Shown one piece after another: positions 1 to 33,198 of a stretch of DNA of 33,198 nt. Every line of letters begins with the position of its first letter. Position 1 is the first letter of the stretch. Both the position numbers and the translations under genes were made by a program. Where the stretch lies: positions 1 to 33,198 of IMG/VR virus record IMGVR_UViG_3300035181_001613, one strand, 5' to 3'. The DNA comes from a virus. The notes below the pieces were generated by a model that saw only the letters and a list, made by a program, of their open reading frames with translations, made no database searches and had not been told where the DNA came from.

Positions 1-145
1 AGTCTGACTTGCTTCTTGCCATGTTTTTTTACAACATAACTACTCTTTTTTATCACCCTTAATTTCTGTTTTTCTAAATCTTATCTATATCTTAGTGCTC
101 ATAACATATTAACTTATATAATGTCTATTGTAATTAAATGGCATT

Positions 146-1030
146 TTATGATGAATAAGTTAACGATGATGATAGCGGTGTTCCTGTATCTATTTTCATA
201 TAACCTGCATAAGCAAGGTACCTTTCTGAGAAACCTGTAAAAGAGTTAGTGCCATTACGAGCTGCGGCGTAAGTAATATAAATCTCTTTAACTGCTGAGC
301 CTACAGTATTTTTAATAAATTGAGTTAATTCAAACAACTCAAAAACACCATTAAAGTTTCCTGTATTTTGGTTACTTATAAAAGTGTTTATAGCATCCTG
401 TACTGGAAATGTGCCGGGTGCTGAAATAGACTCTCCTGTGGTAAGCAACTGTAAGGGGTCTATTTTAATGTTTGCCCACAACTGTAAGTCATCGGGGTCA
501 ACACTTCTAACCGTTACATTAACGCCCGCAGGTTTTAATTTTTGGTCGTTTACATAAGAAACAAAAGGCGGAAGCTCGGTTGCTACATCTAATTTTACAA
601 TTACACTACCTGATAGTTTAGCCACTTTAAGTATAACTGCATCATTGCCCTCTTCAGCGGCAGCCATTGCCACTATTTGTTTTGTGGAATCTATAACTGC
701 ATACTGCCAAGCGTTATTTATAAAAACAAGTGTGTCTCCTAACTGAAAGTATTTACAAGTAGCAACCCACCAAGGTAAAGTGCCATACCTTGAATTGCCT
801 ATGATTATTAAAATATCAATCTTCATCAGGTCAAAAAGAACTTCTAATGCGTATGCACAGGCAGCAACACACCAAGCCCACAAACGCCACCGTGCTACTC
901 TGCTTGTAGTGGTAACATCAGTAAGTAACGTTTGCGAGCTATCTACATTGGGCTGTAAAGTATTAAGTGTAGTTAAACTTTGCTTTTCAGCCATTATGTA
1001 GTCGTACCAATATGGTATTGAGTGTGCCAT
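146..1030 (-). CDS. Baseplate J/gp47-like protein (putative)
   Basis: This 294-residue protein is the last gene of the minus-strand late block, 20 bases after the preceding gene. It has no clear signal peptide, although residues 48-79 are hydrophobic and tryptophan-rich. The C-terminal half contains a stretch (FPVQDAINTFISN, then FNGVFELFELTQFIK) that resembles the last domain of baseplate J/Mu gp47 proteins, which form the wedge of contractile tails. Gene order supports this: tape measure, hub, spike, W-like, fibre and then this gene. Proteins of this type in Bacteroidota phages are sometimes labelled nucleotidyltransferase, but I see no nucleotidyltransferase motif. The baseplate role is inference. 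Confidence 0.5.
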   Translation of the reverse strand: MAHSIPYWYDYIMAEKQSLTTLNTLQPNVDSSQTLLTDVTTTSRVARWRLWAWCVAACAYALEVLFDLMKIDILIIIGNSRYGTLPWWVATCKYFQLGDTLVFINNAWQYAVIDSTKQIVAMAAAEEGNDAVILKVAKLSGSVIVKLDVATELPPFVSYVNDQKLKPAGVNVTVRSVDPDDLQLWANIKIDPLQLLTTGESISAPGTFPVQDAINTFISNQNTGNFNGVFELFELTQFIKNTVGSAVKEIYITYAAARNGTNSFTGFSERYLAYAGYMKIDTGTPLSSSLTYSS

Positions 1031-1050
1031 TTAATTTGCGTTTATGAAGT

Positions 1051-1557
1051 TTAAGCCTCTGCTTTTGTTTCAGTATTAAATTCTTTTTCAAACTCACTTA
1101 CGTTTAAAAAAACAAAGCCATTTAATTGTTTAGTCGTTAAAAAATCAAATTTTTCAGGCAGTTCCATTGTGTTTTCAAAAACCTGAACTTCTATCTCTTG
1201 CTCTAAAAATGCATCTATGATAACATCTCTTTCAGCTTGTATTTCATCAGCATTTTTATTTACTTCTTTTTGAGGCGTTACATCAAATTGATAACCTCCT
1301 TTATCATTTAAAATAGCCACCTTTTTATCATCTCTGATACATTTTTCAACCCAAAAATCGCTTTCTTTTCTGTTTAAAGGTTTCATTTTATTAAGTATCT
1401 CTTTATCTCCTGCCTTGATAATACCTTTGTTTAATTCCGAAAAACGTTCGCAATAATATGCAACACGGGTGCCAGGAAATAATTTTTCAGTTTCTCTTGC
1501 AGCGTTTACAGCATCAGAAAATTTTTCTCTTGAAGTTGTGATTGTTTTTGTTTTCAT
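1051..1557 (-). CDS. Hypothetical protein downstream of tail fibre
   Basis: This 168-residue, lysine- and glutamate-rich soluble protein has no signal peptide, membrane segment or motif I recognise. It lies between the tail fibre gene and the J-like gene with short gaps, so it belongs to the tail operon. Fibre assembly chaperones often sit directly after the fibre gene, so that is a possible role by position only. The start ATG follows an A-rich leader ending in AAAAAAGG. Confidence 0.6.
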   Translation of the reverse strand: MKTKTITTSREKFSDAVNAARETEKLFPGTRVAYYCERFSELNKGIIKAGDKEILNKMKPLNRKESDFWVEKCIRDDKKVAILNDKGGYQFDVTPQKEVNKNADEIQAERDVIIDAFLEQEIEVQVFENTMELPEKFDFLTTKQLNGFVFLNVSEFEKEFNTETKAEA

Positions 1558-1579
1558 CCTTTTTTAGATTTTATGGTTA

Positions 1580-4225
1580 TTAATAGTTTTCAAAAATTAC
1601 ATAAGAGTATGTTGATGTATCAAGCGTATTTGTTGCGCCCGCTGTGTTTACTGACGTAAAAGTTATTGAGCCTGAAGAGCAAACAGCTTTAACCTGAGCA
1701 CCCAAAGTGCCACTTTCAGAAACCAACGATATAAATGGTAAAGAGGAGGCGGTTACACCTGTTAATGATACAGTTGCAGTTCCTGCTACCAAAGTAATTG
1801 TGTTAAGTCTGCTCGTGGTTAACCGAAGAGTTTTATTGGTTGTTGCAATTCCTATGTCTCCGGCAACATCTAATTTATAAGTTGGCGTTACTTGGCCACC
1901 TACATAAAGAGAGTTTCTTATTGAAGTAATGCCCGATGTTATGTTTAAAACATCATTAGTGCCTAAAGTATTTCCACCTTGCCATAAACTTAATGTACCA
2001 TTAAGAGCACCTAAACCTAAACCTCCCACACCATCTGTATATAAGGCTACTGCATCGGCTTTTAAAATGCCATTAGCTGTATAACCACTACTTGTTAGAA
2101 AAAAGTTTGCACCCTTAGCATTATTATTTCTCAAATAATATCCGCATAGAGCTGCATTTCCTGAATTAGAATTATAAACATTCATTTTAACTCCTGCATT
2201 TTGCGAGTTCTCAATATTTATTAAATCATATGAACTTGCAGCTGCATTAGCAATACTATTTGTAGTTCCTAATAATAACCTGCCATCTCCAAATAATGTC
2301 ATACTTCTATGGCGAGAAGTAGCGGAGGTAGCGTTAGTAGTTGTTTCCCAAGCAAACGCACAGCCATTATGTGTGGAATCTACCCAATCTTCAGTTGTGT
2401 AAACTTGGAATGCTGCTGCACTTTGAGTCATAGCTCCAAAAGTTCCATTAGAACCTGTACCATAGGCCCCTCTAAAACCAGTTGACATTAAATAATCAGC
2501 AGATTGAGTATTTAATGGGGAATTAGCTGTTCCTCTTGCTCTAACATAATGGACATCATTCTGACCAACTCCAGCACCTGTTCCAAATGTGCAATATCTT
2601 ATAGTGAATTGAGCAGAACCATTATTTACTATATCAAATATATGTGAAGGGTCACCTATCGCTGGACTAAGATTATAATTGCTGCCTGTAACTCCAGCAC
2701 TAATTGTATAGGTTACAGCATTTGAACCATTATTAACTTGAAAATTTGAATTACCTGTTAATTGGTTTGCATCATTATAGAAGCCTACATAGTTAGCTGC
2801 TACGGTTCCCGTAGTACCCAATAACTGAGTGCTTACATCTGCCAAAGTATACGTGCGGGTTTGACCACTTGTTATTCCTGAGGCGGAGAAAATAGCCAAC
2901 TTAGTATTGTCGGCGTTATTTTTTACTAAAGCTGTATTATCGGCAAATGGATTTGAAGATGAAGAGCCATTTGAAGCGGCTGTTATTCTGCCTTTAGAGT
3001 CTACAGTAATATTTGCATTAGTATAACTTGTAGCTGTTACTGCTGTGTTAGCTAAGGTTAAAACGCCTGTGTTTGATATAGTTGCATCTCCACTTAAATT
3101 AACTCCCGTGGCTACATTACTACTGTTGCCAACAAATATTTTAGTAGAGTTTAAAACATTAGATACAGGCGTATAACCCAAAGCACCTTCTTGTCTTGCC
3201 CAATTAGCATCGGTGCTACCGGGTGTATTAATTAACGCACGTATAGTATCTCCATCATAAACCGTTTTACTTCCAACAGTTCCGGCAACACCTGCACCAA
3301 GCCCATTGACAGTCCATATATCTCCTTTAAGGACAGCACCTGATGTGCCACTACCTCCAGTTGATGGATAGCTACCAGAAGGAGTAAAATTACCTCTATC
3401 ATCCCATAAGCCTACTTGCCATGCAACTAATTGCTGATAGGTAACAGGTTGCAATGAAGTTGTTGCATCGGCATATAAATTAAACATGCCTGTCATTGAG
3501 CCGCCTGATAAAGCAAGATAACCGCCCCCAACTATTGGAGCATATCTTGCATCATTATAATCTCTATGAAAAGCAGTAGAGCCATCACCGTTCGCAGCAA
3601 CATAAGAAGCGGTACCAGCATCATAATATAAACCTTTAAACAATGGATTAGTAGATGATGCAAGAAATTTATCGGGCTCAACATAAAATATACCTTGTCC
3701 TGTTGGGTCAGCAGCATCTAATCTTGTTTGTCCAGGTGCTACGGTTACATTCCCCGAATAAGCTCCATAAAGCACGCTTAACATCGCTACATTATGACCA
3801 TTGTTGTTTCCATTAAAGTAAAGACGAGCATATTGTGAAGCCGATGCCAAATCTGCGCCACTACCCGAACCAATAAAATAATCTTTGTTTACGCTTACAA
3901 GTAATGTTTTTGCAGCAGCACTTGGCTCATATCTTAATGTTCCGGTAATGTAATTGCTTCCCGATGTACCGGGTAATGGTATATAGTTAGCACTTGCAGC
4001 TAAAATATATCTACCATCATTATACAAACGAGGCATGATAGAGCTATCGTCGGCCACCGATGAATAATCGCCAAAATATTTAAGCAATCCTGTTGCCTGT
4101 ACCGAACCATCCTTGGCTAAGTAGTTTGCGCCATTACCGCCGTTGTAAAAAGTAAGTAATGCGTTTAATTTGGTTCTAACCGAAGAACCTAATTCATTGT
4201 CTAATATTGGATATAGTGTTGCCAT
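1580..4225 (-). CDS. Tail fibre / receptor-binding protein
   Basis: This 881-residue protein is rich in Gly, Ser, Thr, Asn and Ala and is the longest gene of the baseplate end of the operon. The N-terminus (MATLYPILDNELG) probably attaches to the baseplate. The middle has repeated short beta-prone segments such as YLALSGGSMTG and GNSSNVATGVNLSG, typical of trimeric fibre shafts. Near residue 790 is a PTYKLDVAGDIGI segment, a pattern common before the C-terminal tip or chaperone region of Bacteroidota fibre-like proteins. I see no S74 intramolecular chaperone signature. The C-terminus has no similarity to the DGR repeats elsewhere in the window. The role in host adsorption is inferred from composition and position. 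Confidence 0.8.
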   Translation of the reverse strand: MATLYPILDNELGSSVRTKLNALLTFYNGGNGANYLAKDGSVQATGLLKYFGDYSSVADDSSIMPRLYNDGRYILAASANYIPLPGTSGSNYITGTLRYEPSAAAKTLLVSVNKDYFIGSGSGADLASASQYARLYFNGNNNGHNVAMLSVLYGAYSGNVTVAPGQTRLDAADPTGQGIFYVEPDKFLASSTNPLFKGLYYDAGTASYVAANGDGSTAFHRDYNDARYAPIVGGGYLALSGGSMTGMFNLYADATTSLQPVTYQQLVAWQVGLWDDRGNFTPSGSYPSTGGSGTSGAVLKGDIWTVNGLGAGVAGTVGSKTVYDGDTIRALINTPGSTDANWARQEGALGYTPVSNVLNSTKIFVGNSSNVATGVNLSGDATISNTGVLTLANTAVTATSYTNANITVDSKGRITAASNGSSSSNPFADNTALVKNNADNTKLAIFSASGITSGQTRTYTLADVSTQLLGTTGTVAANYVGFYNDANQLTGNSNFQVNNGSNAVTYTISAGVTGSNYNLSPAIGDPSHIFDIVNNGSAQFTIRYCTFGTGAGVGQNDVHYVRARGTANSPLNTQSADYLMSTGFRGAYGTGSNGTFGAMTQSAAAFQVYTTEDWVDSTHNGCAFAWETTTNATSATSRHRSMTLFGDGRLLLGTTNSIANAAASSYDLINIENSQNAGVKMNVYNSNSGNAALCGYYLRNNNAKGANFFLTSSGYTANGILKADAVALYTDGVGGLGLGALNGTLSLWQGGNTLGTNDVLNITSGITSIRNSLYVGGQVTPTYKLDVAGDIGIATTNKTLRLTTSRLNTITLVAGTATVSLTGVTASSLPFISLVSESGTLGAQVKAVCSSGSITFTSVNTAGATNTLDTSTYSYVIFENY

Positions 4226-4232
4226 TTTTTAA

Positions 4233-4580
4233 TTATTCTGTTATTGGTGGTGGAGAACTTAAAATTACTGTACTGCCATCTCTCCATCTTGATGCATCAT
4301 CCCAAGCTCCGTTATCATCCCAAGAGCCACCTGCAAGTATCCAATTCCTAAGTCTTACACCTGTAGCTAATACCGAACCATTTGCTTTCAAATAATCTAC
4401 AACCGCTTTATTTATTGGCGGCTGACTTATTAAAATTCTTGTACCTGTTGGTATATCATCACTAAAATTTACCTTATCAGGATTATCAATAATTAATTGT
4501 TTAACACCTGCACTATCGCCATACTCTTGTATGGCTAAATCCCAAATGCTTTGATTATATTTTGTTGTTATATAAAACAT
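4233..4580 (-). CDS. LysM-like / tail protein X-like baseplate protein
   Basis: This 115-residue protein starts with a LysM-like segment: YNQSIWDLAIQEYGD, then IIDNPD, then IPTGTRILI. This matches the small tail protein X/LysM proteins that help fix the hub and spike. The C-terminal third is rich in Trp, Asp and Ser (GGSWDDNGAWDDASRWRDG) and resembles the short Trp-Asp repeats of phage baseplate or fibre-attachment regions. Its ATG abuts the end of the W-like gene, suggesting coupled translation, and the fibre gene follows after seven bases. Confidence 0.65.
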   Translation of the reverse strand: MFYITTKYNQSIWDLAIQEYGDSAGVKQLIIDNPDKVNFSDDIPTGTRILISQPPINKAVVDYLKANGSVLATGVRLRNWILAGGSWDDNGAWDDASRWRDGSTVILSSPPPITE

Positions 4581-4873
4581 TACATATCAAGATTAATTTT
4601 ACCATTAACAACCTTTAAACTCTTAGGTGTTTTACCATCTCTTTTAAGATTAAGTAAAAGCACTTGCTGCATTTGCGTTGGAGACATTTTACTGTTAATC
4701 ATTTTTTGTAATTCAGGGCTAAGCAATGGGTCTGATTTTAAAGAGCCTTTGCTTGGAAGTTTGAAAATTATAAGGCAATCATCAAGTGTACCATCGCCAA
4801 TAGCAAAGTCTCCATCTCTAATTAAATCATCGCCGTTATCATCAAGTAATATGTCAATGTTTTCTTTAGCCAT
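4580..4873 (-). CDS. Mu gp46 / gpW-like baseplate wedge protein
   Basis: This 97-residue protein contains the segment DLIRDGDFAIGDGTLDD followed by GSLKSDPLL. That pattern (an input value, a GDF-x-IG-x-G core, a proline-bearing loop) is seen in the gp46/gpW/gp25-like proteins of contractile tail baseplates. It overlaps the spike gene by eight bases and touches the next gene, as expected for a tightly coupled baseplate operon. The C-terminus (TPKSLKVVNGKINLDM) is the usual short beta tail. The assignment rests on motif, size and order. Confidence 0.65.
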   Translation of the reverse strand: MAKENIDILLDDNGDDLIRDGDFAIGDGTLDDCLIIFKLPSKGSLKSDPLLSPELQKMINSKMSPTQMQQVLLLNLKRDGKTPKSLKVVNGKINLDM

Positions 4874-5372
4874 TGCCGTGCTTTACTTTAGTATTTTCAA
4901 TATCAGAGTTAACTGTTGGTGTTAAAGTATCGGTATCTGGTACAGTAGGCGCACCTGTAGAGCCCGATATTGTTCCACCTGTGTGAACATGAGCATCAAA
5001 CTTGGCAACTAAATCATTATATGCGTTTTCAATGTTATTTAAACGAGCAACCACGTTTGCCGTAATAGGTATGCCGCCATTTACATTACCCATTAACTCA
5101 ATATTATCGGTTTGGTCTGCATCAATTACTCGCCCGGTTAATGAATGGTCATTAAATAATACTTGCACATTACTGCCTTGAGTAGGGAAAATAATAACAC
5201 CGCTTTTTGATGTGCCCAAATCAATGTTTTCAATATCTAAATCATCAATAGTAATTGTGCAAGAAGTATCTGCAACATTAACAGATTTACACGAAGCCCA
5301 AATGCAAATCATTTTCTGTTTGCCTTTGGTAGCTCTTTTTATAGCTGCTAAAAATTCTGCCTTTCTACTCAT
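4866..5372 (-). CDS. Baseplate spike / assembly protein V-like (Mu gp45-like)
   Basis: This 168-residue protein has an N-terminal OB-like beta domain (residues about 20-100) and a C-terminal part with KFDAHVHTGG followed by repeated Gly/Ser/Thr/Pro strands. Spike proteins of P2 (gpV) and Mu (gp45) have an OB domain, a beta-helical needle and an HxH motif that binds a metal ion at the tip. Here the HVH triplet is visible. It overlaps the upstream hub gene by four bases. The spike role is well supported by position between hub and W-like genes; metal binding is inference. Confidence 0.75.
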   Translation of the reverse strand: MSRKAEFLAAIKRATKGKQKMICIWASCKSVNVADTSCTITIDDLDIENIDLGTSKSGVIIFPTQGSNVQVLFNDHSLTGRVIDADQTDNIELMGNVNGGIPITANVVARLNNIENAYNDLVAKFDAHVHTGGTISGSTGAPTVPDTDTLTPTVNSDIENTKVKHGNG

Positions 5373-6343
5373 GCTGCTTTAGGGCCAATGGTTACTAATT
5401 TTCTAAGTGCTCCACGCTCATCTAAGCTTGGCTCTACTGTATCAACATAATAATTGCCTGTTCGCTCAGGGAACTCATCGCTTGTTAGATTAATAATATC
5501 TCCATGCTTAATTGGCTTATCTCCAAACAACAATATGTTGCCTTGGTAGCCATCAAATTTTAAACGGTCTAAACTTTTTTGTGCGAGATTTTTTAATACT
5601 TCTGTATCCGTAATATTTGTACAAACTAATCTTTCCTCTTCGCCATCTACATCGCCCACATGCACAACTTTCTTTTTGCCTTTTGCGTTGTAACTTGTCA
5701 TGGTTACTTTAAGCTTTATTTGGTCTTTAGTGCGGTACTCTAAATTGTTTTTAATGCAATCTTTTATAATATCAATGGTGTAAGTAGTGGCGTGTTCGTT
5801 GTCGCCGTATATCTTACCACACACCAATTTATTGCCATCAAAATAAGTATATAAGCCCTTTTGGTCTTTAAGCAACGTAAACACTTCAGCAACGGTCATA
5901 TTGGGTAAATACACAGCACCTAATTCAACATCATAAGCATCTACTATGTATGGGCTTGGCACAATTTCTTTTAATAGTGTTTGAAGGTTTACGCTACCAT
6001 AACTCTTGTTAACATGGGTGCGCTTCATTAACCACATTGGGTCGTCTAATTTTAAAATGACAGGCATACTATCATTTACAAAACTTACAAAGCCCGAAAA
6101 ATCTAAATTGTAGTTTCCATCATAACCACTATACAACTCAACAGGGTCGCCCGCTTGTAATAGTTTGTAAACTTGTCCTATTTCATCAAAATAAAGTCTT
6201 TTGGCAATCTTTGTTTCAGCATTATCAGTAAGTTGCTTCCAACTTAATGATGCAGAGTAGGAGTTAATAGTATTAAAAGCAAAGGCTTTTCTGCCCCTGC
6301 TTTCAGGAAATACCATTTTAATATTTACAACTAAATACTGCAT
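5369..6343 (-). CDS. Baseplate hub, late control D / Mu gp44-like
   Basis: This 324-residue protein fits the gpD/gp44/gp27-like baseplate hub fold. An early segment (ETKIAKRLYF) precedes a GDPVELYSGYDGN region with FSGFVSFV, typical of the first hub barrel. The middle (LQTLLKEIV, then VAEVFTLLKDQKGLYTYFDGNKLVCG) is characteristic of the second domain. The C-terminus (KHGDIINLTSDEFPERTGNYYVDTV in outline) is the usual last barrel. It is followed at once by the spike gene, which the hub trimer carries. In the mature virion it closes the tail tube. Confidence 0.75.
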   Translation of the reverse strand: MQYLVVNIKMVFPESRGRKAFAFNTINSYSASLSWKQLTDNAETKIAKRLYFDEIGQVYKLLQAGDPVELYSGYDGNYNLDFSGFVSFVNDSMPVILKLDDPMWLMKRTHVNKSYGSVNLQTLLKEIVPSPYIVDAYDVELGAVYLPNMTVAEVFTLLKDQKGLYTYFDGNKLVCGKIYGDNEHATTYTIDIIKDCIKNNLEYRTKDQIKLKVTMTSYNAKGKKKVVHVGDVDGEEERLVCTNITDTEVLKNLAQKSLDRLKFDGYQGNILLFGDKPIKHGDIINLTSDEFPERTGNYYVDTVEPSLDERGALRKLVTIGPKAA

Positions 6344-6682
6344 TTAATCTACTAATTCAATTACTTGCTCAATAAGGTTTGCACTTGCGTGTGCGTGGTC
6401 AGCTTCTTTATATGTTTTTATATACTCCTTTAACTTGTTTATTATCTCGCTTTTATAATTTACATGAGCTTCTAACTCTGCTATTTTTATTTTCAGCTTG
6501 CTATTTTCCTCTTGTAATTGATATTGATTTTGATAAAGCTTACTCATTCTATCACGAACCTCATTTAACTCTTTAACAAAAAATTGTCTTTCTTGCGTTA
6601 ATGCAGAAAAGGCTTTAACTATTGCAGCTAATAAACCGCCACCAAAGATTACCGAGAAAATTGTTATAAGTAAAGTGTTCAT
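6344..6682 (-). CDS. Small membrane-anchored coiled-coil protein in tail module
   Basis: This 112-residue protein begins with a hydrophobic segment (residues 2-24, including ITIFSVIFGGGLLAAIV) and continues as a long charged helix (about residues 30-95) with heptad-like spacing of Leu, Ile and Tyr, likely a coiled coil. It overlaps the upstream gene by four bases and ends directly before the hub gene. I do not recognise the family. A membrane anchor is unusual among baseplate genes; it could act in tail assembly at the membrane, or the hydrophobic segment could pack inside the tail. Confidence 0.6.
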   Translation of the reverse strand: MNTLLITIFSVIFGGGLLAAIVKAFSALTQERQFFVKELNEVRDRMSKLYQNQYQLQEENSKLKIKIAELEAHVNYKSEIINKLKEYIKTYKEADHAHASANLIEQVIELVD

Positions 6683-7329
6683 ATTGCTAATAATTCAATT
6701 GGTTTAACGCTTCTTGCTTGTATTTCGTAAGGTTTAATAACATTCATATCCAAGTCCCTGGCATCGGGATATGTAATTGATTTAATGGCTATTTTATGTA
6801 TGCCTAACCACTCAAATATTTTACCTGTTACTCCAATAGCATCGGTTATCTCTTCGTATTGCTGTAGCTGTTTAACCTGTTCTTCAATTGATAAAGTACC
6901 TTTATCAATCAAGCTCCGCTCGCCCGCTATTATAAAACCTTTAATACTTATTTGCCAAGGTGTAAAACCGTACATCTCAATAACACTATCATCTTGACCA
7001 CTCATCTCGGTTTCTGTAATAATTTTAGATCGTGTGAAAGATGCTACACTTGCAAATGGCAAATAACAACCACCATAAAATTTCTTTTTTACAACGCCGC
7101 TATCTAAATATTTATAACCCGCACTACCTTGTAAAGCCATAGGAAACTGAACAGGAAGCCCCAAAGAGTTTGTTGTAAAATCAGTTTCATCTTGTGGCGT
7201 AACCTCAATATTGTAAGCACCTAAATAAGGCTTGCTCTCATCCTTGGTTACTTTATACCTACGGATAAGCGGCCCTGCAATATTAAAGGCATGAGTAAAT
7301 AATGTATCTATGGGAATTGTGTACTGCAT
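6679..7329 (-). CDS. DUF6046-like tail/baseplate protein
   Basis: This 216-residue protein directly follows the tape measure gene (shared base at 7329). It contains GFTPWQISIKGFII, then a helical stretch with IEEQVKQLQQYEEITDA, then FEWLGIHKIAIKSITYPDA. This arrangement resembles the DUF6046 family found in Bacteroidota contractile-tail phages and, more loosely, tail tube initiator proteins that sit between tape measure and hub. Its position agrees with that. The molecular role is not established from the sequence. Confidence 0.6.
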   Translation of the reverse strand: MQYTIPIDTLFTHAFNIAGPLIRRYKVTKDESKPYLGAYNIEVTPQDETDFTTNSLGLPVQFPMALQGSAGYKYLDSGVVKKKFYGGCYLPFASVASFTRSKIITETEMSGQDDSVIEMYGFTPWQISIKGFIIAGERSLIDKGTLSIEEQVKQLQQYEEITDAIGVTGKIFEWLGIHKIAIKSITYPDARDLDMNVIKPYEIQARSVKPIELLAI

Positions 7330-9242
7330 TATACGCCTATTGTTATTACTCCGTCTCTTAAAGCATCTGTTACTTTATCCATAACATCATCTGCTAATTT
7401 TTGAACATCAACACCTGAAGCTGCTGTAATTTTTTGGTCAAACTTTATATTCATAATCAAGCTTCTATTGCCGGTGCTTGCACCTTTACCTTTTGTTTCA
7501 ACAGGGTCAACAGCACCAACGGGTAAACCTTTGTTTACATTGTTTAGTGCCTTCTCTGCGCTTGTACCTTCGTTAGGGTCAATGTTATTTTTGTTGTCTT
7601 TAGTAAGCTTGGCATACATGCCCTGATAAAGAGAATTGTATTTTATATTATCCTGACGAGTATATTTTCTACCCTTATCATTTATGCCATATCCGTACAA
7701 TTCTTTAAATCTGTCCTGTGCGTAACTGGCTGATTTATCAGAAGCATATTGCCTTTTAAACTTTTCTAATTCAACCTTTTCTTTTGCAATGCCATCCGTA
7801 CTTTTTACCATACCGATAGTTAAAACATTTGCAATGTCTCTAACCACCATTGGCAAGCCCTTAAAAGCTGTAACAAATGCATCTACAATAGGCAACAGGT
7901 ATGCGCCTATACTCTCGCCCATGTTTTTTAAATCATCGCCTACATCAGCCCAAGTGCGTTTGTAGTTTTGGGTCATGGATAACTGTCGGTTTGTTTCGCC
8001 AATAGAATTATTAACGCCTCCCATAATCTCTTTAAATTTTTCGGCATCAGATGTTAGTACACTAAACGCAGTTAGTGCCTGAGCATCATGTAGTTTTATG
8101 TTGCTTAAAAATATTGCACGGCCTTTATCACTTAGCCCTTGCCATTTTTTAGTAAAGTCGCCAAGTATATCGCTAATGTTTCTCCGCATACCTTTTGCAT
8201 CAAAAACCTTAATACCGGTTTTTTCCATTTCTTTTAAAATGGGCAACTTATTCATTGCTGTAAAAGCGTTTTTCATAAGCATAGTGGCATCGGTAGCACT
8301 TTGCCCTTTAGCAGTCATAAACGCAAATAAACCTGCGGTATCTTTAAAATTAATGCCGAGCACTTTAGCATCAGCAATTAACTGAGGCAAGTATTGTGCA
8401 AAATCTTTAAACTCACCTGCGCCATATTTTTTAGCAGCAAACAAGGTATCCATTACCTCTGCGGCAGATGTGTTCTTTTCGCCCACAATTGATAGCGTAC
8501 GTGCTAATGCCCCTGCAACGGTATCAATATCCGTAAAGCCTGCTTTAGCTCCTTTAACGGCAATTTCTAAAATGTTTAATGAAAGGTTTACTTTGTTGGT
8601 TTGACTTAATATTTTCTCGTAAGCTTCCGGTATGCGTTCAAAGTTTCCACCGCTGTTGCTTCCAATATCCTTTAAACGGCCTTTTAATTTACCAAGCGAC
8701 TCGTCTCCAAGCTGAGCGGTGGCATTTACCTTTGCCATGCCCTCATTAAAGTTTAAAGCAATTTCAGTTGACTTCATTAAGCCAACACCAATAAGCGCAG
8801 CAGTACCCGCTACCAATGCCATTGGGTTTGTTAAAAGAGACATACCACGACTTAAGCCGGGTATCTCAGATGCACTTTGTTGCATCATATCCTTATACTT
8901 AGCCCATCCGGCTAACGGTGCAGGCGCAGGGTTAATAACCTTATTAAGTCTATCCATATCGCTTTTTGTTTTATCAATCATAGATTGATACTTTGCAATA
9001 TGAACGGTATTAAAAGCTGCTTTCTGCCCTTTTTCAAGACGTCTCAATTGGTCTTCTAACTGGCCATAACTCTTTTTAAAAGTTTGACCCAATACATTTG
9101 TTTGCTTGGTAATGGTTTGAACGGAATTGCTTGTTTTATTAAATGAGGATTGTATGCCTGTTACAATAGGTTTCAATTTCTGAAAAACGCCCATCACATT
9201 TTCCTTTAATCGTAAATTCCATGTGGTGGTTGTTTCGCTCAT
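7329..9242 (-). CDS. Tail tape measure protein (TP901-like)
   Basis: This 637-residue protein has an N-terminal helical region, a hydrophobic segment near residues 135-155 (PMALVAGTAALIGVGLM) and a TP901-type core. The core includes ATAQLGDESLGKLK, VAGALARTLSIVGEKNTSAAE and FAFMTAKGQSATDA. Tape measure proteins set tail length and are ejected into the cell envelope during infection. It is short for a contractile tail, pointing to a short tail. The gene starts immediately after the stop of the frameshifted chaperone reading frame, the classical position. Confidence 0.9.
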   Translation of the reverse strand: MSETTTTWNLRLKENVMGVFQKLKPIVTGIQSSFNKTSNSVQTITKQTNVLGQTFKKSYGQLEDQLRRLEKGQKAAFNTVHIAKYQSMIDKTKSDMDRLNKVINPAPAPLAGWAKYKDMMQQSASEIPGLSRGMSLLTNPMALVAGTAALIGVGLMKSTEIALNFNEGMAKVNATAQLGDESLGKLKGRLKDIGSNSGGNFERIPEAYEKILSQTNKVNLSLNILEIAVKGAKAGFTDIDTVAGALARTLSIVGEKNTSAAEVMDTLFAAKKYGAGEFKDFAQYLPQLIADAKVLGINFKDTAGLFAFMTAKGQSATDATMLMKNAFTAMNKLPILKEMEKTGIKVFDAKGMRRNISDILGDFTKKWQGLSDKGRAIFLSNIKLHDAQALTAFSVLTSDAEKFKEIMGGVNNSIGETNRQLSMTQNYKRTWADVGDDLKNMGESIGAYLLPIVDAFVTAFKGLPMVVRDIANVLTIGMVKSTDGIAKEKVELEKFKRQYASDKSASYAQDRFKELYGYGINDKGRKYTRQDNIKYNSLYQGMYAKLTKDNKNNIDPNEGTSAEKALNNVNKGLPVGAVDPVETKGKGASTGNRSLIMNIKFDQKITAASGVDVQKLADDVMDKVTDALRDGVITIGV

Positions 9243-9491
9243 TTATTCTTGTTCGCCATGAAAGGCTATTGATGCTGCTTGTTTGATTATATTAAACAGG
9301 AAATCTCTGTCCATTTTTCGCAGAAAAAGAAAGTCAGCGTATGCCTTATAGTATTCCTTTCTGCTAAGGTCTTGCGGGTTTGCTATGCCCATTTTGTTTT
9401 TAAGGATGCAGTCGATTTTTTTATAACCGTCTGCATCCTTAGCCTCGCCTATAAGTGCAAGGCTTAAAGCTCCTTTTCTTCTACCTGAAAT
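9243..9491 (-). CDS. Tail assembly chaperone, C-terminal extension reached by -1 frameshift
   Basis: This reading frame has no ATG, GTG or TTG at its beginning. It opens just after two in-frame TAA codons at 9492-9497 and runs to a TAA at 9243-9245 that touches the tape measure ATG. It overlaps the last codons of the upstream chaperone gene by 28 bases in the -1 frame. A slip at the AAG codon at 9473-9475, which is preceded by A (an A-AAG slip site), would fuse the two into a product of about 190 residues. The encoded segment includes LALIGEAKDADGYKKIDC and DFLFLRKMDRDFLFNIIKQ. Frameshifted chaperone pairs directly before the tape measure are a hallmark of long-tailed phages, including Mu. 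Confidence 0.8.
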   Translation of the reverse strand: MSGRRKGALSLALIGEAKDADGYKKIDCILKNKMGIANPQDLSRKEYYKAYADFLFLRKMDRDFLFNIIKQAASIAFHGEQE

Positions 9492-9814
9492 TTATTAAGC
9501 AACTCAGTAATTTTGCTATAAATGGTTTCAGCAGCTACCGTGTTTATTGGGTCGGTAACAACATCCATGTTTCCTGCAAGAATGCAGTTAGCATTTAATA
9601 CCTCCCGAGCTTTTATGTTGTTGTCGTCATTCAAGTACTTAGAAAGCATATCGCTTATAGTACGAGTAGGTTGCGCAATAATAAAAGGTTCTTTAGTGCC
9701 ATCTTTTAAGATAACATCTATTTTTTTAACTGTTGCGTGTTTTTCTTTTGCTGCTTCAAGAATTGCAGGGTCTTTCATAAACTCTGCAACTGTTGGTTTT
9801 TTTATTTCTGCCAT
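9464..9814 (-). CDS. Tail assembly chaperone (short form, Mu gp41-like)
   Basis: This 116-residue soluble protein lies between the tail tube and tape measure genes. It starts MAEIKKPTVAEFMKD and contains KDGTKEPFIIAQPTRTISDML, a pattern seen in small tail chaperones that coat the tape measure during assembly. The final codons (GAA GAA AAG GAG CTT TAA) hold a likely -1 slip site leading into the extension at 9243-9491. Function is inferred from position, size and the overlapping -1 frame rather than from a catalytic motif. Confidence 0.75.
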   Translation of the reverse strand: MAEIKKPTVAEFMKDPAILEAAKEKHATVKKIDVILKDGTKEPFIIAQPTRTISDMLSKYLNDDNNIKAREVLNANCILAGNMDVVTDPINTVAAETIYSKITELLNKFQVEEKEL

Positions 9815-9839
9815 CGCTATTTTTTTTAAGGGTTTTTAA

Positions 9840-10271
9840 TTAAGGTTTATTCCAAGAAATATCCGATATAAGCAAATCAATCTTTTGAACGATTTTACCC
9901 TCACCGTTTTTAACTTCACGACCATTGTTTTTAAAACGGCAGTTGTTAAGCACATCTTTAAAGTGCTGCCCATTATACTCGTAGTTAACGGTAATAGGAA
10001 AAGCAGGTATATCTTGTATGCGTGTTCCGGCAGGCAAAGCCGCATTGATAGAGCGTAACTCTTCGCTATATAAAGAGATAGAACACTCAGCTTTGTAGTT
10101 GCCACGAGACTGCCCTTGCGGGTAACCGCCCTGACCGTATTCGTTATTCATTTCTACATCGTCGGTATAACTAAGCTCGCTAATTAACTCTACATCTCTA
10201 AAAAGCAGATTTAACGTGATGTTATTCCAACCTACAAGCTCACCGAATTTATTTATAATTGTTGCTGACAT
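9840..10271 (-). CDS. Tail tube protein
   Basis: This 143-residue beta-rich protein follows the sheath gene after 21 bases. It contains LNLLFRDVELISELSYTDD and RGNYKAECSISLYSEEL, and it ends in a strand (KIDLLISDISW), consistent with the tube fold shared by contractile-tail phages. The tube polymerises on the baseplate around the tape measure and lies within the sheath. Sheath-then-tube order is conserved in Mu and P2. Nothing is truncated. Confidence 0.75.
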   Translation of the reverse strand: MSATIINKFGELVGWNNITLNLLFRDVELISELSYTDDVEMNNEYGQGGYPQGQSRGNYKAECSISLYSEELRSINAALPAGTRIQDIPAFPITVNYEYNGQHFKDVLNNCRFKNNGREVKNGEGKIVQKIDLLISDISWNKP

Positions 10272-10292
10272 TTTATTTAAGTATTAAGATTT

Positions 10293-11573
10293 TTATTTTT
10301 GAAAAGCAATATCTCCTTCAATCATGCGTGGATAACCGTAAGGCTGAATACCCGCTTTAACTACAAGTTTGGCAGCCGTTCTTACATCTTGTGCAGGGTC
10401 TATAATACAAGATGTATCTGTTGCAATTTCTTTTGCAACCATAAGACCTAAGCCTTTTTGCGGGTGGTTTACATCTTCTTGCCATGCAGCTATAAAACTT
10501 GCTTTAATAGTTCCGCTTCCATCTGTATTAAACGGAACCTTTGCGTTAAACTTTGGTGTAAGCCTTTGTACAACAATTCTTGCTCCATAATTCCAAACAC
10601 AATTATTAACTACATAGGCAAAGTCGCTTGAAATAAGTGTACAAGATGCAGCGGCGCAAAAGAATATGCCTGTGTATTGAGGGTATCGGTCTGCGAATAA
10701 ATAGCCTTGTGCAATTAAAGCAGCAACTTTTGTTGGTGATAAACTGCTTGTAAGCTCTCCGGTGCTTAATGCAACGTCTTTCCATTTTCCTGTAACATCG
10801 CTGCTTGCATCAATAGCAAAAGCTTCTACCGTTTTATCAGGATTGTCTGCAATAACTACAGCCCCTAAATCTTCCTCTGTTCTACGTGCGCCCCACATAC
10901 CCATTGCAGTACCAACTGCGGCATGAGTAGCATATAAAGCATGTAATACAGCAATACCCGGGTCTTGTGTGTTTACAATAACCACTCCATCGGCTGTAAG
11001 AGTACGTAAATCGGTAAATGTTGCTTGCGGAGTTGGGTTGCCACGACCTTCAATTAAAGCAACATCAATAAAAATGTTTAGTCCGGCAAAGTAAGCAAGC
11101 ATAGCTTTTGCTTTTGGCACAGTAGCCAACACTTCATCTTCAACAATTTGTGTTCCAGTAAATACAGGGGTATAACCTGACGCAGGGTTTCTTACTGTAC
11201 CAATTTTACGAAGGGTATTACCTGAGTCGCTCATCAGTTTTTTTACATACTGAGCGTTAGCAATATCCCACATTTGAGGCTGTGTTACTGTTTGAGCCAC
11301 AACCATAATGTAAAGCTTAGAACCCGGCGCACGCTCAAAATGCTCTTCGATATGATAACGAACCAATACATGGTTAGTAGCATCATAAGCGGCGGTTAAA
11401 CCTAATGCATCTGCATCTGCGGCAGCGGTTAAAAGAACGGTAACACCTAATGTTGTATATGTACCTGTTGATGCAGCTACACCGCCAAACAAAATACCAT
11501 ATACTTTTTCAACATCAGCGGCGGCAGAACCTAAGTTGCCATCTTTCTTTACTATTTGTGGACCTGTAAACAT
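10293..11573 (-). CDS. Contractile tail sheath protein (DUF2586-like)
   Basis: This 426-residue protein matches the DUF2586-type sheath of Bacteroidota Mu-like phages. The N-terminal region has VYGILFGGVAAS. The middle has LLAYFAGL-like and GDGVVIVNTQDPGIA-like segments. The C-terminus (GLMVAKEIATDTSCIIDP, then TAAKLVVKAGIQPYGYPRM in outline) is typical of the domain that links sheath subunits. Its presence shows that the phage has a contractile, myovirus-type tail. The tube gene follows directly. Confidence 0.85.
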   Translation of the reverse strand: MFTGPQIVKKDGNLGSAAADVEKVYGILFGGVAASTGTYTTLGVTVLLTAAADADALGLTAAYDATNHVLVRYHIEEHFERAPGSKLYIMVVAQTVTQPQMWDIANAQYVKKLMSDSGNTLRKIGTVRNPASGYTPVFTGTQIVEDEVLATVPKAKAMLAYFAGLNIFIDVALIEGRGNPTPQATFTDLRTLTADGVVIVNTQDPGIAVLHALYATHAAVGTAMGMWGARRTEEDLGAVVIADNPDKTVEAFAIDASSDVTGKWKDVALSTGELTSSLSPTKVAALIAQGYLFADRYPQYTGIFFCAAASCTLISSDFAYVVNNCVWNYGARIVVQRLTPKFNAKVPFNTDGSGTIKASFIAAWQEDVNHPQKGLGLMVAKEIATDTSCIIDPAQDVRTAAKLVVKAGIQPYGYPRMIEGDIAFQK

Positions 11574-11590
11574 TTTTTATTTTTTTTAAA

Positions 11591-11881
11591 TTATTTTTTA
11601 CCTGCTTTTTTGGTAGCTTTTGGTGTTGCGCTATCAGCAGTATTGTCTTCTTTAGTTAAAGCATCTAATGCTGTTTGTGATATTGCAATAGCCGCCTCAT
11701 CTCCACTTGTTTTAGCGGTTTCTAAATCGGTGGTGGCCTGAGTAATTGCAACCTCTTTTGCTTTTGCATCAGCAGCAGCTTGCGCATCTGCATCAGCCTT
11801 TTCTTTTGCATCAGCAGATTCTTTTGCCTTTTTATCTTCAGCAGCTTTAGCATCTGCTTTGACTTTTTCAATTGCAGCAGC
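11591..11881 (-). pseudogene. Ala/Lys/Glu-rich 3' part of interrupted gene (after in-frame TAA)
   Basis: After the TAA at 11882-11884 the same reading frame stays open for 96 more codons, down to a TAA at 11591-11593. The segment begins AAAIEKVKADAKAAEDKKAK, continues with alternating Ala, Lys, Glu and Asp, and ends PKATKKAGKK. It looks like a long charged helix or coiled coil. It contains no ATG, GTG or TTG near its beginning, so it is unlikely to be translated alone. A single change of the TAA to GAA, AAA or CAA would give one protein of 176 residues with the upstream gene. Readthrough, recent nonsense mutation and sequencing error are all possible. Confidence 0.6.
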
Positions 11882-12121
11882 TTATCTATCTGCAATCATT
11901 TTATCATACTCAACTTGCATATCTTCGGTAACATAATCTTCACGCTTTGCTTCAACTGCTTTATGGCCAATAAGTCTCTCGTGGTTATCAGCATAATTTT
12001 TATGCTCACCTAAAAAGCAATTGCCATCGGGAGTTACATGTAAATTTTTAGCTTCTTTATTGTGTAAAAAGCAAGCTATAATTGCTTTTTCAAGTTCTGT
12101 TTTGTCTAATAGTTTTGACAT
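11882..12121 (-). CDS. Hypothetical late protein, N-terminal part of split gene
   Basis: This 79-residue protein (MSKLLDKTELEKAIIACFL at the start) is followed in the same frame, after one TAA codon, by the 96-codon Ala/Lys-rich stretch at 11591-11881. The N-terminal part contains HVTPDGNCFLGEHKNYADNH. I do not recognise the family. It lies between the lysis cassette and the tail sheath gene, a location where small head-tail or minor capsid proteins occur. The unusual feature is the lone in-frame stop; a full-length version would be 176 residues. Confidence 0.6.
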   Translation of the reverse strand: MSKLLDKTELEKAIIACFLHNKEAKNLHVTPDGNCFLGEHKNYADNHERLIGHKAVEAKREDYVTEDMQVEYDKMIADR

Positions 12122-12133
12122 TTTAAATGTGTT

Positions 12134-12649
12134 TTAAAGGGGTTTAAATTTCAAGTACAATTTTGCTACTGCCCAAATGATGATGCCTAACCAAGTAAGC
12201 CCACCAAGCCAAGCAAGTACGCTAACAAACTTTGGGATATATTTTACCTCTACCGTTTTGGTTGTTTGTATATCTGTTTTTTGTTTTTCGTTTATCCTCG
12301 TAAGCTCTGTAATACGCCGTTCTTGTAGTTGTACGGTTTGCTCTAATTCTTTGCATATACAATCTACTTTCATCACGCCATTCGTAATAGAAACTATACT
12401 TTTTAAGCGGGGTGTTTCTGTTATCGTTTGTGGCAACTCGGCTTTGCCGTTCTTGTCTACTATTACCTGAGCCTGTATCTGCGAGCTGTCCCCTTTGAAA
12501 ACAAATGTTGTGTCGTGTAAAATCAACGTATCGTGTACCACGATAATTGAGTCCTTCGTTATAGTTGTTTTTTCTACCGATTGAAACGTTTTGCGATTGC
12601 AAGCTGTGCAAAGGCTTATTAAAATAAAAAGTGCTATTAGTTTTTTCAT
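12134..12649 (-). CDS. Unimolecular spanin-like lysis lipoprotein
   Basis: This 171-residue protein begins MKKLIALFILISLCTACNRK, a lipoprotein-type signal with Cys17 as the likely lipidated residue. Residues about 98-128 form a Gln/Glu/Arg-rich helix suited to a coiled coil. Residues about 141-163 form a transmembrane helix (VLAWLGGLTWLGIIIWAVA) near the C-terminus. An N-terminal outer-membrane lipid anchor plus a C-terminal inner-membrane helix is the architecture of u-spanins such as T1 gp11, which fuse inner and outer membranes at lysis. Most of the gene (12222-12649) overlaps the endolysin gene in another frame. The assignment is from topology and context. Confidence 0.75.
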   Translation of the reverse strand: MKKLIALFILISLCTACNRKTFQSVEKTTITKDSIIVVHDTLILHDTTFVFKGDSSQIQAQVIVDKNGKAELPQTITETPRLKSIVSITNGVMKVDCICKELEQTVQLQERRITELTRINEKQKTDIQTTKTVEVKYIPKFVSVLAWLGGLTWLGIIIWAVAKLYLKFKPL

Positions 12650-13487
12650 GTGATTTTAAATAAGGTGTGATGTAATTTGTTATGGCAAATATTTTGTGTT
12701 TATCTCGCTTATAAGAGTGTACGCCTTGGTCTAAACCTCGCCCGGTGTTACCTTCAGTAGTAATAAAATAACCATCTGTCTGCCCTATAATAAAGCCTAC
12801 GTGCTCAACACTATTAGTGCCTGAATAAGCAATGGTAAAACAATCTCCAGGAGCGGGTTGCATTTTTACCTTATGTTGCTTTTCAAGTCCGGGACTCCAA
12901 ACAATATAACGCTCATTAGCAAATGAGGGTGCCCATGCCGTTAATGGATTTATTGGCGGTGTTACGCCAACAGCGTTTAAATTGGTGCAACAAAAAGCCG
13001 CACACCAAGCATTGCCTTTTTTAGCATGCACAAATGATAAATAGCTTTCAACTTCTTTTCCATCGTTATTACCTGTTGCCTCTCGTACATACATCTGCGC
13101 ATGTAGCGTATCAACTAATTTAATTCTTATGTTTCCCTCGGGTGTATTCGCCTTCATCAGGTACACCATACTTAAAAAGAAACACAAGAAAATCCGTATG
13201 CTATAATACCTACGTGTGCTATCTGACAACTCTGAAAATTTATGATAAAAATCCTGCAAGGCTTTATATGCATCAGGAAACACAACCCTGAGTATAATCC
13301 AAACAGATGTTGTGCCTAATACAACTTTTAAAATGGCAGACAAATAAGTTTCAAGTTCAGAACCTCTATCAAAAAATGCAGTCTCAGGCCATATAGCGTG
13401 TATAGCAGCTCTACACCCTTCTAAAAAAATCAACATCAAAGGGATGAAGAAAATTTCTTGTTTTAAAATGCTAAATATTTTTTTCAT
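12222..13487 (-). CDS. Holin-like N-terminus fused to CHAP-like endolysin
   Basis: This 421-residue protein has three hydrophobic segments (about residues 11-33, 49-70 and 95-113), resembling a three-helix holin, then a peptidase-like domain (about 115-277). That domain shows NAWCAAFC (Cys162), EHVGFIIG (His229) and TTEGNTGR (Glu245/Asn247), the Cys-His-polar pattern of CHAP/NlpC-type cell-wall hydrolases. In many phages holin and lysin are separate genes; here one frame encodes both. Residues 280-421 coincide with the overlapping u-spanin gene in another frame. They have an odd Arg/Asn/Thr/Tyr-rich composition, so this tail may be incidental overprinting. The lysin domain is secure; the holin function is inference. 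Confidence 0.8.
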   Translation of the reverse strand: MKKIFSILKQEIFFIPLMLIFLEGCRAAIHAIWPETAFFDRGSELETYLSAILKVVLGTTSVWIILRVVFPDAYKALQDFYHKFSELSDSTRRYYSIRIFLCFFLSMVYLMKANTPEGNIRIKLVDTLHAQMYVREATGNNDGKEVESYLSFVHAKKGNAWCAAFCCTNLNAVGVTPPINPLTAWAPSFANERYIVWSPGLEKQHKVKMQPAPGDCFTIAYSGTNSVEHVGFIIGQTDGYFITTEGNTGRGLDQGVHSYKRDKHKIFAITNYITPYLKSHEKTNSTFYFNKPLHSLQSQNVSIGRKNNYNEGLNYRGTRYVDFTRHNICFQRGQLADTGSGNSRQERQSRVATNDNRNTPLKKYSFYYEWRDESRLYMQRIRANRTTTRTAYYRAYEDKRKTKNRYTNNQNGRGKIYPKVC

Positions 13488-13513
13488 GTTTTTAGTTTAA
13501 AAATTTATACTCT

Positions 13514-13567
13514 CATCCGTAGCCCCTACGCCTTTCGGTTTCGGGGCATCTGCGGATGGTTTTTTTT
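13514..13567 (+). terminator. Intrinsic terminator-like hairpin oriented on the plus strand
   Basis: CATCCG (13514-13519) and GCCCC (13522-13526) pair with GGGGC (13543-13547) and CGGATG (13553-13558), and eight T residues follow at 13560-13567. The T-tract is correct for stopping plus-strand transcription, although the flanking genes (capsid and lysin) are on the minus strand. On the minus strand the same hairpin would sit between capsid and lysis genes without a good U-tract, and could act as a weak attenuator or RNA stabiliser. Confidence 0.65.
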
Positions 13568-14462
13568 ATCCTGTGATTATTGCGCCAGTACCAATAGTTG
13601 TTACCGGACTGTAGATGTTTCTTAATCTCGCACCAAATAAAGATGTACGTGTTAATGGATTAATATGCGCATCGCTTATATAAACATCAACACTACCCAA
13701 AGCTTTCATAGCATTTTGAGTGCTATAAAAAACACTTGAAGGCGTATCTGTTCCGGCAGCAGATGCACCAAATGCTTTTTTGTCAAATGTGCTGTTGTTG
13801 TATTTAGGATTGTTCATATTCTCAAAGGTTTTAAAGCCTTGTAACATCCCGATGATTTTACCACTTTCAGTATTACTAAAACGGTCTCTAAAACTTTGGT
13901 CAAACAACTGAATGTCCGAACAATGCTCCGGGCACAATATTAGAGAGCAGGTAGAAATATCAATCCCTAAATTAGTTAAACGTAAACGCCAAGCGATAAT
14001 ATCAGCAAGCGTTAGGCGCAAACGGCCAGTACCATCATTTGCACCTGTAGTTTTAAATACAGGTGTACTTGTGGTATCAGATGCAGGCCCCATATTAAAT
14101 AGAGCCTTTTTAATTTTAGCTAAACGTAATGCTGTTACATGGTCAGCCATTACAGATGATTTTTTATCGTAAGGCAACGCAATCAATTCATCATCGCTAA
14201 CTTCTGTATTGGTTGTGTCAAGTTTATCCAATGATACAACAGCACTATCATCAGTACGTGGAGCACTTCCAATAGGGTTTGAGGCATTTACAACAGTATT
14301 AAATAATACAGTTGGTAAAGCACCTATCGTTTCAAAGTTAATAGTGTCGTTGTCAGCTACTAAATGTGAATAGTCTTTAATTCCTTCAAGAAAATCGTCT
14401 TTTACCTCTAAAAAACGAGTTGTTAATTCTGCAATTATGGCGCGTCTTAATATTACTGACAT
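13566..14462 (-). CDS. Major capsid protein
   Basis: This 298-residue protein directly follows the protease/scaffold gene, the conserved Mu-like order. It has an N-terminal helical stretch, a region with NTEVSDDELIALPYDKKSSV, and a C-terminal part with GSVDVYISDAHINPLTRTS and FGARLRNIYSPV. These are compatible with the HK97 fold of Mu gpT-like major heads. There is no membrane segment. A gap that contains a strong hairpin separates it from the lysis genes. The assignment rests mainly on position, length and general composition. Confidence 0.8.
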   Translation of the reverse strand: MSVILRRAIIAELTTRFLEVKDDFLEGIKDYSHLVADNDTINFETIGALPTVLFNTVVNASNPIGSAPRTDDSAVVSLDKLDTTNTEVSDDELIALPYDKKSSVMADHVTALRLAKIKKALFNMGPASDTTSTPVFKTTGANDGTGRLRLTLADIIAWRLRLTNLGIDISTCSLILCPEHCSDIQLFDQSFRDRFSNTESGKIIGMLQGFKTFENMNNPKYNNSTFDKKAFGASAAGTDTPSSVFYSTQNAMKALGSVDVYISDAHINPLTRTSLFGARLRNIYSPVTTIGTGAIITG

Positions 14463-14495
14463 GGTTATTTTATTTTATAGTTTATAATTAATTAC

Positions 14496-14981
14496 TTATT
14501 TATTGCCTTTGTTCCAAGTAGCCTCACCGTATTTCTCAACACCAAGAGCATTGTATTTAGCGGAGTCAGCAGTGGCCATAGCATGTAAAGATTTGTGGTC
14601 ATTCTTTGCATAATCATCCCACTTCCAATTGGTGCGGTCTTCAGATGTTGTTGCACCTGTGCCTGTTACAACTTGAGTACTTAAAGCAACAATCTTTGGC
14701 AACTTAGCAACCTCTGCTTTAGTGCCGTCAAAATCGGCTTTAAAATTCTTTTTGTAAAAATCACGTTGTGCAGCTACAAACTGTTTGTTTGCAATAGCTG
14801 CGTCAAGCTCAACTTCAATTTTAGCGTCTTCAGCTTGCTCTTTTACTGTCTTTAATTCGGCAGCAACAGCTTCATATTTAGAAGCTTTTTCTACAGTTGC
14901 TTTAAACTTAGCTTCTACCTCGGTATCAGACGCTGCTGAGTCCATAGATAAAGCTACAATCAATAGTTTTTTGTATTCCAT
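14496..14981 (-). CDS. Possible nested scaffold protein (internal start)
   Basis: An in-frame ATG at 14979-14981 (MEYKKLLIVALSMDSAASD) marks the change from the protease domain and its Asn/Gln/Pro linker to the helical scaffold region. Translation from here would give a 161-residue Ala/Lys/Glu-rich protein. Mu and many lambdoid phages make the scaffold from a nested in-frame start. There is no clear Shine-Dalgarno site, but such sites are weak in Bacteroidota. This is inference by analogy and domain boundary. Confidence 0.4.
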   Translation of the reverse strand: MEYKKLLIVALSMDSAASDTEVEAKFKATVEKASKYEAVAAELKTVKEQAEDAKIEVELDAAIANKQFVAAQRDFYKKNFKADFDGTKAEVAKLPKIVALSTQVVTGTGATTSEDRTNWKWDDYAKNDHKSLHAMATADSAKYNALGVEKYGEATWNKGNK

Positions 14982-15635
14982 TTTTGTTGGGTTTTGGTTT
15001 TGGTTTGATTTTGCGGTTGCGGTTATTTTTGGTGGGTTTTTATAAGCCGATACAAACAATACATCATCCTCTGTAATCTCTGTCTCTTGCTCCTCGTAAT
15101 CATTTATAAACCCTAATTCTTTTGCTTCGGTGGCATTCATCCAATAATCATTAGCCCACATCTCTTGTATTTTCTCAGCAGTAAGACCAGTTTTTTTAAT
15201 GTATGTGTTTAAATAATCTAACTCTAAATTTTCAAGAGCCTTTAAATCAGCTTTAATTTCATTTGCATTACCTGATAACGAACCTTTTGGTTTATGTATC
15301 ATGTAATTTGTATTAGCAGCCGCTACAACATAATCGCAATTACTTGCAATGTATGAGGCTGCGCTTGCACAAACAGCACCAAGCTCACAGTTTATTGCTC
15401 CCTCAAACTTTCTGATAACATTAGAAATCTCTGCCGCTTCAAAGCAATCTCCACCGGGCGAGTTGATGTATAGCATAACATCTTTAATGCCTAAAGCAAT
15501 TAATCTGTTTACTTGGTCTTTAAAATTTGCGGCACAGTTACCATTAAAATCAAAAATAAAACCATCAAGAGTTATAACAGCTCCTGTGTTATTTTCGTTT
15601 GCTACTGCCGATATATTTAATTTTTTTTTGCTCAT
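14496..15635 (-). CDS. ClpP-like head maturation protease with C-terminal scaffold region
   Basis: I chose the ATG at 15635 (MSKKKLNIS) over a TTG twelve bases upstream, giving 379 residues. The N-terminal domain is a ClpP/S49-like serine protease: INSPGGDCFEAAEI, then GAVCASAASYIAS with Ser91 as likely nucleophile, and NYMIHKPKG with His114. The C-terminal part is a Lys/Glu/Ala-rich helix expected of a scaffold. Mu encodes a protease (gpI) with a nested scaffold (gpZ), and this gene probably works in the same way, processing the scaffold during prohead maturation. It is the first minus-strand late gene, divergent from the terminase genes. Confidence 0.85.
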   Translation of the reverse strand: MSKKKLNISAVANENNTGAVITLDGFIFDFNGNCAANFKDQVNRLIALGIKDVMLYINSPGGDCFEAAEISNVIRKFEGAINCELGAVCASAASYIASNCDYVVAAANTNYMIHKPKGSLSGNANEIKADLKALENLELDYLNTYIKKTGLTAEKIQEMWANDYWMNATEAKELGFINDYEEQETEITEDDVLFVSAYKNPPKITATAKSNQNQNPTKMEYKKLLIVALSMDSAASDTEVEAKFKATVEKASKYEAVAAELKTVKEQAEDAKIEVELDAAIANKQFVAAQRDFYKKNFKADFDGTKAEVAKLPKIVALSTQVVTGTGATTSEDRTNWKWDDYAKNDHKSLHAMATADSAKYNALGVEKYGEATWNKGNK

Positions 15636-15781
15636 CGCTCGGTACAAAATTGGCGTGAGTTTGAAGTAAAAAAAAATCGACGAAGCACCATACCCCTTTA
15701 TTGGCGGTGCGTTACAGCCTTTTTGTCAGTATCCTATTTTTGCAATTTTAAATACCCTCCTTATTGGCGCAACTTTGTAGT
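15636..15781. promoter_or_regulatory. Divergent late promoter/operator region
   Basis: This 146-base gap separates the two divergent late operons. It holds three copies of ATTGGCG on the plus strand (15649-15655, 15700-15706, 15763-15769). The last two sit in a longer imperfect repeat that begins ATACCC. TATTTTTG at 15735-15742 fits the Bacteroidota -7 consensus TAnnTTTG for the plus-strand operon, although no clear -33 box is present at the proper distance. Such a region is where a late activator would act; that role is inference. Confidence 0.45.
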
Positions 15782-16252
15782 ATGGCAAAAGATACTCAGA
15801 GGCAAACAGCACAAACTTTATATATTGATGAGTGCTTAACCGCTAAAGAAATAGCAGTAAAAGTTAAGGTTTCAGAAAAAACAATCGGCAAATGGGTTGT
15901 TGCCGGAAAGTGGAAAGAGTTGCGGTTAGCAAAACAAACAGGCCCCGAAAATTTGGTAAAAAACCTTACCGATTTACTTAACATGCTGCTTGAAAAGCGC
16001 ATTGCTTTGGAAAAGAAAAAAGTAAAAACGGAAGCAGAGCAGGAAGACCACAGGTCGGTTATTGATGAGATGAGTAAGCTATCTGCTATGATAGATAGAA
16101 ACCAAAAAGAAGGTAAAACCTCTTTGCGCATTCACATTTATTGCATTGAAAAATTTATGAGTGCATTGCATGTGTACAACACTAAATTATTTACCGAGCT
16201 GCTTAATTTTCAACCTGAGTATTTAAACCAATTAGCGGATGAGCTTAAGTAA
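15782..16252 (+). CDS. Small terminase-like DNA-binding protein (Mu gp27-like)
   Basis: This 156-residue protein starts at the ATG at 15782; a TTG 18 bases upstream is less likely. It has an N-terminal helix-turn-helix (LTAKEIAVKVKVSEKTIGKWV, shortened in places) followed by long charged helices. This matches small terminase subunits of Mu-like phages, which recognise phage DNA and bring it to the large subunit. Its end overlaps the large terminase start by 14 bases, indicating coupled translation. It is the first gene of the plus-strand late operon. Confidence 0.75.
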   Translation: MAKDTQRQTAQTLYIDECLTAKEIAVKVKVSEKTIGKWVVAGKWKELRLAKQTGPENLVKNLTDLLNMLLEKRIALEKKKVKTEAEQEDHRSVIDEMSKLSAMIDRNQKEGKTSLRIHIYCIEKFMSALHVYNTKLFTELLNFQPEYLNQLADELK

Positions 16253-17750
16253 AGATGATAAAATTGCATTAGAGCGATACCTCGCAAAAATTGCACACAT
16301 AAAAGAGTTTAGTCAGGTTAACCCAAACGAAACCGAGACCGAAAAGAAAAAGCGTATTGAACGCGCGAAAAAAGATTATGCCTTTTTTGTAAAGTATTAT
16401 TTTCCACATTACGCAAATTGCGAGTGTGCAGATTTTCATATTGATGCTGCTAACCAAATCAAAAAAAATAAATTCATTGTATCAATTGAAGAGTGGGCTC
16501 GTGCGCACGCTAAAAGCACTCACTTTGATATTATGATACCTTTTTGGCTTTGGATAAACAACGATATAAATGTGATGTTATTAGTTGGTAAAAGCGAAGA
16601 GGATGCAAAAACTTTATTAAGCGATTTACAAGCTGAGTTTGAAAACAATCCGCAAATACTTGCTGACTTTGGAAAGCAAATAAGCCTTGGCGATTGGCAA
16701 GACGGAAACTTTGTAACCAAAAACGGTAAAGCCTTTTTTAGCTTAGGTCGCGGGCAATCTCCTCGTGGCGTAAGGCATCGACAACACAGACCAGACTACA
16801 TTGTTTGTGATGATATAGATGATGATGTATTGGTTAAAAACCCTAAGCGCGTAAAAGAAACGGTTAACTGGATATTGGAAGCTCTGTTTAATACTATGGA
16901 TGTAAACGGCGCACGCTTTGTATTGGTAAACAATCGTATTGGTTCAAATACGGTTCTTACAAACATGGTTAAACGCCCCAATGTAAAACACCGTATTGTA
17001 AACGCATTAGACAAACACGGTAAGCCTACATGGCATCAAAAATACAGTTTAGATTATTTTAAACAACGAAGAGAGCAGATAGGCGAGTACGCTTTTCAAA
17101 AGGAGTTTATGAATAACCCACAAGTGGAAGGGGAGATATTTAAGGATGAGCAAATACAATTTGCACCTATACCTAAGCTGAACACTTTTGATTGCATTAT
17201 AGCCCATTGGGATGTTGCCTACGCAGGTACTTCTACCGGAGATTACAACGCTGTAGTTGTATGGGGCTTAAAGGGCAATGAGTTTTATCACATCAAAGCT
17301 TTTGTGCGCCAATGCAAAATGTATGATGCCATTAAATGGATGCATGACTATGAGAAAACGCTACCCGAAAGTATAAAAATACAATGGCGTTTTGAGTCTC
17401 AGTTTTGGAACGATGCTTTAAAAATGACTTTAGAGCAAGTAAATAAAGATTGTGGCAAAGAGCTTAATCTAATTCAATGCGCACGCCCGGTAACAAATAA
17501 GTTTGACCGCATTGTTGGCTTACAGCCATACTTTCAAAACTTGCGAGTGTATTTTAATGAAAAAGAAAAATACAACCTTGATATGCAAACAGGCTTAAGC
17601 CAGTTAAAAGCTATTGAGCCCGGTTACAAATCACCCGATGATGCACCCGATGCATACGAAGGTGCAATAACATACCTAAGCAAATTCATACAAGGTAATA
17701 ACCTACTGCCAATTTTAGGTAAAAGAGATGGTGGCAAACAAGCATGGTAA
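16239..17750 (+). CDS. Terminase large subunit (Mu gp28-like)
   Basis: This 503-residue protein shows a deviant Walker A near residues 86-95 (ARAHAKST), a Walker B with PDYIVCDDIDDD, and a C-terminal RNase H-like nuclease region beginning IIAHWDVAYAGTSTGDYNA and including PDDAPDAYEGA near its end. The acidic residues in these segments are the likely metal ligands. The protein pumps DNA into the prohead and cuts it; in Mu-like phages packaging starts at the phage end and runs into host DNA. It is complete and overlaps the small terminase gene. Confidence 0.92.
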   Translation: MSLSKDDKIALERYLAKIAHIKEFSQVNPNETETEKKKRIERAKKDYAFFVKYYFPHYANCECADFHIDAANQIKKNKFIVSIEEWARAHAKSTHFDIMIPFWLWINNDINVMLLVGKSEEDAKTLLSDLQAEFENNPQILADFGKQISLGDWQDGNFVTKNGKAFFSLGRGQSPRGVRHRQHRPDYIVCDDIDDDVLVKNPKRVKETVNWILEALFNTMDVNGARFVLVNNRIGSNTVLTNMVKRPNVKHRIVNALDKHGKPTWHQKYSLDYFKQRREQIGEYAFQKEFMNNPQVEGEIFKDEQIQFAPIPKLNTFDCIIAHWDVAYAGTSTGDYNAVVVWGLKGNEFYHIKAFVRQCKMYDAIKWMHDYEKTLPESIKIQWRFESQFWNDALKMTLEQVNKDCGKELNLIQCARPVTNKFDRIVGLQPYFQNLRVYFNEKEKYNLDMQTGLSQLKAIEPGYKSPDDAPDAYEGAITYLSKFIQGNNLLPILGKRDGGKQAW

Positions 17751-17761
17751 AAAAATAAATT

Positions 17762-18307
17762 ATGATATATCAATTCATTACAGACCTTGATTTAAACGTA
17801 GGTTTAAAAAAATACTTCAGAGACCAAATTACGGTTGATGCGGTTAACGGCATACCATTAAGCGAGGGTGCAGCACTTACACTTATCAAAGCCAAAATAA
17901 ATAACAGATACGATTTAACTAAATTGTTTCCGGTTGTTTTAGCTTGGAATACTGCTACCAATTATGCAATAGGAGATTATGCGGTTGGCACAGATGATAA
18001 TTTTTACAAGTGCCTTGTAGCCAATACAAATCATACACCTGTAGGTGATGCAACCAATTGGGTAAAATCAGACCCAAGAGATGGCATGCTTGTAATGTGT
18101 TGCATACACATTACAATTTACTTTTTTCTGCAAAGTGCTAATAACAGGATGATACCGGAAGAGGTTAACGATTTGTTTGCAGCACATTCTGAATGGCTTG
18201 ATGATATTAAAACACAGGTTGAAAATCCTGATTGGCCATTATTACCCGATGCAGCTTCTAATGTTGTGGCGGGAAGCAAATGCCCTGAGCAAAATTACAG
18301 ATGGTAA
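17762..18307 (+). CDS. Mu gp36-like (DUF1320) neck protein with inserted CBM-like module
   Basis: This 181-residue protein has the two halves of a gp36/DUF1320 protein: residues about 30-57 (LSEGAALTLIKAKINNRYD) and about 103-160 (DPRDGMLVMCCIHITIYFFL, then IPEEVNDLFAAHSEWLDDI). Between them, residues 61-102 form a module with Trp62, Tyr68, Gly71-Asp72, Tyr82, Cys84, Pro93 and Trp100. That matches the spacing of small chitin/cellulose-binding-like (CBM5/12) domains. gp36-like proteins are head-tail connectors. The insertion may be exposed on the virion neck. The domain calls are from pattern reading only. Confidence 0.7.
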   Translation: MIYQFITDLDLNVGLKKYFRDQITVDAVNGIPLSEGAALTLIKAKINNRYDLTKLFPVVLAWNTATNYAIGDYAVGTDDNFYKCLVANTNHTPVGDATNWVKSDPRDGMLVMCCIHITIYFFLQSANNRMIPEEVNDLFAAHSEWLDDIKTQVENPDWPLLPDAASNVVAGSKCPEQNYRW

Positions 18308-18341
18308 ACAATTATTTAATCCGCATTAAAACACCTTTTAA

Positions 18342-19580
18342 ATGACACAGCTAAACAGCAAAGTAGGAAAACAATTTTTTAGAGATGGCAACAAACAATT
18401 AAGCCTTGTAATTACTCCGCAGTTTCCAAACTTACCCAAGATAACTTTAGATGAGTGGAAGTTTGCATACTTAGCGGCTAAAAATCCTGCTTATCCAAAC
18501 CGCTGGTTATTATACTCAATGTATGATAACATGATGATTGATGCTACAGTTACATCGTTAAGCGAGAAGCGTACCATTAAAGTACAGAAAGCAAAGTTTA
18601 ATATACTTGGTAAAGACGGCAAGCCAAATCCCGAAAAAACAAACTTATTTAAAAAGTTGTGGTTTGATGATTTGCTAAAATACATGATGCAGTCAAAGTT
18701 TGAAGGTCTTAAATTGGTAGAGATTTTTGATTTTTTAGAAAACGGAGAGATTAATAAAATCAACCTTATAGACAAATACCACGTTAAGCCTGAAAAAGGT
18801 ATTGTAGTTAAAACTATTTACGAACAAACCGGATGGGATTACCTTAACGGCACTATTAGCAATTATTATTTGCCTATTGGCGACCCCAACGATTTTGGAT
18901 TGCTTTACAAAGCAGCCGTACACATCATAGCTAAAAAGTATGCAATCGGTCATTGGGGTGCTTACAACGAAAAACTTGGTATTCCATTTCGTACAGTTAC
19001 AAGTCCGGGCATAAACAAAACGCGCCAAGAGCAGTTAGGTATTATCATGGAACAAATGGGCTCTGCGGGTTGGGCTGTTATTAATGAAAATGAGAAAATT
19101 GAATTATTGCAAATCGCAGGCTCTGACCCTACTAAATGTTTTGAGCAACTAATAGCATTGCTTGACGACCAAATAGCGTTGCTTTACGTTGGGCAAAGCG
19201 GTACAACAAACAGCCACCAAAACAAAGGCACATACGGCAGTATGAAAATGCTTGCCGATATAAGCGAAGATATACATGATGCCGATTTGGTTTACTGTAG
19301 CTACTACATAAACAACGTGCTTATGCCTCGCTTGCGTTTGTTTGGTTACAAGTTAGATGATGACGATACTTTTGTGTGGGATAAATCAGTAGATATTTCT
19401 GTGCCTGAAATGGTTGATTATGCAGTTAAATTAGAAGCATTTTTTGATATTGATTACGAACAGTTATCAGAAAAAACAGGCATTACAATTTTAGGTCGCA
19501 AACCTGTTCCGGCAGGTGGTCAACCTCCGGTACCACCAAAAATAACAGCCGTAAAAAAAAAGCCCGGGCAAACGCAATAA
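18342..19580 (+). CDS. Portal protein (DUF935, Mu gp29-like)
   Basis: This 412-residue protein matches DUF935/gp29 portal proteins, the dodecameric DNA channel of the head. Visible landmarks include SLSEKRTIKVQKAKFNIL in the N-terminal third, KYAIGHWGAYNEKLGIPFRT in the middle, and a region with QIALLYVGQSGTTN and DADLVYCSYYINNVLMPRL. The C-terminus is a Pro/Lys-rich tail ending after an A9 run at 19553-19561. Its stop codon overlaps the apparent ancestral start of the gp30-like gene. Confidence 0.9.
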   Translation: MTQLNSKVGKQFFRDGNKQLSLVITPQFPNLPKITLDEWKFAYLAAKNPAYPNRWLLYSMYDNMMIDATVTSLSEKRTIKVQKAKFNILGKDGKPNPEKTNLFKKLWFDDLLKYMMQSKFEGLKLVEIFDFLENGEINKINLIDKYHVKPEKGIVVKTIYEQTGWDYLNGTISNYYLPIGDPNDFGLLYKAAVHIIAKKYAIGHWGAYNEKLGIPFRTVTSPGINKTRQEQLGIIMEQMGSAGWAVINENEKIELLQIAGSDPTKCFEQLIALLDDQIALLYVGQSGTTNSHQNKGTYGSMKMLADISEDIHDADLVYCSYYINNVLMPRLRLFGYKLDDDDTFVWDKSVDISVPEMVDYAVKLEAFFDIDYEQLSEKTGITILGRKPVPAGGQPPVPPKITAVKKKPGQTQ

Positions 19581-19660
19581 CTAAATTTTATGCAGATGCC
19601 TGTTGCTCAGGCATTGAGCCAAAGTTTACAGCAGCTACAACCCCCGATTTTGATAAAATT

Positions 19661-20401
19661 ATGCGTGGTGTTGCCAAGCGTATTTTTGATGGCAAGCAAG
19701 ATGGCGTTGTAGATAAACAACTTTTAAAGGCAACTGCAAATCATTTGTTAGATGGTTTAACCAAAGGTTACAACACACCAACCGATGGCATGTCTCAGGG
19801 TGATAAAGATTTGTTTCAGTCACTTAAAGAAAACGTATTTGTATTTAGTGGTTTTAAAACTGAGAAGATGCTAAAAGCAGCCTCAGATTTATTGCTTGAT
19901 GATAAAGGCGAAACACGCACAAAATCACAATTCATAGCAGAGGTATTAAAACTTAATCCTACGTACAACAAATCGTATTTGGATGCTGAATACGATAATG
20001 CTTTAATAAGCTCAGATATGGGCAGCAAATGGCTTAAATTTCAAAATCAAAAGGATGTGTTGCCATGGTTAGTTTTTGATGCTACTCTTGATAATCGCAC
20101 AACAACAATTTGCAGAGGATTAGATAAATTGACCGCTCCGGTTGAACATCCTGTTTGGCAAACCTACATGTTGCCTTTACACTTCCATGAGCGTAGCGAT
20201 ATTTTACAAGCTGCTACAGGCGTATTAACTGATATGTCAAAAATTGCCTTTCCCGATGTTGCCCCAATGTTCTCTCAAAATGTAGGCATCACAGGCGTTG
20301 CCTTTCCTGATACACATCCTTATTTTGATGATGTATCTTACAAACAAGCAAAACAAATTACTAAAGAGGCTCTTGATGTAATGAAAGGTAAAAGCAAATA
20401 A
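19661..20401 (+). CDS. Head morphogenesis protein (Mu gp30/MuF-like)
   Basis: The first standard start, ATG at 19661, gives 246 residues. Homology-like sequence in the same frame extends upstream to 19577 (TKFYADACCSGIEPKF and onward), with a CC-x-G motif typical of this family's N-terminus. The upstream start would be ATA at 19577-19579, in an ATAA overlap with the portal stop where ATGA is usual. The body includes FDATLDNRTTTICRGLD and LPLHFHERSDI, the MuF core seen in minor head proteins, which help stabilise the portal and may be injected. The actual initiation site is uncertain. Confidence 0.8.
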   Translation: MRGVAKRIFDGKQDGVVDKQLLKATANHLLDGLTKGYNTPTDGMSQGDKDLFQSLKENVFVFSGFKTEKMLKAASDLLLDDKGETRTKSQFIAEVLKLNPTYNKSYLDAEYDNALISSDMGSKWLKFQNQKDVLPWLVFDATLDNRTTTICRGLDKLTAPVEHPVWQTYMLPLHFHERSDILQAATGVLTDMSKIAFPDVAPMFSQNVGITGVAFPDTHPYFDDVSYKQAKQITKEALDVMKGKSK

Positions 20402-20931
20402 TGAGCAACGATTTAGGCAGAGATTTTGAGTCTTTTTTTGGTAAGGCGCAGGTGGTACTTAAAAAACTACCTGTGCTTTTAGCTAATGAAATGGAGAATA
20501 TTGTTGCCGAAAATTTTAGGAGACGAGCTTTTATTGGCGACACAACAGAGAATTGGGCAAAAGTAAAAGACCCTAAAAGAAAAGGTAGCGCAATCCTTGT
20601 TAGGTCGGGTCGTTTAAAAAGGCGCACACGCACACTTAAAGCTGATTGGAGCGGTGTATCAATTATAAACGATGAAAAGTATGCAGCAATACATAACGAT
20701 GGTTTTAGTGGAAAAGAAAACGTAAAAGGTTTCCGCAGAAAATTAGCAAACAAAAAAAGCAAAAAGAAAAGCACAAGCGGATTTACAAAAATTTCAATGA
20801 AGCGCACATCATTTGTACAACCTTTTACGCGCAACATGAGAATGAAACGCCGTAGGTTTATGGGAGATAGCCAATATGCGGGCGCAAGACTTGAAAGATT
20901 AGCAATAACACAATTAAAAACTATTTATTAA
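20401..20931 (+). CDS. Virion morphogenesis protein (Mu gpG-like)
   Basis: This 176-residue, strongly basic protein contains NFRRRAFIGDTTENWAKVKD, then SAILVRSGRLKRRTRTL, then YAAIHNDGFSG. This is the pattern of phage virion morphogenesis / tail completion proteins (Mu gpG, P2 gpS). It starts one base into the end of the gp30-like gene and ends just before the next gene, so the three are co-translated. The Lys/Arg-rich C-terminal half is common in this family. It probably helps join head and tail. Confidence 0.8.
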   Translation: MSNDLGRDFESFFGKAQVVLKKLPVLLANEMENIVAENFRRRAFIGDTTENWAKVKDPKRKGSAILVRSGRLKRRTRTLKADWSGVSIINDEKYAAIHNDGFSGKENVKGFRRKLANKKSKKKSTSGFTKISMKRTSFVQPFTRNMRMKRRRFMGDSQYAGARLERLAITQLKTIY

Positions 20932-20932
20932 A

Positions 20933-21505
20933 ATGGCAATAGACACAACACAAGATTGGACTGAAGCATACAAAGAGTTATGTGCAATTATTAAAGCAAA
21001 TGTTACCGAGGTTAAACATACGGATATGTGGTACCAGCAATTAGATTTTGAGGAAAAAGAATATCCGTGGGGCAACCACTCTGTATTTTTTGATTTTAAT
21101 ACCGACGATATAAAGTCGGTTGGCAATCTTGCGCAGGAGATGAATTGCCAAATAGGTGTGTACCATGTTTTTAACACCCTCTCTGATACTTTTGATGGTG
21201 CAGCTAACCAAAACACCGCACTTAGCTTTATGCCTGTTATACGCAAAATAAACAATGCGCTGCACGGTAAGGCGGGTGTAAATTTTTCAAGTATGTCTCG
21301 TATTGCATTAAAACGATACAATGCGCCATCGTATTTGGTGTGCTATTACCAAGTGTACAGCTGTATTATAATGGATTACTCTGCCGCCAAGCAATTTGAT
21401 GAAACACAAAGCTTGAATGATATACCTGTAACACTTCAAATAACTAAACAAACGGTTGCCCCTACAGGAGACCAAACAAACGCAGGTTTTGTAGTAGAGA
21501 TGTAA
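20933..21505 (+). CDS. Tail terminator / gp37-like protein (putative)
   Basis: This 190-residue protein begins one base after the previous gene and is the last gene of the plus-strand late operon. It has an alternating helix and strand pattern (IGVYHVFNTLSDTFDG, IRKINNALHG, LVCYYQVYSCIIMD) consistent with small tail terminator or head-tail joining proteins. In Mu-like phages a gp37-type protein occupies this position. No enzymatic motif is visible. The operon ends at the hairpin directly downstream. Confidence 0.6.
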   Translation: MAIDTTQDWTEAYKELCAIIKANVTEVKHTDMWYQQLDFEEKEYPWGNHSVFFDFNTDDIKSVGNLAQEMNCQIGVYHVFNTLSDTFDGAANQNTALSFMPVIRKINNALHGKAGVNFSSMSRIALKRYNAPSYLVCYYQVYSCIIMDYSAAKQFDETQSLNDIPVTLQITKQTVAPTGDQTNAGFVVEM

Positions 21506-21506
21506 A

Positions 21507-21541
21507 ACAAAAAAGCCCCACTAATTATCGGGGCTTTTTTT
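21507..21541 (+). terminator. Bidirectional intrinsic terminator of late plus operon
   Basis: GCCCC (21515-21519) pairs with GGGGC (21530-21534) around a ten-base AT-rich loop. A seven-base T tract follows and an A tract precedes the stem, so it can stop transcription from both sides. It lies between the last late gene and the convergent minus-strand gene, whose stop codon falls inside the loop. Confidence 0.9.
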
Positions 21542-21730
21542 GATTTCCTTTTTTATAGCATCCTCTGCAAAATACTTTTTAGCATCATCAATTTCACTTT
21601 TACTTTTACAAATAGTTGGATTTCCCCAATATTTATTACCATTAATCCTTACTTCAAAAAAGTATATATCATCGTCGTAAATTGATTTTATTTCTTTAAC
21701 AAGGGGTAAAACTTTATCTATTGCTATCAT
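21521..21730 (-). CDS. Small hypothetical protein at end of early/middle operon
   Basis: This 69-residue protein contains IYDDDIYFFEVRINGNKYWG and ends with a Lys/Glu-rich helix. It may be a small alpha/beta fold. I do not recognise it. It is the last minus-strand gene before the convergent terminator, and its final codons form one arm of that terminator. It follows a lipoprotein gene after one base, so the two are probably co-translated. Confidence 0.6.
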   Translation of the reverse strand: MIAIDKVLPLVKEIKSIYDDDIYFFEVRINGNKYWGNPTICKSKSEIDDAKKYFAEDAIKKEIKKSPDN

Positions 21731-21731
21731 T

Positions 21732-22073
21732 TTAATTATTTTGAGGATTGTTAGTTAACTCAAACTTGTAATCAGGTAAATCAACTCTCGCCCATGCGCC
21801 AAGTTGGTTGCTGTCTTTTACGGAGTAAAATATAATGCAACTGTTTACATCTTTTCGGCAAAACTTTATCCACTCAGATAAATCCTTAATTGTTTTTTCA
21901 TCTGCCTTTCTGCTTATTTCAATCCGCACCGTTCTACGAGATAAGCCTTGGTCTAATACATCCTGTTTTATACTGTAGTTAAACCCTTGAGGCAATACAG
22001 GTTCTTTTGCTTCGCAGCCAAAAAGCACCATTATACTTAATACTATTGATGATAAAATTATTTTGTTTTTCAT
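21732..22073 (-). CDS. Small lipoprotein
   Basis: This 113-residue protein begins MKNKIILSSIVLSIMVLFGC, a lipoprotein signal with a lipobox LFGC and Cys20 as the lipid-bearing residue. The mature part is a small alpha/beta region with RRTVRIEISRKADEKTIKDL and CIIFYSVKDSNQLGAWARV. It would sit in the inner or outer membrane of the lysogen. Phage lipoproteins in accessory positions can change the cell surface or block superinfection, but there is no direct evidence for that here. The family is not recognised. Confidence 0.7.
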   Translation of the reverse strand: MKNKIILSSIVLSIMVLFGCEAKEPVLPQGFNYSIKQDVLDQGLSRRTVRIEISRKADEKTIKDLSEWIKFCRKDVNSCIIFYSVKDSNQLGAWARVDLPDYKFELTNNPQNN

Positions 22074-22077
22074 TGGT

Positions 22078-22560
22078 TTATTTGTTAAGGGTTTTTAATA
22101 TATCGTTTATGTTTTCATACTTTATCTCTTCAAAAGTATCTGCGCCACTACACTTAGGGCATATATCAAATTCTATATCATCATCAAACGAATCAGTTTT
22201 TATGTCATTAACCGGAACCAAAGCGCAACACTCTTTACATTCAACTAAAGGGTTTTCATAATTATACAACCATTCTTTTTCAGGTGAATGATAATGTGTT
22301 TGTATTTCACGCCTCTCATGAACCGTGACATGTTTCAGCTCCAAAAGCTTATCTTTCAAAGTGAAATCAATTAGAGCTCCTTCCGTTTCTTTTGTTTTAG
22401 AATTATATGATTTAAAATAACAATTCACATCTTCAATTAAAAAATCGGGTACATCGCCGGTAATTACAAAGTCAATATGCCAAGGGCCAGATACTTGAAT
22501 TTTATCATTGCCTGCGTTAGGATTTTTCTTTATACTATCTCTGTCAATTTTTACAAGCAT
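22078..22560 (-). CDS. Hypothetical protein with C-terminal zinc-ribbon-like Cys motif
   Basis: Starting at the ATG at 22560 this gives 161 residues; longer in-frame starts would overlap the upstream gene. The N-terminal part is alpha/beta (MLVKIDRDSIKK). The C-terminal part has CKECC and, about 30 residues later, CPKCSG, spacing compatible with a zinc ribbon. A histidine-rich stretch (REIQTHYHSPEKEW) lies between. The function is unknown; such ribbons occur in small phage DNA- or RNA-binding proteins. Confidence 0.65.
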   Translation of the reverse strand: MLVKIDRDSIKKNPNAGNDKIQVSGPWHIDFVITGDVPDFLIEDVNCYFKSYNSKTKETEGALIDFTLKDKLLELKHVTVHERREIQTHYHSPEKEWLYNYENPLVECKECCALVPVNDIKTDSFDDDIEFDICPKCSGADTFEEIKYENINDILKTLNK

Positions 22561-22591
22561 CACTTTGTTTTTTTTGGTTAGTAAATATAAG

Positions 22592-23146
22592 TTATTTTTT
22601 AATGGGTTTAAATTCCAAAACCCACACATAAGGGTTCTTTTTCCAACTATTTTTACCGTTAATGGCCTGCCAAAGTCTTTTAAAACCACTTTGGCAAAGA
22701 CCCCACCCGGGTGCTTCGTTAATGCCCTCTTCGTGCGCAGCGTGCTCTGTTATATCCTTTAATCTTTCAACACGCACATCAATTATCTCAAGCCAAATGC
22801 GTGTGTGTTTTTTAGGCATAAAAATAGATGGCTTCCAACACCCTTTATACCATTTAATGTCGCTATCATCTAAATCAGCCTTAAAAATGTATTGCTCTTC
22901 ATCATAAAAAAATGTTTCTCTTACCCAAAGCAAATCTCCTTTTTTACCATAGGGGCAAAATGGCAAAATGTTTTCAAGCCAGTTGTGCATATCAACTACA
23001 TCTTTATAGCCGTTCAAATAAACGAATCCACTTCGCTTATCAAATTTTGGCGCAGGCTTAATAATTCTACGTGTTTGTTTTTTTCTGCCCTGCAAAATAG
23101 CTTGCACCATTGGCGTTGACATTAGTATTGGTGTTTCTTTTCTCAT
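22592..23146 (-). CDS. ASCH/PUA-like phage protein
   Basis: This 184-residue protein contains ILQGRKKQTRRIIKPAPKFD, then YGKKGDLLWVRETFFYDE, then CWKPSIFMPKKHTRIWLEI, and ends with PYVWVLEFKPIKK. This order (TRR, GDxLWVRE, KPSIFMP, WVxEF) matches a widespread phage family with an ASCH/PUA-like fold, which may bind RNA or modified nucleotides. The substrate is unknown. It lies two bases from the gene downstream of the reverse transcriptase, so it is probably co-transcribed with the DGR genes. Confidence 0.7.
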   Translation of the reverse strand: MRKETPILMSTPMVQAILQGRKKQTRRIIKPAPKFDKRSGFVYLNGYKDVVDMHNWLENILPFCPYGKKGDLLWVRETFFYDEEQYIFKADLDDSDIKWYKGCWKPSIFMPKKHTRIWLEIIDVRVERLKDITEHAAHEEGINEAPGWGLCQSGFKRLWQAINGKNSWKKNPYVWVLEFKPIKK

Positions 23147-23147
23147 T

Positions 23148-23474
23148 TTAATTAAAATAAAAGTTTTGGTTGTCTTCGGTTATAGTTACTTCTATGGGAA
23201 ACTCGATTTGTTTCTCCTGCATTTCCAAATACATTTTCTTTAAACTTTGAGAGCCCGACCATAACAAACGCTGCTCTCCGTTCAACTGTATTTGCATTGA
23301 TAATCTTTTGCCATCGCCATTCTCTTTAAAATTAGAAGGCTCAATAAGCGCCCTTTCAATTATAATGGGCCTGTTAAGCACTTTGTTTATTTTAATTTTC
23401 TCGCCTTTCAAGGCATTTGAATCAGGCCGATTTATTCCAAACTGGCTGAATTTTTTTACTACTATTTCTGTCAT
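23148..23474 (-). CDS. Small protein overlapping the reverse transcriptase gene; possible DGR accessory
   Basis: This 108-residue protein starts 53 bases inside the 3' end of the reverse transcriptase gene, in another frame, which suggests coupled translation. It is rich in beta-prone segments (KIKINKVLNRPIIIERALIE, then RLSMQIQLNGEQRLLWSGS, then FPIEVTITEDNQNFYF) and could be a small barrel that binds nucleic acid. It does not look like the helical-bundle Avd protein of the BPP-1 DGR. Similar small proteins occur in Bacteroidota phages, but I cannot name a family with certainty. Confidence 0.6.
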   Translation of the reverse strand: MTEIVVKKFSQFGINRPDSNALKGEKIKINKVLNRPIIIERALIEPSNFKENGDGKRLSMQIQLNGEQRLLWSGSQSLKKMYLEMQEKQIEFPIEVTITEDNQNFYFN

Positions 23475-24420
23475 AAATAAGTTTTTTAATTAATGTTTTA
23501 GTGTTAGCGTGCTTAGCCCAACCCATGTAAGAGTTGATTGATGAAGCGGGTTTATTTTTAGCTATTGCCCTGGCAAATTTTTGTTTAATGCGCTTTCTTA
23601 ATAGTACGTGAGTGTGGAAATACTTGTATCCAATAAAATCAATACCGCGAGCTTCTACCGGAAATACCTGATAATTTTCTTTTACATCCAGCTTTAAATT
23701 AATCTTTAAATAGTGTTTAATTTCAAATAAAAGTGCGTGTAGGTATTGTTTGTTTGGAGCAAGTACAACGATATCATCCGCATACCTGAAGTACGGCAAC
23801 TTGCCGATTTTTTCCTTTAACCAATAATCAAAAGGAGTTAAGTATAAATTAGACAGCGGCTGGCTTATATAGTTTCCTATTGGAAGTCCGGGCGCACTAT
23901 CAATTATATTATCCAAAAGCCAAAGCAAATCTTTGTCTTTAAACTTACGGCGCAGTTGAGTTTTTAAAACATCGTGGTCGATGCTTGGATAAAACTTTTT
24001 AATATCGATCTTCAGGCAATACTTAGTTCCTTCAACATCCAGTAGAGCCTTTTTTAGATTTTTATGTGCGCCGTGTATTCCCCTTTTTTTTACACAACTA
24101 TAAGTATCCGCTGTGTACATCGACATAAAAACACCCTCCAATACATTCATAATCCCATGCTGAGCGACTCTGTCAGGAAAGAAGGGTAAACGATAGACTT
24201 CTCTCGGCTTAGGGTCTGTAATAGGGAATATGGTGTATGGAGATGTTTTGTATGTTTTGGTTACTAAAAGGTTTTGAAGGTCTTTTAAATTGCTTTCACG
24301 CTCAGGCAGGTACAGTTGAACACCGTACTGATTTTTTTTACTCTTAACAGCTTTTTTTTCGGCTGCTAAAAGATTATCTGTCGAGCAGATTAATGGATAT
24401 AGGTTATTTAACCTTTTCAT
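23422..24420 (-). CDS. DGR reverse transcriptase
   Basis: I use the ATG at 24420 (332 residues); a TTG at 24435 is an alternative. Landmarks are KIDIKKFYPSID (catalytic Asp139), IGNYISQPLSNLYL (181-194), FRYADDIVVL (Asp215, Asp216), GIDFIGY (259-265) and a thumb segment YMGWAKHA. The IGNYISQ form in place of the QGxxxSP of group II intron enzymes is diagnostic of DGR reverse transcriptases. There is no maturase or endonuclease domain. The enzyme would copy RNA from the adjacent template repeat with errors at adenines, and the cDNA replaces the variable repeats of the two upstream genes. The 3' end overlaps a small downstream gene. Confidence 0.95.
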   Translation of the reverse strand: MKRLNNLYPLICSTDNLLAAEKKAVKSKKNQYGVQLYLPERESNLKDLQNLLVTKTYKTSPYTIFPITDPKPREVYRLPFFPDRVAQHGIMNVLEGVFMSMYTADTYSCVKKRGIHGAHKNLKKALLDVEGTKYCLKIDIKKFYPSIDHDVLKTQLRRKFKDKDLLWLLDNIIDSAPGLPIGNYISQPLSNLYLTPFDYWLKEKIGKLPYFRYADDIVVLAPNKQYLHALLFEIKHYLKINLKLDVKENYQVFPVEARGIDFIGYKYFHTHVLLRKRIKQKFARAIAKNKPASSINSYMGWAKHANTKTLIKKLIYDRNSSKKIQPVWNKSA

Positions 24421-24600
24421 ATTCCTTGTTTTCAAAGATTGCCTTCGCTTAAGCTACCAACACTCTTTTTTTATTAGTTCATTTTTTGCCATGTCGGCAA
24501 GGTTTGCACTGTTTAAAGATTATCTAAACAAGTTGCGAGCTGACGTTCGAGTTCGAGTTCCAGTTGTCGTAGTTCGCATCGTCGATACGACCGCCTGAAG
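24421..24600 (-). ncRNA. Template-repeat RNA with 3' spacer (DGR)
   Basis: This stretch between target gene 1 and the reverse transcriptase is non-coding and would be transcribed in the minus direction as the TR followed by a 109-base spacer. The spacer contains a hairpin TTGCC (24486-24490) / GGCAA (24496-24500) and an imperfect palindrome at 24511-24529 directly after the TR. In the BPP-1 element a spacer in this position is needed to prime and fold the template RNA. The exact RNA ends are not visible. Confidence 0.65.
24530..24600 (-). repeat. DGR template repeat (TR)
   Basis: In the minus direction the TR aligns without gaps to two variable repeats. In the frame used by the targets it would read GGRIDDANYDN then WNSNSNVSSQL, with five AAC codons, one TAC and several GAC codons. 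A TAG follows two codons later, and no start precedes it, so it is not a gene. In the 66-base core (24532-24597) there are 19 T on the plus strand (A in coding sense), and all differences from the VRs fall on them. Confidence 0.95.
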
Positions 24601-24644
24601 AACAACACACCCTCAGCCCAAACAATGCACAACCTTATTCCGGT

Positions 24645-25046
24645 TTAATTCAAGTGCCAGTCTTCGTGATATGCTTTGAACGTTTTATAAAAATGTTCGA
24701 GCTGTTCGATTGTCGGGAAGACAAGGAGCGAGCCGACGTCCGAGTCCGAGTCCCAGCAGTCGAAGTCCGCATCGACGAAACGACCGCCCGAAGGTTTGTC
24801 CTTAGTTCCTGCTATCCAAACTCGCAGAGCCCATTTGGGTTTACCATCCGTCCAATCCGGTTGCCACACTTTGCCGTTTTCATCTGTGTTTATGGCTCTT
24901 GCGCCTACAGCCAAAACAAAATCTGCTTTATCTCTTTTTTTGTACCATTCCGGTGAGCCTTCAAAACTTGGCAACTTATCGAAGTCAAGCCCACAACGTT
25001 CAAACGCTGTTTTTTCATCTGTTACTGTTTCCCAGTGATTTTTCAT
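24645..25046 (-). CDS. DGR target protein 1
   Basis: This 133-residue protein carries variable repeat 1 at residues 86-107 (GGRFVDADFDCW, then DSDSDVGSLL) and ends with a 26-residue helix-prone tail. Before the VR it has PDWTDGKPKWALRVWIAG, shared in outline with target protein 2. I see no signal peptide or membrane segment. DGR targets usually display variable residues on a rigid, often C-type-lectin-like, scaffold to bind diverse ligands. Small early-region targets with a VGSxL motif occur in Bacteroidota phages to my knowledge, but their ligands are not known to me. The gene lies 44 bases upstream of the TR. Confidence 0.85.
   Translation of the reverse strand: MKNHWETVTDEKTAFERCGLDFDKLPSFEGSPEWYKKRDKADFVLAVGARAINTDENGKVWQPDWTDGKPKWALRVWIAGTKDKPSGGRFVDADFDCWDSDSDVGSLLVFPTIEQLEHFYKTFKAYHEDWHLN
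24722..24793 (-). repeat. DGR variable repeat 1 (VR1)
   Basis: VR1 aligns to the TR with a constant offset of 193 bases. Over the core, 13 of 66 positions differ, all at plus-strand T of the TR (A in coding sense). Six TR T positions are unchanged. The amino-acid changes relative to the TR include Asn to Asp or Cys, Tyr to Phe and Asp to Val. Confidence 0.95.
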
Positions 25047-25067
25047 GTTTTTTGTTTTTTATGATTA

Positions 25068-25562
25068 TTAAATTTTTGCTATTACCCACCCTTCAAAAGC
25101 TTCAGGGAATTTTTTGAAAGCATCGCGTGCGTTCTCTTCGCTCAAAAACGTAAGGAGCGAGCCGACGTACGAGTGCGAGAGCCAGCGGACGCAGTCCGCA
25201 GCGCCGACACGACCGCCCGTCATGTCAAATAAAATATTCCATTTAGGCTCAGACGAGTTATCCCAGTCCGGCAACTTCCCTTCGTTGTATGCTTTTACCA
25301 CTAATGCAGTTAGCGCAAATTTTGCTGCGGCTTTAATTAATAGACTTGTGCCATTGTAATTAACAAAGTCAATTTCTGCCTGTGTGGGTTTGGTTAAATC
25401 AAAAATATCGTCAAGGCCATTGATTCGCTCTCTGATATTTATAGGCATTGCCATTTTTGGTTTAAACACATCAGGAAACAATGCTTCTAACATTTTTTTA
25501 CCCGATTGGTCTGCGGCTTGGTAGGCTTTTTCCGCATCTGCCTTTTTGATGTTTACATCCAT
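25068..25562 (-). CDS. DGR target protein 2
   Basis: This 164-residue protein is a longer paralogue of target protein 1. The N-terminal 60 residues are helical (KKADAEKAYQAADQSGKK). The middle has a hydrophobic helix (LIKAAAKFALTALVVKAY), then PDWDNSSEPKWNILFDM. Variable repeat 2 occupies residues 116-136 (GGRVGAADCVRW, then LSHSYVGSLL), followed by a 28-residue tail. The last 85 residues parallel those of target 1, showing gene duplication within the element. Target 1 starts 21 bases downstream, so the two are co-transcribed. No export signal is visible. Confidence 0.85.
   Translation of the reverse strand: MDVNIKKADAEKAYQAADQSGKKMLEALFPDVFKPKMAMPINIRERINGLDDIFDLTKPTQAEIDFVNYNGTSLLIKAAAKFALTALVVKAYNEGKLPDWDNSSEPKWNILFDMTGGRVGAADCVRWLSHSYVGSLLTFLSEENARDAFKKFPEAFEGWVIAKI
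25152..25219 (-). repeat. DGR variable repeat 2 (VR2)
   Basis: VR2 aligns to the TR with a constant offset of 622 bases. Over the core, 16 of 66 positions differ, all at plus-strand T of the TR. Only three TR T positions are unchanged. VR1 and VR2 differ from each other at ten positions, again all at TR adenines, which shows independent mutagenic events. Confidence 0.95.
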
Positions 25563-25601
25563 CTTGTGTTTTGGTTTTATGGTTATTATTAGTTACTGTT
25601 T

Positions 25602-25835
25602 TTATTCTTCAGGAAATAGAGATACTTGATTACTTGGTATTGTAGGTTCAGAAAGTATGTCGCCAATTCTTGCTGTGGACAACCAAAATTTTTTTGAAAG
25701 CATAGCCAAAATAGCCTCATGCCTGTATAGCACAATTTCTCGCTTATCATATATAATTGTTTTGGAAGCTAAATCTTTGTATTTGGCTTTAATGGCCTCA
25801 TTACGTTCATTTAACCTGCCCTTGTCTCTGCTCAT
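25602..25835 (-). CDS. Small HTH-like protein
   Basis: This 77-residue protein has a basic N-terminus (MSRDKGRLNERNEAIKAKYK) and a segment YRHEAILAMLSKKFWLSTAR followed by IGDIL. That segment fits a helix-turn-helix, with LSTARIGDIL as the recognition part. It ends in an acidic tail. It lies upstream of the DGR target genes and could bind DNA or regulate the middle genes, but no target site is apparent. Its ATG is one base from the previous gene's end. Confidence 0.6.
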   Translation of the reverse strand: MSRDKGRLNERNEAIKAKYKDLASKTIIYDKREIVLYRHEAILAMLSKKFWLSTARIGDILSEPTIPSNQVSLFPEE

Positions 25836-25836
25836 A

Positions 25837-26250
25837 TTATTGCTCCCAGCGTTTTTGATTTAGATAAGTTGTTGCGTATGGTTTTGCGATGGCGCCCATT
25901 TTTAGTTTTCTATCTAATACACTACTATAATCAAACGCTTTTATTTGGTCTTCTTTATTTAGCTTATTCCAAGCCTCCTCTGCTTTTTTACGTCCGCTAT
26001 CTTTGTAATTGTATTTATCCCAAAACATATCAAAGCTTATTTTACGGTCTAATTCTGTAACTTTTATTTTAAGCTCAGCCATGTCTTTTAAAAATTGCTC
26101 TCTTAATGGCGATATTGATACAGAATTACTTTTAGAAACAACTATATCATCTGCGTTCAATATTTCAAAATATATTAAAGCATCTTGGGCATTGAAAACA
26201 ACTTTAATCTCTCTACTAAAACGATTACTAAAAAACAGATACTCCTTCAT
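25837..26250 (-). CDS. Hypothetical protein, replication-accessory-like C-terminus
   Basis: This 137-residue protein has a beta-prone N-terminus (EYLFFSNRFSREIKVVF) and a C-terminal region FDMFWDKYNYKDSGRKKAEE followed by WNKL and KPYATTYLNQKRWEQ. This C-terminal pattern is common at the end of phage replication-initiator-like proteins. No initiator domain precedes it here. It overlaps the upstream gene by four bases. The role is unknown. Confidence 0.6.
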   Translation of the reverse strand: MKEYLFFSNRFSREIKVVFNAQDALIYFEILNADDIVVSKSNSVSISPLREQFLKDMAELKIKVTELDRKISFDMFWDKYNYKDSGRKKAEEAWNKLNKEDQIKAFDYSSVLDRKLKMGAIAKPYATTYLNQKRWEQ

Positions 26251-26552
26251 ACTATTGTTTTATGTATTTCAGCATTAATTTTACTTGTGGTGAGATTAAA
26301 TCTTATGAGCGACTGTTCATAAGCAGCCATAAAAGCAACTGCCTGAGATTGACTAAAAACAAGCGTGGTTGTTTTTTTTGGAAACATTAGTTTCGTTGCT
26401 ATTTTAATTTTTATCGGTTTAAGAACCGTAAGCATAAGCAACCAATTAGCTACTTTATAATCTGAGTATTGCTCAAACATTTTATCAAACTCGGTTGCAA
26501 GCAGCTGCACTTCATGCACTGGTAATTTAAAACTGTATTTATCCTTTAGCAT
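26247..26552 (-). CDS. Hypothetical early/middle protein
   Basis: This 101-residue, mostly helical protein contains VHEVQLLATEFDKMFEQYSD and LTTSKINAEIHKTIV. I see no motif, signal or membrane segment that identifies it. It overlaps both neighbours (14 bases upstream, four bases downstream), so it belongs to one translationally coupled cluster with the GemA-like protein. Confidence 0.55.
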   Translation of the reverse strand: MLKDKYSFKLPVHEVQLLATEFDKMFEQYSDYKVANWLLMLTVLKPIKIKIATKLMFPKKTTTLVFSQSQAVAFMAAYEQSLIRFNLTTSKINAEIHKTIV

Positions 26553-26961
26553 AATATGATTTTAATAGGTTTTCAAATTGAGTTACAAGCTTTGGAAGCT
26601 CTGCTTCTTTATAATCGTTAAGCTCTTCTTTATGCAAGTAGCCGAATTTTTTTAGCCAAAAATTTATCCTGTTCCAGTCAAGCTTTCCGGCAAGTGTCCA
26701 TTGCATCTCATAGCAAATGCTTAAAATCTTTTTACGCATTTTATCCTCTGCGGCATTAAATTGTTTTTGTGGTGATTTACCATCTGCCATTAATTGTAGC
26801 TTGCCAATTAGGTCTGTACACTCGTGTATTAGCATATCAGCACTTGACTTGCTTCTGCCTCCAGTACATTTAAACACCATCTCGGCTTTTGTTTCTGCAT
26901 CAATTTGAAGCTTGCCAATTAGCGCATGTAGCTTTATATTTTGGTCTTTAGTTCTATACAT
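26539..26961 (-). CDS. GemA/gp16-like protein (DUF1018-like)
   Basis: This 140-residue protein starts MYRTKDQNIKLHALIGKLQI, and later has RKKILSICYEMQWTLAGKLD and INFWLKKFGYLHKEELNDY. This order matches Mu GemA/gp16-like proteins: an N-terminal helical part, then a KIL-x-gW-x-GK-D helix, then a W-x-KK-L segment. Mu GemA affects host gene expression and DNA topology and is encoded in the middle region, as here. The match is by pattern, so the function is tentative. Confidence 0.65.
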   Translation of the reverse strand: MYRTKDQNIKLHALIGKLQIDAETKAEMVFKCTGGRSKSSADMLIHECTDLIGKLQLMADGKSPQKQFNAAEDKMRKKILSICYEMQWTLAGKLDWNRINFWLKKFGYLHKEELNDYKEAELPKLVTQFENLLKSYYAKG

Positions 26962-26962
26962 T

Positions 26963-27331
26963 TTAAATGATGTTTAAAAGGAGTTTAATTTTTATCCAAA
27001 AGCTTAATTTCACTTCGTTCATGGTTTCAATTTCATAAACCGGTATTTGAAGGAATAAGGCAATAAATATTTCTCTAATTGCTCCACGGCTTTTGTTCCA
27101 ATCATCCAAAACAAACACGGCATCACACCAAATAAGAGCAGCTATACAAGCTTTCATATAAGCAACCCAACTTTTATTGTGTTCATCATCTAATTTGTGA
27201 GGGTTAACCGGAATAAGCCCTTTTTTAATTATTAGTGCTTCGGCGGCTAAAAATTTTGGTCTATTACAATCAGGTAATCCTGTTATTTTACCTGATATGT
27301 AAACTTTGTCTCTATGTGTTTTGTTTTCCAT
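26963..27331 (-). CDS. DUF4406-like (nucleoside deoxyribosyltransferase-like) protein
   Basis: I chose the ATG at 27331, giving 122 residues; an in-frame upstream extension would run into structured non-coding DNA. The protein contains KVYISGKITGLPDCN, then LIPVNPHKLDDEH, then MKACIAALIWCDAVFVLDDW, then SRGAIREIFIAL. This is the DUF4406 / nucleoside 2-deoxyribosyltransferase-like pattern: a YISG start, an aromatic or Pro-rich loop, a DxVF-x-L-DW strand and an S-G-x-x-E active segment with Glu in REIF. It may act on nucleotides during phage growth. The substrate is unknown. Confidence 0.75.
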   Translation of the reverse strand: MENKTHRDKVYISGKITGLPDCNRPKFLAAEALIIKKGLIPVNPHKLDDEHNKSWVAYMKACIAALIWCDAVFVLDDWNKSRGAIREIFIALFLQIPVYEIETMNEVKLSFWIKIKLLLNII

Positions 27332-27446
27332 CCGTTTATTTTTTTTATTTGTTTGAACCCGCCGAAGGTTGTGAGCCTTCGCATATCGCATCTCAAAGCG
27401 TTAGTGCTATACAGCATCGGGTTGGCAGAAAGCAGCAACTGCCAGT
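27332..27446 (-). other. Structured non-coding intergenic region
   Basis: This gap between the DUF3164-like and DUF4406-like genes can fold strongly in the minus direction. TGGCAG pairs with CTGCCA (27439-27444 with 27423-27428). AACCCG and CGGGTT (27418-27423 with 27356-27361) can close a larger domain. Inside it CGAAGG and CCTTCG (27376-27381 with 27363-27368) enclose a seven-base loop. The inner hairpin and following GGGTTCAAA look like part of a tRNA, but a full cloverleaf is absent. It may be a regulatory leader, a processing site or a tRNA-derived remnant. Confidence 0.45.
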
Positions 27447-28073
27447 TTATATGCTACTAAAGTTTAAATCAATGTTTTTGTATTTGCCGTCTTCGTCTTT
27501 AGTCCATACACGGTAGTATGTTTTGCTGTCCGGGCGGCGTATGCTCTCTTCAATTAAGTTTAAAGCCTCCTGAAACAAAACATTCTTAATTTTAGTGCGA
27601 TGCTTTAACAAGCTCAATACTTTTTTAGCATCTAATGCTCCTTTAGAATTAGAGAAAGCTGTATCAACAAGCTCTTTTACAAATTCATCAGATGCGGTTA
27701 AGTTTTTAGACATGAACTCGTCTAATTTCTCTTTACATAACTTGATTTTTATTTCATCAAATTCAATACGGTCGTTAATACTTACTTCTACTTTAATACT
27801 TCTATCTAAGTTGTACCAAGTGAAATTTCCTTTACGCTCACGCTCTTCAGCGTTGGCATCTTTTATTGATTTATCAAATACACTTTGAGAAACTTCTTTA
27901 ACGTATGTTTTAAAATCAATAATTGATTGCTGTATAGCAAGTGCTTGCTGCATCACTTTAAATGCATTCTTTTCTTTAAAGCGTTCCGTTGCTGTAATTC
28001 TGCTAAATGGGATTGATACACCTGATTCATCTTTCCAAAATGCGTCTGTCTTTTTTTGTTCTGTGATATTCAT
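27447..28073 (-). CDS. DUF3164-like protein
   Basis: This 208-residue protein begins with a DAFWKDESGVSIPFSRI segment and has helical stretches followed by GNFTWYNLDRSIKVEVSIND, the signature I associate with DUF3164 proteins of Mu-like phages. The family is found in the early/middle region next to transposase and GemA-like genes, as here. Its biochemical role is not established. The protein is soluble and complete. The end of the gene adjoins the structured intergenic region. Confidence 0.75.
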   Translation of the reverse strand: MNITEQKKTDAFWKDESGVSIPFSRITATERFKEKNAFKVMQQALAIQQSIIDFKTYVKEVSQSVFDKSIKDANAEERERKGNFTWYNLDRSIKVEVSINDRIEFDEIKIKLCKEKLDEFMSKNLTASDEFVKELVDTAFSNSKGALDAKKVLSLLKHRTKIKNVLFQEALNLIEESIRRPDSKTYYRVWTKDEDGKYKNIDLNFSSI

Positions 28074-28083
28074 GGGTTTTATT

Positions 28084-28344
28084 TTAATTGTTTAGTTTAG
28101 GTGTATGACTATTTTTAGTTAAATCAACTGTGTACTGGTCTATTACTCCGTAGCCAAGCATTGGCTCTCCGGCTTTAATGTTTTTTATTTTGTAACGGAT
28201 GGTGCTTAGCTTAACACTCAATGCGTTTTTGTCCTGTATGATTTTATGGCGTTCCGGATTGTTGTAATTTTTTACAAGCCACTCGGCATGGAAATTCATT
28301 TTATCTGAAATTTCTTTTTCTTGTTGTAATAATTGGCTAAGCAT
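28084..28344 (-). CDS. Small hypothetical helical protein
   Basis: This 86-residue protein begins with a charged helix (LSQLLQQEKEISDKMNFHAE) and contains YNNPERHKIIQDKNALSVKL. I do not recognise the family. It overlaps the DnaA-like gene by eight bases and precedes the DUF3164-like gene, so it is part of the early operon. Confidence 0.55.
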   Translation of the reverse strand: MLSQLLQQEKEISDKMNFHAEWLVKNYNNPERHKIIQDKNALSVKLSTIRYKIKNIKAGEPMLGYGVIDQYTVDLTKNSHTPKLNN

Positions 28345-28732
28345 AGTGAGATATTATTTTATTGTGTAGTGCTGTAAACATTGGTTGTTTAGAATCCAAC
28401 AAGTCCTCGGCTTTGCGTCTTGAGTGGATAACCGTAGCGTGGTCTTTATTAATAAAAGTACCTAAGATGCCAAGACTTGCTTTTGTTTTAAGCGTGTTAA
28501 TTGCTATATGAACAAATAATTGTCGAGCAAACACATCTGCTGTTATTCGACTACAAGACTCAAATTGTTTTAATGTTATACCTACTTCAACACATACAAG
28601 TGCTTTCAGTTCAAACAACCCGGCATCGTTTGCCTTATTGCGCTCAACACATTGTGCGCATACGTGTTTTTCTCCTGCAATTTCTTTCCTTACTAATTCG
28701 GCTATATCTACAGCCAGTTTATTTATATTCAT
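28337..28732 (-). CDS. DnaA domain IV-like DNA-binding protein
   Basis: This 131-residue protein has a CAQC pair near residues 24-27 in its N-terminal half. Its C-terminal half matches the origin-binding domain of DnaA: SRITADVFARQLFVHIAI, then LGILGTFINKDHATVIHSRR. In DnaA the D-H-A-T-V-x-H-x motif contacts the DnaA box. The AAA+ domain is absent. The protein may bind DnaA-box-like DNA in host or phage and so influence replication or transcription. It lies after the RecA-like ATPase gene and the small gene downstream of it. The match is by motif. Confidence 0.75.
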   Translation of the reverse strand: MNINKLAVDIAELVRKEIAGEKHVCAQCVERNKANDAGLFELKALVCVEVGITLKQFESCSRITADVFARQLFVHIAINTLKTKASLGILGTFINKDHATVIHSRRKAEDLLDSKQPMFTALHNKIISHYA

Positions 28733-29132
28733 GTATTGCTATGTTTATGGTTTCGCGCTCTTTTTTTATTTCTTGGGTTAACAGTTTCTTTATTTCGTTT
28801 CTAACCCATACGTTGGGTTGTATTTTGAGTTTAGTTGGCTCGTGGTACTCGATATATATCTCAACAGCTGCCGTTCTTACATTGCCATTTAAAGGCAATT
28901 CTAAAGCTTCAATGGGGGCATATTTTAGATAAGACGTATCTCTAATCTCCCATTGGTTTTTCCACCAGTTCCAAAACATGGCAGATTTGGAGGTTGCATC
29001 TATTATGGCTACATCATTCATAAAATAAAAGTGCATCCATTGATATCCGGCATCAAGTATTATGTTGCCGTATTGCAATTCTGTAAAGCCAAATGCTTTG
29101 CAAATAATTGATGTATGTTTGTTTTTACTCAT
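28719..29132 (-). CDS. Hypothetical early protein
   Basis: This protein starts best at the ATG at 29132 (137 residues, MSKNKHTSIICKAFGF), just after the ATPase gene; a GTG at 29171 would overlap it. It contains YQWMHFYFMNDVAIID and SAMFWNWWKNQWEIRDTSYL, an unusually Trp- and aromatic-rich stretch. The C-terminus is a charged helix. The family is not recognised. It overlaps the DnaA-like gene by 14 bases. Confidence 0.55.
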   Translation of the reverse strand: MSKNKHTSIICKAFGFTELQYGNIILDAGYQWMHFYFMNDVAIIDATSKSAMFWNWWKNQWEIRDTSYLKYAPIEALELPLNGNVRTAAVEIYIEYHEPTKLKIQPNVWVRNEIKKLLTQEIKKERETINIAIHEYK

Positions 29133-29136
29133 TTGC

Positions 29137-29760
29137 TTATAGTATATCTGCACCATGATATTTATCTGCACCTTTAGCCCAAATCACAAACGGTTTGCCG
29201 TCCTCAACATATCTCGACGCAGTAAATGCTTTATAACCTTGAACAAATATTTTTACAAAGGCATCATAGCGTATATCAGAGGCTATTTTGCCTTTAGGCT
29301 CTTTGCCCTCCGCATGGCTAATAATGATGAACAGCGTTTTTTTAAACTCTGCACGCATTTTTTTGTACTCTGCGTAATTCATTCCGCTGTACTGGATACT
29401 ATCTATTATTACAATCTGCGGGGCTTTATGTTTTCTAAGTCTTTCAAACATCTCGGGCATTTGTTCATTGTCTAAAAAAATTATCTTCTTTTTTACTTCT
29501 TGCATTTTTACTCTTTGCGAAGTGAGAGCCATACTATGACTGTCCCCTTCCTCCATACTGTTATAGCATACTCTGCCAAATCGGGTTAAATATTTTGCCA
29601 ACATCATTACAAAAGTTGTTTTACCGCTTCCACTTTGTCCCCATACAATCCAGGTTCCGAATAGTTCCGGCCTGCCGATGTTTTGTAAAAACTCTCCATC
29701 AAAATCAAGAAGCTTTCTTTTTTTATTTTGTAATTCAGTTACTGATATTGCCCTTGCCAT
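29137..29760 (-). CDS. RecA/AAA-like ATPase
   Basis: This 207-residue protein has a Walker A (GQSGSGKTTFVMMLAKYL), an Glu-rich segment after the next strand (NSMEEGDSHSM), a Walker B (QIVIIDSIQYSG), and a later strand with FIIISHAEGKEPKG. This is the P-loop ATPase pattern of the RecA/DnaB-like group. It directly follows the MuB-like gene. It may assist transposition or recombination. No helicase or exonuclease domain is attached. Confidence 0.75.
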   Translation of the reverse strand: MARAISVTELQNKKRKLLDFDGEFLQNIGRPELFGTWIVWGQSGSGKTTFVMMLAKYLTRFGRVCYNSMEEGDSHSMALTSQRVKMQEVKKKIIFLDNEQMPEMFERLRKHKAPQIVIIDSIQYSGMNYAEYKKMRAEFKKTLFIIISHAEGKEPKGKIASDIRYDAFVKIFVQGYKAFTASRYVEDGKPFVIWAKGADKYHGADIL

Positions 29761-29765
29761 ATATA

Positions 29766-30635
29766 TTATGCTGCCACTTTGCTTATCTCGGTGTAAATAC
29801 GGCGAAGAGAGCCGTCGGTTTTTAATAACATTTTTTGTGCATCTGTTCCGGCAGGTGCGTTTGCTTTTATAATTAAAGCAGCTTGTTGTTTGGTAAATCT
29901 TTCAGCCTCTTCTTTAGCTTCAGGTGTTACACGTTGGTAACGTTTACCGTATCGGCTAAACAACTCGGTATAACCAACCTTTTTATTATCAATTGCCCTG
30001 CGTATTTTTTCTTTTAATCCATCAGCACCCATCATATACCAACCGCATGCGCGCTCGGTTGCATTCCATAAAGCTTTAAGCTCTAAAAACGCATCATATT
30101 TTAAATCACCCGCCTCATCCAAAATGATTAATGGGTTATCAAGTGTTCTCACATAGTAAACCAAGTCTGCATACACATCATTATACTTTCCTGTATGCCC
30201 TACACCAAACTCTTTTGCTATAAGCCTAACTAACTGCTGTTTTGTTTTTACTTGGCTGCAATCAATGTATATGGCGTTTTTATTGCGCTTTACATATTCG
30301 CGAGCGGTATAGGTTTTACCAATATCAGCCGCATCGCAAATAATGCCGCTAATGCCGTCTTGCTGACATTTATTAAGATGCGCCGTGATAATTTGAAACA
30401 CAGGCGTTTCAGCTGTCTTCCAATCAGCACTACCTTTTAAGTTAAGTTCTAACTGGCGGGCAATGCTTATCCATTTGTCGTTAGATAATACTTTTTCAAA
30501 GTCGCCTTTAATAATGCGGCTGTATTGTGCTGCGTTAATGCCAAGGCTTGTAGCAAATTTTGCGTCGCTACCCGAGAAGTTAGCGCGTTTAACGGCTAAG
30601 GCTTCTAAAATTTTTGAGATTTGTTTTGCTTCCAT
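29766..30635 (-). CDS. MuB-like transposition ATPase
   Basis: This 289-residue protein starts with an HTH-like region (ATSLGINAAQYSRIIKGDFE), then an AAA+ ATPase core with Walker A (ICDAADIGKTYTAREYV) and Walker B (PLIILDEAGDL). The C-terminal region (ERFTKQQAALIIKANAP onward, with DGSLRRIYTEI) resembles MuB. MuB binds target DNA, stimulates the transposase and directs integration away from phage DNA. It lies after two small genes downstream of the transposase, the standard A-B order. The N-terminal HTH is typical for this group. Confidence 0.88.
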   Translation of the reverse strand: MEAKQISKILEALAVKRANFSGSDAKFATSLGINAAQYSRIIKGDFEKVLSNDKWISIARQLELNLKGSADWKTAETPVFQIITAHLNKCQQDGISGIICDAADIGKTYTAREYVKRNKNAIYIDCSQVKTKQQLVRLIAKEFGVGHTGKYNDVYADLVYYVRTLDNPLIILDEAGDLKYDAFLELKALWNATERACGWYMMGADGLKEKIRRAIDNKKVGYTELFSRYGKRYQRVTPEAKEEAERFTKQQAALIIKANAPAGTDAQKMLLKTDGSLRRIYTEISKVAA

Positions 30636-30654
30636 GTTGCTGCTTTTTTTTGGT

Positions 30655-30909
30655 TTATTTATTTTGAGATTTTAATTCGGTTAATTCTGCTTCAAGCACT
30701 TCGTTGTGTTCAACTATTTGATCGTTTATTTTTGATAGTTCGGCAATACGTTTTTCGTATGCCTGTTTTGCTACATGAGCACCCATTACAAAACCATTAA
30801 TTTTTGCGGGTTTGTTTGTGCTTTTTTTATAAAATTTATGTGCATACTCTAACATTACTTGCTCGTATGTTTTTTCGGGTGCTTTTGGTATGTTTGGGTT
30901 TGGGCTCAT
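30655..30909 (-). CDS. Small hypothetical helical protein
   Basis: This 84-residue protein has a Pro-rich start (MSPNPNIPKAPEKTYEQVM) and a charged C-terminal helix (RIAELSKINDQIVEHNEVLE) likely to form a coiled coil. Its position between transposase and MuB-like genes is common for small unnamed proteins in Mu-like phages. No function can be given. Confidence 0.55.
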   Translation of the reverse strand: MSPNPNIPKAPEKTYEQVMLEYAHKFYKKSTNKPAKINGFVMGAHVAKQAYEKRIAELSKINDQIVEHNEVLEAELTELKSQNK

Positions 30910-30911
30910 AT

Positions 30912-31139
30912 TTATTTTTTACTGGGTTTAAATTCTATCCAAGTAGTATCGGTATCATGCTTAACTGTTATTGTTGTATCTACAACTCCTATTACAACCT
31001 TTAAACCATCATTAAATCCACTTTCATATATCTCTTTGTGATGCTTAGCCGTGTAAATAATTTTTATTGTATCGCATACTATCTCAACCACAATAAATAT
31101 TAAAATCACTTTTAGTGCTGATGCTGTTTTTTTTGTCAT
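30912..31139 (-). CDS. Small membrane protein
   Basis: This 75-residue protein has a hydrophobic N-terminal segment (residues 9-28, LKVILIFIVVEIVCDTIKII) and a polar C-terminal domain (TTITVKHDTDTTWIEFKPS). It is likely anchored in the inner membrane with the tail in the periplasm or cytoplasm. It lies immediately after the transposase. The function is unknown. Confidence 0.6.
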   Translation of the reverse strand: MTKKTASALKVILIFIVVEIVCDTIKIIYTAKHHKEIYESGFNDGLKVVIGVVDTTITVKHDTDTTWIEFKPSKK

Positions 31140-31142
31140 TTC

Positions 31143-32981
31143 TTATAGGTTATCAATTGCTTGTTTTGAGTAGTCTGTATTGTTGTGGTCTTCAATCAAC
31201 TCATCAACTCCCTCTTGTTTGTTTACAACAGCCTCTATAATTGTTGCAGGCACTTCTATGGCCTCTTTTAGCATTTTAGATTGTACAATTACCGGAGTAG
31301 ATAACTCGCGCTTACCTTGTTTGGTTAAGTGGTCAAATTCACTTACGTACTTAGCTTGTTCTGTATAAGATTCTTTATCTTTATCAGTCCACTCTGCATT
31401 AGCTTCATTGTAGGTAGGTATCTTATTTGCTTTGCATACAAAAACGCCATTTTGATATAAAAAAACCTCGCCAATTAATCCAACAGAATCAGGTAAGTAG
31501 TACGCATCAACCGTATAGTTGTTTGGTAATAGTTTGTCAATCACATTTACGTTGGCAATTTGGTAGTCTGCATGTTGCACACGTACATATTGATTACGAC
31601 GTATAGTTGTTTGTGTGTACTCGCCAATAGCTTTGTAAACAAGGGCTTTGTTAACGATTGGTGCGTTAGGGTTCATGTTTTCAACCAACACCTGCCAACG
31701 TGTTTTGCCCGGATACTTCTTTTGTTTTGGGTGCATCTGATTATTAAAATCATTGCAGGCCTGTATATCATCAGCCACTAAACGCTCGTAGGTAAACAGC
31801 TTTTCTACAAACTCGTCATTAATTTTATCTCTATCAACAGTATAAGCCTCGTGTTTGCTCCACCATCTGCCAATACCTTTTTGCGTTTTATGCTCAATGC
31901 CGTATTTTTTAGCTCTGTTCAAATGCTCCGCACGTTTCTCTTGCGAGTTTCCTGCATTACAAATGCGCAGATAAGGAAACATTAACTCTAAATCATCAAA
32001 AAATTTGTTTACTAAGTGATGCTCAACTTCTACCTGCATAGGCATTCTAAATCCCTCTGCCTCAATCAATCTAAAGGCGTTGCGCATACACTCTAAAAAC
32101 AACTCCTCATCTTTAAACAAGCTATAACTTCGCCCTATTACACAACCGCTTGTAACATCATAAGCGTAGTAAGCTTTTACCCATTTGCCATTTGTACACT
32201 TGCGCGGTAAGTCTCTATCATCCATTGTAATTTTACTAAAAGAAAACTCAGGAGCATGGCGATGATGGTGTGGACGGTGTGTTGTGTTGTATCGGTGCAA
32301 TCCACTACGCACTTTATCTACAATAGCACGGTTTTTTGGTTGGTTTAAATAATTCCAAACCGTTGTAACACCTATTTCAATAGCTTTTCCGTTGCGTATA
32401 AAGTTTTCAGGATTAAATATTTCTCCCGATTTTTGGTCAACAATTTCAATCTCTTTAGCTAAAAACTTGCTGTAAACAATGTGTACATCCGAGCCAAATG
32501 GTTTATTAGGCATGGTATAAATGCTCATTATTAAATTTTCAATATCATCGGTTACTTTACGGCTGTTATCGTTGCAAAATTTGCCGCTTATTAAACCTTC
32601 ATATTTATTATCAATGTATTTTTTATAAGTGCGTTGTAACGGACGCTCTTTTGATGGCAGAGTATGCTTTTGCTCATCACGCACATTATTTATGGCCACT
32701 AAAATTTTAGCCCAAGGCTTTTTTATAGTTCCACCTAATGCTTTTCGCGCTTCTTTAGCATTGGTTAGTATTTCTTTTACCGCATTTAAAACAGCGGAGT
32801 TTGTTGCATACTCTTTTTGGGTTGCTTCAGGTAAACGTCTGCCATCTGCTAATATGTAGTTGCTGTAGTAAGTAATAGCAGCTGCATCGGGTGTAATTTT
32901 ATCTTTAAAGGGTTTGGTTACCGCTTGCTCTTGTGGCGAGCCGTATTTAGCGGTAACCATTTCCTTTATGTGTGTAGGCAA
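31143..32981 (-). CDS. Mu-type DDE transposase (gpA-like)
   Basis: The first usable start is a TTG at 32981, giving 612 residues. The catalytic domain has MDDRDLPRKC (Asp254), MQVEVEHHLVNKFF (Glu320 where an Asp is usual) and NSQEKRAEHLN (Glu352), followed by GIGRWWSKHEAY. The C-terminal domain resembles the Mu A beta-barrel and tail region that binds MuB. The protein integrates and replicates the phage by transposition. Coding-like sequence continues upstream in the same frame to 33149, but two TAA codons interrupt it, so the N-terminal DNA-binding domain may be lost or differently expressed. Confidence 0.9.
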   Translation of the reverse strand: MPTHIKEMVTAKYGSPQEQAVTKPFKDKITPDAAAITYYSNYILADGRRLPEATQKEYATNSAVLNAVKEILTNAKEARKALGGTIKKPWAKILVAINNVRDEQKHTLPSKERPLQRTYKKYIDNKYEGLISGKFCNDNSRKVTDDIENLIMSIYTMPNKPFGSDVHIVYSKFLAKEIEIVDQKSGEIFNPENFIRNGKAIEIGVTTVWNYLNQPKNRAIVDKVRSGLHRYNTTHRPHHHRHAPEFSFSKITMDDRDLPRKCTNGKWVKAYYAYDVTSGCVIGRSYSLFKDEELFLECMRNAFRLIEAEGFRMPMQVEVEHHLVNKFFDDLELMFPYLRICNAGNSQEKRAEHLNRAKKYGIEHKTQKGIGRWWSKHEAYTVDRDKINDEFVEKLFTYERLVADDIQACNDFNNQMHPKQKKYPGKTRWQVLVENMNPNAPIVNKALVYKAIGEYTQTTIRRNQYVRVQHADYQIANVNVIDKLLPNNYTVDAYYLPDSVGLIGEVFLYQNGVFVCKANKIPTYNEANAEWTDKDKESYTEQAKYVSEFDHLTKQGKRELSTPVIVQSKMLKEAIEVPATIIEAVVNKQEGVDELIEDHNNTDYSKQAIDNL

Positions 32982-33149
32982 GCTATCCAGTTCAATTAAA
33001 GCAGTTTGACCGTAGCAACCCCTGCGAATAACTTTTGCCTGACTTCTTTCTGCTAAATGATTATAATTGCTTTTAGTAATTAGTCCTTCCTTAAAAAGCC
33101 ACTTTTTTAGGAGTTAAAATTAGGAAATAAAAATACCGGAAAACCACAT
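32982..33149 (-). pseudogene. Interrupted N-terminal region of transposase
   Basis: An ATG at 33147-33149 begins MWFSGIFIS in the transposase frame, then TAA (33120-33122), one Phe codon, TAA (33114-33116), then 44 open codons starting LLKKWLFKEGLITKSNY and reaching LIELDS just before the TTG start. The segment fits the N-terminal domain of Bacteroidota Mu-type transposases, in which a Glu-Leu pair often precedes the WL helix. Both stops would become Glu by one base change (GAA). Whether this is inactivation, readthrough control or an error near the sequence edge cannot be decided here. Confidence 0.5.
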
Positions 33150-33163
33150 TTAATTGGCAGTTT

Positions 33164-33196
33164 AAAGAAGATGCTATTTTTCGTAGCATCTTCTTT
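33164..33196. terminator. Long inverted repeat / terminator-like hairpin at window edge
   Basis: AAAGAAGATGCTA (33164-33176) and TAGCATCTTCTTT (33184-33196) form a perfect 13-base inverted repeat with a seven-base loop. The T-rich second arm on the plus strand, and equally on the minus strand, fits a bidirectional terminator. It lies just upstream of the transposase start region and may insulate the early operon, or belong to a neighbouring gene outside the window. Confidence 0.55.
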
Positions 33197-33198
33197 AG

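Follow-up and report, generated by a model that had tools for sequence, protein, structure and literature searches.

Two small paralogous targets, one short template repeat and a candidate accessory gene in the diversity-generating retroelement of a Mu-like Bacteroidota phage

The DNA considered here, called the window below, is a 33,198-nt virus record of IMG/VR (IMGVR_UViG_3300035181_001613), and the host group of the virus is Bacteroidota. Genes for a transposase (PHROG 310, E 1.4e-38) and for a transposition ATPase (an AAA protein; PHROG 296, E 9e-41) lie at 29.8-33.0 kb and bear out an earlier reading of the phage as Mu-like. The genes for terminase, portal, major head and tape-measure proteins lie at 7-19.6 kb. 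(A related transposase is also encoded in the record designated L003.) In the interval between this structural half and the transposition genes sits a diversity-generating retroelement (DGR), whose parts are all on the minus strand:

25068-25562, minus: target A, 164 aa; PHROG 11581 (E 2.9e-6); AF2 model with pLDDT 84.5
25152-25219, minus: variable repeat of target A (VR_A), 68 nt, inside the gene; 16 mismatches to the template repeat
24645-25046, minus: target B, 133 aa; carries VR_B; a paralogue of target A, aligned with the family
24721-24793, minus: VR_B, 73 nt, inside target B; 13 mismatches to the template repeat
24723-24737, minus: 3′ block of VR_B; VR_A has the identical block at 25152-25166; IMH/IMH*-like
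24528-24600, minus: template repeat (TR), non-coding, 73 nt, with 19 A
24426-24504, minus: structured RNA in the spacer between TR and reverse transcriptase; like Rfam RT-17, below the curated threshold
23422-24420, minus: DGR reverse transcriptase (RT), by RVT_1, PHROG 1423, PDB 8ub7 and the tree; the ORF is open to a TTG at 24435
23148-23474, minus: acc, a candidate DGR accessory gene, 108 aa; overlaps the 3′ end of the RT gene by 53 nt; OB-like model

The repeats carry the identification. All 13 mismatches between VR_B and the TR fall at TR adenines (hypergeometric P 3e-10), and so do all 16 between VR_A and the TR (P 7e-13), the P values being the chance of this under random placement of the mismatches over the repeat. 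The VRs lie within intact target ORFs and the TR is non-coding and near the RT gene. A first-pass annotation had proposed just this, a DGR with a non-coding TR and two adjacent genes bearing VRs, and the 29 of 29 mismatches at TR adenines confirm it: the element is a genuine DGR. A scan of the whole window gave no third VR. The TR adenines are mostly at codon positions 1 and 2, and no change at an A can turn a TR codon into a stop. At the 3′ end, VR_A and VR_B both read GTCGGCTCGCTCCTT, and the corresponding TR block (24530-24544) reads GTCAGCTCGCAACTT, differing at three A. A 3′ block that is shared by the VRs and differs from the TR resembles the IMH/IMH* pattern, and the resulting difference in the peptide, 'VSS' in the TR and 'VGS' in the VR, is seen in nearly all relatives with small targets as well.

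The two targets had also been described as small paralogues, and they are indeed alike (phmmer E about 2e-5). Target A and the targets of relatives match PHROG 11581, a family of unknown function; target B has no PHROG match and is placed by its similarity to target A. We conclude that both are members of a single family of small proteins that are not virion-like. A tblastn search of phage records with target A gave no match, and the family was reached through the targets of relatives. The cassette has a recognizable order: first a long target of about 150-165 aa, next a short one of about 125 aa and in some cases one more, followed by a TR of 65-89 nt and the RT. It recurs in many Bacteroidota phages and prophages, in Flavobacterium and Paludibacter genomes and in many viral contigs.

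The RT has both of the motifs first pointed out in it, IGNYISQ and YADD, and matches RVT_1 (E 5.5e-15) and PHROG 1423 (E 3.4e-112). Its relatives begin MKR, which makes the ATG at 24420 a more probable start than the TTG at 24435. Could the enzyme be that of a retron or a group II intron, with the repeats a coincidence? The top NCBIfam match is a group II RT model, but at 108 of 300 bits it is far under the cut-off. Against such an origin stand the adenine-specific repeats (P<1e-9), the DGR-type spacer RNA, the ranking of solved structures and the tree. The best solved relative is PDB 8ub7 (E 2e-39), which is titled only 'Reverse transcriptase' in the table used and which we take to be the bRT of BPP-1; the best group II intron RT comes at E 3e-16. 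In an IQ-TREE phylogeny of 64 RTs, which has group II RTs and two unclassified ones as outgroups and no verified retron among the rows, the window RT falls within a clade of 20 RTs, exclusively of small-target DGRs (support 100/99), and the group II RTs fall outside. The grouping with group II introns that the first-pass annotation had named as grounds against a DGR is thus not seen, and a retron or group II reading, to which we would give next to no probability, is already refuted.

The tree has a second small-target group, of three Bacteroidales-type RTs. As these group separately, the tree requires two changes to account for the small-target habit. Next to BPP-1, on a long branch, BalMu-1 groups with one of the unclassified outgroup RTs. 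Among named RTs, those of crAss-like phages are the nearest, at about 51% identity. The window RT is not of the Hankyphage type, to which its identity is 34.6%.

The spacer between TR and RT matches Rfam RT-17 at 33.1 bits (E 1.7e-4; cut-off 40.4), and the spacer of one relative (L008) scores above the curated RT-17 cut-off. In an alignment of 29 spacer sequences, each of the nine predicted consensus pairs has at least one compensatory change. Hankyphage matches Rfam RT-3 and BPP-1 matches Phage_DGR. The first-pass annotation mentions neither this spacer RNA nor the gene at the end of the RT described next.

The gene overlapping the end of the RT, acc, belongs to a family whose relatives match PHROG 19665 and which has no Pfam match. 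An overlap with the RT end, often by 13-16 nt, is found in most complete small-target cassettes; in many tail-targeting relatives acc lies between the target and the TR. (DUF4376-type genes adjoin tail-targeting RTs.) The AF2 model of acc is an OB-like barrel (pLDDT 89.7). Its PDB matches, which include OB-containing proteins, are weak (best E 0.048), and for this reason nucleic-acid binding by acc is a guess. In 395 Bacteroidota genomes, drawn as two samples, acc occurs in 12 different genomes, with a DGR RT adjoining or fused in every one and adenine-specific repeats in all but two, which are short fragments (L161 and L162). The six acc genomes of the first sample are exactly those with its six best RT matches. 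Each of the five records of cultured phages that have a small target also has acc. Fusions of acc to the RT occur in Hankyphage, BT-TP2 and two further genomes (G466 and G570), the C-terminus of the Hankyphage RT (residues 327-428) being an acc domain (E 3e-23).

The OB-like model and the recombination genes near small-target cassettes would also suit an ordinary phage ssDNA-binding protein that merely happens to adjoin DGRs. This is quite unlikely given the RT next to or joined with acc in 12 of 12 genomes, the four RT-acc fusions, and the retention of acc beside DGRs with lectin-type tail targets as well. No relative of BPP-1 Avd was found at E<=0.1 among the small-target loci searched, where a divergent Avd may have escaped notice. 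The freely accessible papers searched contain no description of acc. We put acc forward as a candidate new DGR accessory that stands in place of a detectable Avd, and infer from its distribution that it may work with the RT in retrohoming.

Is the element active? The collections searched hold no near-identical relative of the window phage, and evidence of ongoing change comes from other carriers of the cassette. Two of them (L086 and L089) differ at 12 positions in 6,486 nt, and 11 of these are in the VR of a third target; this target is 4.8 kb from the RT, and its VR mismatches to the TR are at A only (15/15 and 10/10). Between another pair (L071 and L073) the differences affect 24 of 38 VR sites at A, none of 114 VR sites at other bases, and 48 of 1522 sites elsewhere. 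By these comparisons, the same cassette type is evidently active in relatives. For the window itself, intact ORFs and the lack of any mismatch outside adenines imply that the DGR has probably been active recently. A decaying, inactive remnant is hard to reconcile with all ORFs being open, with mismatches that fall without exception (29 of 29) at A, and with the fresh VR variation in relatives of the cassette; we consider it very unlikely.

The mutator can also reach distant genes. In G308 a target lies 10 kb from its DGR, with 15/15 mismatches at A. Three cultured phages go further: from one TR, a single DGR there serves both a tail fibre and a distant homologue of the small targets. In Versailles, 12 of 13 mismatches in the tail VR are at A, and 14 of 14 in a small early gene that lies about 43 kb off in the record. 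In BT-TP2, the tail VR has 14/14 and an unannotated small gene spanning the ends of the record 13/13. In LoVEphage, the counts are 13/14 for the tail VR and 18/18, over 105 nt, for a small gene at some 14 kb from the RT; the VR of this gene is hypervariable in a set of five near-identical phages. A 2025 paper reports, for four gut prophage species, a second VR that lies away from the RT and close to counter-defence genes, for instance one for a methyltransferase (PMC12629997).

What the small proteins are is harder to say. Searches of Pfam, NCBIfam and PDB sequences with the targets gave nothing informative, and alignments of diverse members have no stretch conserved enough for degenerate-pattern searches. 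The AF2 model of target A is helical, with a beta-hairpin and a C-terminal helix, and its pLDDT is only about 68-77 in the VR. Foldseek with this model, read with that low VR confidence in mind, found no lectin at E<=10 and no relative among solved structures at E<1. The BFVD matches are uncharacterised viral or phage proteins only.

By hhalign, the small targets align with tail targets of related DGRs at E 2e-7, a match limited to about 31 VR columns. With the VR alone the E value is 2.8e-10 (0.26 for the reversed profile, 0.014 for the best of 20 column shuffles), and with the VR removed it is 0.31. Since the VR-only match is strong and the match is lost without the VR, the VR peptide is homologous to the VR of lectin-type (C-type-lectin) targets; for the scaffold no homology is detectable. 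Beyond the VR, small targets continue for about 25-30 residues and most tail targets for about 4-6. The small target was also considered as a domain of the giant tail target of Hankyphage or of BT-TP2; the match is confined to the VR part.

The lectin-type VR peptide might point to the small targets as components of the virion or of a surface, such as minor tail tips or adhesins, that bind receptors as the classical phage DGR targets do; the TR common to tail fibre and small protein in three cultured phages, and the annotation of one homologue as 'tail protein', are in keeping with this. The likeness to tail targets, however, is gone outside the VR, inspection by eye reveals no obvious signal peptide or membrane segment in the targets, and they are encoded among replication and recombination genes. 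A role in the virion is accordingly unlikely.

This setting also supports the earlier placement of the targets in the early region, both being encoded among DNA-metabolism genes. Around 12 small-target loci, the commonest neighbour families are DNA helicase, RecT, RecE and endonuclease/nuclease, and no head or tail family is among the 25 commonest.

In sum, we hold it highly probable that this is a DGR of a Bacteroidota phage lineage in which one short TR is used to rewrite the variable segments of a pair of small paralogous proteins from the early region. The scheme we propose is as follows. The TR-spacer RNA would be bound by the RT and the OB-like acc protein, the latter acting on cDNA or RNA, and the two would make from it a cDNA mutagenised at adenines. 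This cDNA would replace both VRs up to the conserved 3′ block (adenine-specific mutagenic retrohoming). The small proteins would then bind a variable host protein, probably one of defence, inside the infected cell, with the variable loop conferring specificity and two to three paralogues serving as parallel binders.

The function of the targets is the weakest step of this scheme. The small proteins might instead exclude superinfecting phages or confer prophage immunity, either by recognition of related phages as they enter or by masking receptors from the inside. Small targets do occur in temperate phages and prophages, and a TR shared with the tail fibre in three phages would be compatible with such a role, but no membrane anchor is seen by eye, and we find it somewhat improbable. 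Counter-defence or host-protein binding fits both the early location of the genes and the counter-defence genes reported near distal VRs; it is the likeliest of the readings, though we advance it only tentatively. With similar reserve, we suggest that a branch of phage DGRs may have switched from tail fibres to intracellular counter-defence or host takeover, with tandem small early binders, one short TR and, in place of Avd, an OB-fold acc of its own, which is fused to the RT in Hankyphage.

Most of the phage DGR targets studied so far are host-attachment proteins (PMC8144416). The cassette type of the window devotes the mutator to small early proteins only and not to a tail fibre, which suggests that its use by phages extends beyond host attachment to the interior of the cell. 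As cultured Bacteroides phages rewrite the same protein family along with a tail fibre, hypermutation of intracellular effectors becomes a question testable in existing strains. For DGRs that have no Avd, including the well studied and demonstrably active one of Hankyphage (PMC12135933), acc offers a concrete candidate for the replacement. It is hence also a candidate for the step from cDNA to target.

How does the element compare with known systems? With the BPP-1 DGR (brt, avd, mtd) it shares the adenine-specific TR/VR mismatches, the RT superfamily, an IMH-like 3′ block and a structured spacer RNA. It differs in having an OB-like acc instead of a detectable Avd, a short TR, and two small early targets rather than one tail protein. 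Like Hankyphage p00 (PMC6199706, PMC12135933), the window is a Mu-like Bacteroidota phage with a DGR and an acc domain, but acc is here a separate gene and is fused to the RT there; the Hankyphage target is a giant lectin-tipped tail protein whereas those of the window are small, and Hankyphage has no full homologue of the small targets.

The DGRs of crAss-like phages (LMMB, PMC7290462; cr55_1 and others) have the closest named RTs and the same order of target, TR and RT, and Avd has been reported absent from them. Many IMG/VR loci of the crAss-like RT lineage carry acc between target and TR; the RTs of LMMB and cr55_1 showed no acc domain, and the cr55_1 stretch examined showed no acc either. 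Their target, unlike those of the window, is a tail-collar fibre (about 480 aa) whose VR spans about 115 nt. The Bacteroides phages Versailles, BT-TP2 and LoVEphage, with their distal second VR, resemble the window in having acc and a member of the small-target family with an adenine-specific VR; their TR (107-118 nt) rewrites a tail fibre as well, whereas the window DGR has small tandem targets only. The spacer matches both Rfam RT-17 and RT-14 (RF03020, RF02921) under the curated cut-off; the titles of these families name only an RT, and the element is here placed between the TR and the RT of a DGR. By the defining features tested, then, the window element is a DGR, one with neither a detectable Avd nor a demonstrable lectin fold, and it is set apart by its target class, its short TR, its tandem targets and its accessory gene.

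The gene that adjoins the DGR cassette belongs to a family also found elsewhere:
22592-23146, - strand: PHROG 874 protein, adjoining the DGR cassette
Beside other small-target cassettes, two genes likewise match PHROG 874, so this protein may be a recurrent neighbour of such cassettes.

Two tandem pairs of small targets (loci L091 and L096) have no RT within the DNA stretches fetched. The first VR of L091 still differs from the TR of locus L084 at TR adenine positions only (16/16), a sequence pattern which suggests that the RT of L091 was lost or is located far away.

Two genes are unusual in structure. One, a target gene (L069:3240-3838), holds two VR copies spaced 113 nt apart, apparently a VR duplication within a single target, and its reading frame is broken. 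The other, a small-target homologue in genome G353 (L111:4836-5576), carries an additional C-terminal region of ~120 aa and lies 40 kb from a tail-targeting DGR.

The small DGR target of the cultured Bacteroides phage BT-TP2 (PQ571279.1) is unannotated because its gene spans the ends of the linear record (L061:4911-5276 and L163:1-500), at both of which ~140 nt of the gene are repeated. Its Versailles counterpart (WAK79127; L164:1405-1986), located between NinB and a replisome organizer, is named 'tail protein' despite this position, a name that probably derives from the VR peptide in common. Finally, in LoVEphage (MW660583; L179:1065-2608) three overlapping frames share the RT coding region, and the RT is likewise broken into three overlapping frames in the matching region of PV4-TP1 (L180) and BI-TP1. 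Frameshifting, recoding and recent decay are candidate readings of the split; despite it, the VRs are hypervariable in all three records.
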